Positions 1 to 64,000 of a DNA stretch of 64,000 nt are shown in pieces. The notes under the pieces are model-generated. The model made no database searches. It had not been told where the DNA came from and worked only from the letters and a program-made list of their open reading frames with translations. Each line of letters opens with the position of its first letter. Positions within the stretch are counted from its first letter, which is position 1. The position numbers and the translations under genes were made by a program. The DNA is from Prochlorococcus marinus str. MIT 9313. Lineage in GTDB: Bacteria > Cyanobacteriota > Cyanobacteriia > PCC-6307 > Cyanobiaceae. Location of the stretch: positions 1,367,347-1,431,346 of the forward strand of contig NC_005071.1 of assembly GCF_000011485.1 (NCBI RefSeq), given 5' to 3'.

Positions 1-316
1 GCTCAAGCAGCTCCAGGTTGCGAGCTCGCTCAACAACCTGGCTTGGCTCCAACTCCCCCGCCAAACGAGCTTGCTCAAATTCAGCGCGAACCTCCACCAA
101 CAGCCCCTCAAATTGCGAACTGCTTTGACGTGCATGCAATTGCTTGGCCAGAAGACTGAGTTGCTCACCGCGCCAAGCAGCCCCAGCAGAAGGCATCCTG
201 GTGTTCTGATCCCAATAGAGGGTGCTTTGAATCGAACCCAAAAGCTGGGTCTCGTGCAGATATTCACCAAGTCGTTGCCAAGCCAGCGCAAGCAAGGGCT
301 GGATCCATGACTGCAT
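1..316 (-). CDS. M32 family (Taq-type) metallocarboxypeptidase, N-terminal part
   Basis: The minus-strand frame is open from an ATG at 316 to the window edge, so only about the first 105 residues are seen. They include YWDQNTRMP followed by an Ala/Gly-rich turn and RGEQLSLLAKQLH. This is the N-terminal pattern of thermostable carboxypeptidase 1 (family M32), a cytosolic zinc enzyme that trims C-terminal residues. The catalytic HExxH lies far downstream and is outside the window, so activity cannot be judged. The family call rests on the recognised N-terminal motif only. An overlapping plus-strand frame at 71-310 is a shadow. Confidence 0.75.
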   Translation of the reverse strand, partial: MQSWIQPLLALAWQRLGEYLHETQLLGSIQSTLYWDQNTRMPSAGAAWRGEQLSLLAKQLHARQSSSQFEGLLVEVRAEFEQARLAGELEPSQVVERARNLELLE

Positions 317-409
317 CAACCTTAAACAGACGAGTGCCCTAAGGCCAAACTTTCGTTGGGATTGACTCCCCCTTACCCCTTAAAAGAGAGACAGAAGAGA
401 AGTAAAAAA

Positions 410-847
410 CTAAAGCCGCTTCATGCGGCAGCGGCATAGCTGATCGAGGGATTCGCGGCCAGTGAGCCGCAGGCGTAATCGAGCCCAGATCTTGTAGACC
501 CCATCCACAACTCGAGCAACACCAGGCCAGGCCGTGGGTGCATAGAGCCATCCCCAATCCACCAATTGATAAGCCTCGCGAAAGACCGCGACATCTCGCA
601 CGACTTCACCATTGCGACGCAACGCATGCATGCGCCCCATCGCCTGCCGATAACTGATGCCAGCAAAGGCCTCAGGCTCATAGTCAGAGGAATCAATATC
701 AACAAAATTCAAGCGGCCGTGACGATCATGAGCGCGTAAAAAGCTCACTTCACGGCAACAAAAAGGACAAGCCCCGTCAAACAAGAGGGTGAGCTCAGGT
801 TCAACATTGACGGTCATCTCCTGTTCCAGGTGCATTCCTTGCGGCAT
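410..847 (-). CDS. DCC family (DUF393) thiol-disulfide oxidoreductase-like protein
   Basis: A 145-residue protein. The segment LLFDGACPFCCREVSFL near residues 20-37 carries the DGxCxxC pattern (Asp-Gly-Ala-Cys-Pro-Phe-Cys) that defines the DCC/DUF393 family, whose members are thioredoxin-like in length and probably redox active. The rest fits the family: a D-I-D-S-S-D stretch after the first strand, R-x-A-M-G-R-M-H-A, and a Trp-rich middle with a hydrophobic patch. Substrate is unknown. The ATG at 847 overlaps by one base (TGATG) the stop of a decayed upstream reading frame, which supports this start; the ATG at 817 is an alternative. Confidence 0.8.
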   Translation of the reverse strand: MPQGMHLEQEMTVNVEPELTLLFDGACPFCCREVSFLRAHDRHGRLNFVDIDSSDYEPEAFAGISYRQAMGRMHALRRNGEVVRDVAVFREAYQLVDWGWLYAPTAWPGVARVVDGVYKIWARLRLRLTGRESLDQLCRCRMKRL

Positions 848-1070
848 CAGTCATCAGTCAACGTCATCCAACCACAAGGGAATTCCTCACCATTGCTGGC
901 CATCAAGGCATAGGTCATCCAGTGGCGAGTGTTGTCTTTGCCAGCACAAGGTTTCGAGACAAGCCATCGGGTAGATATTTTTCAGCTGCTTCAGACCCGC
1001 TGCGCATGGAGAGAGGCAGAGCCACTCGCAATCGCAGCAAGCAAAGCAATGATCGCCAGCAGACCCTTTC
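847..1070 (-). pseudogene. Decayed small exported-protein gene upstream of the DCC gene
   Basis: Three consecutive minus-strand pieces in different frames read like one former small protein. About 1068-1000 gives a signal-peptide-like stretch (LLAIIALLAAIASGSASLHA then Q). About 1000-920 gives SEAAEKYLPDGLSRNLVLAK. About 918-847 gives WMTYALMASNGEEFPCGWM followed by TLTDD and a stop. No intact start codon precedes the signal segment, and at least two frame changes are needed to join the pieces. The last piece ends in TGATG, overlapping the DCC start, as in a former operon. The joined reading is inference; no family was recognised. Confidence 0.45.
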
Positions 1071-1149
1071 AGCGAAACAGCACGCCCCATTGCTGCTAGG
1101 TCAACTGTGTAGACCAAACTTAGGCAGCCAGTCACTCCCCCCAACAGCG

Positions 1150-1620
1150 ATGTCTCTTCAGCAAGCGTTACACCAGCTGGAGATCGTCACGACAGGAGAA
1201 GGCTTCACAGACCTCACTGCCCAACTCAATCATTGGATTGCCTCCTCGAGAATTAAGCGTGGCGTTCTCCACCTCACGGCATTGCACACCAGCTGCAGCC
1301 TCACCATCAACGAAAACGCAGACCCACGAGTGCTCACAGATCTCTCGGCTTATCTCAAGGCTCTCGTGCCAGAAGAGGGCTTCCGGCCGATCAACGACCT
1401 AGGCGCGCGGCGTTCCTATCTCCATGACGATGAAGGGCCAGACGATATGCCCGCGCATATCCGCACAGCTCTCACCTGCAGCACTCTTAGCCTCAGCATT
1501 GATCAAGGCAGGCTGCTACTAGGCATCTGGCAGGCGATTTATCTCTGGGAACATCGCCGGCATGGAAGCCACAGGCGGGTGGCGATCCACGCGATTGGCG
1601 AAATGAACAGCCATGAATGA
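1150..1620 (+). CDS. YjbQ/UPF0047 family protein
   Basis: A 156-residue protein matching the YjbQ (UPF0047, secondary thiamine-phosphate synthase-type) family in length and motifs: HLTALHTSCSLTINENADP in the middle, HDDEGPDDMPAHIR after it, and near the end GRLLLGIWQAIYLWEHR followed by HR. Its conserved His and acidic residues form a metal site in known structures. The physiological role is unsettled; weak thiamine-phosphate synthase activity has been reported for some members. The frame is open upstream to 922, but the ATG at 1150 fits the family N-terminus and the 76-residue extension looks non-coding. The 3' end overlaps the next gene by 8 bp. Confidence 0.85.
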   Translation: MSLQQALHQLEIVTTGEGFTDLTAQLNHWIASSRIKRGVLHLTALHTSCSLTINENADPRVLTDLSAYLKALVPEEGFRPINDLGARRSYLHDDEGPDDMPAHIRTALTCSTLSLSIDQGRLLLGIWQAIYLWEHRRHGSHRRVAIHAIGEMNSHE

Positions 1621-1981
1621 TCTGCCTGATGAATTGTTAAAGCAACTTGATCGTTATGCCGCGATGCACGGCATGGATCAAAAACAAGCCATCGAGCATC
1701 TACTACGAGGTGCCCTCAATCTCGCCATTCCTGATCTCTCGAAGTCCAAGCCAGTCAAGCCAACTGCTGGCCACAAAGAAGCAGCACCAAGCAGCACAGC
1801 CAACTTATTCGCACGCCGCAATGGTTCCAAAATCAACCAATTGGTGCAGCAACGCCACAACCCTGATGCCTGGGCTGAAGATGGTGGTGCTGAGACCGAC
1901 GTAGATCTGCTCGTTGATCGTCTCCACGATCTAGCTGAATCACCAGATCAGGAGCAATCGATGCCACCAGAACAAACATGA
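1613..1981 (+). CDS. Conserved hypothetical protein, helical N-terminus
   Basis: A 122-residue soluble protein starting 8 bp inside the yjbQ-like gene, so the two are probably translated together. Residues 4-32 (DELLKQLDRYAAMHGMDQKQ onwards) look like a short basic/helical module of the kind seen in ribbon-helix-helix or anti-toxin-like small proteins, but no clear family signature is present. The middle is Lys/Pro/Ala-rich and probably disordered; the tail is acidic. I do not recognise it. Function unknown. Confidence 0.65.
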   Translation: MNDLPDELLKQLDRYAAMHGMDQKQAIEHLLRGALNLAIPDLSKSKPVKPTAGHKEAAPSSTANLFARRNGSKINQLVQQRHNPDAWAEDGGAETDVDLLVDRLHDLAESPDQEQSMPPEQT

Positions 1982-2254
1982 TCAGCACAAATGCGCTGCC
2001 CAATATGCATCGTTGATCGATGCTCTGACAAGACAACCTATCGACAACGCACCACAGCGCTCAATACTGCGGCTGGTTCAAAAAAATTGTTGAACAGTAT
2101 TCGACCAACTCGGACAACAGCATTGGATTCTCAACTGCCGCAATCACTCCTAGGGGACAACATCAAATCACCCTTCAACCATTGCATCATTCGAGCAACA
2201 CAACACAGTAACCATCACAGACAAGAATGACTCCAAAGCTCACAACACAACCTC

Positions 2255-2545
2255 ATGACGGCAACCCTGCTTACTGCTGAACAGCTCTCTTCCGTAGCTG
2301 AAAAGCTGCCGGGGTGGACCCTGGCGGATCAACGGCTGCAAAGGCAATGGCGCTTTCGCAACTTTGTGGAAGCCTTCGGTTTTATGACCCGTGTGGCACT
2401 GCTAGCTGAAGCCATGAACCATCACCCGGAATGGAGCAACGTCTATGCCACTGTGACGATCGAGTTGACGACCCATGACGTCAACGGATTGAGCGATCGT
2501 GATTTGAAGCTCGCCGAAGCAATCAATTTGCTTGAGCCTGGCTGA
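2255..2545 (+). CDS. phhB: Pterin-4a-carbinolamine dehydratase family protein
   Basis: A 96-residue protein with the full PCD/DCoH pattern: LPGW near the N-terminus, [20 protein letters not shown], then the active-site stretch [21 protein letters not shown] and the ending LAEAINLL. The His-His-Pro-x-x-x-x-x-Y cluster is the catalytic core that dehydrates 4a-hydroxytetrahydrobiopterin. In cyanobacteria lacking phenylalanine hydroxylase the protein may serve pterin or folate recycling instead. It sits between a 270-bp spacer, in which I see no gene, and the COG0523 gene on the same strand. Confidence 0.9.
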
Positions 2546-2635
2546 TCAAAACTCACTCAGGCGAAACTGCTGCCAGCATGGAATCAAAGAACGGCTGTGG
2601 TTCCGGCACCCTCCCGTTCCCCTGACGGCAAGCCC

Positions 2636-3703
2636 ATGAACGACGCAATCGCATCCGAAGCAACCACTCAACCTGATCATGGCGAAGCGCTCGAGCAAGA
2701 CCGGTGCGTACCGGTAACAATCCTCACTGGCTTCCTAGGCGCCGGCAAAACCACCCTGCTCAATCACATCCTCAGCAATCAGAACGGAATCAAAACCGCC
2801 GTATTGGTGAATGAATTCGGTGAAATTGGAATCGACAACGAGCTGATCGTGACCACCGGCGATGACATGGTCGAACTCAGCAATGGCTGCATCTGCTGCT
2901 CGATTAATGGGGAGCTGCTTGAAGCGGTTGATCGGATTCTCGAACGTCCAGACCCAATCGATTACCTCGTTGTAGAAACCACAGGCCTGGCAGATCCGCT
3001 ACCCGTTGCCATGACCTTTCTTGGCAGTGAACTGCGAGATCAAACCCGCTTGGATTCGATCATTACCTTGATCGACGCGGAAAACTTTAACGACCAACTC
3101 CTGGAAAGCGAAGTCGGCAGAGCCCAGGTGATCTATGGCGACATCCTGCTGCTCAACAAAACAGATCTCGTCCCTGAAGAGCGATTAAAAGAGGTTGAAT
3201 CCAAGTTGGCAGACCTCAAACAAAATCCGCGCATCCTTCGATCAATCAAAGGGAACGTGCCCTTACCGCTACTGCTAAGCGTGGGCCTGTTTGAAACCGA
3301 TCGCGTACAACCAGCAGACCTTGCAGAGAGCCACGATCACAGTCATCACCACGACGATCACAGTCATCACCACGATGACCACCCTGATCACCTAGCAATC
3401 GAAGGCTTCACATCCCTATCCTTCAGCAGCGATGACCCTTTTGCGCTGCGGAAGTTCCAAAATTTCTTAGACAATCAACTTCCTGCAGAAGTCTTTCGTG
3501 CCAAAGGGATTCTCTGGTTCAACGAGAGCGAACGCCGCCACATCTTTCATTTAGCCGGCAAGCGCTTCTCCATTGATGACAGCGACTGGCCCGCTGAGCG
3601 CAAGAACCAACTGGTGTTGATTGGACGCCAACTCGATCACGACACCCTGCGACGCCAACTTCAGGCCTGCGTAGCAAAGGACGCCGGCAAAGGGTTCAGC
3701 TGA
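2636..3703 (+). CDS. COG0523 (CobW-like) GTPase, putative metal chaperone
   Basis: A 355-residue G3E GTPase. The Walker A motif TGFLGAGKTTLLNH lies near the start, followed by the family metal motif NGCICCSINGE (GCICC, CxCC), the switch/Walker B region VVETTGLADPLPV, and NKTD for guanine specificity. A His/Asp-rich loop (SHDHSHHHDDHSHHHDDHPD) lies before the C-terminal CobW_C domain, a typical zinc-binding feature. COG0523 proteins deliver or allocate metals, often Zn(II), in the cytosol; the exact client is not predictable here. The ATG at 2636 is preferred over an upstream GTG at 2597. A Cys-rich small gene follows 64 bp downstream. No Zur-type operator was recognised. Confidence 0.88.
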   Translation: MNDAIASEATTQPDHGEALEQDRCVPVTILTGFLGAGKTTLLNHILSNQNGIKTAVLVNEFGEIGIDNELIVTTGDDMVELSNGCICCSINGELLEAVDRILERPDPIDYLVVETTGLADPLPVAMTFLGSELRDQTRLDSIITLIDAENFNDQLLESEVGRAQVIYGDILLLNKTDLVPEERLKEVESKLADLKQNPRILRSIKGNVPLPLLLSVGLFETDRVQPADLAESHDHSHHHDDHSHHHDDHPDHLAIEGFTSLSFSSDDPFALRKFQNFLDNQLPAEVFRAKGILWFNESERRHIFHLAGKRFSIDDSDWPAERKNQLVLIGRQLDHDTLRRQLQACVAKDAGKGFS

Positions 3704-3767
3704 ATCCAACCAACAGGCAAACAGATCGACAACTTCGCCCACTGCTTGCTACTCAACAGCTGCATCA

Positions 3768-3935
3768 ATGGCATGTGCTGAACCCGCGCCAGGAGGAGAA
3801 CCTGAACAACAGCTTGATCAACAGCGCACTCAATTCTGGGGCAATAAAAACGACTGCACGCTCGCTGGTTGTGTTTGCTGTGCTGAATTGATACTTCAGT
3901 ATGAACAAAATCAAGCTTCTAATACTTCTCATTGA
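3768..3935 (+). CDS. Small Cys-rich protein downstream of the COG0523 GTPase
   Basis: An ATG at 3768 opens a 55-codon frame encoding MACAEPAPGGEPEQQ..., then FWGNKNDCTLAGCVCCAELI and a short polar tail. It has five cysteines, four of them clustered as C-x4-C-x-C-C, resembling a metal-binding knuckle and echoing the GCICC motif of the upstream GTPase. The composition is protein-like and the frame lies in the same direction as its neighbours. There is no good ribosome-binding site before the ATG, and I do not recognise a family. Metal or redox binding is inference from cysteine spacing and location. Confidence 0.55.
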   Translation: MACAEPAPGGEPEQQLDQQRTQFWGNKNDCTLAGCVCCAELILQYEQNQASNTSH

Positions 3936-3974
3936 GATCTATCTGGCTAAAATGTTTCCTCAACGGAGAGGGCC

Positions 3975-4121
3975 ATGCTTGAACTGCTGAGCGCCATCAC
4001 CGCCCTGGCCCTCGTGATGCTGGCCTTTTGGTTATTGGCCGATTCCGATGACGACAACAGCGGCGGCGGACTGATGGAACCCTCACTTGTGCCTATTCCG
4101 GTACGCGAGCGACGCCGCTAG
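3975..4121 (+). CDS. Small single-pass membrane protein (48 residues)
   Basis: An ATG at 3975 preceded by GGAGAGGGCC, a good ribosome-binding site, opens a 48-residue frame. Residues 2-22 (LELLSAITALALVMLAFWLL) form one transmembrane helix. Then come an acidic/Gly linker (DSDDDNSGGG) and a basic tail ending VPIPVRERRR. The order (helix, acid patch, basic end) and the ribosome site argue for a real gene. Family not recognised; similar short membrane proteins of unknown role are common in picocyanobacteria. Confidence 0.7.
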   Translation: MLELLSAITALALVMLAFWLLADSDDDNSGGGLMEPSLVPIPVRERRR

Positions 4122-4364
4122 AAAACCACCCCTCAATCAACAAGCTGGAAGGGAGCTCGAGCAAAACAAGAAGCTGCAAGCCAGCTTTCAAAGCCATCGC
4201 AGAGCAAAAAGAATGTCGTGACTCACAATGCTGTTGAACGCAGTTGAGGTCATGCAGAAAAAAGTCTTCACCGCTGCAGAACTCTGCAAATGCCACCCAA
4301 CTTCGCTTGCTCAACATCAAAACCTTCTCCCTGATGGCCTCTAACGGTTGAGATTGATCGCCTG

Positions 4365-5966
4365 ATGACCCAAGACGCCGTCCCCTCAAACTACGGCTCG
4401 AACCGCCTGCGCAAACGCCATTGGCAACCAGACCGCCTGTTTCTCAACAGCATGGCCATTCTGCTTGCTGTACTTGCTCTCTGGCCTCTGATTGGTCTGA
4501 TCCGTGAAGCACTGCAGGGATTCATCAATGGATCGGCCAGCCTGGGAGTCGATGGCCCACAACAGATTCAAGGGACCTTGACTCTGCTGATCGGGACATC
4601 CTTATTGGGAGGCCTACTGGGAACTGCAAACGGCTGGTTATTAGCAAACTGCCGCTTCCCAGGACGTCGAGCCCTACGGGTGGCTCAGCTATTGCCCCTC
4701 GCGACACCCGCCTACCTACTCTCTGCCATCCTAATCGACCTTGGCAGTCGCAATGCCATACGAATTCATGGCATGGGCTGGGGGATTTTGATCATGGCGC
4801 TGACAACCTATCCCTACGTTTTTCTCCTCAGCACTGAAAGCTTTTCAATCTGCGGACGCCGCCAACTGGAAGCCTGCCGCAGTCTTGGGGTGGGACCGTG
4901 GAACAGTTTTCGACGCATTGCTCTGCCCATGGCTTTGCCAGCGATTGGTGCCGGGATTGCCCTGATGGGCATGGAAGTCGTCAATGAACTCGGGGCCGTA
5001 GCACTACTCGCCATCCCAAGCCTGTCAGCTGGCATCGTTGAGACCTGGCAAATGGAAGGCAATCCTGCCGGTGCCATTGGACTAGCAATGATCGCGCTGA
5101 TCATCGTGATGTCACTGGTGGGATATGAACGCAGACTGAGACGACGAAGCCGCCGCTGGACAGAGGGTGTCGCTGGTGGCGATTCTCCAGCCTGGCAGCT
5201 GCACGGTGTACGCGCCCTGTGCGCTCAGTGCCTAGCCCTCATTCCTCCCACGATCACTTTGGGTGTGCCTCTGCTGTGGGCCATCCTCAACCTCGATCAA
5301 CTCGAACAAGGGATAGATCCTGATCTAATCCCACTGACAGAACGCAGTCTTGGACTTGGGCTGGCAGCAGCAAGCCTGGCCGTGGTAGCAGGTCTGATAC
5401 TTGCAATCGCCAAGCGTTGGTCATCAACTCGCTGGATGGGCAACCTCTCATTTGTGGCAGGTATTGGTTATGCCATTCCAGGAGCTGTAATGGCCATTGC
5501 GCTGATGCCATTCAACGGTGCTCCATGGAACCTCGCCTGGATTCTGCTGCTGCTGTGGGGCTATAGCGATCGCTTCTTGGCAGTTGCAAAAGGAGGACTC
5601 GACGCTGCCTTCGAGCGCCTTTCCCCAAGCCTGGATGAAGCCGCTACTGGACTTGGCTGTCAATGGCAGGAGGTGCTTCGACGCGTTCATCTGCCTTTGC
5701 TGAAAGGTCCCCTAGCGGTAGGAGCACTTTTGGTTTTTGTCGACACGGTTAAAGAACTACCTCTCACATTTGTTCTAAGACCCTTTGATTTCGACACCCT
5801 TTCTGTACGGCTGTACCAATACGCCGCAGATGAACGCATGGCGGAATCCATCTTGCCAGCACTGATTATCATCGCTCTGGGATTAATCGCTTCGCTGGCA
5901 TTGGTCCCAGGGCTCGATCAAGGGGAACAAAAAAAGCCTCATTCAAGTAAAGAACCACTCACTTAG
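4365..5966 (+). CDS. futB: Iron(III) ABC transporter permease, two fused BPD domains
   Basis: A 533-residue inner-membrane permease with about twelve hydrophobic segments. It has two binding-protein-dependent transport domains: one around residues 60-260 with an EAA-like loop (LEACRSLGVGPWNSFRRIAL) and a second around 320-520 with DEAATGLGCQWQEVLRRVHL. This duplicated architecture is that of FutB/HitB/SfuB ferric iron permeases. It would pair with a periplasmic FutA and an ATPase FutC, neither of which is in the window. The start at 4365 gives a short Arg-rich lead before the first helix. Iron as substrate is a family inference; thiamine permeases share the fold. Confidence 0.82.
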   Translation: MTQDAVPSNYGSNRLRKRHWQPDRLFLNSMAILLAVLALWPLIGLIREALQGFINGSASLGVDGPQQIQGTLTLLIGTSLLGGLLGTANGWLLANCRFPGRRALRVAQLLPLATPAYLLSAILIDLGSRNAIRIHGMGWGILIMALTTYPYVFLLSTESFSICGRRQLEACRSLGVGPWNSFRRIALPMALPAIGAGIALMGMEVVNELGAVALLAIPSLSAGIVETWQMEGNPAGAIGLAMIALIIVMSLVGYERRLRRRSRRWTEGVAGGDSPAWQLHGVRALCAQCLALIPPTITLGVPLLWAILNLDQLEQGIDPDLIPLTERSLGLGLAAASLAVVAGLILAIAKRWSSTRWMGNLSFVAGIGYAIPGAVMAIALMPFNGAPWNLAWILLLLWGYSDRFLAVAKGGLDAAFERLSPSLDEAATGLGCQWQEVLRRVHLPLLKGPLAVGALLVFVDTVKELPLTFVLRPFDFDTLSVRLYQYAADERMAESILPALIIIALGLIASLALVPGLDQGEQKKPHSSKEPLT

Positions 5967-6566
5967 TTTTCAATACTTCAAATGATCTTCAACAAGAGTT
6001 TTGGGTCGGGCTCAGAAAGGCAGACCCCATTCAAAACCACAGACTCATAACAAGCGAGAATTGCGAAGAGAGACTCGACAGACAAAAAAGCCTCTCCTCC
6101 ACAACACTTGCTACAGATAAATCACTTATTTGATACGAGATTAGCAGCATCAGAAGACTAAGATATTGGCATCTTTTGATTGAAGACCAGTCCATGGAAA
6201 AATATAAAAATGTGCTTCTAATACGCCTATTCCTTGGCCTTGACGCTTTCCTTTCTCTGCGATTGGTCGGGGTTACAGTTGAAATGGGTTCGCCCATTTG
6301 GTATACAACCAATGTCCCACTTGGCTAAACACACAATCAAGCAAACTCTCTCTTAGGCCTATACATTGAACGTAGCTTAAGCTCCTTCAAGGCTATTAAT
6401 ACATGGAGCCTCTGATGCTTGGACTTGCCGCTATTGACTCTGATATCAGGCAACGACTAAGCGTCTTTTCTTTTAGCAAAGTTGCAGGGCATGAGTTAAT
6501 TTCCTCCAGACGATTGGAGCTGTTCATGATCAAGATGAAGCATTAATTTTTCAACCACAAAATTAG
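5967..6566 (+). other. 600-bp stretch without a convincing gene
   Basis: This AT-richer spacer separates the iron permease from the oxygenase-like gene. Two short plus-strand frames are present: 6194-6328 (44 residues, one hydrophobic segment) and 6403-6546 (47 residues). Neither has a recognisable ribosome-binding site or family, so neither is called. A 93-residue minus-strand frame at 6031-6312 is basic, low in sequence character and probably spurious. No repeat or RNA gene was recognised. Confidence 0.5.
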
Positions 6567-7304
6567 CTAAAACCCTTTCGCCTCAGCCCTCTGGGATGAA
6601 AGGGACACGTTTCGATTGAACTGAGAGGTGGTCGGCTCATCTTGTGGCTTGGGCTGATCCTTTGTCTTAGGCAATGCCAAAACATTAAAAGCCAATGACC
6701 AGCGCTCTCCTTCACCTCGAAAAGGCATCACAGAATGAGGTTGCCATGCGGGGAAAACATAAAACTCACCTGGCACTGGCAAAACATAGTGCGCCATTCC
6801 CGTGCGAAAACTTTGGATGTGCCATTCCTCAGGGCCATGAAAACAAAGCTGACCATCAAAACTCTCTGGCCTGATCTGAGATGGCACTTGCAGGAATGCA
6901 ACACCCGAAAAACTTCCACCATGGGTATGGGTCGGGTTGTAATCACCAGCACGTTGACTGTTCAACCAAACATCCACCATCTGCAGTCGATAGCGGCCTG
7001 GTGTCCATGGGCCACGTCCTTGCGGAGGTTGCCGATCAATCACATGACGAATCCAACGTTCACAACCAGGCAAGACAGCTTGATTGCAAAAAATCTGAAC
7101 TTCTAGTTGATTGAGAGCAAGCTCTCTTTGTTGGTTGAGTTGCCCAGCCAGCTTCAACGATGCATCAGGGCTGTTTTCTGGATTCGCGAGCACCTGAGCC
7201 GCAAGACTCTGCAGGCTGCTGAGCACTGAGGGTTCAAGCTGCCCCTTGAGGATGGACCTTGGAAAAAGGTCCATCACTTCGTGATTTAACTTCATTATCT
7301 GCAA
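6567..7304 (-). CDS. Putative 2OG-Fe(II) oxygenase family protein (TIGR02466-like)
   Basis: A 245-residue protein. The central double-stranded beta-helix is indicated by YNPTHTHGGSFSGVAFLQVP (His ligand region) and by FYVFPAWQPHSVMPFRGEGE followed by RWSLAFN, giving the second His and the Arg that would hold 2-oxoglutarate. This matches the conserved TIGR02466 group of putative 2OG-Fe(II) oxygenases, often found in marine cyanobacteria and cyanophages. Substrate unknown. The N-terminal 90 residues are helical; the tail (residues ~215-245) is polar and probably disordered. The start could also be the ATG nine bases further in. It stands alone, facing away from the permease gene. Confidence 0.75.
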   Translation of the reverse strand: MQIMKLNHEVMDLFPRSILKGQLEPSVLSSLQSLAAQVLANPENSPDASLKLAGQLNQQRELALNQLEVQIFCNQAVLPGCERWIRHVIDRQPPQGRGPWTPGRYRLQMVDVWLNSQRAGDYNPTHTHGGSFSGVAFLQVPSQIRPESFDGQLCFHGPEEWHIQSFRTGMAHYVLPVPGEFYVFPAWQPHSVMPFRGEGERWSLAFNVLALPKTKDQPKPQDEPTTSQFNRNVSLSSQRAEAKGF

Positions 7305-7603
7305 AACAAGGCGGTAGACCGATGCACGACAGCTAGAGGGCGAATAACGACCCAGGACTTTAATTAAAAAGATTGCAATGGCCTAGCTTTTTAACCCAAT
7401 GGTAATTGATGAAAACAAGCTTTAACTAGGCCTGCTCAGCCTTAAGGCCTCATGCGTTCACTCGCGTCAATTTGCTTTATCAAGCATTAATCAATATTGC
7501 CAAACTAGTGCTATATTATTAAGTTATCTACACGATCTGCAGTTTAGCCATTTTATTGAATAAGTTATAAGGATATTCTTAATCAAGCCTAGGCTTTGTA
7601 CGA
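7305..7603. other. AT-rich divergent intergenic region
   Basis: About 300 bp between two divergent genes, clearly richer in A and T than the flanking core genome (for example the stretch from 7480 to 7580). It should hold promoters for both genes, but I cannot place -35/-10 pairs with confidence. No gene seen. Confidence 0.5.
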
Positions 7604-8668
7604 ATGCCAATAAGCCCTGATTTGATAACATGGGAGGGTGGCGTTAATCATCTCAATAACAACCTGGCTGGCACGGAAACACTTACTTATTATATTCATA
7701 ATGCGAGTGGGTACGAGGAAGTTGGTTATGGATATGGCTATACTTACTCCCATTCAACTTATGAAGTAGATTATATAGTCTCTGTATTTAACTCTATAGA
7801 CACGCATATTGATCTTGACTTCACAAGAGTGTATACATATAGTGGATCTGATTTAGATATATATAATCTTTCTGGTCATAGTGGATGGCGTGACACATAT
7901 GTAGGTATGACATGGACCATGGGATATGGTGCTTATTCCTGGTTTGATATCGCATGGTTATACACTGGCGACTGGGAATTTGATAGGAACACAATCATCC
8001 ATGAAATTGGGCATTCACTTGGCTTAGATCACCCAGGTGATAATGGTTACAATCCCGCTTACAATAGTGATGATACTGTGATGTCATATAACGAAGGTCT
8101 TAATGGATGGAGTGTAGACTGGACTCAGTCCGATATTGACGCTTTAGTAAGTATTTGGGGAAGAGAAGATGATTACGATTATTTAGATGAACCCATATCA
8201 AATCCCTTAGCTGGAGTCCTCTTTGAAGAAGGAGGTGTTTACAGGCTCTATAATTCATTAACCGGAATACACTTATTCTCGTCTAATGAATATGAAATAG
8301 ATGTCGTCACAGGCCAAGGATGGTTAAACGAAGGCTTGTCTTATAGAACACCAACAGGAGGAGGCGCTAGTCTACATAGGTTCAATGTCCTAGGAGAGGG
8401 CAGGCATTTCTATACAGCAAACGACTCTGAAAAAGACCTAATCATGTCCAATCCCGCTACGCAACATTACTATTATGAAGGTGTCGCATTTACTGTATAC
8501 ACTCCTCAGGAAGGTTCTACCGAGGCAGACGGCCTTGCTGTAGTACGGTATTTTAATAATTACACAGGTTCGCATCTTTATTCAACTAATACACAAGAAC
8601 AAGGTATCCTCAACTCTTCTGCAGAATGGACTAACGAAGGCATTGCGTGGTATGGAGCTGCAGTTTAG
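7604..8668 (+). CDS. M10-type (serralysin/matrixin-like) zinc metalloprotease with DUF5648 repeats
   Basis: A 354-residue protein. Around residues 132-146 it has HEIGHSLGLDHP, the HExxHxxGxxH zinc site of metzincins, and about 20 residues later DDTVMSYNE, the Met-turn. The upstream 130 residues are Tyr- and aromatic-rich. From about residue 205 to the end are three related units (RLYNSLTGIHLFSSN / HRFNVLGEGRHFYTAN / RYFNNYTGSHLYSTN), each followed by a G-x-x-Y/F-E-G-type end, which is the DUF5648 repeat. No N-terminal signal peptide and no RTX Gly-Asp repeats are visible, so an exporter is not evident. The gene is markedly AT-rich compared with its neighbours, suggesting horizontal acquisition. 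Confidence 0.85.
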   Translation: MPISPDLITWEGGVNHLNNNLAGTETLTYYIHNASGYEEVGYGYGYTYSHSTYEVDYIVSVFNSIDTHIDLDFTRVYTYSGSDLDIYNLSGHSGWRDTYVGMTWTMGYGAYSWFDIAWLYTGDWEFDRNTIIHEIGHSLGLDHPGDNGYNPAYNSDDTVMSYNEGLNGWSVDWTQSDIDALVSIWGREDDYDYLDEPISNPLAGVLFEEGGVYRLYNSLTGIHLFSSNEYEIDVVTGQGWLNEGLSYRTPTGGGASLHRFNVLGEGRHFYTANDSEKDLIMSNPATQHYYYEGVAFTVYTPQEGSTEADGLAVVRYFNNYTGSHLYSTNTQEQGILNSSAEWTNEGIAWYGAAV

Positions 8669-9178
8669 CCGCGATACTTGGAGGTGTTATCACTGTGCTA
8701 TTTAATGGAGCATTAACAAACTAAATCTGACGAGCAAGCTGCTATTCTTTGGATTCAGAGAGAACTTTTTTGTTCAGAAACCTCTACTCTAAAATTTAAG
8801 ACTCCAGCTATGATTCTATAGCTTGACAGTCATTAAGCGAAATTCTATCCCTAGAATGCCCCAAGAAACCAGAATCTCTCCAGCACTCTCTAACGCAAGG
8901 CGCAAGCAACTTCGCAACAAGAAGTGCCGTTGATTCCGATAATTTGACTCAGCCTTTTCAGCCATGCAGAAAGGGTAAAGACCAAACCATGTCGAGCAAC
9001 AAGGCACACCGATTGGTCTCGACTCAACAACACAGAGAACGTTCTACTTAGAGCCGCAAGATTTATCAATGCTGTCGCTAATCTGAAATCATCAATAAGG
9101 GTTTCAGACTTTTATAGACAATTTAATTTTTAAAAACTGAGACATCTCATCACCTCATTGCATGTGCCGTCTGCCTCG
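8669..9178. other. 510-bp stretch without a convincing gene
   Basis: Low-GC spacer between the protease gene and the 3' end of the flippase-like gene (convergent ends). A 63-residue minus-strand frame at 8816-9007 has no start context or recognisable sequence and is not called. No hairpin terminator, RNA gene or repeat was identified. Confidence 0.5.
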
Positions 9179-10168
9179 CTAATGCACCGTCTGTCGCTTC
9201 AATAACGCACGATCCCCAGCAACCGCAGCAGCGGCAAGCCCATCGGCAATCGTTGCGATCACCCTGTAGCAGAGCACCACCGCTAAAAGGGGCGCTTCCG
9301 GCACCTCAGAGCCCACTCGCAACAAAAGAGTTGCTTCAAAAACCCCTAGCCCTCCAGGCGCTGCAGGAACGACCAAGCCCACAGTCCAAGCCAAGGCAAA
9401 CGCTGCCAACCATTCCACCATCGACAAGCTGGTGCTCAGCGAAAACGCCATCACACAACACCAAAATCCAGCAAAGCGAAACGCCACGAAGAGCATCTCC
9501 ATCGCCAGCGAACTCCAGGGGTAGTCGTCTCGTCCACTGCCCAATGATTCTGCTGAAACAACACCAACCAGACCCTGATCAACCCGATCGAGCTGCTTGG
9601 CTTTGGCACGTTCTAAGCGTCTGAACAGGGGCTCTCTCCAGCGAGGTATCAACAACATTGCTGGCAAACAACAGGCCATCGCAAGGCCTGACTGCCAACC
9701 TCCGAAGGGAACCCAAAGCAGGGCCGCAACGGCCATGAGCAAGGGCTCGAGCAACACAGACGCCAATGCAGGCCCGGCCCCCAGATGGGGCCTTAACACC
9801 CGCATTCGCTCAACCAAATGCCAGATCCCGCCAGGCAGATACTTGAGCAGATTGCTACTCAGGAAAAGGGGAATCAGTGATATTTGCCTGGGTCGATGGC
9901 CCAACCAACCCACCAACACTCGCCAAGCGAGTGCATTCACCACGAGGCTCGACCAGCTAATTCCCACGCCAAGCACCAGCCACCAGCAGGCCAGGCCACT
10001 CAGGGAAAGCTGACGCAACTGTGCCCCATGGCTGACCAATGCCACCACCACAAAGGCAAGACTTGCGAGCGTGATCCAGAGTCGAAACCCACCTGGGAGA
10101 GCCACCTTGCCCAGCCAAAACCTCAAACCCCGCCCATTGCGAATCAAGCCTGAGATCACCATGTCCAA
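9179..10168 (-). CDS. Lysylphosphatidylglycerol synthase TM-domain (UPF0104/YbhN-like) flippase
   Basis: A 329-residue polytopic membrane protein with about eight hydrophobic segments. Residues ~95-120 (SSNLLKYLPGGIWHLVERMR) are the conserved N-x-x-K-Y-x-P-G-G-x-W signature, and the C-terminal part has VVPAAPGGLGVFEATLLLRV (P-G-G-x-G-x-x-E), both typical of the LPG_synthase_TM/UPF0104 family. No aminoacyltransferase domain is attached, so it is a stand-alone flippase-like protein; its lipid is unknown. The start overlaps the 3' end of larC by 13 bp. It is the last gene of a four-gene minus-strand operon. Confidence 0.82.
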   Translation of the reverse strand: MDMVISGLIRNGRGLRFWLGKVALPGGFRLWITLASLAFVVVALVSHGAQLRQLSLSGLACWWLVLGVGISWSSLVVNALAWRVLVGWLGHRPRQISLIPLFLSSNLLKYLPGGIWHLVERMRVLRPHLGAGPALASVLLEPLLMAVAALLWVPFGGWQSGLAMACCLPAMLLIPRWREPLFRRLERAKAKQLDRVDQGLVGVVSAESLGSGRDDYPWSSLAMEMLFVAFRFAGFWCCVMAFSLSTSLSMVEWLAAFALAWTVGLVVPAAPGGLGVFEATLLLRVGSEVPEAPLLAVVLCYRVIATIADGLAAAAVAGDRALLKRQTVH

Positions 10169-11388
10169 TCCTCATCTGCAACAAAATCCTCCGAAGCCAA
10201 CAACACTTCACGGCGTAACTCCTCCAGAGAATTGCCCGTCTCAATACTGAGGCGAAGGAGATCGTCATGCTCCGGCTTGACAGTGAGGATCCCTTGAGGT
10301 CGCCGTACCTGCTTGACACGCACTGAGCCCCATGGCGTGGGACAGGATCCCCCACGACGAGGCAGCAACCACCGCCCATGAGAGTGCTCCCGCAACCCCA
10401 GAGTCGTTCCCTGAGAGAACCACACCACTCGCAACCCAGGAGCCTGTTCAGCAGTCACCAATGCCTTCACACTGACCCCCTGGCGACCTTTTTTCATCTG
10501 TACTTGCTCAGAAACAACATCCAACGCTCCGGCATCCCGCAACTGATCACTGAAAACGGCAACGTCCTCAGGCGTGGCGTCATCAATCCAGGCTTCCTGC
10601 ACAACCACCGGCTGCCATCTCAAACCAGCCATCTCTTCTTCAGATCGCTCTCTCTCGAAACCATCGAGCTCACAGATTCGCAGGATGTTTGGGCGATCAA
10701 GAGTGCGGTGTCCCAAACCCACTCCAATCGTGTTGATTCTTAGCGAGGGAGGCTGACCAAAGCGCTCTGCCAGCACAGCCATCAAGGCAAGCCCCGTCGG
10801 AGTGGTGAGCTCACAAGCCGGGAGGTCATCACCAACCTCGAGGCAGATTTGATGTCTTCGGGCTAGTTCCAAAACGGCCGGGACCGGAACCGGCAAGAAG
10901 CCATGAGCTGTTGCCGTCTTGCCTCGCCCCGCCGGAGGTACGGCGCAGACAATCTGTTCGGGAGCCAAGTGCTCAACAGCCGCACAAACACCCACCACAT
11001 CAACCAAAGCATCGATCATGCCCACTTCATGAAAATGCACCTGCTCGATGGGGTGACCATGAACCGCAGCCTCTGCTTCCGCCAAAGCCTTAAACACCCT
11101 CAACACCCTGGCGCGCAAAGGTTCTGACCAATCAGCCTCCATGATCAGCGCTCTGATGTCATGCCAAAGCCGATGAGGAGGCTCCAATTCGATCCCTTCA
11201 ACGGATAACCTCAGGCCCCTCAAGCCAGCGCTGCGGTCCTCTGCGACCGTAAGGGCATAACCCTGCTCAAGGCCAAGCCCTGCAAGGGGAGCCTCAATCA
11301 CGGCCCGAGGCACACCCAGATCCAAAAATGCGGCCAGGAGCATGTCACCAGCCAGACCAGTTGGGCAGTCAACAAACAGGGCCGTCAT
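10156..11388 (-). CDS. larC: Nickel-pincer cofactor biosynthesis protein LarC (single ORF)
   Basis: A 410-residue protein matching LarC (TIGR00299/DUF111). The N-terminal LarC1 part has FVDCPTGLAGDMLLAAFLDL, an acidic/His-rich EQVHFHEVGMIDALVDVVGV segment, and the C-terminal LarC2 part has WIDDATPEDVAVFSDQLRDA. LarC inserts Ni(II) into the pyridinium-dithiocarboxylate nucleotide that serves lactate racemase-type enzymes. In Lactobacillus the gene is read by a programmed frameshift; here both halves are in one frame. No LarB, LarE or LarA is in the window. The start at 11388 overlaps the stop of the small upstream gene (ATGA), replacing a longer open frame to 11445. Confidence 0.88.
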   Translation of the reverse strand: MTALFVDCPTGLAGDMLLAAFLDLGVPRAVIEAPLAGLGLEQGYALTVAEDRSAGLRGLRLSVEGIELEPPHRLWHDIRALIMEADWSEPLRARVLRVFKALAEAEAAVHGHPIEQVHFHEVGMIDALVDVVGVCAAVEHLAPEQIVCAVPPAGRGKTATAHGFLPVPVPAVLELARRHQICLEVGDDLPACELTTPTGLALMAVLAERFGQPPSLRINTIGVGLGHRTLDRPNILRICELDGFERERSEEEMAGLRWQPVVVQEAWIDDATPEDVAVFSDQLRDAGALDVVSEQVQMKKGRQGVSVKALVTAEQAPGLRVVWFSQGTTLGLREHSHGRWLLPRRGGSCPTPWGSVRVKQVRRPQGILTVKPEHDDLLRLSIETGNSLEELRREVLLASEDFVADEDWTW

Positions 11389-11555
11389 TGCCCCTGAGGA
11401 AGTCCCTTGGGAAACTGAACAAACCAAACATGAACAGACTGCCAATACAGCTTGTCGACAGCCAAACCAATAGCAATCACAACGCCTAAATAGACAGCCA
11501 ATGCAGCGAAGGATCTAACGCCAAGGCTTAAGGAGAAAGGTTGGATCAACGACAT
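11385..11555 (-). CDS. Small membrane protein (56 residues) coupled to larC
   Basis: The frame runs from ATG 11555, directly after the TGA of the upstream gene (11556-11558), to a TGA that overlaps the larC ATG. The product starts MSLIQPFSLSLGVRSFAALA, then has a hydrophobic helix VYLGVVIAIGLAVDKLYW and an aromatic tail HVWFVQFPKGLPQGQ. Placement with zero spacing upstream and a 4-bp ATGA overlap downstream is strong evidence that it is translated. No family recognised; one or two membrane segments predicted by eye. Confidence 0.75.
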   Translation of the reverse strand: MSLIQPFSLSLGVRSFAALAVYLGVVIAIGLAVDKLYWQSVHVWFVQFPKGLPQGQ

Positions 11556-12248
11556 TCAGTTATTGGGCTGGCGACCGCGTCCGTCCCGTCGAACAAGGGA
11601 ACCTCTTCCGCCTCGCCCCTTGCCACCGCGAGTAGGCATCGGCCCCATCACTTCATAGTCTTCAAGGTGAAGCTGCTGCCCACGACGTCGCACCTCCAAA
11701 CTCACAAAATGACGCAGATTACTGAGGGGCACATCCCCTTTTAATTGCAATTTGAACGGCAATGGTCTACTGCCATCAGCCCTAGGCTTCTGGCGAACCT
11801 TCAAAACCAGGTCACCGGTTTCAGGCCTGGTATAGATCAATTCACCACGAATAGAAAAATAGTCGTCCCCTTGAGGAAGCTGATCTTCAGTTTCCAAGCT
11901 GGAATCACTCGAACGCTCTGAATCACTTTCATCAAGCAAGGTTTGTTTCAGGGTGCTGGGCTCCCAGATTCCAGAGATCTGTAGATGGAGATGATCCGCT
12001 TCGCGGCAGCGGGGATAGACGACCCATAGATGAGGTTGATCCATGGCTAGATGACGACGCATCAAGGTGAGCACCCGGCCTAGGACAACAGCCTCAATCT
12101 CAACCCCTTCAGAATCCACCAGGAAACCTCGAGTGAACTGCTCAGAATCTTGCGGCCGATAAGTGCCTCTTACGACACCGATGGCTCTGTACTGCAACGG
12201 CTCAGTGGCCGCAGGAATCGGATGGTCGCGCATCGAAAAAAAGGGCAT
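11556..12248 (-). CDS. Conserved hypothetical protein with Arg/Gly-rich tail
   Basis: About 230 residues. The N-terminal half is a compact beta-rich domain (AIGVVRGTYRPQDSEQFTRG, then GVEIEAVVLGRVLTLMRRHL), the middle is acidic and Ser-rich (residues ~125-145), a second beta-rich part follows (DYFSIRGELIYTRPETGDLV), and the tail ends in an RGGKGRGGRGSLVRRDGRGR-like basic segment suggestive of nucleic-acid contact. The two beta halves may be OB-like, but this is a guess. The start is uncertain: ATG 12248 or 12233 avoids overlapping the divergent gene; the frame is open to 12386. First gene of the larC operon. Confidence 0.65.
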   Translation of the reverse strand: MPFFSMRDHPIPAATEPLQYRAIGVVRGTYRPQDSEQFTRGFLVDSEGVEIEAVVLGRVLTLMRRHLAMDQPHLWVVYPRCREADHLHLQISGIWEPSTLKQTLLDESDSERSSDSSLETEDQLPQGDDYFSIRGELIYTRPETGDLVLKVRQKPRADGSRPLPFKLQLKGDVPLSNLRHFVSLEVRRRGQQLHLEDYEVMGPMPTRGGKGRGGRGSLVRRDGRGRQPNN

Positions 12249-12360
12249 CCACTGGCCCAATTGGAAATCTAGCCAGCATTCGTGAACCGTCCCAGACTGA
12301 CCAGGTAATTTTCTGCTCGCTGAAGTGCTTAAGCCCGAAAGGATTCTGCCCTCCCGCGGG

Positions 12361-13164
12361 ATGATCCTTCTGATCACTGGGCTCATGACCGCCTCAGCAC
12401 TGGCATGGTTTGGAGCTCAATTGATCGCACCTGAGTCAAGAGCTCTTGGCAATCGGGAGATCCTCAATCGGCAGGTGAAAGATCTGCTCGATCAACAAAA
12501 TAATGGTGATCTGAACACAGAAGAACAGCAGAAGCTGCTGGAGCGATTGCTGGTCCTAGGCCGCAACGAGGAGGCAATGACCCAAATTGAACTGCTAATG
12601 GCCAGGCAGCCAAAAACCTGGTTATGGAAGTTGATGCTCGCGGAACTAAAGCGCGAGCAGGGAGATCGCGATGGAGCCCAGAAGGACATCAACCAGCTAA
12701 TAACCATCCAGCCTCACAACCTCGAGGTCCTGCAATTGAAGATCTTGCTTGACCTAGAGGCCGGGAGAGAAAAAGCAGCCGTTGCTGAACTCAAAAAGAG
12801 ATTTGGGTCAAAAACAAAAGGCAAGCGCATACCGATAGGGCTTCTCCTGGCAGATTTGCAGCGCCAGACAGGACAAACCAAGGCTGCCGCTGCGCTCTAT
12901 CGCGTTCTATCGAATGAGTCACCAACAGACGCACGTCCCTTGCTCGCTCTTGCTCTCATGCGGCAGGAGCAAGGCCAAGACCAGCAAGCACAAACTCTGC
13001 TTCAAGAAGCTAGAGAACGCCGTAACAAACCAGGCGAAGCGGATCCCTTGATTGATGGCCTGGCGAGTCAGTGGAGGCTTAACTCAATCCGCACAAAAGG
13101 TTCAAACACTGTCCTCAGGGCTGATTCGCCGAAGCCTCAGAACTCTCCAATTCCAGGGCCTTGA
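12361..13164 (+). CDS. Membrane-anchored tetratricopeptide repeat protein
   Basis: A 267-residue protein. MILLITGLMTASALAWFGAQ at the start is a transmembrane anchor. The rest is helical with TPR-type pairs: residues ~55-125 (LLERLLVLGRNEEAMTQIEL...; LMLAELKREQGDRDGAQKDI; INQLITIQPHNLEVLQLKIL) and again at ~165-215 (LLADLQRQTGQTKAAAALYR; ALALMRQEQGQDQQAQTLLQ). TPRs mediate protein-protein contact; no partner is indicated. A GTG at 12325 is an alternative start. The 3' end overlaps the convergent gene by 50 bp, an unusually long tail-to-tail overlap. Confidence 0.75.
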   Translation: MILLITGLMTASALAWFGAQLIAPESRALGNREILNRQVKDLLDQQNNGDLNTEEQQKLLERLLVLGRNEEAMTQIELLMARQPKTWLWKLMLAELKREQGDRDGAQKDINQLITIQPHNLEVLQLKILLDLEAGREKAAVAELKKRFGSKTKGKRIPIGLLLADLQRQTGQTKAAAALYRVLSNESPTDARPLLALALMRQEQGQDQQAQTLLQEARERRNKPGEADPLIDGLASQWRLNSIRTKGSNTVLRADSPKPQNSPIPGP

Positions 13165-13492
13165 GGGCTGCATCGATTGCATCAGAAGGAGCTGTGGCAT
13201 CGTCCATTGCTGTGGACCTTCGCAAACGATTCATAAGGTCCATCGGATTGGTGGCATCGAGAATCGTTCCTTTGTCGTTGTTCCCCGGAACGGTGTTGTA
13301 AAGATCACGCTCCTGAGGTGTCTGATAGTCACCTGAAAGCTGTGCTTCAGCACGATCGACAACTGTTGTCAGGCTGAGCAAGGCAATTGGCAGTGCAGCC
13401 AAACCAAGCTTGCGAAAGGGATTAAGACCTAAGGGGGCTTGGTTGATCAATGACGCATCCCCAAGTTCAGTAAGGCTAATGCTAATTGTCAT
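13115..13492 (-). CDS. Hypothetical protein with one membrane segment
   Basis: A 125-residue protein. After a 28-residue polar lead comes a hydrophobic stretch (LGLAALPIALLSLTTVV), then AEAQ, which could be a signal-peptidase site or simply an anchor. The exposed part has DYQTPQERDLYNTVPGNNDK and a helical C-terminus rich in Ala, Glu and Ser. Not recognised as a family outside picocyanobacteria. The ATG at 13492 lies only 19 bp from the divergent xth start; the frame open to 13549 would overlap xth and is less likely. Its 3' end overlaps the TPR gene by 50 bp. Confidence 0.6.
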   Translation of the reverse strand: MTISISLTELGDASLINQAPLGLNPFRKLGLAALPIALLSLTTVVDRAEAQLSGDYQTPQERDLYNTVPGNNDKGTILDATNPMDLMNRLRRSTAMDDATAPSDAIDAALKALELESSEASANQP

Positions 13493-13511
13493 GGTCAGAT
13501 TTTCATGACCT

Positions 13512-14351
13512 GTGCAGATCGCTACCTGGAACGTCAACTCAATTCGCACCCGCCTCGATCAGGTGCAAGCTTGGCTAAAGGATGCCCAACCCGATCTGCT
13601 TTGCCTCCAGGAGACCAAAGTGGATGATCCGCTGTTCCCTCACGAGGTCTTTGAAGCTCAGGGCTATCAAGTGCACTTTCACGGACAGAAGGCCTACAAC
13701 GGCGTTGCAATCGTTAGCCGCCAACCTCTCGAAGATGTGCGCCGGGGCTTCACTGGTGAGCTCCCAGAGGATGCCGAAGCCTTGCAACTGGGAGAGCAAA
13801 AGCGCGTCATCAGCGCGCTCGTTAACAACATTCGTATCGTCAATGCCTACGTTCCCAACGGTTCAGCTCTGAAATCGGAGAAATATCCCTACAAACTCGA
13901 ATGGCTGAGCTGCCTAAACCGCTATCTGTGTGCACAAGCGAAACGGGATGAACCCCTCTGCCTCGTTGGGGATTTCAATATCGCCTTGGAAGCAAGAGAC
14001 ATTCATCATCCCGAACTACTAACGGGAGGGATTATGGCTAGCGAGCTTGAAAGAGAGGCTCTTCTAAAGGTTTTAGGAGACCGGCTCCACGACGTGTTCC
14101 GCGTGTTCGAACCAGATGCCAACCATTGGAGCTGGTGGGACTATCGAAGTGGTGCCTGGGACCGTGATCAGGGTTGGCGTATTGATCACATCTACCTATG
14201 CGATGAGCTTCTCAGTCAGGCCAGAAGCTGTGTGATTCACAAGCATCTAAGGGGCCATGAAAAGCCTAGTGATCATGCCCCGGTAAGCGTAGATCTCAAC
14301 TGGACTCCAACTGATGACGATGAGGAGATGTCGGAACTGTTCAGCAATTGA
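13512..14351 (+). CDS. xth: Exodeoxyribonuclease III (AP endonuclease)
   Basis: A 279-residue member of the exonuclease III family. Signature elements in order: ATWNVNSIRTRL at the N-terminus, LCLQETKVDD with the metal-binding Glu, NAYVPNGSA, VGDFNIALEARDIHHP with the catalytic Asp-x-Asn, WRIDHIYL, and near the end SDHAPVSVDL with the Asp-His pair. It cuts DNA 5' to abasic sites in base-excision repair and has 3'-5' exonuclease activity. Translation starts at GTG 13512. It lies 19 bp from the start of a divergent small gene, so promoters overlap the coding ends. Confidence 0.95.
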   Translation: MQIATWNVNSIRTRLDQVQAWLKDAQPDLLCLQETKVDDPLFPHEVFEAQGYQVHFHGQKAYNGVAIVSRQPLEDVRRGFTGELPEDAEALQLGEQKRVISALVNNIRIVNAYVPNGSALKSEKYPYKLEWLSCLNRYLCAQAKRDEPLCLVGDFNIALEARDIHHPELLTGGIMASELEREALLKVLGDRLHDVFRVFEPDANHWSWWDYRSGAWDRDQGWRIDHIYLCDELLSQARSCVIHKHLRGHEKPSDHAPVSVDLNWTPTDDDEEMSELFSN

Positions 14352-14405
14352 AGGACATGATTCTTTAAGGCAATAGTCGCAGTCAAGGATTCATCTGCGG
14401 AGCAG

Positions 14406-15881
14406 TCAGAATGCCTTGGCTTCTGAAGGCATCTCAAGACCTTCTGAAGTCAAGATGACCTGGCGCCGAGCCGACTCACCACAGCTTTTTGGAGTGGGGA
14501 AAATTTTGTCAGGATTGGCCCGTCCATCTGGATCGAAGGCTCTTCGTAGCAGTTTCATTGTGGACAGATCATCCGCTGCAAACATCCAATCGAGATAACA
14601 GCGCTTATCAGCCCCAACCCCATGTTCACCAGTGATGCTGCCGCCAACATCAAGACACTCACGCAGAATGGCTGACCCCAGATCCCGAACACGAGACTCC
14701 ACATCAGGCGTGTCTGCGTTGTAGAGGATTAAAGGATGCAAATTGCCATCGCCAGCATGAAAAACATTGGCCACCGGCAACTCATACTCCCGACTAAGCC
14801 TCTCTATTGCCATTAGCACCCTCGGCAAAGTACTGCGTGGCACGACACCGTCCTGCACGTAATAGGTGGGTGAAATCTGCCCAACCGCAGCAAATGCTGA
14901 CTTGCGTCCCTTCCAAAGCAAGGCACGGTCAGCAGGCTCTTCTGCACGACGAATGGTCCTCGCTCCTGCCTTGCTACAAAGTCCACTGGCCTGGTCTGCG
15001 GCCACAGTGACTTCCGCCGCCTGACCATCGAGCTCGATCAGCAGCACAGCCGCGGCATCACGAGGGTATTCGTCGAAGCCAAACAGATCATTGACTGCAT
15101 TAATCATGAAGTTGTCCATGATCTCCATACCCGCAGGTAAAACTCCGGCAGCGGTGACCTGGCAGACCGCCTCGCCAGCAGACTCCATGGTGGGGAAATC
15201 TGCAAGCAGCACAGTCACATGTTGCGGCGCCCGCAAGAGCCGCAGAGTGATCGCTGTGGCGATCCCCAGGGTGCCTTCGCTGCCAATAAAGGCCCCACGC
15301 AGGTCGAGCTCCGCATGCTCCGGCAGTCCACCACCGAGAAGGGTCACCGTTCCATCAGCAAGCACTACTTCAAGCCCCAGAACATGATTACTGGTGACGC
15401 CATATTTGAGACAGTGCACACCACCGGAGTTCTCGGCCACATTGCCACCGATGCTGCACACCACCTGACTGGAAGGATCAGGGGCGTAATAAAACCCTTC
15501 CCCAGCGACCGCCCGAGTCACCCAACTATTGATCACTCCTGGCTGCACCGTAATGGTGTGGTTATCAAGGTCCATCGAAAGGATCCTGCGCATGCGACTG
15601 GTCACCACCAACAGCGCCTCTTGCTCCACTAATGCACCTCCCGAGAGCCCCGTACCACTACCCCTAGCGACAAAAGGGATGCTATGGCGATGACAACAAG
15701 CCAAGATCTGAGACACCTCCTCAGTGGTCTCGGGCAACACTGCCAAAGGAGGACAATGACGATCGATGGTTAACCCGTCACAGTCGTAAACGAGCAACTC
15801 TTGCCGCTTGGAGACCACCGACTTCTTCGGCAAAAATCGCCTTAAGTCCCTGTCTAGAGCAGTCCAGTCGTGGGACACCAT
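14406..15881 (-). CDS. glcD: Glycolate oxidase/dehydrogenase FAD subunit GlcD
   Basis: A 491-residue FAD-linked oxidase. FVARGSGTGLSGGALV marks the FAD_binding_4 domain, CSIGGNVAENSGGVHCLKYG the second FAD-contact region, and the C-terminal cap has VFHAGDGNLHPLI and GSITGEHGVGADKR. It oxidises glycolate from photorespiration to glyoxylate, or D-lactate to pyruvate; the two are not separable by eye. GlcE and GlcF are not adjacent. The ATG at 15881 fits the family; the longer open frame to 16040 would run into hemL. Divergent from hemL with 133 bp between starts. Confidence 0.9.
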   Translation of the reverse strand: MVSHDWTALDRDLRRFLPKKSVVSKRQELLVYDCDGLTIDRHCPPLAVLPETTEEVSQILACCHRHSIPFVARGSGTGLSGGALVEQEALLVVTSRMRRILSMDLDNHTITVQPGVINSWVTRAVAGEGFYYAPDPSSQVVCSIGGNVAENSGGVHCLKYGVTSNHVLGLEVVLADGTVTLLGGGLPEHAELDLRGAFIGSEGTLGIATAITLRLLRAPQHVTVLLADFPTMESAGEAVCQVTAAGVLPAGMEIMDNFMINAVNDLFGFDEYPRDAAAVLLIELDGQAAEVTVAADQASGLCSKAGARTIRRAEEPADRALLWKGRKSAFAAVGQISPTYYVQDGVVPRSTLPRVLMAIERLSREYELPVANVFHAGDGNLHPLILYNADTPDVESRVRDLGSAILRECLDVGGSITGEHGVGADKRCYLDWMFAADDLSTMKLLRRAFDPDGRANPDKIFPTPKSCGESARRQVILTSEGLEMPSEAKAF

Positions 15882-16014
15882 GCCCGCGCATCTGTCCAAC
15901 AACCTAGGCAGCAAACCCTGAAGTAAACGGATGGCCTGACACAGTTCATCCGCTTCTGACCTTTTTGGGTCAAGATGGCGAACGGTTCGTATCAGCCACT
16001 TGGCTTCGGTCCCT

Positions 16015-17316
16015 GTGACAGCTTCAGCCTTGAACACCACCCGCTCCCAGGCGATTTTCAGCGCCGCCCAGCGCTTAATGCCTGGTGGCGTTAGTTCTCC
16101 AGTGCGAGCATTCCGCTCCGTAGGCGGTCAACCGATCGTGTTTGACCGCGTAAAGGGTGCCTACGCCTGGGACGTCGATGGCAATCGCTTCATCGACTAC
16201 ATCGGCAGCTGGGGGCCCGCAATCTGCGGCCATGCCCACCCAGAAGTCATCGTCGCTCTACAAGATGCGCTTGAAAAGGGCACAAGCTTTGGTGCCCCAT
16301 GTGAGCTAGAGAATCAACTAGCCGAAATGGTGATCGACGCCGTGCCCAGCGTCGAGATGGTCCGTTTTGTGAATAGCGGCACTGAGGCCTGCATGTCTGT
16401 ACTGCGCCTCATGCGCGCATTCACTGGCCGCGACAAGCTCATCAAATTCGAAGGCTGCTATCACGGCCACGCCGACATGTTTTTGGTGAAAGCTGGATCC
16501 GGGGTGGCAACTCTCGGTCTACCCGACTCACCAGGGGTGCCCCGCAGCACCACAAGTAACACCCTTACTGCGCCCTACAACGACCTCGAGGCAGTCAAAG
16601 AGCTGTTTGCCGAGAATCCTGACGCAATCAGCGGGGTGATCCTTGAGCCGGTCGTAGGAAATGCCGGATTCATTACTCCAGAGCCTGGTTTCCTGGAAGG
16701 TTTACGAGAACTCACCCGTGAACACGGAGCCTTGCTTGTATTTGATGAAGTCATGAGCGGTTTCCGCATCAGCTACGGAGGTGCTCAGGCCCGCTTTGGC
16801 GTCACGCCTGATCTAACCACCATGGGGAAAGTGATCGGTGGTGGGCTACCCGTTGGTGCTTATGGCGGCAGAGCCGAGATCATGGAGATGGTGGCCCCCG
16901 CAGGCCCCATGTACCAAGCCGGCACGCTGAGTGGCAACCCGCTGGCCATGACGGCTGGCATCAAGACCCTTGAGCTACTTAAGCAAGAAGGCACCTATGA
17001 GCGCCTAGAAAGCACAACGGAGCGCTTAATTAAGGGCATTCTCGAAGCAGCCAAAGCAGCAGAGGTTCCCATTACGGGCAACAGCATCGGTGCGATGTTC
17101 GGCTTCTTCCTTTGCGAAGGCCCAGTACGGAATTTCGAAGATGCCAAAGCAACCGATACCGAACTCTTCGGCAAGCTGCATCGGGCCATGCTCGAAAGGG
17201 GCATCTACCTAGCCCCAAGTGCCTTCGAAGCAGGCTTCACATCCCTTGCCCATTCCGAAGCAGACATCGAAACCACCCTGAAGGCATTCCGCGAGAGTTT
17301 TGCAGCAGTGGCATGA
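16015..17316 (+). CDS. hemL: Glutamate-1-semialdehyde 2,1-aminomutase
   Basis: About 433 residues, the usual length. Motifs: [20 protein letters not shown] at the N-terminus, [50 protein letters not shown], and [19 protein letters not shown], whose Lys binds pyridoxal phosphate. The enzyme makes 5-aminolevulinate from glutamate-1-semialdehyde, the committed entry to heme and chlorophyll in the C5 pathway. GTG at 16015 is preferred; the frame continues to a TTG at 16000. A 9-bp hairpin follows the stop. Confidence 0.96.
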
Positions 17317-17332
17317 ACAGACAACAAAAATA

Positions 17333-17354
17333 GAGAGCTGTTCTTACAGCTCTC
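17333..17354 (+). terminator. Hairpin after hemL
   Basis: GAGAGCTGT at 17333-17341 pairs perfectly with ACAGCTCTC at 17346-17354 around a TCTT tetraloop, 17 bp after the hemL stop. There is no T-run directly after it, so it may be an mRNA 3'-end stabiliser or a weak terminator. Confidence 0.5.
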
Positions 17355-17518
17355 CTGGGCAAATACAAACAAGCAGAAGCCAAGGTGCTACATCTAGAAC
17401 TAAAAGTTTAGAAGCAAGAGTTAATTCAATTCTCGTTTTTTTAGCAAGCCCTAATTCTGCCTGTGTTTGCGGAGCAAAAGCCTCTCAAGAACAGGAAAAA
17501 GCTGGATAAATAGAGCAG

Positions 17519-19297
17519 TTATTCACAAGCTTGGACAGACTGTTGATTTGCTTGAGCGAATTTTTGCGTTTGCTTCTCAAAAAACCTTTGATAAGCAACT
17601 GGATCAATATTCTGACCATTAGCATCCTTTAGGAACTGCTTATAACTATGCCAACCAGCCTGAGTAATAAAGTAATTGATTCCTTGAACACAAACATCCT
17701 CGAAAGGAGAATCATTATTACCTGCGTTCAATTCAGGCAAAGGCCTGTCTGGAAGACCAGAAGAATAAGCCTGCGCAAGGCCGATCAAATCCCCCTCTCC
17801 ATATTGAAAACCAATCAACTCAAAGCCGATCGGCATCGCTGGAGTTGCCGATGTCCAACCAGCAATTAAAGCAATTGCCGGCAATCCGGAGTTTGATGCC
17901 ACAGGCGATTCCGTTGTGGCTGTGCGATACATATCATCGTAATAGCTTGGGGGTTGCCAAGAACTAAGTGGCATTAGCAAAGCATCAATGCCATCTTCTC
18001 GCATCAATCCCTCTACATAGTTTCTATTCTTCTCAAAAGTCTTTAATGCAGAATCATATCGATCGCTGTACTTTGGCGCAATACTTTCCATATACCCTAT
18101 GCAGGCTTTCTCGCCTAGCCGTGTGCGACCAGATAAACATATGTCCTGAAGGCTCCTTCTGGTCGAAGCAAAAGAACCTAGGTATTGATCAATATCTTCC
18201 GCCTCGCCCGCCATATTATTGTCTCTGTTCGTGTCGAATAAGGGCAGATTGATTTCAACAAGTGACGCACCCTTTCTCTCAAGCCTGGCTTTGACCTGAT
18301 TGAATAGAGCCATTGAAGTCTTGTCGGTGGCGTCAAAGACCTCATTGCCTGCAACACTGCGAATCACGCCAATTCGCATTCCATCAAGGGAAGCAGTTTT
18401 TAAATTATTTGCATAGGAATCTGTGCGCGGTACTTGTTTCGTAAAATGATCATCAGGATCAGATGTGCTTGCTATCGCAGCAAGGCCAAGAGCAAGATCA
18501 GGAATCGACCTTGCCATCACTCCTGCCACTCCATCCAGGTTGCCTCTCGGGAGAATTCCTGAATGACTAATCAGCCCCGTGCTTGGACGAATGGCATAAA
18601 CCCCGTTGAAGACTGCAGGCACTCTGACCGAGCCACTATTATCCGTACCGATCCCTAACACAGCAAAGTTCGCACTCACTGCAACCGCAGAGCCTCCACT
18701 TGAGCCACCGGAATTTTGATTAGGGTCATAAGCATTGCCAATCCTTCCGCTACGACCACTAATTCCTTCCCCACCAGAAGCAAATTCATCCATAGCGGCT
18801 TTACCAATAATGATGCCGCCAGCGGCTCGTAATTTATTAACCAAAAAAGCATTACTGATTGGCTGAGAGCCAAGCAAAGCCAACGACCCAGAAGTGGAAG
18901 GAGTGTCAACGGTATCAATGTTGTCTTTAACAGCAATCGGGATGCAATGCAAAGGGCCAATCAATTTATTGCTTTGTTTAAAATGCCTATCCAGAGCCTT
19001 TGCCTGCCTGACTGCATTCGGATTAAGTGCAACAAATGCATTAAGCGGAGCTCCTCTTTCGAGGCTAAAATTATACTTCTTTATCCGATATAAATACCTC
19101 TGAATTAATTGCTCACAATCAATCTCTCTCTCTTTAAAAGCATCATGGATGGATTCAATTGTAGACTCCTTAATCCCAAATTTCTGACTACCAAACTGGT
19201 TGCCCATAGACTTCTCAGCCATAAGACAAGTCATGCTCAGAGCAAGCGCAAGCCTTATGCCTTGGTTAAATATCTTCGACCCCTTCGAATGATTCAC
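17519..19297 (-). CDS. Exported amidase-signature family protein
   Basis: A 592-residue protein, longer than typical GatA (~480). A basic lead and hydrophobic run (IRLALALSMTCLM, residues 14-26) look like a signal peptide. The amidase-signature triad is complete: Lys124 in AVKDNID, Ser199 in SGGSSGGSA, and nucleophile Ser223 in GTDNSGSVR, with the 24-residue Ser-Ser spacing of GatA. Usually the last motif reads G-T/S-D-T-G-G-S; here Asn-Ser replaces Thr-Gly. Export argues against a role in tRNA amidation and for hydrolysing external amides. The C-terminal 70 residues look like an added domain. Base composition is AT-richer than neighbours, consistent with transfer. Confidence 0.85.
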   Translation of the reverse strand: MNHSKGSKIFNQGIRLALALSMTCLMAEKSMGNQFGSQKFGIKESTIESIHDAFKEREIDCEQLIQRYLYRIKKYNFSLERGAPLNAFVALNPNAVRQAKALDRHFKQSNKLIGPLHCIPIAVKDNIDTVDTPSTSGSLALLGSQPISNAFLVNKLRAAGGIIIGKAAMDEFASGGEGISGRSGRIGNAYDPNQNSGGSSGGSAVAVSANFAVLGIGTDNSGSVRVPAVFNGVYAIRPSTGLISHSGILPRGNLDGVAGVMARSIPDLALGLAAIASTSDPDDHFTKQVPRTDSYANNLKTASLDGMRIGVIRSVAGNEVFDATDKTSMALFNQVKARLERKGASLVEINLPLFDTNRDNNMAGEAEDIDQYLGSFASTRRSLQDICLSGRTRLGEKACIGYMESIAPKYSDRYDSALKTFEKNRNYVEGLMREDGIDALLMPLSSWQPPSYYDDMYRTATTESPVASNSGLPAIALIAGWTSATPAMPIGFELIGFQYGEGDLIGLAQAYSSGLPDRPLPELNAGNNDSPFEDVCVQGINYFITQAGWHSYKQFLKDANGQNIDPVAYQRFFEKQTQKFAQANQQSVQACE

Positions 19298-19365
19298 GTC
19301 TAATACTTAAACAAGAATTTTACTGCCACTACTATACACACAGCAACATTCGCAAGAGTGTTTTA

Positions 19366-19860
19366 TTATCGATAATTTTCAAATTGAAGCGGCACATCTA
19401 AATCATCTTCCTTGCTTTTGACTAACTGAATCGCTGCTTGCAGATCATCCTTGTTTTTGCCGGTGATCCGCAAACTCTCTCCTTGAATCGCCACGGTCAC
19501 CTTCTTGAGCTCATCGCGCACGGACTTACTCAACTTCTTGGCGATCTCCTGGCTTAAACCCTTGCGCAGCCTCACCACCTGCTTCACCCGGCTGCCACCA
19601 ACCGCCTCCGGCGTCTGAAAATCGAAGATTTTGAGTGAGAGGTTGCGTTTGGTGGCCTTAGCTCGCAGCACGTCCTCTACTGCCTGCAGCGTCATATCGC
19701 TAGCAGTGGTGATCAACACTTCGCTCTCTGTTAACTCGATCTCAGTATTTGAATCCTTAAGGTCGTAGCGCTGTCCAACATCCCGACGGACCTGATCCAA
19801 CGCATTCACCAACTCCTGGCGATCAAAGTCCGAGACAACATCAAAGGAATAGGTCGCCAT
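19366..19860 (-). CDS. YajQ family cyclic-di-GMP/nucleotide-binding protein
   Basis: A 164-residue protein, the standard YajQ length (UPF0234). It begins ATYSFDVVSDFDRQELVNAL, continues with RYDLKDSNTEIELTESEVLI, and has KVTVAIQGESLRITGKNKDD near the end, all family hallmarks. Two ferredoxin-like domains are expected. Some homologues bind cyclic-di-GMP; this is not established for cyanobacteria. The ATG at 19860 gives the canonical N-terminus; an 80-residue upstream open extension would overlap the next gene and is rejected. Confidence 0.93.
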   Translation of the reverse strand: MATYSFDVVSDFDRQELVNALDQVRRDVGQRYDLKDSNTEIELTESEVLITTASDMTLQAVEDVLRAKATKRNLSLKIFDFQTPEAVGGSRVKQVVRLRKGLSQEIAKKLSKSVRDELKKVTVAIQGESLRITGKNKDDLQAAIQLVKSKEDDLDVPLQFENYR

Positions 19861-19949
19861 ATCTAGAAACGGTTCTGAGCTCAACCTACCCAACATCTCA
19901 GCAAGACCAGGTCCAACTCGGCCTGATCTTGCTCGTATGAGCGAAAGAC

Positions 19950-20234
19950 TCAGGATTCTTTGCGGTTTACCCCGATAGCGAAGCCTGCAACCAAGCCAAT
20001 TCCAGCGCCACCCATCCCAGTCATCAACGCAAAACGATGCTGCGCGGTCATCTGGCCAACGAAGTGAACACCAGCTGCAATCACTCCAAGTCCGCATGCA
20101 ATCACAAGAACCACATCCAAATTCGCGGGCTTCTTGATCACAGATGAGCCTCCTTCGCTGACCTTGCGGACCTTGGCCTGCGCTTCATCAATCTCCTGCT
20201 GGAATTTTTCCAGGTCTCTCTTTGGGTCGTCCAT
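19950..20234 (-). CDS. Small conserved membrane protein, two TM segments
   Basis: A 94-residue protein. Residues 1-38 are polar and helical (DPKRDLEKFQQEIDEAQAKV), then two hydrophobic helices: LDVVLVIACGLGVIAAGVHF and FALMTGMGGAGIGLVAGFAI, joined by a short HFVGQMTAQHR loop, and a polar end NRKES. No enzyme motif. It precedes yajQ by 89 bp on the same strand. Not recognised beyond picocyanobacterial hypothetical proteins. Confidence 0.7.
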   Translation of the reverse strand: MDDPKRDLEKFQQEIDEAQAKVRKVSEGGSSVIKKPANLDVVLVIACGLGVIAAGVHFVGQMTAQHRFALMTGMGGAGIGLVAGFAIGVNRKES

Positions 20235-20841
20235 CTCAAATCAAGCGAAGGAGGCGTTGGCGCTGCGGAATTCCGATCGCCCCAGGCGTTGCCAGAAGTG
20301 GATCAATCCCTTCACCACTGCCTAATACAAGGTCCGCTTCTAAACAGAGAGGTCTCTACCATCAATCAACCCACTAACGGTATTGACACAGCCTAGAGAA
20401 CCTTTGTGTTGAGGAACTGAGCATTTTCAGGCCCCTACTTAAGGCAACTACCTCCTCACCGTTCACCGGTCGTTCTCGGTTCCTTGGCCAACATCCAGGC
20501 GAAGCGCATTACTGCTGAGAGCGATATTTAAAATATATGCCAGAGACAAGAAAGCCTGCGAACTAAGCCCAACAAAACAGCTTTGCATCCTTCAGCCAAC
20601 TCAATTGAAGCGCTAGTGAATCCCCCAGTGATCAGCCTGAGGTTTCCATTCTCCTAGAACCGATTGATCCCCATCACCCGGCCATGCAGAGAGTAGTGAC
20701 TATTTAGGGATCTGTCATGAGCAGAAAAACTGCTCATGGTGCTTCTTTTGCCACTAAGGCAAGTAACAACTACTACATATGGAGATGGCGGGAACTCTCG
20801 AACAGGCAGGGTTGAATGGCCCCTCATGATCCAATAACGAG

Positions 20842-20887
20842 AAAAAGTCCCATCAGCGAGGCCCGGCCTCATCAGCAAGGGCTTTTT
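20842..20887. terminator. Bidirectional terminator-like hairpin
   Basis: AAAAAGTCCC (20842-20851) faces GGGCTTTTT (20879-20887), with an inner GAGGC/GCCTC stem around CCG between them. The A-run and T-run make it terminator-like on both strands. On the plus strand it could end an unseen small RNA; on the minus strand it lies downstream of the SPFH gene. Confidence 0.6.
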
Positions 20888-20900
20888 GGTTGCTTCTCAT

Positions 20901-20954
20901 GATTTAGATCCTGCAGCAAAGTTCCCTAGCCAACCCTGCTGCAGGATCTAAATC
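20901..20954. repeat. Perfect 18-bp inverted repeat, 18-nt spacer
   Basis: GATTTAGATCCTGCAGCA at 20901-20918 is the exact reverse complement of 20937-20954, separated by 18 nt. There is no T-run on either side, so it is not a standard terminator. It could form an RNA stem, be a protein-binding palindrome, or be a remnant of a mobile element. Confidence 0.85.
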
Positions 20955-21101
20955 CAGCGCAAGGGATGGCTTCTCTGCTTAAAACTCAAGGCAACCGGCA
21001 CGCACACTCACAAAAAAGAACCCTTTGAACCTCATGACCAATAACCCTGACCTAGCCGAGTGCTTGAGAGCTAAACCAGCTAGCGAACAGCCATAACAAA
21101 C

Positions 21102-22016
21102 TCAGCTATCTGATTTCTGAAAAGCCTTGAGTGCCGAAAGCAAAGCAGCTGGGCTTTGAGGATCAACCATCAAGACACTTCCTGCTGGTGCAGCAGCCAT
21201 CTGCTCGCCCATAGCCATCCATTCTTTAGCCAACAAAAGCCTCAAAGCCTCCTCTGCTCTGGGGCTGGCCTCCAAAGCCCGAGCAATCTCCAGGGCGGCT
21301 TCCGCCTTGGCGCGAGCAAGGGTTGACTGCTGCTTTGCCTGGGCTTCAGCTTCTAGTAAAAGGGCTTCCTGCTGAGCGCGAGCATCTAATACCAAGGCTT
21401 CAGCATGACCACGAGCCTCATTGAGCTGAGCCTCTTTCTCGCCCTCAGAACGAAGAATGGCAGCACGTTTTTCCCTCTCTGCTGTCATCTGCTGTTCCAT
21501 CGCTTGCTGCACCCCTCGCGATGGAACAATGTCTCGCATTTCCACTCGCGTGACTTTGACCCCCCAGGGATCTGTGGCCTCATCCAACTCCCTAAGAAGG
21601 CATTCGTTCACTTCTGTACGGGTGGTAAATGTCTGGTCAAGATCAAGCTTGCCCATCTCGGCTCGGATCTGAGTGAGAACGAGATTCACCATCGCCGCCT
21701 GCAGATTATCCACCGAGTAATAAGCACGAGAGTGTTCAAGTAGCTGCCAATACACCACCGCATCCACCTCGATCGAAACGTTGTCACGAGTGATGCATTG
21801 CTGAGGAGGAATATCCAAAACTCTCTCCTTCAACGACTCGTAACTGACCACCTTTTCAACCATGGGGAGAACAAAAGAAAGGCCAGGCTGCAGTTCACGA
21901 TCGAACTTGCCGAGCCGCTCCACCAAGCGCGAGCGTCCACCACTCGTAATTTTGACACTGCCACTTCCCAACAAGGCAACTAGCAAGAGAGCTGGCAAAC
22001 CAAGAAACGCTTCCAC
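21102..22016 (-). CDS. SPFH/Band 7 (stomatin/QmcA-like) membrane protein
   Basis: About 304 residues from a GTG at 22016. One N-terminal hydrophobic helix (LGLPALLLVALLGSGSV), then the SPFH domain: RLVERLGKFDRELQPGLSFV, LDIPPQQCITRDNVSIEVDA, VLTQIRAEMGKLDLDQTFTT and DPWGVKVTRVEMRDIVP. The C-terminal third is an Ala/Glu-rich coiled coil (from about residue 190). SPFH proteins form membrane rings that scaffold proteases or lipids. The divergent NfeD-like gene is the classic partner. An upstream ATG at 22097 gives a non-family extension and is rejected. Confidence 0.88.
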   Translation of the reverse strand: MEAFLGLPALLLVALLGSGSVKITSGGRSRLVERLGKFDRELQPGLSFVLPMVEKVVSYESLKERVLDIPPQQCITRDNVSIEVDAVVYWQLLEHSRAYYSVDNLQAAMVNLVLTQIRAEMGKLDLDQTFTTRTEVNECLLRELDEATDPWGVKVTRVEMRDIVPSRGVQQAMEQQMTAEREKRAAILRSEGEKEAQLNEARGHAEALVLDARAQQEALLLEAEAQAKQQSTLARAKAEAALEIARALEASPRAEEALRLLLAKEWMAMGEQMAAAPAGSVLMVDPQSPAALLSALKAFQKSDS

Positions 22017-22128
22017 AATGTTCTTCCTGTGTAGGCAAAACCTAGGTCCGTAAACGAACCACGGCAAAGCCCTTCCAAACAGCTTTCTCTTCTCCAAAGT
22101 AGATAGAGAAAGCCCTGCACCCTATCCC

Positions 22129-22572
22129 TTGCCTTCGCCCACCTGGATTCCTCTGATCTGGCTCGCCGTAGCTGGCCTACTCCTAGCCATTGAGCTGGCT
22201 CAACCGAGCTTCGATGGCCTGATGTTCGCAGCGCTTGGGGCCTTAGTGGTATCGATTTTGGCTGCAATCACTCCCATGCCACTGATTTTGCAGATGATCT
22301 TCTTTCTGCTGATCACGGTTTTAGGGACTCTCTGGCTGACTCGTTGGTCAGCCCGCCGCAACCCCAGTCCAGATGGGCTTCGCCAACGCGAGGATATCGC
22401 CGAAGTGCTGACGCCAATCAAAGCTGGAGGAGATGGGCGTGTGCGTTGGCATGGGCAAAGCTGGGCCGCCAGTTCGATCGACCTGGAGACTCCAATAAAC
22501 GCCGGTGATCAGGTCGTGGTAATGGGCCGTGAAGGCACACAACTACAGGTTCTGCCACTGCCGCGTCGCTGA
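22129..22572 (+). CDS. NfeD-like membrane protein
   Basis: A 147-residue protein with three or four hydrophobic helices (WIPLIWLAVAGLLLAIELAQ, MFAALGALVVSILAAI, LILQMIFFLLITVLGTLWLT) followed by a C-terminal OB-fold-like domain (GGDGRVRWHGQSWAASS; INAGDQVVVMGREGTQLQVL). This is the short NfeD (NfeD1b) form, which pairs with an SPFH protein, here encoded divergently 112 bp away. No ATG is available before the first helix; TTG at 22129 is the likely start. Confidence 0.85.
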   Translation: MPSPTWIPLIWLAVAGLLLAIELAQPSFDGLMFAALGALVVSILAAITPMPLILQMIFFLLITVLGTLWLTRWSARRNPSPDGLRQREDIAEVLTPIKAGGDGRVRWHGQSWAASSIDLETPINAGDQVVVMGREGTQLQVLPLPRR

Positions 22573-22574
22573 AC

Positions 22575-23099
22575 TCAATCAAAGAACAAAAGACTCACAA
22601 CCTTGCCCATATCCTCAGCAGTACGACAACTGGTCAATAACGTCTCACTGTCATGGAAAGCAAAGCAGATCAATTGGTCACAGCGACTGATGATCTCCTG
22701 ATTGCAAAGACTGCTAGCCATAGGTAACGACAGCTCATCGTGCTCAGGTTTTTCGATGAGATGAAGCACAGAGTCGAGCTGATCGCGAATCTCAGGAGCT
22801 TGACGATCAAGGCTCTGGGGAAGCAACACAGTGAGGCAAGAGGCATCCGCCTCCAATACCCCACGGATCACCGCGGCATTCACCCCCTGTGAACCGGAGG
22901 TGATCAGAGAATGACCCTCTTGCGCAAGGGAGCGCGCCATCAATTCAACAAGATGAATCGCGACCACCGGCACATGGCGACTGCCAAGCATGGCAATGCG
23001 GCGCTTGCCCTTGTCCTGCAAGAGGGCCAGCTCTTGGGCAAGGGTATCGACCCGATCAAGGTCAGGGAGATCCAGAGACTGACTCAAGGACATCCCCAT
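22575..23099 (-). CDS. SLOG-fold (DprA/LOG-like) nucleotide-binding protein
   Basis: A 174-residue Rossmann-type protein. IAMLGSRHVPVVAIHLVELM gives the first strand and Gly loop, and HSLITSGSQGVNAAVIRGVL followed by EADASCLTVLLPQSL gives the T/S-G-x-x-G-V-x-x-A segment seen in DprA, LOG and other SLOG proteins. Such domains bind nucleotides or nucleotide-derived ligands. It lacks the DprA C-terminal winged helix. Function unknown. It is convergent with the NfeD-like gene (2 bp apart) and downstream of the BioD-like/DRTGG gene on the same strand. Confidence 0.7.
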   Translation of the reverse strand: MGMSLSQSLDLPDLDRVDTLAQELALLQDKGKRRIAMLGSRHVPVVAIHLVELMARSLAQEGHSLITSGSQGVNAAVIRGVLEADASCLTVLLPQSLDRQAPEIRDQLDSVLHLIEKPEHDELSLPMASSLCNQEIISRCDQLICFAFHDSETLLTSCRTAEDMGKVVSLLFFD

Positions 23100-23124
23100 G
23101 ACGATGGATCGAAGCTAGCAGTGG

Positions 23125-24225
23125 TCATCGACCCTGCATAGGCAACCCCAGAACATCAAACAAACGGTCCAAGTCACAGTGTTCATCCACCAATCGGAAG
23201 GAATAGGTTGCTTTAACGGCCTCATGCAGTCGCACATGACCAAAGGCCTGCTCAATCACTTCCACGGTAGACAGTGTGTCGTGATCCACCTTGAGTAAAG
23301 GAACCTCAAGTTCTTCTGCCCTACTAATCAACTGCGGCAAAGGTTGCCCTGCACCAGTGAGGATCAAGCACTGAGTCGAAGCCTCGAGGGCCGCCAACTG
23401 AATATCAGTACGGTCAGCACCAGTCACCACAGCCATGTTGCGACGACAACGGAAAAAGTCCATGGCGGAATTCACATTCATGGCTCCGATACTGAGAGTC
23501 TCAACCAGAAGCTCAAGTCGCTCAGAGCAACAGATCACCCGGGCTCCTAGGCGCCTAACCAACTCACCCACAGTCACGCTGCGCAAGAGTGGCGAATGGG
23601 GCATCACTCCGAACACCGCCAGTCCAAGGGCCTCCAGGGCAGGCACCACATTGGTTTCTAGATCATCAATTTCATCTGGTTTTACCGCATTCAAAACGAT
23701 GCCCACCAGATGATCTCCAAGCTGCTCCTTCGCCGCTAACAAAGCATCGACGCTGCAGCTGTCCTGCCAGAGATGCACCAGCACGACGCGGGCATCCAAG
23801 CCATGGGCCAGCTGACCAAGACTAAGACCGTAAAGCAGGCCTTCATGCAAACTACCGGCTGCCTCAAGAATGGTGAGGCCCTGAGCATGAAGATCGAGCT
23901 GTTTGCATAGGTCCTCAAATCCTTTGCCAGCATCGATTTGAGACATGGCCAAACGGTGATCGGCCGTTGCCTTTGCCAGGAGATGCAAAGAGGGAATCAG
24001 CTGATGCTCAGACAAACCCAGGGTTGCACCAACAAAACGAACATCATCATCAATTAAAGGTTCGGGCAGAGGGGAAACTGCGGGATCCCATTCCACACTC
24101 GTGGCCAAAGGCTTCCCAAAGCGAATGGGCTGATTCGCCGCTATCAACTGGCGAGCGAGACCAAGAACCAATGCCGATTTACCACTGAATGGCTCACAAG
24201 AGCCAATCAGCAAGGTCTTGCCCAT
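23125..24225 (-). CDS. BioD-like P-loop plus DRTGG domain protein (COG0857-like)
   Basis: A 366-residue protein. The N-terminal domain starts KTLLIGSCEPFSGKSALVLG, a P-loop of the dethiobiotin-synthetase type, with FGKPLATS shortly after. TILEAAGSLHEGLLYGLSLG corresponds to the switch strand. From about residue 215 a DRTGG domain follows (VVTGADRTDIQLAALEA, then CLILTGAGQPLPQLISRAEE). The same architecture forms the N-terminal part of long phosphotransacetylases; here the Pta domain is absent, as in other cyanobacteria. A regulatory or ligand-sensing role is likely but not shown. Confidence 0.8.
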   Translation of the reverse strand: MGKTLLIGSCEPFSGKSALVLGLARQLIAANQPIRFGKPLATSVEWDPAVSPLPEPLIDDDVRFVGATLGLSEHQLIPSLHLLAKATADHRLAMSQIDAGKGFEDLCKQLDLHAQGLTILEAAGSLHEGLLYGLSLGQLAHGLDARVVLVHLWQDSCSVDALLAAKEQLGDHLVGIVLNAVKPDEIDDLETNVVPALEALGLAVFGVMPHSPLLRSVTVGELVRRLGARVICCSERLELLVETLSIGAMNVNSAMDFFRCRRNMAVVTGADRTDIQLAALEASTQCLILTGAGQPLPQLISRAEELEVPLLKVDHDTLSTVEVIEQAFGHVRLHEAVKATYSFRLVDEHCDLDRLFDVLGLPMQGR

Positions 24226-24257
24226 CAGTGGACTCCGTGTTCCTATAGCTGAGCAAT

Positions 24258-24656
24258 TTAGGCGTCCCCCACAGACTCTTCAGAACCCAACAGCAGCCAC
24301 TTCCAGAATCGATTGGGCAGGTCTCCGTCTCCCTGCCCCCCAAACTCAGGCCAGTCCATCAACCATTCCACAAGTTGATGCGTAGACACATCAAAGGTGT
24401 AGGTCAAAGCTTGGATGTCTGGGAAACACAACTGACAAGAACACAGCTCCAGTGGCGACCTAGCTCCCTGCCAACGAAGAGTGAAGCGATGAACACGACC
24501 ACCTTGAAGAGGTCGCTCTCCTTTCAATGAGCTCTGAGCCAAGAGCCGCAGGGCTCGCTGCAAATCAGCCTGCCTGGAAAGGCCACCGCAATAGGGTGCA
24601 AACAAGGCCAATTGGGCCGCTTCGGAGGGAATTGGCAACGTCAACTTGAAGCTCAC
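24258..24656 (-). CDS. Conserved hypothetical protein
   Basis: A 132-residue soluble protein. The sequence has a Cys pair region (LELCSCQLCFPDIQALTYTF) and a Trp-rich C-terminus (EWLMDWPEFGGQ; NRFWKWLLLG). The cysteines (C-x-C-x-x-C) could bind metal, but only three are clustered. I do not recognise the family. It is 32 bp upstream of the BioD-like gene on the same strand and its start lies 8 bp from the divergent SDR start. Confidence 0.65.
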   Translation of the reverse strand: MSFKLTLPIPSEAAQLALFAPYCGGLSRQADLQRALRLLAQSSLKGERPLQGGRVHRFTLRWQGARSPLELCSCQLCFPDIQALTYTFDVSTHQLVEWLMDWPEFGGQGDGDLPNRFWKWLLLGSEESVGDA

Positions 24657-24664
24657 ACCAAAGG

Positions 24665-25435
24665 ATGCCCCAAGCTGAAGAAATGGGACAGATCACAACT
24701 CTCAACAACCATTGGTCAAACTGCCGCATCGGCATCACTGGAGCCAGTGGAAGTCTTGGCAGGGCTCTAACCCAAAAGTTGCGCTCTCGGGGAGCTGTTG
24801 TGATCGGATTGACCCATGGACCGATTCCCTCCGCAGAGCCATCAGACGATGCACCCCAGGAATGGGTGCAATGGAAATGCAGCCAAGAAGCATCCCTCAA
24901 AAGCACCCTTGTGAGCCTTGACGTGCTCGTGCTCAATCACGGCATTAACCCGCAGGGACGTCAGACACAGAAAGACATCAAAGCGGCATTAGAGGTGAAT
25001 GCTCTGAGCAGCTGGCGCTTAATGGAACTCTTTGAAAGCCTCGCCCTCAACGCAGAACCATCCATACGCCCCCGCGAGCTATGGGTGAACACATCAGAAG
25101 CTGAAATCCAACCAGCCCTCAGCCCCACCTATGAAATCAGCAAGCGGTTGATCGGTCAGCTGGTCAGCCTGCGCTGGAACAACCTCACCTCGAATCAACG
25201 CAAAGTCTTCAAAATCCGCAAGCTTGTACTTGGCCCCTTCCGCTCAGAGCTCAATCCAATCGGATTAATGTCTGCTGATCTAGTAGCCAGCCAAATTGTT
25301 CAACAAGCCGACCTTGGCCTCAATCTGATCATCGTCACCCCCAACCCTCTCACGTATCTACTGATGCCCCTGACCGAACTAGGGCGAATGATTTACTCCC
25401 GATTGTTAGGTAGTGGATCCACAGACAATCAATAA
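24665..25435 (+). CDS. Short-chain dehydrogenase/reductase family protein
   Basis: A 256-residue SDR. GITGASGSLGRALTQ is the dinucleotide-binding loop (G-x-x-x-G-x-G), VLVLNHGINP corresponds to the NNAG/NHG strand, and YEISKRLIG holds the catalytic Tyr-x-x-x-Lys; a Thr-Ser pair in WVNTSEAE takes the place of the Ser strand. The C-terminal part differs from FabG-type SDRs and resembles the dehydrogenase part of cyanobacterial proteins annotated as bifunctional sterol desaturase/SDR, here without the desaturase. Substrate unknown. Met7 (24683) is an alternative start. Confidence 0.8.
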   Translation: MPQAEEMGQITTLNNHWSNCRIGITGASGSLGRALTQKLRSRGAVVIGLTHGPIPSAEPSDDAPQEWVQWKCSQEASLKSTLVSLDVLVLNHGINPQGRQTQKDIKAALEVNALSSWRLMELFESLALNAEPSIRPRELWVNTSEAEIQPALSPTYEISKRLIGQLVSLRWNNLTSNQRKVFKIRKLVLGPFRSELNPIGLMSADLVASQIVQQADLGLNLIIVTPNPLTYLLMPLTELGRMIYSRLLGSGSTDNQ

Positions 25436-25451
25436 CAAGTCGACTCCAGCA

Positions 25452-26291
25452 TTAGTCGCCCCGATCAGTGAGGATGTCGCAGCCATCTGAGGTGACCACG
25501 ATGGTGTGCTCCCACTGAGCCGAAAGACTGCCGTCTTGAGTCACAACAGTCCAGCGATCTTTAAGTGTGCGGCAAGCCTTACTGCCAGCATTGAGTATCG
25601 GCTCGACGGCCAAAGTCATCCCTGAACGCAAAGTGATATTGGGCAAGTCATCCGTGCGGAAGTTGAAAACGGAAGGCTCTTCATGCAAGTTACGACCCAC
25701 ACCGTGGCCGGTGTAATCCTCCACCACGCTGTAGCCATGAGCCTTGACATGATCCTCAACAGCTCCTGCGATATCAAGAAGAGTGTTGCCGGCTCGAATC
25801 TTAGAGAGCCCTGCCATCAAGGACTCTTGGGCCACGCGACTAAGTTTCTGCCCAGATTCAGGCACCTCCCCAACGCAAATGGTGATGCAACTGTCACCGT
25901 GATATCCCTCGTAGTAAGCCCCGGTGTCGACTTTGAGAAGATCCCCGGACTTGATCACTCGCTTAGGGCCTGGAATGCCATGCACAACTTCATTGTTGAT
26001 GCTCGCGCAGATCGAGGCAGGGAAGCCGTGATAGCCCTTGAAACTAGGGGTTGCGCCCATCTCACGAATCCTGCGCTCGGCATAAACGTCAAGATCAGCA
26101 GTCGTCTGGCCAGGCTCGGCCATCTCCATGATCTCGCGCAGAACCGTGGCCACGATGTGGCTTGCCTTGCGCATGATCGCCAACTCCCTTGAAGACTTGA
26201 TTTCCACTCCTCGACGCTGTTGTATTCGAGGCCCTGTAGCCGTTGCGCGCGCCTCTGAAGTTGAGGCCAGCAGATCAGCGAAGAGGTTCAT
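25452..26291 (-). CDS. map: Methionine aminopeptidase, type I
   Basis: A 279-residue enzyme that removes N-terminal Met from new proteins. Metal ligands are all recognisable: [10 protein letters not shown] carries the His of the active site, [14 protein letters not shown] supplies the two Asp, EPILNAG the first Glu and [10 protein letters not shown] the last Glu. [17 protein letters not shown] is the type I substrate-pocket signature. The first 30 residues are an extra lead common in cyanobacteria. The ATG at 26291 is chosen; the open frame continues to 26363 without family support. Its 3' end is 16 bp from the convergent SDR stop. Confidence 0.95.
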
Positions 26292-26835
26292 AGGGCTGAA
26301 GAAAAACTGATATGAGAAATCAAATGAACGGTTATCGGCTCTGCCCGACTTCCATCTTTCCATTCGTCACGCTATCAATCTTTGTCCTAGGAACGGCGCG
26401 AATGAACCGCTTCAAGCAACCCTGCTAGCCGCATCGCTGGCTTGCTGGGTCCATGAGTGGTGATTTCTTTGCTGATCACAAGATGAATTCATGAGGCACA
26501 TATCCCTTGTTGCGTCACTGGCAAGAAATGTCCGATAAACAAAGTCATTGGCTAAGAATGACCACCGTGCATGAAGGTGAATGTCCTGCTCCCAAGCTGA
26601 GCTAAAGGAGGTTCTACGCCATGCCCTTTAACTGCTATGGATACTGATCACAGGCGCAAGAATGCTGCCGAAGGCTTCCTGACTAAGTGAAATTCCCAGA
26701 AAGCTTGTGAGCTGACCCCTCGCAATGGCCAAGCATCGACTAAGGAGCTTTCACCGCCAAGCAATGGCAAAACTACTCAAGGCAAGAATGATCAGCAGGT
26801 AGAGTTGTCGTTTGGCTAGTTAACCCGGAGCTGGG
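26292..26835. other. 540-bp stretch upstream of rplS
   Basis: No gene called. A perfect ribosome-binding sequence AAAGGAGG (26604-26611) sits nine bases before an ATG at 26621, but that frame ends after eight codons (MPFNCYGY). A second frame starting at ATG 26636 encodes 17 residues. They may be a leader peptide or the stump of a lost gene. Promoters for map and rplS must lie here but could not be placed. Confidence 0.5.
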
Positions 26836-27312
26836 ATGACGGCGGATTCGAAAGACACCTCCATGAGCGAAGACAACACTGAAACGGCAACAGCAATTGA
26901 GAACAGCTCAGCCATGGTGACTGATGTAACAAGCAAAAGTGCCCCAAACGTCAGGCTCAGCCCTGACGCCCTGATCAAAGAGTTCGAGGCCTCACAGCAG
27001 AAAAGTGATTTAAATGACATCTACGTGGGAGACACCGTCCGAGTAGGAGTACGCATCAGTGAAGGCAATAAGGAACGGATCCAACCCTATGAGGGTGTTG
27101 TTATTGCAAAGCGCCACGGCGGAATTCATGAAACCATCACCGTGCGCAGGATCTTCCAAGGCATCGGTGTCGAGCGTGTTTTCATGCTGCATAGCCCTCA
27201 GGTGGCCTCCATCAAGGTGGAGCGGCGAGGTAAAGTGCGAAGAGCGAAGCTTTTCTATCTGCGGGAACGGGTGGGTAAGGCCACCCGCGTGAAGCAGCGC
27301 TTCGACCGCTGA
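26836..27312 (+). CDS. rplS: 50S ribosomal protein L19 with N-terminal extension
   Basis: A 158-residue protein; the L19 core is residues ~45-158. Signatures include [51 protein letters not shown] and [20 protein letters not shown]. The first ~45 residues are an acidic/Ser/Thr-rich extension typical of picocyanobacterial L19 and absent from E. coli L19. ATG 26836 is used; ATG 26863 is an alternative within the extension. tRNA-Trp follows 63 bp later. Confidence 0.95.
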
Positions 27313-27375
27313 GGTTTCGGCCTCGTTCAATCCAAATACCATCACCTCTTTGATGGTCGACGGGTCCATCGCCTT

Positions 27376-27448
27376 GCGCCGTTAGTTCAGTTGGTAGAAC
27401 GCAGGTCTCCAAAACCTGATGTCGGGGGTTCAAGTCCTCCACGGCGCG
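27376..27448 (+). tRNA. trnW: tRNA-Trp (CCA anticodon)
   Basis: A 73-nt cloverleaf. Acceptor stem GCGCCGT pairs with ACGGCGC, the D-arm has AGTTCAGTTGGTAGAAC, the anticodon loop is CTCCAAA (CCA), and the T-arm is GGGGGTTCAAGTCCTCC. CCA is not encoded. It lies between rplS and a small gene. Confidence 0.95.
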
Positions 27449-27484
27449 TCCGATGGCCCATCCTGCAGTTTCCTCGTTCCGAGA

Positions 27485-27673
27485 ATGGAGTTAGATCTTC
27501 AACCTGGTGATGTCGTCAAAGTGCTCGAGTCAGCCGCTCTTGGTTGGGTTCGTGCACGCGTCATTCGAGTCAAATCTGGTGGTCGTGTGGTCGTGCAAAG
27601 CGATCAGGGACGCGAATTCACAGCCCGCGGGAACCAAGTACGCCTAATCGAACCCGCAGGATTCCGTCCCTAA
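27485..27673 (+). CDS. Small conserved protein, SH3-like by appearance
   Basis: A 62-residue protein: MELDLQPGDVVKVLESAALG, then GWVRARVIRVKSGGRVVVQS, DQGREFTARGNQVRLIEP. The alternating strands with GDVVKV and RVKSGGRVVV suggest a small SH3-like beta barrel. It is not a clear NdhS or NdhO, which have other signatures. The frame is open upstream through the tRNA (from 27419), but the ATG at 27485 is the only sensible start. Function unknown. Confidence 0.7.
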   Translation: MELDLQPGDVVKVLESAALGWVRARVIRVKSGGRVVVQSDQGREFTARGNQVRLIEPAGFRP

Positions 27674-27954
27674 TCAGAGGGACAGTGATTCCAACTTTTC
27701 GACTTGCTCTCTATCTGAGTTCCCTACCTAAAACACCACTAGGGATGTCTTTATTTCGTCATCGAGAACAAGCGTCCCAAAAAGCAGATCCGAAGTCTTC
27801 AATTTCATTCGAATCGATCCATCCTCAAAAGGATCACAAGACCACCGCCAGCGAGTTGACGGCAGGCAGGGCAGAGGTTGATACTTTCTTGGTCGCATAA
27901 GCGACACAGGTCAGCTTCCATGCGGCGAGCTCCCGACTGGACCTGAACTCATCT

Positions 27955-28028
27955 GGGACCGTAGTTCAATTGGTTAGAGCACCGCCCTGTCACGGCGGAA
28001 GTTGCGGGTTCGAACCCCGTCGGTCCCG
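27955..28028 (+). tRNA. trnD: tRNA-Asp (GTC anticodon)
   Basis: A 74-nt cloverleaf. Acceptor GGGACCG pairs with CGGTCCC, D-arm TAGTTCAATTGGTTAGAGCA, anticodon loop CTGTCAC (GTC), T-arm TGCGGGTTCGAACCCCG. It sits directly before gltX. The discriminator G at 28028 fits Asp. The 281 bp before it hold no certain gene. Confidence 0.96.
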
Positions 28029-28055
28029 TTCTTATTCCTAATCCTGAGAGTCATT

Positions 28056-29486
28056 GTGAAGGTGCGCGTTCGGCTGGCCCCGAGTCCAACAGGCACACTT
28101 CACATCGGCACGGCAAGAACGGCAGTTTTCAACTGGCTCTTTGCACGCCATCAGGGAGGACAATTCCTCTTGCGCATCGAGGACACCGACAAAGAACGAT
28201 CCAAGCCAGAATTCACCACCAACATCCTCGAAGGTCTGAAGTGGCTTGGCCTCAACTGGGATGAACAGCCCATCATTCAAAGCCAGCATGTGGATGACCA
28301 TCGCGCAGCAATCCAAAAGCTGCTCGATCGTGACCTGGCCTACCGCTGCTACGCCAGCGAGACTGAACTGGAGGCCATGCGAGAAACACAAAAGGCCCAG
28401 GGCAAGGCCCCTCGCTACGACAACCGTCACCGAGATCTCAATCCCGAGCAAGAAGCCGCCTTCCAATCTGAAGGTAGAACTGCCGTGGTGCGCTTCCGTA
28501 TCGATGATGATGCGACCATCAGTTGGAAGGACCTGGTGCGCGGTCCAATGCACTGGAAGGGATCAGATTTGGGCGGCGACATGGTGATCTCACGTCGGGC
28601 TCCAGCCAAGGAAATTGGAGACCCGCTCTACAACCTTGTTGTGGTGGTTGATGACGCCGCCATGAGTATCTCGCATGTGATCCGCGGCGAAGATCACATC
28701 GCAAACACGGCCAAACAACTGCTGATCTATGAGGCCCTTGGATTACCAATACCTCAATTCGCCCATACCCCGCTCATTCTCAATTCCGAAGGACGCAAAC
28801 TCTCCAAGCGGGATGGAGTGACCTCGATCAGTGACTTCCAAGCCATGGGGTACACAGCCGAAGCTATGGCCAACTACATGTCCCTGCTGGGTTGGTCAGT
28901 CCCCGAAGGGACTGACGAACGGTTCACTCTTCAGCAAGCTGCAACCGTCTTCAGTTTTGACCGAGTCAATAAAGCAGGAGCAAAGTTTGACTGGGACAAA
29001 CTCAACTGGCTCAACTCTCAAGTGCTACATGACTTGCCTAAAGATCAACTGTTGCATGAACTCAAACCCTTGTGGTCTAAGGCTGGCTGGGCTCTACCAG
29101 AAGAAAACTGGTGTTTGGATCTAGCCGAGCTGCTTGGACCATCGCTGACACTGCTCAAGGATGGTGTCGATCAAGCTCGCCCTTTTTTCGAAGAACCAAC
29201 GCTGCAAGCTGATGGCCTGGAACAACTTGCCGTGGACGGAGCCAAGGCAGGCCTTAGCAATCTTCTCGATCAGCTGGATCGCACTTCCTGGGACGGTTTT
29301 GATGTCAAGCAAGCACAACAACTGCTAACGAATGCTGCTCAGGCTGCCAACGTCAAAAAAGGTGTGATCATGAAAAGCCTCAGAGCTGCGCTTCTAGGCC
29401 GCCTACAAGGGCCAGACCTAATCACAACATGGGGATTACTGGCCAGGATCGGGCAAGACTTGAACAGGCTGCGTCGTTGTCTCTGA
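28056..29486 (+). CDS. gltX: Glutamate--tRNA ligase
   Basis: A 476-residue class I synthetase. The HIGH motif appears as [19 protein letters not shown], the tRNA/substrate region as [24 protein letters not shown] and the KMSKS loop as [11 protein letters not shown]. The C-terminal anticodon domain is full length. Start is GTG 28056, 28 bp after tRNA-Asp; the upstream open frame runs through the tRNA and is ignored. In cyanobacteria the product also charges tRNA-Gln for the amidotransferase route and supplies Glu-tRNA for HemA. The 3' end overlaps the convergent antiporter gene by 51 bp. Confidence 0.96.
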
Positions 29487-30701
29487 GCAGTCGTCTTCGT
29501 TTGAATCTTCAGGAGCGATTAAACCCAGGGCCTTGGCCAGCGGCTGGGCCGTGAGGCCTTGAATGCCAACTGTCATCAGGATGGTGAGAAAGACCAAACC
29601 TTGCAACCGACCGGCTCCTAAAATCCCAGCCTGCTCAAGGCGAATCGCAAACAAAGAGGCCACGGCGGCCGTAACAATCCCACGTGGTGCAAGCCAACCA
29701 AGAAACAATCGCTGCCTGAAATCAAGAGGCAAGCCAATCGTCGCCAGGCTTACAGCAACAGGACGCACAACCAACATCAGTACGAGGACACAACTGACCC
29801 CCCCCCAGCCAAGCGGACTTAGCTCACCCCATGAGACATCAGCAGCCAAAAGTGGAAATAACATTGTGATAGCAAGACGGGCCAGCTCCCGGATCAACTC
29901 ATCGAGCTGATCGGACTGGGTAACAGGCCTGCGACCGACCACCACCCCCGCTGCTACAGAAGCCGGCAATCCCGACTCCGGCAACAACCATTCACAAACT
30001 GCGTACAAGAGGAACAACACACCCAAGGTGAGCTGCAACCTCAGCCCTACCGAAGGGTCCGGTTTTAAACGCCGCAATCCCTCTGACAAAAGCCAACCAG
30101 CAGCAGCCCCCATCAACACGCCTCCACCCAGGCGGGCCAGCAACCCGAAGGCAACCTCCCGCCAACCGTGCAAATCGCCCAGCAATAACTCCAGCAAAAG
30201 CAAGGCCAGCACAGCACCCACTGGCTCAAGCACCAATCCCTCTGCCTCAAGGACATCCCCTAGAGGAGAAGCTAAACGGATCTGCTGCACCAACGGGGTC
30301 ACAACAGTCGGACCAGTAGCCAGCACGATGGCGCTGTAAACCGCTGCCACTGACCAACCCAAACCAGCCAGCCAATGCGCCGCCAACAGACCCGCGGCCA
30401 GTGAAATCACTAGTCGGATCAGCAAGATGCGCAGCACCGTTGACTTGATGGTGTCGCCAGGGAGGCGCAGATTGAGACCACCGTCAAAGAGCACAAGGCT
30501 CACAAGCAGACCAACGATCGTCTCAAGTCCTTGACCAAGATCTAGCGGTTCAACCAAACCAAGGCCCGATCGACCAATCAGCAGGCCAGATAGCAACAAC
30601 AGCACCACACCAGGAAGGCCAGAGAGAGCAGACAAAATCCGAGCTCCGGCACCTGCAAAGACGGTGATCCCCCAAAGCAGGCCTAACCGCTCAGGTGTCA
30701 T
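29436..30701 (-). CDS. CPA1/CPA2-type sodium:proton antiporter
   Basis: A 421-residue integral membrane protein with about twelve hydrophobic helices. The N-terminal pair ([35 protein letters not shown]) and the helix [20 protein letters not shown] correspond to the conserved T-G-P-T/V element of cation:proton antiporters, and [20 protein letters not shown] is the A-P-R-G stretch of the family. It would exchange Na+ or K+ for H+ across the cytoplasmic or thylakoid membrane. The polar tail overlaps gltX by 51 bp. Confidence 0.88.
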
Positions 30702-30936
30702 CGAGGGCTGCGAACTGAGGTTCCACTCTCACACCGATCACAGCCTCTGGACGCACCACCAGATACTCTCCATCGAGCTCGCTAAGCGGTACGTTCACGA
30801 ACCCCCCACTGCCTGAGGCGTTGACGATTCCCTGATACCACTGCTGAAACGTCTCAAGAGTAGGGAAATGAACCTCTTCGGTCTGCCCCCCGGAGAGATG
30901 GAGGTACACCGCATAGCGGCGTGGGGTGCGTGTCAT
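30691..30936 (-). CDS. Small conserved hypothetical protein
   Basis: An 81-residue protein starting MTRTPRRYAVYLHLSGGQTE, with HFPTLETFQQWYQGIVNASG in the middle and GEYLVVRPEAVIGVRVEP near the end. The alternating beta pattern suggests a small alpha/beta fold. Its start overlaps the stop of the DUF1643 gene by one base (TGATG) and its end overlaps the antiporter start by 11 bp, so the three are probably one operon. Function unknown. Confidence 0.75.
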   Translation of the reverse strand: MTRTPRRYAVYLHLSGGQTEEVHFPTLETFQQWYQGIVNASGSGGFVNVPLSELDGEYLVVRPEAVIGVRVEPQFAALDDT

Positions 30937-31526
30937 CAGTGAACCGTAATACCAAGGTCCATCAACTCAGGATGGCCGATAGTTGCCCCACTTGCCCAAT
31001 TGAATGGTCGAAGGACCTCTTTGCCAGGCATGTAAAGGGGATGGCAGGGGTGTCCCTCACGCGTCAAACCAAGCGAGAGAGGGCCGCGAGCATCAGGGAT
31101 ATTGCTGATGCGGTTCTGGCGATGACGCTCCAACAAAGCCTGGACGGCAAGATCACGTCGACGCAAAGTTCCACCGCACCCCCAACCAAACCAAAGGTCC
31201 CAATTAGGGCTCTCAGACCACTGGCGTGCCCGAGTCAAAAGCTGATCATCATTTGCATCACCAATCGGATCAGCACAGTGCCTAAGCAGCGCTGGGGATT
31301 GACTGATCCGCGCAAATAGATTCACAACAAAAAGGTGTCCATAACCCCAGGAGCGGCAAAACCCCAGCAACCGCCGCAAGGTTGGATCATCCTCTGACGC
31401 TGTAGCGGTGGAGGGATTCAAGCCAATGAAAAGCAACGTGCGTTCGCATTGCCCAAGGCTGCGCTTCAACCACCAGCGGTAGTGACCACAAGAACTAAAG
31501 GCAGCCTCAGACGCCCAGGAATGCAC
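30936..31526 (-). CDS. DUF1643 family protein
   Basis: About 196 residues. The recognisable DUF1643 core is RTLLFIGLNPSTATASEDDP, followed by TLRRLLGFCRSWGYGHLFVV and NLFARISQSP, then GDANDDQLLTRARQWS and the aromatic WDLWFGWGCGG strand. The family is an uncharacterised uracil-DNA-glycosylase-like alpha/beta fold; catalytic role unknown. GTG 31526 is chosen as start, giving a 20-bp overlap with wecB; the frame is open to 31616 inside wecB. Confidence 0.82.
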   Translation of the reverse strand: MHSWASEAAFSSCGHYRWWLKRSLGQCERTLLFIGLNPSTATASEDDPTLRRLLGFCRSWGYGHLFVVNLFARISQSPALLRHCADPIGDANDDQLLTRARQWSESPNWDLWFGWGCGGTLRRRDLAVQALLERHRQNRISNIPDARGPLSLGLTREGHPCHPLYMPGKEVLRPFNWASGATIGHPELMDLGITVH

Positions 31527-32619
31527 AACTTGCCTCAAGAATGCGACGGCTGGCCTGACCGTCGCCGAAGGGATTGACAGCACGTGCCATCGCCTCGTAG
31601 GCGCTTGAATCATCAAGCAAGGAAGCTGTCTCAGTCACGATCATCTCCGGATCGGTACCAACCAGCCTGGCCGTACCCGCTTCAACAGCCTCTGGTCGTT
31701 CGGTGGTCCGTCTCAAAACCAAAACTGGCTTACCCAGTGCAGGAGCTTCTTCTTGGAGCCCACCAGAATCAGTGAGCAGAAGCGTGCAGGCCCTCATCGC
31801 AGCAACCAAACGGTCGTAATCGAGAGGCTCGGTGAGTACCACCCTCGGATGGGTCCCCAAAAGGGCCTGCATTGGTTCTCGAACGGTTGGATTGCGATGC
31901 AAAGGCAGAAGTAAAGCCGTGTCGGGATGGAGGTCAAGAACCCTTCTCATGCCCTGGGCAATGTCTTGAAGCCGATCTCCCCAATTCTCCCGTCGATGCA
32001 CGGTGGCCAAAATGACGCGCTGATGCGCCCAGTCGAGACCATCAAATTCGATAGGCGGCGCCTGCTCTGCCATCAACAAAAGAGCATCAATCACTGTGTT
32101 GCCCGTAACAAAGATCTGACCAACAACCCCTGAACTGGTCAGATTGGCCTGAGAGCGAGGCGTTGGAGCGAAGTGAAGCTGGGAGATCTGAGAAATCAGG
32201 CGCCGGTTGGCCTCTTCAGGAAACGGATCTAAAAGGTTGTCTGTGCGCAAACCAGCCTCAACATGACCAACCGGAATCTGCTCATAAAAAGCAGCAAGGG
32301 CAGCTGCAAATGCTGTAGTGGTATCTCCCTGGACAAGCACCAGCTGGGGAGGGTAGGCCTTGAATTCATCCTTGAGGCCTTGCAATGCTGCACAGGTCAC
32401 GTGAGTGAGGGTCTGCAGAGGGGCCATCAGATCGAGATCATGATTGGCTGAAAGACCAAATAGATCCATGACCTGAGCAACCATCTCGCGGTGCTGGCCA
32501 GTAAGCACAACTCGCGTCGTCAAAGCGTCACAGGCCTGAAACGCCTGAATCACCGGTGCCAACTTGATCGCCTCTGGACGGGTGCCCAGCACGATCGTGA
32601 CGCGGGGCAAGCCAGCCAT
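31507..32619 (-). CDS. wecB: UDP-N-acetylglucosamine 2-epimerase (non-hydrolysing)
   Basis: A 370-residue enzyme that converts UDP-GlcNAc to UDP-ManNAc for surface polysaccharide. Signatures: VLGTRPEAIKLAPVIQAFQA, VQGDTTTAFAAALAAFYEQI, PVGHVEAGLRTDNLLDPFPE with the catalytic Glu, HRRENWGDR, and SGGLQEEAPALGKPVLVLR with the UDP-binding Ser-Gly-Gly. Length is standard. It is the first gene of a minus-strand group with DUF1643, an 81-residue protein and the antiporter, and is divergent from pilT. No other polysaccharide gene is beside it. Confidence 0.95.
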   Translation of the reverse strand: MAGLPRVTIVLGTRPEAIKLAPVIQAFQACDALTTRVVLTGQHREMVAQVMDLFGLSANHDLDLMAPLQTLTHVTCAALQGLKDEFKAYPPQLVLVQGDTTTAFAAALAAFYEQIPVGHVEAGLRTDNLLDPFPEEANRRLISQISQLHFAPTPRSQANLTSSGVVGQIFVTGNTVIDALLLMAEQAPPIEFDGLDWAHQRVILATVHRRENWGDRLQDIAQGMRRVLDLHPDTALLLPLHRNPTVREPMQALLGTHPRVVLTEPLDYDRLVAAMRACTLLLTDSGGLQEEAPALGKPVLVLRRTTERPEAVEAGTARLVGTDPEMIVTETASLLDDSSAYEAMARAVNPFGDGQASRRILEASCAFLGV

Positions 32620-32733
32620 AACAGAAGCAATCTTGAAAGGATCCTAAGAGTGCTTGCTGATCACCAAAAGTGCGCACGGACTTGCCAAGAGCTTCGCCGT
32701 GACGAAGCTGAAGAGAGCGGCCACAATCCCCTC

Positions 32734-33921
32734 GTGAGTCAACTGGTCTTTCCGCCCAACTTCCCCCCTCAAGCACCAAAGTCCGCCTCTCAGTCGGCGG
32801 AGCCGATATCAAGATCTTCTACAGAGGGATTAACCCCATTCGCTGGAGCCACGCCTGGGGTCTCTCCCAACTTGGAGGAGATCGTACGAATCGCCTATCA
32901 AGAAGGACATTCCGATGTACACCTAGGCGTTGGCGAAGTGCCCCGTTTCCGAGACCGCGGCGAAATGCAAAGCACAGATTGGCCTGTAACCGATCCAGAA
33001 AGATTTCAAAGCTGGTTGCAAGAGATCCTCTCCGCGAATCAGATCGATGAATTCTTTAGAAGCAAAGAATTCGACGGCTCCCATGCCTTTCCCTTCGCAA
33101 GAGTCCGGATCAATCTGCTGGATTCCCTCACGGGACCAGCGATGGTGCTTCGCATCATTCCCCAAACAATTCTCACCCTTGAGCAACTGCAACTCCCTGA
33201 TGTACTGAAGGGCCTCTCATCCAAGCCGAAAGGACTTGTCTTGGTGACCGGCTCAACCGGGTCAGGGAAAAGCACCACCCTGGCAGCCATGATCGACTGG
33301 ATCAATAGAAATCAACCCCGCCACATCCTCACCATCGAGGATCCTGTGGAGTTTGTACACAAGAGCAAGCAATCCCTTGTCAAACATCGAGAACTGGGGA
33401 AACACACCCTGAAGTTCCACAACGCCCTGAAAGCAGCCCTACGAGAAGACCCAGATGTGATCCTGATCGGTGAGATCCGTGATCAAGAAACCCTGGCCAC
33501 AGCGATTGAGGCCTCCCAAACGGGGCACCTGGTGTTTGGCACTCTGCATACCAATTCGGCAGTCAAGACCATTGAGCGAGTCCTGGGCATGTATGCCCCA
33601 GAAGATCAAGAGAGCATGCGTCGCTCCCTTTCAGAATCACTGCTGGGGGTGATTGCCCAAGGGTTGATCCGAACAACCGACAACAAGCGAGCTGCCTACC
33701 ACGACATCCTGATTAATACCGATGCTTGCAAGGACTACATCCAAAGAGGAGCACTTGAGGATGTTGAGGAGATCATGGAACGCAGCAGCTTTGATGGCAT
33801 GATCACAGCCAATCAATCATTGCTGAATCTTGTCGATAGTGGCCGGGTAGAACCAGAGATGGCAGTCGCCGCAAGCTTTAAGCCCAACGAACTAGCCCAA
33901 AGCATTCGTGGCCGGAATTGA
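32734..33921 (+). CDS. pilT: Type IV pilus retraction ATPase PilT
   Basis: About 395 residues. N-terminal PAS-like domain with SDVHLGVGEVPRFRDRGEM, then the secretion ATPase core: Walker A VTGSTGSGKSTTLAAMIDWI, Asp box EDPVEFVH, Walker B LREDPDVILIGEIRD (the A-L-R-E-D-P-D-V-I element) and His box TGHLVFGTLHTNSAVKTIER. This order is PilT/GspE type; size and the L-I-G-E-I-R-D motif favour PilT. It powers pilus retraction, in DNA uptake or twitching. The GTG at 32734 gives a ~50-residue Pro/Ser-rich lead. The upstream open frame to 32491 overlaps wecB and is rejected. Confidence 0.92.
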   Translation: MSQLVFPPNFPPQAPKSASQSAEPISRSSTEGLTPFAGATPGVSPNLEEIVRIAYQEGHSDVHLGVGEVPRFRDRGEMQSTDWPVTDPERFQSWLQEILSANQIDEFFRSKEFDGSHAFPFARVRINLLDSLTGPAMVLRIIPQTILTLEQLQLPDVLKGLSSKPKGLVLVTGSTGSGKSTTLAAMIDWINRNQPRHILTIEDPVEFVHKSKQSLVKHRELGKHTLKFHNALKAALREDPDVILIGEIRDQETLATAIEASQTGHLVFGTLHTNSAVKTIERVLGMYAPEDQESMRRSLSESLLGVIAQGLIRTTDNKRAAYHDILINTDACKDYIQRGALEDVEEIMERSSFDGMITANQSLLNLVDSGRVEPEMAVAASFKPNELAQSIRGRN

Positions 33922-33928
33922 ACCACAC

Positions 33929-34132
33929 CTAATTCAGCCAGGCTCTGCAATCAGCAGGCATCACTAGACGCAACAACAACAACACACTGATCCCAATAAT
34001 CAATCCCGCCATTGCCATACGACCATTCCAGATCTCGGCCTGTGGAGTGAACCCTCGTCGCCAAGCGTTTAGCTCTTCACTACTGACAGGTTCCGCAGAG
34101 GTGTTGGAATCAAGTGGAGATTCAGAAGCCAT
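33929..34132 (-). CDS. hli: High-light-inducible protein (HLIP/Scp family)
   Basis: A 67-residue protein with one membrane helix. AEIWNGRMAMAGLIIGISVL contains E-x-x-N-G-R-x-A-M-x-G, the chlorophyll-binding signature of the light-harvesting/HLIP superfamily, with Glu and Asn/Arg as pigment ligands. The polar N-terminal half faces the stroma-side. HLIPs bind chlorophyll and carotenoids and protect photosystem II during stress. The gene ends 7 bp from the pilT stop (convergent) and starts 37 bp before the end of tsaD on the same strand. Confidence 0.93.
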   Translation of the reverse strand: MASESPLDSNTSAEPVSSEELNAWRRGFTPQAEIWNGRMAMAGLIIGISVLLLLRLVMPADCRAWLN

Positions 34133-34169
34133 CGCTGCACAGCAGACAAGGTCAAGCTAATTCGCTTCT

Positions 34170-35240
34170 TCAAAATGGGGGAGGTGAATGGTACAAAACC
34201 TCGGTTTTGTCCAATGGCCATCGGGCTGCCACTCCCAGCTCAAGAGAGCTGCCATTAACCCCAGACACCAAGCGCTGCAGGGCCGCTGCTCCAATCATGG
34301 CGGCATTATCCGTGCAGTATCGAAGCGGTGCCGTGTGCACTTCAATTCCCTGTTCTTGTCCACGTTTGCTCATCAGTTCTCTTAGGCGGCGGTTAGCAGC
34401 GACTCCTCCAACCATCACCACAGTTTTTAGGCCCTGGTCATTAGCGCAGAGCAAGCTGCGCTCGACCAAAACATCTGCAACCACTTGCTCAAAACTGGCA
34501 GCAAGATCTGCGCGGGGCAGGTCTTCATCAGCCTCTGAAAGAGCCTGAACCAGGCGCAGCATGGCGGTCTTCAATCCGCTGAAAGAGAAATCGTAGGGAT
34601 GAAATCCACCACCAGGCTTAGAGACCCGTCCTTTGGGCAAAGAAAATCTGCCAGAGTCTCCAGTCGCGGCCAACGCCTGAATAGCGGGGCCACCTGGATA
34701 GGCCAAACCGAGCAAACGACCAACTTTGTCAAAAGCCTCTCCAGCAGCATCATCATGGCTACGTCCAAGACGCACCATCTCACTCTCTGCCCCGACCCGA
34801 ATCAACTCAGTGTGTCCCCCGCTCACAAGTAGCACCAGATAAGGAGGGCGTGGAGGATGTTCCGCCAAGCGCACTGAAGCCAAATGCCCCTCCAGGTGAT
34901 GAATGCCAAAAAAAGGCAGCGCATGGAGAGCAGCCAAAGATCGGCCTGTCACCGATCCCACCATCAGTGCTCCGGCCAGCCCAGGGGTCACCGTTGCCGC
35001 TACAGCATCAAAGCGAGCCATCGACTGTCCCGCCTCCTGCAAAACCTCCTCTACAAGATGAGGCAGAGCCTCCACATGCAAGCGAGAGGCCACTTCCGGT
35101 ACCACGCCTCCCCACTGGGCATGTTTCTCAACCTGAGAAGCAATTCGGCTAGCGATAACCTGCAAACACCCGTTATTTAGACGTAGAACTGCGGCAGCCG
35201 ACTCGTCACAACTTGTTTCGAGGGCAAGCACCGTCGGCAT
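34170..35240 (-). CDS. tsaD: tRNA N6-adenosine threonylcarbamoyltransferase
   Basis: A 356-residue TsaD/Kae1/Gcp protein. [17 protein letters not shown] starts the ASKHA fold; [12 protein letters not shown] holds the two metal-binding His; [22 protein letters not shown] and [12 protein letters not shown] are further signatures. With TsaB and TsaE it makes t6A at position 37 of ANN-decoding tRNAs. ATG 35240 matches the family start. Divergent from psaF, with 77 bp between the two start codons. Confidence 0.95.
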
Positions 35241-35317
35241 GGTTGTGGGAAGCCTCATTTACATTTTACTTGTGACATCCTGCCGTTCCGGAGCAGGTCT
35301 TACAGGAATCGAAACCG

Positions 35318-35830
35318 ATGCGTCGTCTCTTCGCCGTTGTGCTCTCGGCTCTGCTGGTTCTCGGCTTTGCACCCGTTGCTAAAGCTGACATAGCTGGCCT
35401 AACCCCTTGCGCTGAGAATGCCCGTTTTCAGCAGCGAGCCAGTGCTGCAGACACTCCACAGGCCATTGCCCGCTTTGACCGCTACAGCAAATCCTTGTGC
35501 GGTGATGACGGACTCCCACACGCTCTAATCCCAGCGCCAGTTGAGCCGTTTGCGATGTCCTTTATTCGCGGCCATGAAGGCGAAATCATGATCCCAGGGG
35601 TGATTTTCATCTACATCGCTGGAATCATTGGTTGGGCTGGTCGTTCTTATCTCCAGGCCATCAAAGCCAAAGGCCACAAAGCAGCCTTAGACAATGAGAT
35701 CCATCTTGATATAACCCTGGCTTTCAATTGCATGCTGAGAGCTTCCGCCTGGCCGTGGCTCGCTCATATTGAAGGCCAAAATGGCAGCCTCCGTGAGAGC
35801 GACGACAAGATCACAGTTTCACCACGCTGA
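35318..35830 (+). CDS. psaF: Photosystem I reaction center subunit III
   Basis: A 170-residue precursor. MRRLFAVVLSALLVLGFAPV is a signal peptide with cleavage near VAKA, after which DIAGLTPCAENARFQQRA begins the lumenal domain, followed by one membrane helix around EIMIPGVIFIYIAGIIGWAG. The two lumenal Cys (in TPC and SLCGDD) form the conserved disulfide. PsaF docks plastocyanin or cytochrome c6 on the lumenal face of PSI. It is co-directional with psaJ 45 bp downstream, the classic psaFJ operon, closed by a terminator. Confidence 0.97.
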   Translation: MRRLFAVVLSALLVLGFAPVAKADIAGLTPCAENARFQQRASAADTPQAIARFDRYSKSLCGDDGLPHALIPAPVEPFAMSFIRGHEGEIMIPGVIFIYIAGIIGWAGRSYLQAIKAKGHKAALDNEIHLDITLAFNCMLRASAWPWLAHIEGQNGSLRESDDKITVSPR

Positions 35831-35875
35831 GCAATATTCTCCTCTTAACAACCACCCCTTTTCCCCTTTATCAAG

Positions 35876-35998
35876 ATGAGAAAATTCTTCGAAAGCTGGC
35901 CAATGGCTGCCGTTCTCTGGGTATGGCTCACAGCGGGAATAATTGTTGAATTCAACCGCTTCTACCCAGATCTTCTCTTCCACCCAATGGGTCTTTGA
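35876..35998 (+). CDS. psaJ: Photosystem I reaction center subunit IX
   Basis: A 40-residue single-helix membrane protein beginning [20 protein letters not shown] and ending [11 protein letters not shown]. Key features are the W-P-M-A-A-V-x-W helix start, E-F-N-R-F-Y-P-D on the lumenal side and the typical length of about 40. It stabilises PsaF and binds chlorophyll at the PSI periphery. It is shorter than the size usually listed by gene finders but is clear by sequence and by its place behind psaF. Confidence 0.95.
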
Positions 35999-36060
35999 AG
36001 AGCTGAAGAGCATCACCAACTACAGCCAAGAAACAAATTAGCTTCTTGGCTAACCCCCTT

Positions 36061-36088
36061 AAAAAAGCCCTCTAAAGGGGCTTTTTTT
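36061..36088 (+). terminator. Rho-independent terminator of psaFJ
   Basis: AAAAAAGCCC (36061-36070) pairs with GGGCTTTTTT (36078-36087) around a short TCTAAAG loop, ending in seven T residues. It lies 62 bp after psaJ. Confidence 0.9.
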
Positions 36089-36139
36089 ATTGGCCTATGT
36101 TGTCAAATAACGCTTTAAGGTCAGGAAAAAGTCTTCGCA

Positions 36140-36718
36140 TCAACAGCTCAGACCCATCAAAGACTCCAGCTCAATCACAGCAACCTGCAGGTTGTCATTA
36201 ATCACCACTGCATCAAACTCCTGCTGAGCCATCAGTTCCTCCCTAGCCCTAGCTAAACGTCGCTGAATTGCCTCTTCAGGATCAGTGGCCCGTCCGCGAA
36301 TGCGTCGTTCAAGCTCCTCAAAACTGGGCGGTGCCAAAAAAATCTGAAAAGCTTCAGGGAAACTGCGCCGCACCTGTCGGGCCCCTTCCAGTTCAATCTC
36401 AAGCAAAACCGGACGGCCTAATGAAAGCTGCTGCTCAACAGGTTGGCGTGGGGTGCCATATCGATTGCCTGCAAATTCAGCCCATTCAAGACAACCGCCA
36501 GCTTGAACCAGTTCTGCAAAGCGATCACGGTTCAAGAAGAAGTAATGATCGCCCTCAATCTCGCCTTGCCTGGCTTCACGCGTTGTCGCCGAAATAGACA
36601 GCCAGATCTCTGGATGGAGCTCTAGGAGTTGCTTCACTAACGAACCCTTGCCAACGCCACTGGGCCCAGTAATCACCGTGAGCTTTCCTTCAGCGGCGGA
36701 TGAAGCCATTGATTGCAT
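36140..36718 (-). CDS. gmk: Guanylate kinase
   Basis: A 192-residue P-loop kinase phosphorylating GMP to [23 protein letters not shown] is the Walker A region; [20 protein letters not shown] holds the GMP-binding S-x-T-T-R segment; [20 protein letters not shown] is the core of the guanylate-kinase signature; and [19 protein letters not shown] the lid side. ATG 36718 is used; the open frame reaches 36841, into the divergent gene. Only 55 bp separate its start from rqcH. Confidence 0.95.
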
Positions 36719-36773
36719 TGAATCGGATCGCAGAGTAGGAAGGCTGCGTGCAATCCAGGTCCCGACTGAATCG

Positions 36774-38492
36774 ATGGCCCATGCTGCCCTCCAGGTCATG
36801 GACCTCTCAAGCTTGCGCGCTGTACTGAGCGAGCTCCGCAAGGAGGTGCTGCCAAGCCGCTTCGAAAAGGTCCAACAACCAGAACCTCATACCCTCCAAC
36901 TGGGGCTGCGCACACTCAAAGGTCTTGTGTGGCTGGAACTCAGTTGGCGTGCTGATTGTCCCCGACTGGTCAAGATCACCCCTCCTCCCCGCCTAGGCAG
37001 CGGCAGCACTTTGGCCCAGCAGATTCAACATGGCCTTCGACAGATGGCCCTCATTGAACTGAAACAGAAAGGATTTGATCGCGTGGTGGAGTGCGGCCTC
37101 GCCCACCGCCCCGGCGAACCTATCGAGCGCACTCTTGTGCTGGAACTGATGGGACGCCACAGCAACCTGCTTCTGCTTGATCGTCAACGCCAGGTGATCA
37201 CCCTTGGACGCCAGGTACGCAACCATCAATCAAGAGTGAGACCAATCGGAACTGCAGACATCTATGTAGCTCCACCACCGATGCAAGGCAGAGAACCAAG
37301 CTCAAAGGAATCCCTAAAACGCTGGAAAGACATTCTCTGCCTTGTGCCAACCAAGCTACGTAGCGCTCTGCAGCAGTGTTACCAAGGCATCAGTCCTGCA
37401 CTAGCTTTGCAGCTGGTTGACGACGATGCAAAAAAAGCACATGCCCTGCTGGAGGTTTCAGTACTTGAGATCACCGACGAGCAATGGCAACACCTTTACC
37501 ACCGCTGGAGTCGATGGCTGGACTGTCTTGAGAAAGAGCGCTTCACGATGAGGTTTGACGGTCCAAGCAGCTACCGCGTCTGGGACTGTGACACCTCAAC
37601 CTCCTCCTCCTTCACCGATGGGCTCAGCCTCACTCTCGGGAGTTATTACCGAAGGCATCTTGAAACCCAATCTCTCAATCAACTAGCCGAAGACCTCCAG
37701 AAAAGACTTTTTCAGTGGCGACAACGAGAGGAGCAGGCCCTTGGCGAACAACAGGGTCGACTCAACGAAACCAGTCAAAGCAATTCTCTTCAACAACAAG
37801 CCGACGCCATGCTTTGCCTGCCTTCGCCGAGCAAGGATCTGATCAACCAAACCCAAAAGCTCTACCGAAAAGCTCAAAAATTCCGCCGCTCAGTGCCCGT
37901 GCTGAAAACACGGATTGAACATCACCAGCAAAGGCTGCAGCTGATCCAAGGCAGTGAAATGTTTCTGGAAGATCTGCTTGGAACCAGCTGGGAAGGACAG
38001 CGAGAACGGTCGATAAGGCTGCAGGAGTTGCGGCAGGAGCTGGACGAGTTGCTGATCTCTCAATCCCGCAATCGCCAGAAGCGAGGCCGTCGCAATCAAC
38101 AACCCCCAAGCCCCCTCGAACTGACCACTCCTGGTGGACTCATCGTTCAGGTTGGTCGCAACCACCGCCAAAACGATTGGATCAGCCTTCGCCAAGCTCG
38201 CCCTGGTGATCTTTGGTTTCATGCCCAGGAATGTCCAGGCAGCCATGTCGTTCTCAAGGCCTCCAATGGCCATGCTGAGGAGGCCGACCTGCAACTAGCT
38301 GCAGACCTGGCCGCTCACTTCAGTCGTGCTAGAGGCAATCAACGCGTACCCGTGGTGATGGTGCCCACAAGCAACCTGCAGCGAATCCCAGGAGCAGGCC
38401 CAGGGACCGTGCGATACCGGGACGGAAACCTTTGCTGGGCTGAACCAGACCGAGGGCTTCAACACCTCTCTGCCTCAGAACTCTTAGTCTGA
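36774..38492 (+). CDS. rqcH: Rqc2/RqcH (NEMF, NFACT) ribosome quality-control protein
   Basis: A 572-residue protein. The N-terminal NFACT-N domain contains [18 protein letters not shown] and [19 protein letters not shown] (the G-R-x-S-N motif). The middle is a long coiled coil (about residues 290-430). The C-terminal NFACT-R part carries [39 protein letters not shown] (D-x-W-F-H-x-x-x-x-P-G-S-H-V). It recruits Ala-tRNA to stalled large subunits and adds C-terminal Ala tails. Once annotated fibronectin-binding. Divergent from gmk. Confidence 0.92.
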
Positions 38493-38610
38493 TGAAAACC
38501 AAGCGGCGCCTGTTCTGACCAGTCCCGATCAGCCCACAGGTTCGGTTCTTCCACCCCCTACCCCGATTCACGTCGAGCAGGGAATCAAGCACACCGAACT
38601 ACCCCACGAC

Positions 38611-39357
38611 GTGGAAATGCCTCTGGTTGATCACCTGGAGGAATTACGGCAGCGAGTGCTGCGCAGTCTGCTTGCTGTTGTTTTAGCGGCAGGTGCCTGC
38701 CTGCTCATGGTGAAGCCGCTCGTACGGCTGTTGGAAGCTCCGGCTGGATCCATTCACTTTCTTCAGCTGGCCCCAGGAGAGTTTCTATTCGTCTCAATCA
38801 AGGTGGCAGGCTACGCAGGCTTAACACTTGCACTGCCCTATGTGCTCTACCAAGGGCTTGGATTTGTATTGCCTGGCCTCACTCAACGGGAACGACGTCT
38901 GATCGCGCCAGCAGTAGCTGGATCAGCGATCTTGTTTCTAGCCGGCCTTGCCTTCGCCTGGTGGGCCCTAGCACCAGCAGCTCTGAAGTTTCTGGTGAGT
39001 TATGGCGCCGATGTAGTCGAGCCACTGTGGTCAATTGAGCGGTATCTCGATTTTGTGCTTCTGCTGATGCTGGCTACCGGCCTGGCCTTTCAGCTACCTG
39101 TGCTCCAGTTGATATTAGGAATTCTGGGGTTATTGCACTGGCAACCCATGTTGAGTGCCTGGCGATGGGTCGTGCTTGGTGCCGCCTTGGCTGGAGCTGT
39201 ATTGACCCCATCCACTGATCCAATCACCATGCTGCTGCTGGCTGGAGCCATTACAGCCCTTTTCCTGATTGGAGTAGGCCTAGTGGCGCTAACTGATCAA
39301 TTCAGGCCAGACATGCCTGCAAGCGAAAGCGACCAGCCTCCTACAGCCACAAATTGA
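38611..39357 (+). CDS. tatC: Sec-independent protein translocase subunit TatC
   Basis: A 248-residue protein with six hydrophobic helices. MPLVDHLEELRQRVLRSLLA is the TatC N-terminal signature, APGEFLFVSIKVAGYAGLTL is the conserved P-x-E-x-F region, and QRERRLIAPA follows. TatC binds twin-arginine signal peptides at the thylakoid or cytoplasmic membrane. GTG 38611 or ATG 38617 start the family-like part. The frame is open to about 38485 and reads like protein (polar, Pro-rich), but lacks an ATG, GTG or TTG. The Rieske gene petC, a Tat client, lies downstream. Confidence 0.93.
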   Translation: MEMPLVDHLEELRQRVLRSLLAVVLAAGACLLMVKPLVRLLEAPAGSIHFLQLAPGEFLFVSIKVAGYAGLTLALPYVLYQGLGFVLPGLTQRERRLIAPAVAGSAILFLAGLAFAWWALAPAALKFLVSYGADVVEPLWSIERYLDFVLLLMLATGLAFQLPVLQLILGILGLLHWQPMLSAWRWVVLGAALAGAVLTPSTDPITMLLLAGAITALFLIGVGLVALTDQFRPDMPASESDQPPTATN

Positions 39358-39590
39358 GAAGCTTGATCTTTCTGTTGTGCGCGCCAGCAATTCCCAGACG
39401 ACCTCTGCCAAGCCCAGTCGAATGACCGCCTAAAGCGCCTCGCCGAGATGATTGCGATAAGCCTGTTGATCCAGAACATAAAGATTGCTGCTCAAATACG
39501 CCCAGATCACCTGCAAGTACAGACTCTGGCGGCACACCAACAAGTGCATGGCTTAAAAAGTTTGCCGACAATTCCTTAAGCAAGCAATTC
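39358..39590 (-). pseudogene. Decayed DUF3067-like gene between tatC and petC
   Basis: On the minus strand ATG 39549 opens a frame reading MHLLVCRQSLYLQVIWAYLS, then SNLYVLDQQAYRNHLGEAL. It is interrupted by TAG at 39430-39432 and continues in the same frame as AVIRLGLAEVVWELLARTTE. This tracks the DUF3067 pattern: LYLQVMW.YLE...., L..EEYLEHL, a variable helix, then VR.F...T. The part before the ATG and the usual RPRLGKAVSIPL end are missing or shifted. A convergent position between tatC and petC is where picocyanobacteria can carry a DUF3067 gene, from memory. Family assignment by eye. Confidence 0.55.
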
Positions 39591-39745
39591 CCTCTCCTAG
39601 CTCTAGAGGCAACAGAGCATCGTCAAGGATTAGCCAAAGCACAGAATGATGCGACGATTGCATTGAAAAGCCCAGTCTTTGCAAAGCGTGACGTGCCCTT
39701 CACAGTCCATAATGGTCTCCATTCTGCGCAGATCGAACATCCGTC

Positions 39746-40282
39746 ATGACACAAATGACCTCGAGTGATGTGCCCGGGATGGGTCGTCGGCAGTTCATGA
39801 ACCTGCTCACTTTCGGGTCAGTGACTGGCGTTGCGCTTGGATCCCTCTATCCAGTGGTGAAGTACTTCATTCCACCTCGTGCCTCCGGGAGCGGAGGTGG
39901 CACGAGCGCCAAGGATGAACTTGGCAATTCGGTCACAGCAAGCGGCTGGCTTGCGAACCATTCAGATGGTGACCGCAGCCTTGTACAAGGGCTGAAAGGT
40001 GATCCCACCTACCTGATTGTTGAAGGTGATGATGCCATTGGCAGTTACGGAATCAACGCGATCTGCACCCACCTCGGCTGCGTGGTGCCTTGGAACAGCG
40101 GGGTTAATAAATTCGTCTGCCCGTGTCACGGCAGCCAATACAACTCCACCGGAAAGGTCGTAAGGGGGCCGGCACCCCTCTCTCTCGCATTGGCCAACAT
40201 CGCTGTCGAGAACGACAACGTCTTTGTAAGCCAATGGACCGAGACAGACTTCCGCACGGGCGAGAAGCCCTGGTGGACCTGA
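39746..40282 (+). CDS. petC: Cytochrome b6f Rieske iron-sulfur protein
   Basis: A 178-residue protein. Residues 13-35 form a twin-arginine anchor ([20 protein letters not shown]), consistent with Tat export through TatC and retention as an uncleaved helix. A Gly-rich hinge follows ([10 protein letters not shown]). Cluster ligands are in [11 protein letters not shown] (Cys and His) and [20 protein letters not shown] (Cys and His, plus the disulfide Cys pair). It transfers electrons from plastoquinol to cytochrome f. It forms an operon with petA, 53 bp downstream. Confidence 0.97.
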
Positions 40283-40335
40283 ATCTGACAACCAAACGCA
40301 CCATCGTCGTTCCAGCTCTCCTATCCCCTCGCATC

Positions 40336-41268
40336 ATGCGTCGCCTCATCCCCATCCTTCTCGGCTCACTGGTTCTTAGTTTGTCGATTCTTGTTGCTCC
40401 AGCTGCCAGCTGGGCCTATCCCTTCTGGGCTCAACAGAACTACGACAACCCCCGAGAAGCTACTGGCAAGATCGTCTGTGCGAACTGTCATCTAGCCCAA
40501 AAAACCACTCAGGCAGAAGTACCTCAATCAGTACTACCCGACAGCGTCTTCAAAGCAGTGGTAAAAATCCCCTACAAGAAAGACACAACAGAGATCAGCT
40601 CCGATGGCAGTGATGTGCCCCTCCAAGTGGGTGCCGTTGTCATGCTTCCTGATGGATTCAGGCTGGCCCCACAGGATCGCTGGAGCGAAGAGATAAAAGA
40701 AGAAACCAAAGGAGTCTTCTTCACTCAATACAGCGAAGAAAAGGAGAACATCCTTCTTGTTGGCCCGCTTCCTGGTGACAACAACAAAGAAATTGTTTTC
40801 CCAATACTTTCACCTGATCCTGCGACTGACAGCAGTATTCAATTCGGAAAATATTCCATCCACGTTGGAGGCAACCGTGGACGAGGCCAAATATTGCCTA
40901 CTGGTGAAAAAACCAATAACAACGCGTTCACAGCAACTGAAGCTGGCACAATTACATCTATTAAGTCTGGTAAAAATGGGGAAAGCGACATCAAGCTCAA
41001 AACTGACAGCGGAAAAGTTATCAGTGAAACCATTCCAGCTGGTCCAAGCCTGTTGGTAAAAGTAGATGACAAAGTAGAGGCTGGCGCCCCCTTAACTAGC
41101 GACCCCAATAGTGGTGGCTTCGGACAACTCGATACCGAGGTTGTGCTCCAGAATCCAGTTCGAATCTATGGACTCTTGGCATTCTTTGTAGCAGTTTCTC
41201 TCGCTCAGATCTTACTTGTATTGAAGAAGAAGCAAGTCGAAAAAGTTCAGGCAGCTGAGGGGATCTGA
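40336..41268 (+). CDS. petA: Cytochrome f (apocytochrome f)
   Basis: A 310-residue precursor. Signal peptide at residues 1-27 ending PAASWA, then mature [20 protein letters not shown] with Tyr1 as axial heme ligand, and CANCHLAQK with the covalent heme attachment and His. The small domain lies in the latter half, and the C-terminal anchor is [20 protein letters not shown]. It delivers electrons from the Rieske protein to plastocyanin. ATG 40336 is used; the open frame back to 40123 overlaps petC and is a shadow. Confidence 0.97.
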
Positions 41269-41288
41269 TCCCCATTCATCTCAACTCA

Positions 41289-42203
41289 ATGGACGCATTC
41301 ATCGCGACCTTTACCTCTCCAGGGCCCGAGCTCTTTCAGCTCGGGCCCTTTGCCTTGCGATGGTATGGATTGCTGATTGCCATCGCCGTACTGATCGGCC
41401 TCAATCTGTCCAGCAGCCTGGCCCGTAAACGAGGCCTTGAGCAGGGCTTGATCAGTGATCTGCTGCCCATTCTCGTATTAACTTCCGTTGTTGGAGCACG
41501 CATCTACTACGTCGCATTTGAGTGGAGGAACTACAGCGGAAACAATTTTTGGAGCTCGATCAATATCTTTGGACTGGCCATCCCAATCCCAAGTGCCGTG
41601 GAAATTTGGGGTGGAGGAATCGCTATTCATGGGGCCCTGCTTGCTGGCACCCTTGCAGTATTGATCTTCTGCCGTTGGCGTCGCCAAGCCTTCTGGGATG
41701 TTCTTGATGTGCTTGTCCCATCCATTGCCCTTGGCCAGGCAATCGGACGCTGGGGAAATTTTTTCAATAACGAAGCCTTCGGTGTTCCAATCAAGGGCGA
41801 CCTTGCTTGGAAATTGTTCATCCCATTCGTGAATCGTCCACTTAATTATGCCAATAACGAGTTTTTCCATCCGACATTCCTCTACGAATCAATTTGGAAT
41901 CTTCTAGTCTTCACGGTGCTAATTGTTCTTTTTCAACGCAGCAGCAAAGGACTACTGAAGCTTCCCGCCGGAGCGTTGAGCTGCATCTACCTGATCACTT
42001 ACAGCCTAGGCAGAGTCTGGATCGAAGCACTTCGAACTGATCCCCTCTGCCTAGGCGCCTTACCACCTTCCTGTGAAGGGGGCCTGCGTATTGCCCAGCT
42101 GATGAGTTTGGCGATGATGGCAGTTGGAGGTTTTGGCCTCTGGTGGCTCTATGGTCGCAAACGAAAGCTACCGGACCCTGGTAGGCCTAGGTCATTCGCT
42201 TGA
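41289..42203 (+). CDS. lgt: Prolipoprotein diacylglyceryl transferase
   Basis: A 304-residue membrane enzyme that adds diacylglycerol to the lipobox Cys of prolipoproteins. The Lgt signature [17 protein letters not shown] (G-R-x-G-N-F-x-N-x-E) is intact, the N-terminus reads [20 protein letters not shown], and [15 protein letters not shown] is the conserved H-P-x-x-x-Y-E helix. Seven hydrophobic helices. It follows petA by 20 bp and is followed by cobM with one-base overlap. A strong hairpin lies inside its first codons (41321-41349). Confidence 0.96.
41321..41349 (+). promoter_or_regulatory. Strong hairpin inside the start of lgt
   Basis: GGGCCCGAGCT (41322-41332) pairs perfectly with AGCTCGGGCCC (41338-41348) around CTTTC; A41321/T41349 adds a twelfth pair, and two more Ts follow. 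It begins 32 bases after the lgt ATG and 53 bases after petA. It looks like a terminator for petCA or an element limiting lgt expression. A smaller palindrome, GGGGATC-T-GATCCCC (41259-41273), spans the petA stop. Confidence 0.7.
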
Positions 42204-42958
42204 TGAGCAGAATCTCCATCGTTGGTGCAGGTCCAGGCGCGACTGATCTGCTAACCCTGCGTGCCGCAGAACATCTCAAGCAGGCTGAGGTCCTTGTATG
42301 GACCGATTCACTGGTTTCACCAGATATTGCAGCATTGGCACCTGAATCCTGTGAACGAATCCGCACCAGCTCAATGACCCTCGAGGAAGTTCTTCCGCTT
42401 CTGGTGAACAGGGCACAAGCAGGCAAGCGGGTGGTCCGTCTTCACGACGGAGACCCCTGCCTTTATGGGGCCCTGTCTGAACAGATCTGTGGCCTTGCTG
42501 ACGCAGGCATTGAAGTAGAGGTTGTGCCGGGTTTGAGTGCTTACCAAGCGACAGCCGCAGCCCTAAATGCTGAACTCACCATCCCTGGCCTTGTCCAAAC
42601 CATAGTTCTCAGCAGAGCAGGAGGACGCACCGGTGTTCCCGAGCGCGAAAACCTCCAACATCTGGCATCACTTGGAGCCTCTCTATGCCTCTACCTCAGT
42701 GCACGCCATGTAGAGGAAGTACAAGCCACACTGCTGCAGCACTATTCAGCTGAAACTCCAGTAGCTATCGGCTACAGGGTGAGCTGGCCCGATCAATGGT
42801 TAAGCGTGGTGCCTTTGAAGCAAATGGCTACGACCTCCCGTGAACACGAGCTGATTCGCACCACCCTTTATGTCGTTAGTCCGGCCCTAGCTGCAGGACG
42901 CCAACGTTCGAAGCTGTATTCTCCAAGCCACAAACATCTCTTTCGCCAAAAGGGCTAA
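42203..42958 (+). CDS. cobM: Precorrin-4/cobalt-precorrin-4 C(11)-methyltransferase
   Basis: A 251-residue tetrapyrrole methylase of cobalamin synthesis. VGAGPGATDLLTLRA (G-x-G-P-G) begins the fold, HDGDPCLYGALSEQ is the conserved SAM/substrate loop, VEVVPGLSAYQATAAALNAE is the second family signature, and LVQTIVLSRAGGRTGVPERE the C-terminal one. The CobM/CbiF subfamily is chosen on the GRTGVPE stretch and length. ATG at 42203 overlaps the lgt stop by one base (TGATG). No other cob gene is in the window. Confidence 0.9.
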   Translation: MSRISIVGAGPGATDLLTLRAAEHLKQAEVLVWTDSLVSPDIAALAPESCERIRTSSMTLEEVLPLLVNRAQAGKRVVRLHDGDPCLYGALSEQICGLADAGIEVEVVPGLSAYQATAAALNAELTIPGLVQTIVLSRAGGRTGVPERENLQHLASLGASLCLYLSARHVEEVQATLLQHYSAETPVAIGYRVSWPDQWLSVVPLKQMATTSREHELIRTTLYVVSPALAAGRQRSKLYSPSHKHLFRQKG

Positions 42959-42985
42959 AGAGAGTGTTTTAAAATCCAGTAGTGC

Positions 42986-43057
<72 letters not shown>

Positions 43058-43169
43058 TAAGTTTTTATGCCAAGCATTTGCTTGATCTGCTCATCATCAA
43101 AACCAGGTGATCCCATATACATGGGGACAAATGATGCCTGACAAGCTCAGTGCTTCCAACTAAGGTCAA

Positions 43170-43910
43170 ATGCATGCAGGTCAACACTCCTCTTCCTTAA
43201 TGCCGGAGCACCCTCAGGACTTCTTGAGTGACCAATCCCACTCAGAGCAACTCTCCACACCATTGATTCAAGTTGGCGCGTTGCTTAGAGAAGCCCGCGA
43301 AAAACGGGGGTTCTCAATAGCAGAAATTGCGGGAAGTCTTCGAATAGGCAAAGAGCAACTAATAGCCCTGGAGAATGGAAACAAAGACCTACTACCTGAG
43401 CCGGTTTTTATTAGAGCCATGGTGCGCCGGGTCGCCGAGCGACTCAACCTGGATGCGACTGCCCTTGTGCAGCAAATTCAGGTCATCATTCCATCAAACT
43501 CCGAAGCCCTACGCCAATCAAAGAGCAAAGCGTCTCGTCCAAACCTAAAAGTGATACCTGCATTGGCCTTTTTGGGAGGGTTGATTGGATTGACTGCAGC
43601 AGGACTAGGCATCACCTATTACAGCAACCCCAACACCTTTACCCGCATCCAAACAAGCATCAACAACGCAATCATTTCAATCAACGACACCGCCGAAGAC
43701 ATGATCTTTGGGTCTTCAACTCGTTCAAATGATGTAAAAGATGAGCCTAAGGACACCGACCTAATCTCTCAGCCTGCAGATGCAGCACCTAGCCAAAATT
43801 TGCCATCAACATCTCCATCAGGGCTAAAAAAACCAAATAATAATAATCAACCAGCTTCAACTGAACAGCCAAAAACGCAGCCAGGCAGCAACCCTAACCC
43901 CCAACAGTGA
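43170..43910 (+). CDS. RodZ-like HTH membrane protein, truncated
   Basis: A 246-residue reading frame. Residues ~32-100 are a RodZ/HTH_25 domain (VGALLREAREKRGFSIAEIA, LRIGKEQLIALENGNKDLLP, FIRAMVRRVAERLNLD). A membrane helix follows at about 130-150 (VIPALAFLGGLIGLTAAGLG), then a periplasmic linker rich in Asp, Ser, Pro, Gln. The usual C-terminal beta domain (DUF4115) is missing from this frame, which stops at 43910, but it is readable in the next frame immediately downstream. RodZ homologues link MreB to the cell wall. The shift lies near the C5 run at 43898-43902. Confidence 0.85.
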   Translation: MHAGQHSSSLMPEHPQDFLSDQSHSEQLSTPLIQVGALLREAREKRGFSIAEIAGSLRIGKEQLIALENGNKDLLPEPVFIRAMVRRVAERLNLDATALVQQIQVIIPSNSEALRQSKSKASRPNLKVIPALAFLGGLIGLTAAGLGITYYSNPNTFTRIQTSINNAIISINDTAEDMIFGSSTRSNDVKDEPKDTDLISQPADAAPSQNLPSTSPSGLKKPNNNNQPASTEQPKTQPGSNPNPQQ

Positions 43911-44100
43911 GGCTGAGATTATTTTTGAAGGCGACCTTAGCGAGCCGTTCAGCTATCCACTAGAGCAAGGCCTAGAAATCTATGCAGGGCATCCTGATCT
44001 GATTCATATAACTCATAATCGAAAACCGCCTACTGCTCTGGGTGCAATTAGAAAGATCCGCTGGCATCAATTATCCAACAACAACCTAATACTGAACTAA
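43911..44100 (+). pseudogene. Detached C-terminal DUF4115 part of the RodZ-like gene
   Basis: In the +1 frame relative to the RodZ-like ORF, an open stretch reads AEIIFEGDLSEPFSYPLEQG, LEIYAGHPDLIHITHN, and PPTALGAIRKIRW, ending TAA at 44098-44100. This matches the DUF4115 end of picocyanobacterial RodZ proteins (FEG, L..G, G.PDL, LG.I..IRW). The first strand with its conserved Trp is not evident, so more than one lesion is possible. Either a true frameshift mutation, a slippery C5-run site, or a sequence error. Confidence 0.7.
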
Positions 44101-44102
44101 GT

Positions 44103-45767
44103 TCACTCCTTAACGACAACTTTCATGGTTACGCCGCTTGCTTCTTTCACAACCGAAGCACAGCTCTTCAAGCTCCATTGTTCAAGGCTGAGATTCTGAT
44201 TCAATCCTTCCGGCACTAGTTCAAAGACAATCTGATCATCATCAGCGGACTTCACTCTTATTGCAGCCACCACTGGCTCAGGACGGCGATCAATGGCTGC
44301 TGCTAATCGCAGCAACAAAGCCATCTCGGCAACGAGGCGACGATGCTCCCGGGTGGCTAAAGCCTGCCATTCCAGATGACGCTTCTTGGGAAGACTGCGG
44401 CGGTGATAGCGCGCAATAGCCGCAACCATCAAATGCTCCGCTTCCGAATAGCCGAGCAACTCGCCATGACGAATGAGATACCAGGAATGCTTGTGATAAG
44501 CACTGAGATTGATGTGCTGACCACAGGCATGCAACATGGCCGATGCCCAAAGCAGATCCCGACCACCTCCATCATCTTGATGAAGAACACCATGTGTGTG
44601 GTCGTAAAGGCTGAGTGCATGGCTGGCTACACGCTCTGCACGGCGGTGATTCACTGCAAAACGCTGCACCTGATGAATCACGGTGCGCTGACGAATACTG
44701 CTCTGAAAACTAAAGCGATCCTCCAGTAGGCCATGTCGCAGCATCCAATCAACGATCAACCCCTCCCTCAGAGCCCTTTCACTCAGCACCAGCTCATCAG
44801 CAGAGAGCATCTGCATGGCAGTTTGAAGAATCAGCGCACCCGGAACGATGATTTCGGCACGGCGATCATTAATCGGCGTCTGGATGCGACGCTGCTCAGG
44901 CGTCATCGCTATCAGCTTCTCAACCAGGCCATCAAGCTGCTGCCGTGTGATTCGATAGCCATGCAATCTCAACGGAGGGCGATCGTCTTCGCTAGCCAAC
45001 AAAGCACCGATGGCCATGGCGGTTCCACTGGTGGCAACCATCACAGGGCTCTCCCCAGGCTTGATGCGACGGCAGACCTTATCAACAGCTGGCTCTAAAG
45101 AACCCTGAATAAATGTCTGCAAAAAGGAACGCCGTTGAGGGGGGATTGGTTCATGCTTGACAAAATCCCTCTGTAGCCGAACCGCACCAACCCGCGTGCT
45201 TGTCAGAGCCCGAGCATCGCGACCATCCGCGAGGATGAGTTCTGTGGAACCGCCACCGATATCGAGCAAAAGATGGGGACACTCCCCAAAAGGCATGCCA
45301 GACAAAACACCCAAATAGATCAGTCGTGCTTCCTCAGCACCGCTCAACAGATCCACCTCAAGGCCAAGCTGATCCTGAATCCGTTGCAAAAAATCCCGCC
45401 CATTTGAAGCTTCACGTACTGCGCTAGTCGCCGACGCAACCACCTGCTCCACCTGATGGCTGGCGGCTAGCTCCTTAAAACGTTTGAGTGTCTCAAATAC
45501 CCGCTCCATAGCAGGACCCGTGAGCTCTCCAGAGTCAGGGTCTCGCTCACCAAGCCTGGTGGTTGATTTCTCTGCAAGATCAACGCTGAAGGTATGCAGA
45601 GAAGGATCAACCGACGCCACCAAGAGATGGGTGGAATTGGTTCCAATATCAATCGCGGCAACGTTGCGGAGCTCTCGCTCAGAACGGAGCTGACCAGCAC
45701 TGACGTACCTGGCCTCCTCCTGCTCGACATCAACCACACCGAAAGGCAATGGCTCGACACCTGGCAT
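44103..45767 (-). CDS. ppx: Exopolyphosphatase (Ppx/GppA family)
   Basis: About 554 residues. The ASKHA-fold N-terminus has VAAIDIGTNSTHLLVASVDP and HLLLDIGGGSTELILADGRD, and the phosphate-binding ATSGTAMAIGALLA; the C-terminal HD-type part includes AHACG-like LLWASAMLHACGQHINLSAY (H-D variant) and ARYHRRSLPKKRH. It hydrolyses polyphosphate from the ends, or pppGpp to ppGpp in GppA; the two are not separable by eye. Start uncertain: ATG 45767 or a codon further in, since the first ~40 residues lack family support. Divergent from the prenyltransferase gene. Confidence 0.92.
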   Translation of the reverse strand: MPGVEPLPFGVVDVEQEEARYVSAGQLRSERELRNVAAIDIGTNSTHLLVASVDPSLHTFSVDLAEKSTTRLGERDPDSGELTGPAMERVFETLKRFKELAASHQVEQVVASATSAVREASNGRDFLQRIQDQLGLEVDLLSGAEEARLIYLGVLSGMPFGECPHLLLDIGGGSTELILADGRDARALTSTRVGAVRLQRDFVKHEPIPPQRRSFLQTFIQGSLEPAVDKVCRRIKPGESPVMVATSGTAMAIGALLASEDDRPPLRLHGYRITRQQLDGLVEKLIAMTPEQRRIQTPINDRRAEIIVPGALILQTAMQMLSADELVLSERALREGLIVDWMLRHGLLEDRFSFQSSIRQRTVIHQVQRFAVNHRRAERVASHALSLYDHTHGVLHQDDGGGRDLLWASAMLHACGQHINLSAYHKHSWYLIRHGELLGYSEAEHLMVAAIARYHRRSLPKKRHLEWQALATREHRRLVAEMALLLRLAAAIDRRPEPVVAAIRVKSADDDQIVFELVPEGLNQNLSLEQWSLKSCASVVKEASGVTMKVVVKE

Positions 45768-45856
45768 GAAGTACAGGAGCCTGGAACGAGACCACTTTGC
45801 CATCAGCCAACGATGTCTGGAGGTCCCTCCCTAGGGTTCTTCAAACCCAGAAACCC

Positions 45857-46750
45857 GTGACCAGCAGATCCTTCTCCAATGGCTTAAGGCAATGGCTAGA
45901 GCTGCTGCGATGGCACAAACCCAGTGGTCGGCTCATCCTTCTCGTGCCAGCAGGTTGGAGCCTTTGGCTCACTCCAGATGCACCTCCTTTAGCAGGGCTT
46001 GTGAGTCTGATCGTCGTTGGAGGTCTGATGGTGAGCGGCGCCGGTTGCATTGCCAATGATCTCTGGGATCGACGCATTGATCGCCAGGTGGAACGCACCA
46101 GGGAACGGCCACTAGCGAAGGGCAGCATTCGAATTTGCACTGCTGTGGGCTTATTGATTGTGTTGTTGCTGCTCAGTCTTTTGGTCGTGGCCTCCCTGCC
46201 AACGCCAAGCCAGCGCCTATGCCTTGCTCTAGCCATCCTGGCCTTGCCACCGATCCTGCTCTACCCCTCGGCCAAGCGCTGGTTTGCCTATCCACAAGCG
46301 GTGCTTGCCCTCTGCTGGGGGTTTGCCGTACTGATCCCCTGGGCAGCAAGCCAGGCCAATCTCAAAGGAGGCTGGCCACTGCTGGGCTGCTGGTTGGCCA
46401 CTCTGATGTGGACGTTCGGCTTTGACACGGTTTACGCCATGGCGGATCGTCGTGACGACGCCAACCTGGCCTTAAAAAGCAGTGCTTTGAGCCTGGGGAG
46501 CCATGCACTTAAAACTGTCGCGTTTAGTTATGCACTGGCCTGCACCTTTTTGGCTAGTTCAGCAGTGAGCGCAGGAGTGGGCTGGGCCTTTTGGCCCTTC
46601 TGGCTCATCGCCAGCATCGGCATGCAAAAAGAAACGTGGACCCTGCGAGGTTCCAATCAACCAATTACGACCTACGGGCAGCACTTTCAGCATCAAGTTC
46701 TGCTAGGCGCAATGTTGCTGCTCGGCTTGATCCTGGGGCGCATCAGCTGA
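45857..46750 (+). CDS. ubiA: 4-Hydroxybenzoate polyprenyltransferase (UbiA family)
   Basis: About 297 residues and nine hydrophobic helices. The first Asp-rich motif is AGCIANDLWDRRIDRQVERT (N-D-x-x-D-x-x-x-D), followed by RERPLAKG; the second is FGFDTVYAMADRRDDANLAL. Helix order and the Arg/Lys after the first motif are those of UbiA 4-hydroxybenzoate transferases, which in cyanobacteria make plastoquinone precursors with a solanesyl chain. Start GTG 45857 (VTSRSFSNGLRQ) is chosen; the frame open to 45797 overlaps ppx. Confidence 0.9.
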   Translation: MTSRSFSNGLRQWLELLRWHKPSGRLILLVPAGWSLWLTPDAPPLAGLVSLIVVGGLMVSGAGCIANDLWDRRIDRQVERTRERPLAKGSIRICTAVGLLIVLLLLSLLVVASLPTPSQRLCLALAILALPPILLYPSAKRWFAYPQAVLALCWGFAVLIPWAASQANLKGGWPLLGCWLATLMWTFGFDTVYAMADRRDDANLALKSSALSLGSHALKTVAFSYALACTFLASSAVSAGVGWAFWPFWLIASIGMQKETWTLRGSNQPITTYGQHFQHQVLLGAMLLLGLILGRIS

Positions 46751-46753
46751 ATC

Positions 46754-47653
46754 ATGGTGCAGCTCCGATCTAACCTGCTCACACCAGCGCTTCAACGTGG
46801 CGACGAGGTGGTCACAGTGGCTGCGAGTTCAGCGCTGGATGATGAACAATCACTGCTCGAAGGCCTCAAAGTCCTTGAAGGGTGGGGATTAGTCTGCCGG
46901 CCTCAGCAAGTGAGTGAACGCCGCTGGGGCTACCTAGCGGGCAAAGATGCCAGCCGCCAGCGCGATCTAAATTCTGAGTCCCCTGCTGCTCTGTTGGCTT
47001 GTGCTCGCGGCGGCTGGGGAGCTGCACGTTTACTGGAACACAAGCAAACCTGGCAGCCAGGCTGGCTAATGGGGTTTTCAGATGTCACCGCCCTGCTCTG
47101 GGCACGTCTGGCGGCCGGGTTCGACGGCTGCGTGCATGGCCCCTTACTCACCACACTTGCCAAGGAACCCGCCTGGAGCAAAGCCCGACTGCATGATCTT
47201 CTCTTCGGCAAACACATCCCAGACCTTGAAGGGCAGCCCTGGATGGGTGGAGTAGCTAGCGGGCCCTTGCTGGTCGCCAATCTCACTGTGGCCTCCCATT
47301 TGCTAGGCAGTAGCCATGTACCCGATCTCAAGGGTGCAATCTTGATCCTGGAAGATGTTGAGGAAGCGCCCTATCGCATCGACCGCATGCTGACCCACTG
47401 GCGCCTCGCAGGCCTACTACAAAGACTGGCCGGCCTCGGATTCGGCAGCTTTAAGGGGTGTGAAGCACCTGAACAGATTCCCGGGGATCAAACCTTCCAA
47501 CTTGAGGAAGTATTAAAAGAACGCAGTACTGATCTCGGAATTCCTGTCGTCGGCCAACTCCCAGTTGGTCATTGCTGCGGCAATGCTGCCTTACCACTTG
47601 GACGACAAGCCCAGCTTGACGGCAGCCATGGCCGGCTCAGCTTGCTGTGCTAA
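46754..47653 (+). CDS. S66 family LD-carboxypeptidase (muramoyltetrapeptide type)
   Basis: A 299-residue serine peptidase-like protein. RGGWGAARLL and GFSDVTALLWARL give the family A-R-G-G-x-G and the nucleophilic Ser region; EDVEEAPYRIDRMLTHWRLA holds the conserved Glu-x-x-x-x-x-Y-R-I-D-R motif, and the C-terminal GQLPVGHCCGNAALPLG supplies the catalytic His. It trims D-Ala from L-Ala-D-Glu-mDAP-D-Ala tetrapeptides in murein recycling. Follows the prenyltransferase by 3 bp, so probably co-transcribed. Confidence 0.9.
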   Translation: MVQLRSNLLTPALQRGDEVVTVAASSALDDEQSLLEGLKVLEGWGLVCRPQQVSERRWGYLAGKDASRQRDLNSESPAALLACARGGWGAARLLEHKQTWQPGWLMGFSDVTALLWARLAAGFDGCVHGPLLTTLAKEPAWSKARLHDLLFGKHIPDLEGQPWMGGVASGPLLVANLTVASHLLGSSHVPDLKGAILILEDVEEAPYRIDRMLTHWRLAGLLQRLAGLGFGSFKGCEAPEQIPGDQTFQLEEVLKERSTDLGIPVVGQLPVGHCCGNAALPLGRQAQLDGSHGRLSLLC

Positions 47654-47793
47654 CAGCCTCAACCATCGTTCTCACCAGGCCAAAGTCTTCCTCCCCGTGG
47701 TTTGTCATCTCCGGTATTAATTGATGAGGTTCTGGGTGCTAAGCCCTAATAATCCAATTTGTGCTCTGAATCAATCCGTTTTAAGAAATCTCT

Positions 47794-47976
47794 TTAAGCA
47801 GCTCTGCTTTGGCGATAACGTAATGATCCGCCGGAAATACATTTAAGCTCCTCAAAAATCAGTTCCTCAGGGAAGAATTCGTAGTTAGGTTTAAGGATTG
47901 GTTTGACCAGTTTTTTGCTTGCTTGGACAGACAAGCCATCTCTCGAATCAATGGCTAATGCGTTGACCTCTGTCAC
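47794..47976 (-). CDS. Small peptide with double-glycine leader (bacteriocin-type)
   Basis: A GTG-started 60-codon frame: a 50-residue polar leader, then EELIFEELKCISGG, which resembles the E-L-x-x-I-S/A-G-G cleavage motif of peptides exported by C39-peptidase ABC transporters (bacteriocins, lanthipeptide precursors). The putative core after GG is only SLRYRQSRAA and has no Cys, so it is not a lanthipeptide core as written. No maturase or exporter is near. The leader is longer than simple class II leaders. Function inferred from the motif only; it may also be an ordinary small protein. Confidence 0.5.
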   Translation of the reverse strand: MTEVNALAIDSRDGLSVQASKKLVKPILKPNYEFFPEELIFEELKCISGGSLRYRQSRAA

Positions 47977-48095
47977 ACGCCTCAGTGAGGTTGATCACTC
48001 CGAAATCACTGTGCTTTGAGAAAGATCTCCATCACGCCGAGATGTGCTGCACTGGGATTAAATGCTTAAAAGGTCACTCGTGATCTGGCATATTT

Positions 48096-48293
48096 TTGGT
48101 TGAAGCTATCAGGCCACATCAACTGCAGAAATTGATCTCTCTAGGCCAAGAACAACTTGCCTGGGCTTGGGATGCAAGGCTCAATCAAATACCAGAAGAG
48201 TGGCATCAAGTTGCCATCAAGTTCCTTAGAGCTAATGGTATTGGGAATGGGAATCTTCAGCTCAGCTTTTGCTGGTTAACGAAAGAGATATAG
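48096..48293 (+). CDS. Possible small protein (65 residues)
   Basis: A TTG-started frame with protein-like composition: VEAIRPHQLQKLISLGQEQL, AWAWDARLNQIPEEWHQVAI and an amphipathic end NLQLSFCWLTKEI. It looks helical and might be a fragment of a longer gene. No ribosome-binding site and no family recognised, so it is a low-confidence call. Confidence 0.3.
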   Translation: MVEAIRPHQLQKLISLGQEQLAWAWDARLNQIPEEWHQVAIKFLRANGIGNGNLQLSFCWLTKEI

Positions 48294-48488
48294 ACATTTA
48301 TTAGGGATGAGAAATTAACTGCTTTGAGAATACCAAGGGGCTTAGACCAAGTGCAACACCAAACAACTGAACACCTTGCTGAGTCATGAAAAGTTTTTGT
48401 AGTTTTGATCTGACTCAAGGCAATAAAAGCAAAATTATTGCCAGCCAATCCAATATTGAAGCATCGGCTATTGATCACAAACAGATTC

Positions 48489-49166
48489 CTAGTTTGCTCT
48501 CAGTGCAATCACTGCCTCGGCTACGGTGAGATCAAACGGAGTTGTGACTTTGATATTGGCAGGGCTGGCCTCCAGCACCTGCACCGGCCATCCCAGGCGT
48601 TCATAAAGCGAGGCGTCGTCAGTCACTGTCCAACCCTTGGCCTGAGCCTCAGCATGACCTTGCTTGAGCTGCTCCACAGCAAAGCCCTGCGGAGTCTGGG
48701 CTGCCCATAGTTCCGCACGATCTGGTGTGCCCGTAATGATCCCTTGACCATCAACGCGCTTGATCGTGTCGGTAACCGGAGTTGCCGCAATCACCGCTGC
48801 GCCAGCCACCACCGCCTCAGCACAGCGATTGATCAAAGCCGCTTCAGCTAAACATCTAGCCCCATCATGAATAAGAACATGCTGCGCAACTGAAGGCAAC
48901 GCCTGTAATCCACGCTCTACGGATTCCTGCCTTGTGCTGCCCCCCTCAATCCAAACGACGGGTTTGGCGGCCTCAGCCAACAACTCCATGATCATTGCTC
49001 GGTCCACAGGTTGGCCAACAATGCCAACCCAAGTGATCGAATCGGCTTCCATCACCGCATCAATCGTCCAGGCAAGAACAGGGCGTCCTGCCAGAGGCAA
49101 AAGCAATTTGTTGCGATCCGCTCCCATACGGCTTCCGCTACCTGCAGCGACAATCAACAGATGCAT
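48489..49166 (-). CDS. ispD: 2-C-methyl-D-erythritol 4-phosphate cytidylyltransferase
   Basis: A 225-residue enzyme of the non-mevalonate isoprenoid pathway, transferring CMP to [23 protein letters not shown] (A-A-G-x-G-x-R-M with the substrate Lys), [28 protein letters not shown] and [19 protein letters not shown]-like [13 protein letters not shown] and [14 protein letters not shown] are all present. ATG 49166 matches the family; upstream frame to 49220 is ignored. Divergent from the GT9-like gene (73 bp apart). Confidence 0.95.
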
Positions 49167-49239
49167 ATGCGCCTCCTGCCGCAAGCAGGCTGAAACCTCC
49201 TCCATACAATCAGCTCGCAAGGCCTCTGCCTCTGGATCG

Positions 49240-50079
49240 ATGCGTGTTCTCGCCCTCAGCCCGGGTCCTGTAATCGAACAGCTTCAGAGGCTTCCAGCCC
49301 TAGCAGCCGCAGCCAACCAGCTGCAAGGCAAACTGCAGCTGGCCTGCGATCCCACCCATCAAGCTTTGTGGAATCTGTTGCCAGCGATAGAAAAGGTAAT
49401 CCCAATCGCCTTTGACTCCAGCCCATCCCTCGCCGACTGGACCAATCTGCTCGGATCTGTAAGAGAAGGCCATTTTCAAGTTTGCTTCAATTTCGCCCAA
49501 GGGCGACAAGTGAATTTGGTGCTCTCAATGAGCCACATCCCCATCAGGATTGCGGAACAAGGCTTTGCACACACAGCCCTCGTTAAGCCCAGCAAAGGTT
49601 GGCCTGCCCAACAATTGGACTGCTACCTCCAAGCGATTGGCCTCACTCTTGACGCCGATAGCTTCCGGCTGTTCCTGCCAGACGACAGCCTTCAGAAGGT
49701 TCGTGATCAACACCCCACTGGAGAGGGCCCCCTCCTACTACTGGCTCCAAATGGCAACGATGGAGACTGGCCAACTCAGCAATGGTTAAGCCTTCCAAAG
49801 GCAATCAAAGGAAAATTACCCAATCTCAGAAGCATCACGCTGCCTTTAAAAGCACCCCTAATCCATCGCGCTGCCGAAGTGGCCTGCGCTGATGTCGTAC
49901 TCAGCAGCTGTCCAATCACCCAACTGCTTGCCGTTTATACAGGCGTTCCCTTGGTTGCCCTAGGCACTCCGGCCGAAGCCTTACCGAAACGAGATGAAAT
50001 CCGTTGCCTGGGTGCCAGTCATGCAGACATCAACTCAATCAACCAGCAGGAGGTTCTCAACGCTCTGGGCTTCCAATGA
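49240..50079 (+). CDS. GT9-like (heptosyltransferase-type) protein
   Basis: A 279-residue protein. The N-terminus [20 protein letters not shown] and the C-terminal half [40 protein letters not shown] with L-V-A-L-G are those of ADP-heptose:LPS heptosyltransferase family proteins (two Rossmann domains). The chain is shorter than RfaF (~350) and lacks the usual S-x-x-x-H start of the first domain, so activity is uncertain. ATG 49240 is used. Its stop overlaps the channel gene start (ATGA). Confidence 0.7.
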
Positions 50080-51155
50080 AAAGTTGGTGGTACCCATTCA
50101 AACGAGGTCCACTTGCAAGCCTGCCGTTGCGAGTGCTCGCCAAACCCTGGCTAGGGCCAATTCTGGCCCTAGCCGTGGTGATCTTGGTAGGAGCCTTGGG
50201 CTATCGCCTCACCGAAGGATGGGACTGGGGAGATTGTCTCTGGATGGTGCTCATCACCATCAGCACCATCGGTTATGGGGAGGTGGAACCGCTCTCGCAA
50301 GCTGGGCGACTGGTCACTGTGCTGATCATTGCGGGGGGGGTGGTCGTGGTTCAGCTCACGATTCAACGGGCACTACGGCTGACAGAATCCGGCTACTTTC
50401 GCCAGCTGCGGGAGCTGAGGTTTCGCAGGGTCTTGCGGCGTATGCGTGATCACGTCATCGTCTGCGGCTACGGCCGCATCGGCAAAGAAATCGCCTCAAA
50501 GCTGCAACTCGAGCAGGTCCCAGTGCTTGTCGTGGAAATAGATCCAGCCAACAAACAAACAGCAGAAGAACAAGGCCTAAATGTTTTACAAGCAGATGCA
50601 ACCTTGGATGAGACGTTGCTTGAAGCTGGCTTAGACCATTGCCGCAGCCTGGTAGCTGCTTTACCCAGCAATGCAGCAAACCTCTATGTGGTCTTAAGTG
50701 CCAAAAGCATGCAACCCCACTGTCGACTGATCTCACGGGCCGATAGTGAAGAAGCTGCCGTCAAGCTGAAGCTCGCAGGTGCCAGCGTGGTAGTGAGCCC
50801 CTATGTCGCCGCAGGCCGGACCATGGCTGCCACAGCGCTGCGCCCCCTAGCTGTGGACTTCATGGATCTGTTGGCTGGATCGGATTATGAAATCGAAGAA
50901 TTCCAACTCAGCCAAGACCCACTGAAATTCAACAAACTGAGCCACCGCAGCCTGGCCAAACTTCAACTGGGCCGACGCAGTGGAGCAATGGTGCTGGCCA
51001 TCCGAGACGGCTCATCCCTGATGGCCAACCCCAGTAGCGAAGTCGAACTGGCCCCAGGTCAGTTACTTGTCGTCCTAGGCAGCAAAGCTCAACTCATCCG
51101 CTTACGTGAATTACTCGGCGAAGCATTGGACACCATCGAAAGGATGGCTAGTTGA
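50076..51155 (+). CDS. Potassium channel with RCK (TrkA-N, TrkA-C) domain
   Basis: A 359-residue protein. Two membrane helices flank the pore loop MVLITISTIGYGEVEPLS, whose T-I-G-Y-G is the K+ selectivity filter. The RCK domain starts RDHVIVCGYGRIGKEIASKL (G-x-G-x-x-G NAD-type) with EIDP, followed by a TrkA-C-like end (LAPGQLLVVLGSKAQLIRLR). It should form a ligand-gated K+ channel in the cytoplasmic membrane, with a 2TM MthK-like design. Its ATG overlaps the preceding stop by 4 bp (ATGA). Confidence 0.9.
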   Translation: MKSWWYPFKRGPLASLPLRVLAKPWLGPILALAVVILVGALGYRLTEGWDWGDCLWMVLITISTIGYGEVEPLSQAGRLVTVLIIAGGVVVVQLTIQRALRLTESGYFRQLRELRFRRVLRRMRDHVIVCGYGRIGKEIASKLQLEQVPVLVVEIDPANKQTAEEQGLNVLQADATLDETLLEAGLDHCRSLVAALPSNAANLYVVLSAKSMQPHCRLISRADSEEAAVKLKLAGASVVVSPYVAAGRTMAATALRPLAVDFMDLLAGSDYEIEEFQLSQDPLKFNKLSHRSLAKLQLGRRSGAMVLAIRDGSSLMANPSSEVELAPGQLLVVLGSKAQLIRLRELLGEALDTIERMAS

Positions 51156-51202
51156 GAAGAACTGCAATGGGTCCGTACGATCCTGCGAGAACGAATCACG
51201 CC

Positions 51203-51955
51203 ATGACCTCTCCTCGTCCCCTAACTGGCCAAACCGCCCTGATCACAGGAGCCAGTCGTGGGATCGGTCGTGCTGTAGCCCTTGCCCTCGCTGAAGCAGG
51301 CGCAGAAGTAGTCGTGAACTACTCAAGCTCAGCTGATGCAGCAGAAGAAGTTGTTCAAGCGATCACCAGCAACGGTGGCTCTGCCTATGCCATCAAAGCC
51401 AATGTGGCAGAAGAAGATGCCGTAGACCAACTGATCAAAACCGTGCTTGAACGCAGCAGCAGACTGGATATTTTGATCAACAATGCAGGCATAACTCGCG
51501 ATGGCCTGTTGATGCGAATGAAAACGGAAGACTGGCAAGCCGTGGTCAATCTCAACCTCACAGGTGTATTTCTATGCACTCGGGCTGTTGCTCGCACGAT
51601 GCTTAAGCAAAAAAGCGGCAGAATTATCAATATCACCTCCGTGGTGGGCCTGATGGGCAATGCAGGCCAAGCCAATTACGCAGCAGCCAAAGCTGGAGTG
51701 GTGGGCCTCACGAAAAGTACAGCCAAGGAAGTTGCCAGCCGGGGAATCACTGTCAATGCAGTAGCCCCAGGTTTCATCACAACAGACATGACAAAAGAGT
51801 TGGATTCAGAACCGATTCTTGCCGCTATCCCATTGGGATCTTTTGGCACCCCAGAGCAAGTCGCTGGAGCTGTGCGCTTCTTGGTAGCCGACCCTGCAGC
51901 GGCTTACATCACTGGACAAGTGCTACAAGTTGATGGCGGCATGCTGATGGGCTGA
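51203..51955 (+). CDS. fabG: 3-oxoacyl-[acyl-carrier-protein] reductase
   Basis: A 250-residue SDR, the standard FabG length. ALITGASRGIGRAVALALAE (NADP loop), INNAGITRDGLLMRM, the catalytic Ser in IINITSVVGLMGNAGQ, and Tyr-x-x-x-Lys in ANYAAAKAGVVGLTKS, with the end VNAVAPGFITTDMTK and VDGGMLMG. It reduces beta-ketoacyl-ACP in fatty acid synthesis. ATG 51203 (MTSPRPLTGQ) is chosen over ATG 51167. Follows the channel gene by 47 bp. Confidence 0.95.
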   Translation: MTSPRPLTGQTALITGASRGIGRAVALALAEAGAEVVVNYSSSADAAEEVVQAITSNGGSAYAIKANVAEEDAVDQLIKTVLERSSRLDILINNAGITRDGLLMRMKTEDWQAVVNLNLTGVFLCTRAVARTMLKQKSGRIINITSVVGLMGNAGQANYAAAKAGVVGLTKSTAKEVASRGITVNAVAPGFITTDMTKELDSEPILAAIPLGSFGTPEQVAGAVRFLVADPAAAYITGQVLQVDGGMLMG

Positions 51956-51978
51956 GAAGCTACTGCCGGATCAGACGT

Positions 51979-52155
51979 TCAGGATTCCAGCGGTTGGCCA
52001 AGTTCATCTCGCAAGCGCCGGATGCGCTGAAGAAGTCTTAACCGTCTGCTCCTGGCAGTGGCTGTCAGGAAGAGACGCAAGGGCACATACACCAAAGCCA
52101 TGATTCCGGCGAGGCCGGCCATGATCACAAAAAACAGCGCCCCAGTGTCATTCAT
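51979..52155 (-). CDS. Small membrane protein (58 residues)
   Basis: One N-terminal hydrophobic helix (GALFFVIMAGLAGIMALVYV), then a strongly basic, helical tail (ATARSRRLRLLQRIRRLRDE). It may bind membranes or RNA; no family recognised. ATG 52155 is chosen, an upstream ATG at 52176 being possible. The convergent fabG gene ends 24 bp away. Confidence 0.6.
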   Translation of the reverse strand: MNDTGALFFVIMAGLAGIMALVYVPLRLFLTATARSRRLRLLQRIRRLRDELGQPLES

Positions 52156-52245
52156 AGCTGGACCATACCCAGCCAATCCCCTTCAAGCACACCCATAACA
52201 GCAAGGATTCGGCTTTCCCCACTTATTCCCCCTCGCCCGCAGTGA

Positions 52246-53985
<1,740 letters not shown>

Positions 53986-54028
53986 TCCGGCCCCAAAGCG
54001 TTCCCTAGGGCTAGAAAAAGAACACCGG

Positions 54029-54059
54029 CACAACGCATGGACAAGTCTCATGCGTTGTG
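54029..54059. terminator. 11-bp hairpin between groL and nanE
   Basis: CACAACGCATG (54029-54039) is perfectly complementary to CATGCGTTGTG (54049-54059) across a 9-nt loop. It lies between convergent gene ends and may terminate both; there is no T-run after it. Confidence 0.6.
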
Positions 54060-54116
54060 GCTCTGCCTCGACAAGTCACGTCCCACAATTCGGTTGATGC
54101 CAAAACGCTGTGGAAG

Positions 54117-54809
54117 TCAAGCCGCCAATGTTCGGCAATAGTTTTCCACCTGCAAGTCGACACCGGTAATCGCTGTACCGACTACCACCATGTCTGCACC
54201 TGAAGAAAGTGCTTCTAGTGCTATCTGAGGAGAATCAAGCCCGCCTTCGCAGATGAGCTTGACATCTGAATCAAGTTGCTGCCGCAACTGCCCCAACAAA
54301 CACAAACCTGGAGGCCGCTTAACAGCAGTTACTTCGGTATAGCCATAAAGAGTGGTGCCCACAAAGCTGCAACCAAGCTCTGCTGCACGTAAACCATTCT
54401 CGATCGTATCGACATCTGCCATCAGAGGAGCTCCCAAATCTTCTCGAACCCGACTCACCAGCTGATCAAGAGTGATCCCCCCTGGCCGATGACGCTGAGT
54501 AGCATCGAGAGCGACTACATCTGCTCCCGCCGACCAGACAGCCTGAACTTCCTCCCATCCTGGCGTGATGTAGACAGCACTATCAGGGAAGGAACGCTTC
54601 CAAAGCCCAATAATCAAGGCGTTCGGACAACGGCGTCGAACAGCACCAATGTGTTCCGGACTTTCCAAACGCACCCCAACCGCGCCATTGCAAAGACTGG
54701 TTTCAGCCATGGCCGCAATCACCTGAGGATGACGCATCGGTGAACCCTCAGGCGCCTGAACAGAGACAATCAACCCCCGTCTGAGAGTTTCAAAAGCAGG
54801 CAAAGACAT
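54117..54809 (-). CDS. nanE: Putative N-acetylmannosamine-6-phosphate 2-epimerase
   Basis: A 230-residue TIM-barrel protein with LRRGLIVSVQAPEGSPMRHP, GVRLESPEHIGAVRR, DVVALDATQRHRPGGITLDQ, PLMADVDTIENGLRAAELGC and ICEGGLDSPQIALEALSSGA near the end, all matching NanE. It interconverts ManNAc-6-P and GlcNAc-6-P. No sialic-acid genes are near; in cyanobacteria it may serve amino-sugar turnover. ATG 54809 is chosen; the frame reaches 54854 without support. An 81-residue gene ends 2 bp before the start. Confidence 0.9.
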   Translation of the reverse strand: MSLPAFETLRRGLIVSVQAPEGSPMRHPQVIAAMAETSLCNGAVGVRLESPEHIGAVRRRCPNALIIGLWKRSFPDSAVYITPGWEEVQAVWSAGADVVALDATQRHRPGGITLDQLVSRVREDLGAPLMADVDTIENGLRAAELGCSFVGTTLYGYTEVTAVKRPPGLCLLGQLRQQLDSDVKLICEGGLDSPQIALEALSSGADMVVVGTAITGVDLQVENYCRTLAA

Positions 54810-54811
54810 GC

Positions 54812-55057
54812 TCAGGATGCCTTCAAGAACTCTGCATTCGTGATTAGCGAGCAATGATGCGGCAAATGGTTTAGAGCAAAAGCAGGGGAAGGTAGTACTA
54901 ACAACGAGTTCAGGACCATCGGAGCTTGCTCCGACAGAGGCTCCTGCCCTTGAACGAAAACCTCTAAACAGTCCTGAAAATCAAATAACCATTGCATCTT
55001 CCAAAGGCTCAGCCATATCGTGAAGCGATAGCGATGCACCTGCTGGACATCAAGCAT
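54812..55057 (-). CDS. Conserved hypothetical protein upstream of nanE
   Basis: An 81-residue frame with protein-like features: YRFTIWLSLWKMQWLFDFQD (aromatic, amphipathic), then CLEVFVQGQEPLSEQAPMVL and NSLLVLPSPAFALNHLPHHC. Its stop is 2 bp before the nanE ATG and its start 26 bp after the ABC permease stop, all on one strand, so it fits an operon. No domain recognised. Confidence 0.5.
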   Translation of the reverse strand: MLDVQQVHRYRFTIWLSLWKMQWLFDFQDCLEVFVQGQEPLSEQAPMVLNSLLVLPSPAFALNHLPHHCSLITNAEFLKAS

Positions 55058-55083
55058 GGCAAGCAGTGGATTGGTGCACTAAA

Positions 55084-55938
55084 TCAGGCGAGTTTACGGT
55101 TCAACAAAGGACGAATCATCAGGAACAAGCCAACGGTGACCACCATCAACACAGCCAAACATCCATAACCACTCACAGTCCCGTAAGGAGCATCAAGCAG
55201 AACGGCACCAAGATCAAGCGGACCGGCATAGGCAGCTCGTATGGGCTCAATCGCAAAAGTAAGAGGATTTAGAGCCGCAAGCCAGCCAAGCCAATCAGGC
55301 ATAAAAGAAAGCGGCGCCAGAGCCGTGCTCGCAAACAACAAAGGCAAATTGGCCACAAAGATCACAGCAATCAATTCAATGTGACCTGGCAGAGCAAAAG
55401 CCAGGCCAAGGCTCAAGGCAGTGAACGCAAAAACTAGCAACAACAAGGTGAACAACACCAAGACCAGTCCCGAAACACCTGGCCAGCCGTAACCCAGCAA
55501 GGCAGCCGTTGCCATGATCGCCAGGCTCTGCAGAAGACTTAGAGATGTGATGTAGATCACAGAAGCAAGCACGATCGAGCTGCGACTGCGCAGCGGAGCC
55601 ACCAGAAGACGGTTTAAAAAGCCAAATTCACGATCAAACATCACTGGCAATCCAGCATTGAGTGCACCACTGAACGCGGTGAACACAATCACACCAGCCC
55701 CTAAGAACCGCCCGTAGCTCATGCCTCCTGGCAACAAACCATCCGGAGCATTAGAGAACAAAGCACCAAACAACACCAACCAGATCAAGGGCTGAAGGAT
55801 GCCAGCAATCAAGGTCGAAGGGCGTCGCAACAGCTGCAAGAAAAGTCTGCGAGTCAGGGCCAAAGTTTCCTGCACAAGATCAACCAATGGCCCCTGCTCT
55901 GCAGCACGGGTGGTAACAGCGGCAACAGGGCTAGTCAT
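55084..55938 (-). CDS. ABC-2 type transporter permease
   Basis: A 284-residue membrane protein with six hydrophobic helices. LLRRPSTLIAGILQPLIWLV near the N-terminus and the periplasm-side GGMSYGRFLGAGVIVFTAFS are ABC-2 hallmarks, as is the C-terminal FAIEPIRAAYAGPLDLGAVL stretch after ASTALAPLSFMPDWLGWLAA. It forms a drug/polymer-type exporter with the ATPase encoded upstream. Substrate unknown. The pair lies behind ctaA-ctaB. Confidence 0.88.
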   Translation of the reverse strand: MTSPVAAVTTRAAEQGPLVDLVQETLALTRRLFLQLLRRPSTLIAGILQPLIWLVLFGALFSNAPDGLLPGGMSYGRFLGAGVIVFTAFSGALNAGLPVMFDREFGFLNRLLVAPLRSRSSIVLASVIYITSLSLLQSLAIMATAALLGYGWPGVSGLVLVLFTLLLLVFAFTALSLGLAFALPGHIELIAVIFVANLPLLFASTALAPLSFMPDWLGWLAALNPLTFAIEPIRAAYAGPLDLGAVLLDAPYGTVSGYGCLAVLMVVTVGLFLMIRPLLNRKLA

Positions 55939-56014
55939 GGAGTGACTGTCAACAGAACGAATGAGAAAAGGGTGGATTAAGGCAGATCCAACTCAATAAA
56001 ACGAACGAAAGGGA

Positions 56015-57022
56015 TCAACGCATCGCTTTTTTGCGCTCCAGCTTTGAGTCTCGTTGACCAGCTACAGCTAACTCAGCGTCCATCAGGGTTCGGCCAGTGG
56101 CCTGCAAATAAACATCATCCAAGCTCGGGCGACTGTGAGCGAGGGCAAAGACAGGCAGCTGAGCACCATCAAGTTGCTCACGCAAACGAGGCACAACCTC
56201 TTCATTTTCTACAACAAGGTTGAGGGAAAAACCCTGTACCCGGTTGACCACCACCTGGCGCACACCATCCACACCTTGGAGAAGCTGCCTGACCTGCTCG
56301 GCCTCACGATCATCGCTGAATTCCTTCACACGCAGAGTCACCCGATCACCTCCAAGTTGCTGCTTGAGCTGATCAGGAGTTCCCTCTGCGATCACTCGCC
56401 CGTCATCAATGATCGCCATCCGATCAGCAAGGGCCTCAACCTCCTCAAGGTAATGACTACTAAGGAGAACGGTGGTGCCTTGGGCCCTCAACTCACGCAA
56501 CAATTGCCAAATCGCTGAACGACTCTCGATATCCAAACCAACGGTGGGCTCATCCAACACCAGCAACTGTGGTTGATGCAACAAACCTGAGGCCAGATCT
56601 ATCCGGCGACGCATGCCACCCGAATAGGTGCCGCAACGTCGATCAATCCAATCCTGCATGCCAAGGCAATCAATCAATTCAGCAATACGTCCATCCCTAT
56701 CGCTAGAGCGCAAGTGATATAAATCCCCCTGCAACTGCAACAACTCCCGACCTGTGAGGATCTTGTCGATAGCAACCTCTTGTGCCACATAGCCCAATTC
56801 GAGCCGCACAGCACGTGGATCACTTAAAGCATTGAGGCCAGCCACGCTGACAGTGCCTGAATCAGGAGCCAGAAGGGTGCAAAGAATCCTGAGAGTGGTT
56901 GTTTTGCCTGCACCATTTGGACCAAGCAAACCATAAAGACATCCCCTAGGCACCTTGAGGCTGAGACCTTTTAGGGCTTGAACCGTTCCATAGGACTTCT
57001 CAAGCTGCTTCAGTTCAATCAT
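56015..57022 (-). CDS. ABC transporter ATP-binding protein (DrrA-like)
   Basis: A 335-residue ATPase. Walker A LLGPNGAGKTTTLRILCTLL, signature YSGGMRRRIDLASGLLHQPQ, Walker B LLVLDEPTVGLDIESRSAIW and H-loop LLSSHYLEEVEALADRMAII are complete; a DUF4162-like C-terminal domain follows (RVTLRVKEFSDDREAEQVRQ). DrrA/CcmA subtype. It pairs with the ABC-2 permease 76 bp downstream. ATG 57022 is used, three codons after the first Met. Lies downstream of ctaB on the same strand. Confidence 0.93.
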   Translation of the reverse strand: MIELKQLEKSYGTVQALKGLSLKVPRGCLYGLLGPNGAGKTTTLRILCTLLAPDSGTVSVAGLNALSDPRAVRLELGYVAQEVAIDKILTGRELLQLQGDLYHLRSSDRDGRIAELIDCLGMQDWIDRRCGTYSGGMRRRIDLASGLLHQPQLLVLDEPTVGLDIESRSAIWQLLRELRAQGTTVLLSSHYLEEVEALADRMAIIDDGRVIAEGTPDQLKQQLGGDRVTLRVKEFSDDREAEQVRQLLQGVDGVRQVVVNRVQGFSLNLVVENEEVVPRLREQLDGAQLPVFALAHSRPSLDDVYLQATGRTLMDAELAVAGQRDSKLERKKAMR

Positions 57023-57065
57023 CGGCATCAAGAGGGAACGTAGTACAAGTGTTAAAAATCTAGGC

Positions 57066-57100
57066 AGCTCTATAGAGCTACCAGACCCTCCAGGGGGTCT
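57066..57100. terminator. Hairpin pair between ctaB and the ABC ATPase gene
   Basis: Two structures in 35 bp: the 14-bp perfect palindrome AGCTCTATAGAGCT (57066-57079) and a hairpin AGACCC/GGGTCT (57083-57088 with 57095-57100). On the minus strand they follow the ctaB stop and precede the ATPase gene, so they may reduce read-through. Confidence 0.5.
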
Positions 57101-57114
57101 CTAGTGACTTCTGT

Positions 57115-58116
57115 TTAGATGAACTGCCCGCTGCTAGCCATCTGCTGAAGCAAAGACCAGGCCTGAAGATCAAAATTAGCCGCCATGGGCAAACGACTAA
57201 CCACCAGAAGAAGGCAGATACCAAACATATAGAAGATCGACCAACGGAAGAGCCCCTTGGCTCGATCAACATTCTCCGGAGCAGCACCTAACTGATGAAC
57301 CATTTGCAGCAGACGAGCATTGAAAGGGATCAACAAAAGTCCGTAGAGCAAGCCCCCCTCCGGCAAGGCCCAGACACCAAAACCGCTGAGTAGAACCGTG
57401 GCCCAGCCATAACGAGAAATAGCTCTGACGGTGACAACAGGGCCCTGAATAACAGGAAGCATGGGTATCCCAACAGCCCTGTAGTCGTCCCGCAGCAACA
57501 GGGCCAGTGCCCAAAAATGCGCTGGGGTCCAAAGCATGACCAGCGAGAACAACCACCATCCACTAAGGCCCACATGCCCGCTGGCCGCAGCCGCACCCAC
57601 GAGAGGGGGGATCGCTCCAGCAACCCCTCCGATGACAATGTTTTGGGGCGTGCGGGGCTTCAAGATCGCCGTGTAAAGCAGCACGTAACTGCACAGACCA
57701 AGCAAAGACAGGCCAGCCGCAAGACAGTTCACACCACTCACTAACAGAGCCGCTGCCGCCAAGGTGCAAGAGATGGCACCAATGAACGCCGCAGTTGGAG
57801 ACAAGCGTCCTGAAGGCAAAGCCCTACCACTTGTGCGTTGCATGCGCCCATCAAGATCCTGTTCCCAAATGCAGTTGAGAACACCAGCAGCCGCAGCAGC
57901 CAGAGCCCCTCCTCCTAGGGTGCAGGCCAGCCTGAGAGAAGGTAGGGGCCAACCTTCGGATAGCGCCATCCCACCAAGGGTTGTGGCCAAAAGCAGTGGA
58001 ATTAAGCGTGGTTTGGCAATCTCCAACCAAGCGGGCAGCTTGATCCGCTTGCGAGAAGGCACGATCTGCTCGCGGGTCACCCCCCCCTGGAGCATCTCTG
58101 GCGTTGAACTAACCAT
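57115..58116 (-). CDS. ctaB: Protoheme IX farnesyltransferase (heme O synthase)
   Basis: A 333-residue UbiA-superfamily enzyme with about nine helices. The Asp-rich motif is [20 protein letters not shown] (N-x-x-x-x-x-D-x-D-x-x-M-x-R-T), followed by [10 protein letters not shown], and [20 protein letters not shown] is the CtaB/CyoE W-T-P-x-H-F-W signature. It adds a farnesyl group to heme B to form heme O for the cytochrome oxidase. Overlaps the ctaA end by 8 bp. Confidence 0.95.
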
Positions 58117-59032
58117 GACTATGGTCTATCGAGGATGAATCATCAACGGCAGACACCGGCAAAGGTGATCCTTCCGGATTACGAAAGGTAAGGGCGGCAA
58201 GCAAGGCCACAAGCAGAGTTGCAACCAGCTGATGGCAAACCGTCACTGCAGGCTGTGATAGTCCAAGCTGCAAGGTAAGAAATCCAAGGCCTACCTGGGT
58301 CACAACAAGTCCTAAAGCAGATATCAAAAAAGGCCACTGGCGTCGAGGCCAGCCACCGACCAAGAGAGCAGTGCCAGCAAAGATCCCTACGCATGCTGCA
58401 ACGGGTGTGGCAGACATACGATGCCAATCCAGCCATTGACAGGCATGTCCGGCATTCAGACAATGCTGGGCCGCCCAGGCCGTGGCCATACGACCACCAA
58501 GAAGACATTGACCTATCACTGCCAACAAGGAGGCTCCACCCATCAGGCGCCACCACAAAGGCGGTGACTCAACGGAAGAGGACAACAAGCCCTGAGCTAG
58601 AGCACTCACCGCCGCCACAAGTGTGAGCGCAAATGCCAGATGAGCCGTCACCACACCAGAAGGCAAAAGCTGCAAGACAGTCAAGGCTCCAAGAGCTCCC
58701 TGGACTAAAACTAAAACCACCAGGCCGCCGCAGACCCAAGGAAGCCAAGAGGGCAACTGAGAACGCCAAAAAATAGCAGCCCCTAATTGCGCTAACAGGG
58801 CAAGGCCCACCACAAAGGCATCAAGGCGATGAAACCACTCAAGAAAAACCTGGACATTCATCTGACGCCCAGGCAGAAGAGAGCCATAACAGAGCGGCCA
58901 ATCCGGACAAGCCAACCCTGCCTCCATCACACGCGTTGCACCTCCGATCACAACCAGCGCAATCAGGGCAACGACAAGATGAACAGCCAACTGAGCAAGA
59001 CGCCAGCGAACCCGAGACAGAGACGACATCAT
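58109..59032 (-). CDS. ctaA: Heme A synthase CtaA
   Basis: A 307-residue membrane protein with eight helices. [20 protein letters not shown] and [13 protein letters not shown], then [20 protein letters not shown] hold the N-terminal half signature (E-x-x-H-R), and the second half includes [17 protein letters not shown] (His, plus Cys pair) and [15 protein letters not shown]. It oxidises heme O to heme A. Divergent from the oxidase genes it serves, ctaC-ctaD-ctaE. Confidence 0.95.
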
Positions 59033-59230
59033 GCTATTATGCTACAATAAAATAATTTAAATCGACGGAACGGCTTTAATCGCAAAGATCAGGGTTGTTA
59101 TCTCTGAGGATGGAGCGATTGAATCACCAGATTCACCTTGTCTAGGCGACTGCAACATCACCACTGGTCGCCAAATCACCCATCCCTGACAGAAGCGCTC
59201 AGGCAAAAAAAACTAACCTCATCAGACACC

Positions 59231-59257
59231 TTGCAAAATAAGGATTTCTTGCAAAAT
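59231..59257 (+). promoter_or_regulatory. Direct repeat TTGCAAAAT x2 in the ctaA/ctaC divergent region
   Basis: TTGCAAAAT occurs at 59231-59239 and 59249-59257, 18 bp apart; the second overlaps a palindrome GCAAA-A-TTTGC (59251-59261). It lies about 75 bp before ctaC. The spacing of about two helix turns suggests a regulator site for the oxidase operon. No known cyanobacterial box was matched. Confidence 0.35.
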
Positions 59258-59331
59258 TTGCGACGACTTAATAATCACTGCATGTTGCTTTGGAGCGATC
59301 TCCATAGCCTTAAAAGATCCAAATAGATTCC

Positions 59332-60156
59332 GTGCGGACTCCCTTTGCCATCCTGACGCTGGCGTTGGTCATTGCCCTTGTACTTGGAGGCCTATGGATT
59401 GGCCAGAACGTCAATCTGCTCCCTGTTGATGCAAGTGCGAATGCACCCGTATACGACGAACTCTTCAGAGTCCTTTTCAGCATCGGAGCAATCCTTTTTC
59501 TCGGCATTGTCGGGTTGGTTGTATTCAGCCTGATTAAGTTCCGCAGACGTCCTGGTCAATTGGAGGACGGCCTCGCCATTGAAGGCAATCTCCCGCTTGA
59601 AATCCTTTGGACAGCTGTGCCTGCTGTGGTCGTGTTGTTTGTTGGGCTTTACAGCTTCGACATCTACGACCGCATGGGCGGAATGGTTCCATTAGCCCAT
59701 GACTCCCATGACCATCAGATGATGGACATGAAGGAACAAATCTGGGGAGGGATCGGTTCTGTCGCCGATGCCTCCAGTGCTGACAACAGCCTTGCCTCAT
59801 TAGCGGTGGAAGTCACCGCAATGCAGTATGCCTTCCTCTTCCACTATCCCCAAGGCGACATCATTTCTGGCGAGTTGCACGTGCCTCTAGGCCAACCTGT
59901 GACACTGCGCATGGAATCCAAGGACGTCATCCATGCCTTCTGGGTTCCCGAATTCCGCATCAAGCAAGACATCATTCCTGGTCAGCCCACTCTCTTGAAC
60001 TTCACCGCAACCAAGCCAGGACGCTATCCAATCATCTGCGCCGAACTCTGCGGTCCATACCACGGGAACATGCATACGAAAGTGATTGTCGAAGAGCCCG
60101 GTGACTACGACACCTGGTTCAGCAACAACGCCAAAACAACGGTTTCAGAAGCATGA
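59332..60156 (+). CDS. ctaC: Cytochrome c oxidase subunit II
   Basis: A 274-residue protein starting at GTG 59332. Two N-terminal membrane helices, then the CuA cupredoxin domain: DVIHAFWVPEFRIKQDIIPG (first His ligand) and IICAELCGPYHGNMHTKVIV (C-x-x-x-C-x-x-x-H-x-x-M). It accepts electrons from cytochrome c or plastocyanin. An unusual His/Met-rich insert (HDSHDHQMMDM) lies between the second helix and the CuA domain and could bind copper. First gene of ctaCDE; the ctaD start overlaps its stop by 4 bp (ATGA). Confidence 0.95.
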   Translation: MRTPFAILTLALVIALVLGGLWIGQNVNLLPVDASANAPVYDELFRVLFSIGAILFLGIVGLVVFSLIKFRRRPGQLEDGLAIEGNLPLEILWTAVPAVVVLFVGLYSFDIYDRMGGMVPLAHDSHDHQMMDMKEQIWGGIGSVADASSADNSLASLAVEVTAMQYAFLFHYPQGDIISGELHVPLGQPVTLRMESKDVIHAFWVPEFRIKQDIIPGQPTLLNFTATKPGRYPIICAELCGPYHGNMHTKVIVEEPGDYDTWFSNNAKTTVSEA

Positions 60157-61829
60157 CGGTTGCCATCTCCCCTCCTAGCAAAAAGCAATCAGATGGTCTT
60201 CAACCAACTGGCTGGTTGCGTTACTTCAGCTTCAGCCTTGACCACAAGGTCATTGGTCTGCAGTACTTGGTTTGCGGATTCATCTTCTACCTAATCGGCG
60301 GAGTGCTTGGTGGCGCCATCCGCATCGAACTCGCCAGCCCCATCGCCGACTTCATGGGCAGGGATGTCTACAACCAGGTGCTAACGCTGCACGGCACAGT
60401 GATGATATTCCTGTGGATCGTGCCGGTCGTGAACGGTGCCTTCGGCAACTATCTCATTCCGTTTTATGTGGGAGCCCGTGATATGGCCTTCCCTCGACTC
60501 AATGCCGTGGCGTTCTGGATGATCCCTCCAGCTGGCCTGTTGCTGATCAGTAGCTACTTCATTACCGGTGCTGCTCAATCCGGCTGGACGGCCTATCCAC
60601 CGCTGAGTATCACCACCCCCGCCGCAGGACAGATCTTATGGATTCTCAGTGTGCTCTTGCTTGGCGGTAGCTCAATCTTTGGTGGCATCAACTTCATCGC
60701 CACCATCCTCAAGCTGAGGCAGCCCGGACTGAAGCTAATGCAACTACCCATGTACTGCTGGGCGATGCTCGGCACAAGCATCCTGGTGGTGCTCTCCACA
60801 CCAGTACTAGCTGGAACACTGATCCTTTTAAGTTTCGACATCGTTGCCCATACAGGATTCTTCAACCCCAGCCTGGGCGGAAACGCAGTCGTCTACCAAC
60901 ATCTTTTCTGGTTTTATTCCCACCCAGCGGTATACATCATGGTGCTGCCAGCCTTCGGATTGGTCAGCGAAATCCTTCCTGTTCACTGCCGCAAACCACT
61001 TTTTGGCTACACCTCAATGGTGTATTCAATCATGACCATCGTGATCCTTGGCCTCGTGGTTTGGGCACATCACATGTTCACAAGTGGAACACCTCCTTGG
61101 ATGCGCCTCTTTTTCACCATTGCCACATCCTTCATTGCCGTACCTACAGGAATTAAGTTCTTCAATTGGCTGGCAACACTCTGGGGAGGGCGCATCTCTC
61201 TAAACAGTGCTGTGCTTTTCTCTTGTGGCTTCATTGTCAACTTTGTGCTTGGCGGCATTACTGGCGTAGCACTTGCACAAGTTCCATTCGACATTCACGT
61301 GCATGATACCTACTTTGTTGTTGCCCATTTTCACTACATCGTCTATGGAGGTTCGGTGTTTGTGATCTTTGCCTCTATTTATCACTGGTATCCAAAATTC
61401 ACTGGGCGCATGCTCAATGAATCTCTCGGGCGGTTTCATTTTTTTATCACTTTCATCGGCTTCAATCTTTGCTTTGCCCCACAGCATTGGCTAGGCCTCA
61501 ACGGCATGCCCCGCCGTGTGGCGGAATACGACCCGCAATTCACCGTAATCAATCAAATTAGCAGTGTTGGGGCCTTGCTAATGGCCATCAGCACGCTGCC
61601 CTTTCTCTGGAACGTCGTGCAGAGTGCATTGAGCGGCCCCATTGCCGGAGACAACCCCTGGAGGGCGCTTACTCCTGAATGGCTCACCAGCTCCCCACCA
61701 CCAGTGGAAAACTGGAGCGGCAAAGCCCCTCTGGTAACAGAGCCCTATGGCTATGGCGTACCTGGGGAGGAACTCAACCTAGAAAAAACCAGCAACAGTG
61801 ATAGTGATCTAGGGAGCAAAAGCCAATGA
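60153..61829 (+). CDS. ctaD: Cytochrome c oxidase subunit I
   Basis: A 558-residue protein, twelve helices. Key ligands: LHGTVMIFLWIVPVVNG (heme a His), YQHLFWFYSHPAVYIMVLPA (CuB His and the Y-x-cross-link region), WAHHMFTSGTPPW (CuB His pair), and HVHDTYFVVAHFHYIVYGGS (heme a and a3 His). This is the aa3 heme-copper oxidase that reduces O2 in respiration and in protective electron flow. Overlaps ctaE by 4 bp. Confidence 0.97.
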   Translation: MTVAISPPSKKQSDGLQPTGWLRYFSFSLDHKVIGLQYLVCGFIFYLIGGVLGGAIRIELASPIADFMGRDVYNQVLTLHGTVMIFLWIVPVVNGAFGNYLIPFYVGARDMAFPRLNAVAFWMIPPAGLLLISSYFITGAAQSGWTAYPPLSITTPAAGQILWILSVLLLGGSSIFGGINFIATILKLRQPGLKLMQLPMYCWAMLGTSILVVLSTPVLAGTLILLSFDIVAHTGFFNPSLGGNAVVYQHLFWFYSHPAVYIMVLPAFGLVSEILPVHCRKPLFGYTSMVYSIMTIVILGLVVWAHHMFTSGTPPWMRLFFTIATSFIAVPTGIKFFNWLATLWGGRISLNSAVLFSCGFIVNFVLGGITGVALAQVPFDIHVHDTYFVVAHFHYIVYGGSVFVIFASIYHWYPKFTGRMLNESLGRFHFFITFIGFNLCFAPQHWLGLNGMPRRVAEYDPQFTVINQISSVGALLMAISTLPFLWNVVQSALSGPIAGDNPWRALTPEWLTSSPPPVENWSGKAPLVTEPYGYGVPGEELNLEKTSNSDSDLGSKSQ

Positions 61830-62449
61830 CATCCCTTCCAACGATCGACCATGACTATGAGGAGCAGGCTGATCTAGCAGATGATCATGCTGAGCTTGGC
61901 GAGGAACATGCTGATCACCGCATGTTCGGCCTAGCCACCTTCCTAGTGGCTGATGGCATGACCTTCGCGGGCTTTTTTGTCGCCTATCTCACATTTCGGG
62001 CTGTCAATCCCCTGCTGCCTGATGCGGTTTATGAATTAGAGCTGCCCCTCCCCACCTTGAATACGGTGTTACTCCTCGTGAGCAGCGCCACTTTCCATCG
62101 AGCTGGACAAGCTCTGAAGCGCAATCAATCAGACCAGTGTCAACGTTGGCTGTTCATCACTGCTGGCCTTGGTCTGGCATTTCTAGCCAGCCAAATGGTC
62201 GAGTACTTCACACTGCCATTTGGCCTCACAGACAACCTTTACGCCAGCACCTTCTATGCCGTTACAGGCTTTCACGGGCTACACGTCACCCTAGGGACGA
62301 TCATGATATTGATCGTGTGGTGGCAGGCGCGTTCACCAGGCGGTCGTGTCACCAGTGAAAACCATTTCCCCCTCGAAGCCGCTGAGCTCTATTGGCACTT
62401 CGTAGACGGCATCTGGGTGATCTTATTCATCATCTTCTACCTTCTCTAA
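61826..62449 (+). CDS. ctaE: Cytochrome c oxidase subunit III
   Basis: A 207-residue protein, five helices. FLVADGMTFAGFFVAYLTFR near the start, TGFHGLHVTLGTIMILIVWW with the G-F-H-G-x-H-V element, and AELYWHFVDGIWVILFIIFY with the W-H-F-V-D-x-x-W end, are the family marks. It starts ATGA-overlapped with ctaD. The acidic lead EEQADLADDHAELGEEHADH is a picocyanobacterial feature. Confidence 0.96.
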   Translation: MTSLPTIDHDYEEQADLADDHAELGEEHADHRMFGLATFLVADGMTFAGFFVAYLTFRAVNPLLPDAVYELELPLPTLNTVLLLVSSATFHRAGQALKRNQSDQCQRWLFITAGLGLAFLASQMVEYFTLPFGLTDNLYASTFYAVTGFHGLHVTLGTIMILIVWWQARSPGGRVTSENHFPLEAAELYWHFVDGIWVILFIIFYLL

Positions 62450-62544
62450 AGCCAAGGCCCTACATCTCAGTCAAGAGAAGTTCGAGCAATAACTTGCCAC
62501 GGTAGGAAGAATTCGTCAGAATCAACACGAATAAACCTGGCGAA

Positions 62545-62910
62545 ATGCTCGTCGGAAAAGAACTTCTAGACAAGGCCAGGTCACTCAGCAACCGTCCTGA
62601 GGATGAGATTGCTCGTGGCTGCGGATACGTGGGGCCAAGTGGACGTGTCTTGCGCAAGAGTTTCTATCGAGCTCTCGTGGAAGCCAAGGGTTACAAGCTT
62701 CCCTCCAGCAGTGGAGGGTCAGCGGCTTCCCGCGGTCGTCAGGCAGAATTTCGCACTCGGGTCCACGGAAATGGCAACCTGCTTATTGGGCACGCCTATA
62801 CACGCAGACTCGGCCTAGAACCTGGCCAAGAGTTCCGCATCGAAATCCACCGAGAATCAGGTGCTATCTGGTTGCTACCACTAGAAAATGAGGGTGGCAA
62901 GAAGCAATAG
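62545..62910 (+). CDS. AbrB family transcriptional regulator (cyAbrB)
   Basis: A 121-residue protein. The C-terminal cyAbrB domain reads NGNLLIGHAYTRRLGLEPGQ, EFRIEIHRESGAIWLLPL, with the family L-L-I-G-x-A-Y-T-x-x-L-G-L-x-P-G pattern. The N-terminal half (LVGKELLDKARSLSNRPEDE, then ARGCGYVGPSGR) is the usual cyanobacterial partner. cyAbrBs bind DNA and control carbon/nitrogen genes in Synechocystis. The gene follows ctaE by 95 bp on the same strand. Confidence 0.95.
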   Translation: MLVGKELLDKARSLSNRPEDEIARGCGYVGPSGRVLRKSFYRALVEAKGYKLPSSSGGSAASRGRQAEFRTRVHGNGNLLIGHAYTRRLGLEPGQEFRIEIHRESGAIWLLPLENEGGKKQ

Positions 62911-63012
62911 GCCACCCTTCCTTAATGTTTTGGCCTCTCCATCATCAACATCGCCTTAGGGACACCCAAAAATTAGCAATTGGCACAACTAAATAGATCT
63001 TTTTTAGCCATT

Positions 63013-63603
63013 TCAGGTGAGAGCAGGGGGCTGGTTGTCGTCGTGCAGGGTTGAGCTAAAGGCAATCAAGTCAATGCCGCTAAACAGAAAGCTGATTCCC
63101 ACCAATACTCCGAGTACCCACAACAGCTGCCAAAACTTCATTGTCACAATCAACAAGCCAAGAATAAAAGTGATCACCCCATTGGCAATTGCCCAACCAG
63201 ACCCAGCGCGTTTTGCGTGCGCCAGTCCAGTACAGAAAGCAACGATACCCTCTGCCAAAAACACGATGCCAATCGCCAAGGCAAATGTCGCCACCTGAAC
63301 AGCTGCTTCAGCAGGGTTCTTCATATAGGAGATCATCGATGCGCCTGCTACCAAGAACAGTGTTGATAGCACTAGACGCCAAAAACAAACCCAACGGGCC
63401 ATACGGGAAGAGCGCGCAAGGTTGCTAATCCAGCCAACGATGCCGCCCACCAAAAACAACACAGCAATCAACCCGGTCGTCCAACTTGCAGCAACCACCG
63501 GAAAGATCAAAGCCAACACACCAAGAACAATCAACACAATGCCTTCAGCAATCGCAAAGGCCTTGAAAGTGACCAAAGAATCCTGACGTTCATCAACGGT
63601 CAT
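63013..63603 (-). CDS. HdeD family membrane protein (DUF308)
   Basis: A 196-residue protein with six hydrophobic helices, in a repeated pattern: GIVLIVLGVLALIFPVVAAS, GLIAVLFLVGGIVGWISNLA, FWRLVLSTLFLVAGASMISY, VATFALAIGIVFLAEGIVAF and VITFILGLLIVTMKFWQLLW. The G-x-x-x-x-x-L-G-x-x-A/L-x-x-x-P turn is that of HdeD, which in E. coli aids acid resistance. Role in cyanobacteria unknown. Confidence 0.9.
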   Translation of the reverse strand: MTVDERQDSLVTFKAFAIAEGIVLIVLGVLALIFPVVAASWTTGLIAVLFLVGGIVGWISNLARSSRMARWVCFWRLVLSTLFLVAGASMISYMKNPAEAAVQVATFALAIGIVFLAEGIVAFCTGLAHAKRAGSGWAIANGVITFILGLLIVTMKFWQLLWVLGVLVGISFLFSGIDLIAFSSTLHDDNQPPALT

Positions 63604-63695
63604 GAAATGTTCAAAATGAACAGCATCTGAACGCTATTGAGGGTCTCCTGATCCGGCCATGCTTTGTAAGATCCCTGTGCAAAAGACGTAGCGAC

Positions 63696-64000
63696 TCAGC
63701 TCCACCCATGGCTGGCAAGCCACTCCGTTGAGATCTCTTGAGTGTTCCGGTTGCTTGCCATTGGTAAATCAGGCGCCCCTGCCAAAAGACGCTCGGTGTA
63801 TTTGGCCAACAGATCGGCCTCCAGATTCACCACAGCTCCAACCTCCAAATGTTGCAAAGACGTGCTCGTCCAGGTATGAGCTATCACCGCTATCCAGAAT
63901 CGGCTGCCGTCTTCAACGCATCCCGCAACAGTGAGACTGATGCCATCTAAAGCAATGCTGGCTTTTTCGCAGACATAACGTCCGAAGGCAGGATCTTGCC
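63696..64000 (-). CDS. ribE: Riboflavin synthase alpha chain, C-terminal part
   Basis: The minus-strand frame enters at the window edge and ends at 63696; about 101 residues are seen. YVCEKASIALDGISLTVAGC is the second lumazine-binding repeat (K-x-S-I-A-x-D-G-x-S-L-T-V), IAHTWTSTSLQHLEVGAVVN the H-T-x-x-x-T-x-L element, and NLEADLLAKYTERLL the C-terminal signature (N-L-E-x-D-x-x-A-K-Y-x-E-R). It makes riboflavin from two 6,7-dimethyl-8-ribityllumazines. The N-terminal repeat is outside the window. Confidence 0.93.
   Translation of the reverse strand, partial: QDPAFGRYVCEKASIALDGISLTVAGCVEDGSRFWIAVIAHTWTSTSLQHLEVGAVVNLEADLLAKYTERLLAGAPDLPMASNRNTQEISTEWLASHGWS

Follow-up and report, generated by a model that had tools for sequence, protein, structure and literature searches.

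Does the short open reading frame (ORF) between a peptidase gene and ispD encode a working precursor peptide with a double-glycine (GG) leader, or is it what is left of one? The ORF lies on the minus strand at 47794-47976 of the window, by which we mean the whole 64-kb stretch of DNA analyzed (G000:C1:1367347-1431346; the genome, G000, is one contig of 2,410,873 bases). It translates as MTEVNALAIDSRDGLSVQASKKLVKPILKPNYEFFPEELIFEELKCISGG followed by the core SLRYRQSRAA, with the cleavage point after GG. The frame starts with GTG. An earlier note on this DNA had described a leader ending ...EELKCISGG and a 10-residue core without Cys, and both are borne out by the sequence. The stop-to-stop frame is 66 aa long and contains zero methionine codons. 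As argued below, we consider it likely that the ORF derives from a short GG-leader peptide gene, of which it would be a degenerate and probably dead copy. The features on which the argument draws are the following.

47794-47976, minus strand: ORF under study, which as read consists of promoter DNA, a GG leader and a 10-residue core; probably a decayed gene (60 aa from GTG; leader HMM; frame without ATG)
47797-47826, minus strand: residual core SLRYRQSRAA (cores of intact relatives are about 20-70 residues)
47827-47871, minus strand: leader tail PEELIFEELKCISGG, with L at -12 and -7, I at -4 and GG at -2/-1 (leave-one-out HMM)
47884-47886, minus strand: AAC where aligned 5´ regions suggest the ATG of the relatives, the alignment being loose here (5´-region alignment)
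47932-47934, minus strand: TTG, the sole in-frame alternative start downstream of the promoter-block center, giving a 46-aa product (frame and 5´-region alignment)
47917-48011, minus strand: promoter block of 95 nt, gap-free with 25 GG-leader promoters and containing CCATTGATTCGAGAGATGG at 47936-47954 (matrix search)
47984-47999, minus strand: CRP-type operator AGTGATCAACCTCACT, which deviates at the two outermost of the 10 consensus positions (comparison with the operator consensus)
48018-48293, plus strand: degenerate C-terminus of an IS200-like, TnpAREP-type transposase, residues 180-258 of 261, with one in-frame stop; contains ORF 48096-48293 (family search)
46754-47653, plus strand: left flank, LD-carboxypeptidase (Peptidase_S66; family search)
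48489-49220, minus strand: right flank, ispD (family search)
47634-48492, no strand: segment between the flanks; G002 has unrelated DNA here, and in G003 only the portion to the right of 48134 has a counterpart (genome comparison)

GG leaders cut by C39 exporters have GG (or GA) at the cleavage site and hydrophobic residues at -4, -7 and -12, and the leader of the ORF follows this rule, with I-4, L-7 and L-12 in PEELIFEELKCISGG. Scored with an HMM of 17 paralogous leaders from which the ORF was left out, its leader came out at 16.4 bits (E = 6e-4), ahead of every other stop-to-stop frame in the window (1572 in all); the next frame reached 5.5 bits, and the best score with the same HMM in 2.56 Mb of Markov background was 11.8 bits. 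When each intact leader was left out in turn, 15 of the 17 scored at least 20.3 bits and the remaining two 11.6 and -2.9, with the window leader at 18.2 bits and three Nif11 leader tails at 12.8-14.3 bits. The leader is not a chance motif.

The earlier note had suggested looking for paralogues that share the leader and for a C39-domain ABC exporter, and would have given up the gene had the genome held neither. Both searches were run, and since paralogues and C39 exporters both occur in the genome, the gene does not fall on that ground. A profile of ten short leaders, the window ORF not among them, gave 17 matches in G000 at E<=0.01, while one of eight short GG leaders that included it gave 48 at E<=10, prochlorosins among them. 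Matches to the ten-leader profile were found in 5 of the 119 genomes searched (17 in G000, 8 each in G002, G003 and G082, and 1 in G001). G000 has two C39-peptidase exporters (PF03412) that pass the cut-off, with frame lengths of 738 and 746 aa; elsewhere, there were three matches in G003, five in G002 (one under the cut-off) and two each in G004 and G082, with none in G001. The GG precursors and C39 clusters of MIT9313 have been surveyed, going by the passages of Wang et al., 2011 (PMC3140520) that describe them. For the window ORF itself, 592 pattern matches in genome contigs and 156 in viral contigs yielded zero confirmed orthologues and no relative at E<=1e-3 in either set, phage records queried with the whole intergenic segment gave no match, and the best non-self hit in a protein search of 60 relatives had E = 0.04. 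Weak protein hits in four genomes (G018, G008, G058 and G043) were dropped, their frames containing stops or overlapping an opposite-strand gene that we presume to be Clp-protease-like.

The DNA upstream of the leader carries a second family signal. A search with 316 nt around the ORF gave one non-self match in G000 (66 bp, 77% identical, E = 1e-7), located at 1008 kb directly upstream of a GG-leader gene encoding MTNQELTLDQLQTVAGG.... The 19-mer CCATTGATTCGAGAGATGG occurs exactly in G000 only at the window and at 1008 kb, and with one mismatch in G003 upstream of the GG gene MAQSTALINEITDQELDLATLTAISGG...; none of its other matches, all with three mismatches, precedes such a gene. These sequences are part of a 95-nt block common to short non-Nif11 GG-leader genes of four genomes. 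A promoter matrix was made from 21 non-redundant of 25 blocks, aligned over 95 nt from the operator (L197 and L199 site 4737 were omitted, being on the opposite side of a better placed block, and L069, which has a one-mismatch operator, was added by hand). It scored the window copy at 42.1 bits, against -22.7 for the next best place on either strand of the 64 kb, a gap of 64.8 bits; family members, each left out in turn, scored 24.2 to 110.1 bits.

The operator in this block has the form TGTGA-N6-TCACA, which is the form of a CRP site. With at most one mismatch, it was found at 7 of 9 type B (short-leader) genes of G000, its center 81 to 100 nt before the ATG, and at none of the 26 Nif11 genes and none of the 10 type A short-leader genes of the same genome; among shuffled 220-nt stretches, 0.5% reach this level. 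G000 has 17 exact sites, G003 16, G002 10 and G082 22, and an ATG-started GG-leader gene lies within 230 nt of 6 of the 17, 7 of the 15, 1 of the 8 and 12 of the 22 sites examined in these genomes, respectively. Of the 26 GG genes paired with an operator in this way, 15 have their ATG 98-100 nt beyond its center. By its promoter, the window copy belongs to type B, having both the 95-nt block and the operator with 2 of 10 positions off.

Several further observations concern these promoters and peptide types. Exact operators followed by good promoter-consensus matches also occur at L185 (minus strand; 27 of 36 positions), L188 (plus strand; 26 of 36) and L211 (minus strand); no GG-leader gene follows at L185 or L188, and the one at L211 bears VCGGG. 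An exact TGTGA-N6-TCACA is present at 55546-55561 of the window, inside an ORF that reads like an ABC-2 permease (55084-55938, minus strand), with no promoter block after it. A short hairpin (AGGG...CCCT or GGAGG...CCTCC) is found ~20 nt before the ATG in several type B genes, for example L072, L074, L149 and L196, where translation control is possible. For the 5´ stretch we rejected a hairpin of the Yfr2 type, with a GGAAACA loop, as it is not conserved in the family and has no support from Rfam, which gave nothing at E<=1 over 47600-48600. In the type A short-leader family (NEELSTDELKSVSGG; L065, L071, L074, L078, L081 and L082), which lacks the CRP-type operator, cores often end in EGSGxGxTxxDWxKx. 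In G082, the regions at 517-600 kb and 1416 kb of contig C1 form a peptide island that holds most of the 22 exact operators, many of them with short-leader GG genes, together with a C39 exporter and a Crp-family gene.

The GTG of the 60-aa reading falls ~16 nt past the operator center, inside the block, so that translation from it would turn promoter DNA into the first ~25-30 residues; this GTG would probably lie upstream of the transcription start. No credible translation start was found in the frame, which has no ATG, a GTG in the promoter block and otherwise only the TTG at 47934. The contrast with the relatives in this respect is partly built in, because the operator-paired genes (n=26) were selected as ATG-started ORFs only. 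Decayed copies are common behind intact operators: at a second site of L198 in G082, ATG has become ATA and the frame is broken, and at L216 and L218 in G002 the leader has lost its GG. Promoter divergence alone is no proof of decay, because three intact genes score in a similar range or lower, the window copy being close to or above all of them (L069 of G000, 44.6 bits; L146 of G002, 44.4 bits; L084 of G003, 24.2 bits). Taken as an intact gene, as it was in the earlier note, the ORF finds no support: promoter DNA is read as its N-terminus, the ATG of the relatives is lacking, and its core falls far short of theirs in length.

The alternative that survives best is a live orphan precursor, started at TTG 47934 (or GTG 47976) and exported by a C39 transporter, with the decapeptide SLRYRQSRAA secreted or used as a signal under Crp-type control. 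We regard this as unlikely, even though the frame is open, the GG motif with L-12, L-7 and I-4 is intact, the promoter block is present and the genome has exporters. Two paralogues, at 277 kb and 2234 kb of G000, also favor it, as they have an upstream ATG in frame with the leader with which the window GTG aligns, and for this reason a longer reading of the window ORF is conceivable. We nevertheless rejected the idea that the upstream stretch is an N-terminal peptide extension (M-x-x-I-N-D-V-V-E-E-L..., in frame in these two paralogues), because the G082 relatives and the 1008-kb copy hold in-frame stops in the same stretch while the gap-free spacing from the operator persists. A live gene is further opposed by the missing ATG, the weakened operator, a core far below the length in relatives, the lack of an orthologue in the genomes searched and the frequency of decayed paralogues. 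Decay nevertheless may not be far gone, or selection may persist, given that the window leader is open, free of stops and well above background.

It is very improbable that the ORF is an accident of intergenic DNA that happens to contain a GG-like string. In favor of this reading are the shortness of the ORF and several weak database results: no NCBIfam family matched at E<=10 (HMMER filters may hide weak matches), the CCRG-2 model NF033456 (cut-off 24 bits) was not reached, Pfam gave a sub-threshold Lactococcin match only (13.7 bits against a cut-off of 23.1), and the ORF is missing from the list of the ten-leader (type-B-only) profile at E<=0.01. It is contradicted, however, because the leader and promoter signals are independent and both strong, and lie on the same strand at the right spacing. 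That the ORF is an orphan prochlorosin-like precursor, with a Nif11 leader and lanthionines, is scarcely credible: the genome does have numerous Nif11 GG precursors with transposase remnants of the same kind close by, but the ORF has no Nif11 match, no Cys in its core and the promoter block of the short-leader family.

The region around the ORF, which the earlier note had wrongly called otherwise empty, holds a transposase remnant at 48018-48293 (plus strand). Residues 180-258 of the transposase match 48018-48263 with one stop, and the frame stays open on to 48293; 48096-48293 (plus strand) was therefore rejected as a separate gene, being the transposase C-terminus. The family of 48096-48293 is matched 24 times in G000, 28 times in G003 and 16 times in G002, and its full-length transposase relatives (261 and 264 aa) match Y1_Tnp (PF01797) at 53.5 and 55.2 bits, against a cut-off of 23. 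We take the family to be of the TnpAREP type, a name that comes from a cited title. Of the 24 transposase matches in G000, 16 are found within 700 bp of a GG gene, with the window pair excluded, compared with 0.42 on average for random places, although five of the 53 GG positions came from regions fetched for the purpose, which biases the count towards an association. An association of GG-peptide loci with IS200-like (TnpAREP-type) transposase copies is already in print, going by the passage in PMC10783134 that cites it. Many Nif11 genes (L065, L067, L068, L073, L074 and L118 of G000) likewise have an antisense transposase C-terminal piece ~310-360 bp away, upstream or downstream, and these pieces come in two slightly different versions, LKRLVSSARTR... 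and KRFVQSSRSNRSK.... At L068, identical GG-leader gene sets at G000:C1:1005239-1006525 and 1010068-1011354 lie ~4.83 kb apart and represent a recent tandem duplication.

The GG gene of the window stands head to head with the broken transposase. Its locus and the one at 1008 kb have the same order and spacing and can be aligned over their whole length, GG gene, promoter and transposase piece included, which makes the two loci copies of one module. The window segment is strain-specific among the genomes examined: between the same S66 and ispD flanks, G002 has unrelated DNA with a 194-aa ORF, and in G003 homology to the window extends from ispD through part of the transposase piece to 48134 and then stops. 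The interval between the S66 peptidase gene and ispD differs in each genome compared, and in G003 a TPR-repeat-like gene lies beside ispD.

Together, these observations suggest how such a module might work and how the window copy might have arisen. Intact relatives comprise a fixed promoter block with TGTGA-N6-TCACA, a short 5´ untranslated stretch and an ATG that in most cases follows the operator center by 98-100 nt, the product being a short leader of the M-T-N-N-E-L-T-I-E-Q-L-Q-x-I-x-G-G type followed by a variable core. A Crp-family activator would bind the operator and switch on the gene, and a C39-peptidase ABC exporter would, as is general for GG leaders, cut the precursor after GG and release the core outside. 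The window copy most likely arose by duplication and dispersal of the module, because its order and spacing match those of the intact 1008-kb copy, and then decayed, losing the outer bases of the operator and the ATG and retaining a core of 10 residues. Its loss of function, the route of its dispersal and its regulator are what we infer from these comparisons.

For the regulator, the Crp helix-turn-helix family has five matches in G000, four of them above the cut-off. One member, at G000:2269390, is separated by ~10 kb from the C39 exporter at 2259273. Its G003 relative is ~20 kb away from such an exporter, and in G082 a Crp-family member at 525904 lies ~6 kb from one (531712). The G000:2269390 protein carries the helix SRETASRTLSKL, which resembles the R-E-x-x-x-R of the E. 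coli CRP helix; among the NCBIfam models it matches CRP best, but its 62.2 bits stay far under the cut-off of 266. It is a candidate regulator of the type B promoters. We tentatively propose, with somewhat less than even confidence, that the short-leader GG peptides form a dispersed regulon, controlled by one Crp-family regulator encoded near a C39 exporter through TGTGA-N6-TCACA at a fixed distance, with prochlorosins outside it and the window copy a fading member or, most boldly, the source of a live decapeptide. We found no literature tying Prochlorococcus bacteriocins to the cyclic AMP receptor in a search that covered few subscription papers; by their listings, papers on MIT9313 and the CRP family concern sigma factors and nitrogen responses, and those on double-glycine promoters offered nothing suggestive. 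The novelty of the operator-bearing promoter thus has a thin basis.

By itself, the ORF is probably a minor relic, of note mainly because it illustrates the scattering and loss of GG-peptide genes beside IS200-like transposase debris. More interesting than the ORF is the shared promoter with its CRP-type operator, which marks short-leader peptides in two genera and is absent at the prochlorosin genes examined. If real, this distinction would offer a handle on when and why cells release class-II-bacteriocin-like or signaling peptides.

Three known systems invite comparison. With the prochlorosins, the ProcM-modified lanthipeptides with Nif11 leaders, the ORF has in common a GG leader, many dispersed copies in the genome and TnpAREP-type remnants nearby. 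Prochlorosins differ in having a long Nif11 leader, Cys-bearing cores and no CRP-type operator, whereas the window ORF has neither a Nif11-like leader nor a core Cys for lanthionine rings. The earlier note was thus right about a non-Nif11 leader, as neither TIGR03798 (NCBIfam) nor Pfam Nif11 matches the ORF, and its comparison with prochlorosins holds as far as a GG-leader relative goes, but the actual relatives are a short-leader family with a promoter of its own, seen at none of the 26 Nif11 genes examined. For the lactobin A/cerein 7B class IIb bacteriocins (TIGR03949), the model is reached by two relatives whose leaders resemble that of the window ORF; the window ORF itself does not match it, and its core is not a hydrophobic helix. 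Among six type-B-like precursors searched against NCBIfam, these two (L084 of G003, 24.3 bits; L196 of G082, 27.7 bits; cut-off 21.5) stand beside three that reach the CCRG-2 RiPP model NF033456 (42.3, 38.9 and 29.8 bits; cut-off 24) and one without a match, and one of two type A proteins just reaches CCRG-2 (24.5 bits). The window ORF does not match the CCRG-2 model, lacks an ATG and has a core of 10 residues, but its leader is of the same kind (E-L-x-x-[DE]-[EQ]-L-[KQ]-x-[IV]-x-G-G), and it shares with these type B genes the 95-nt block, the operator and the genome. Judged by sequence, the closest kin of the ORF are thus the short 'NELTIEQLQxIxGG' precursors, several of them CCRG-2, and not the prochlorosins.
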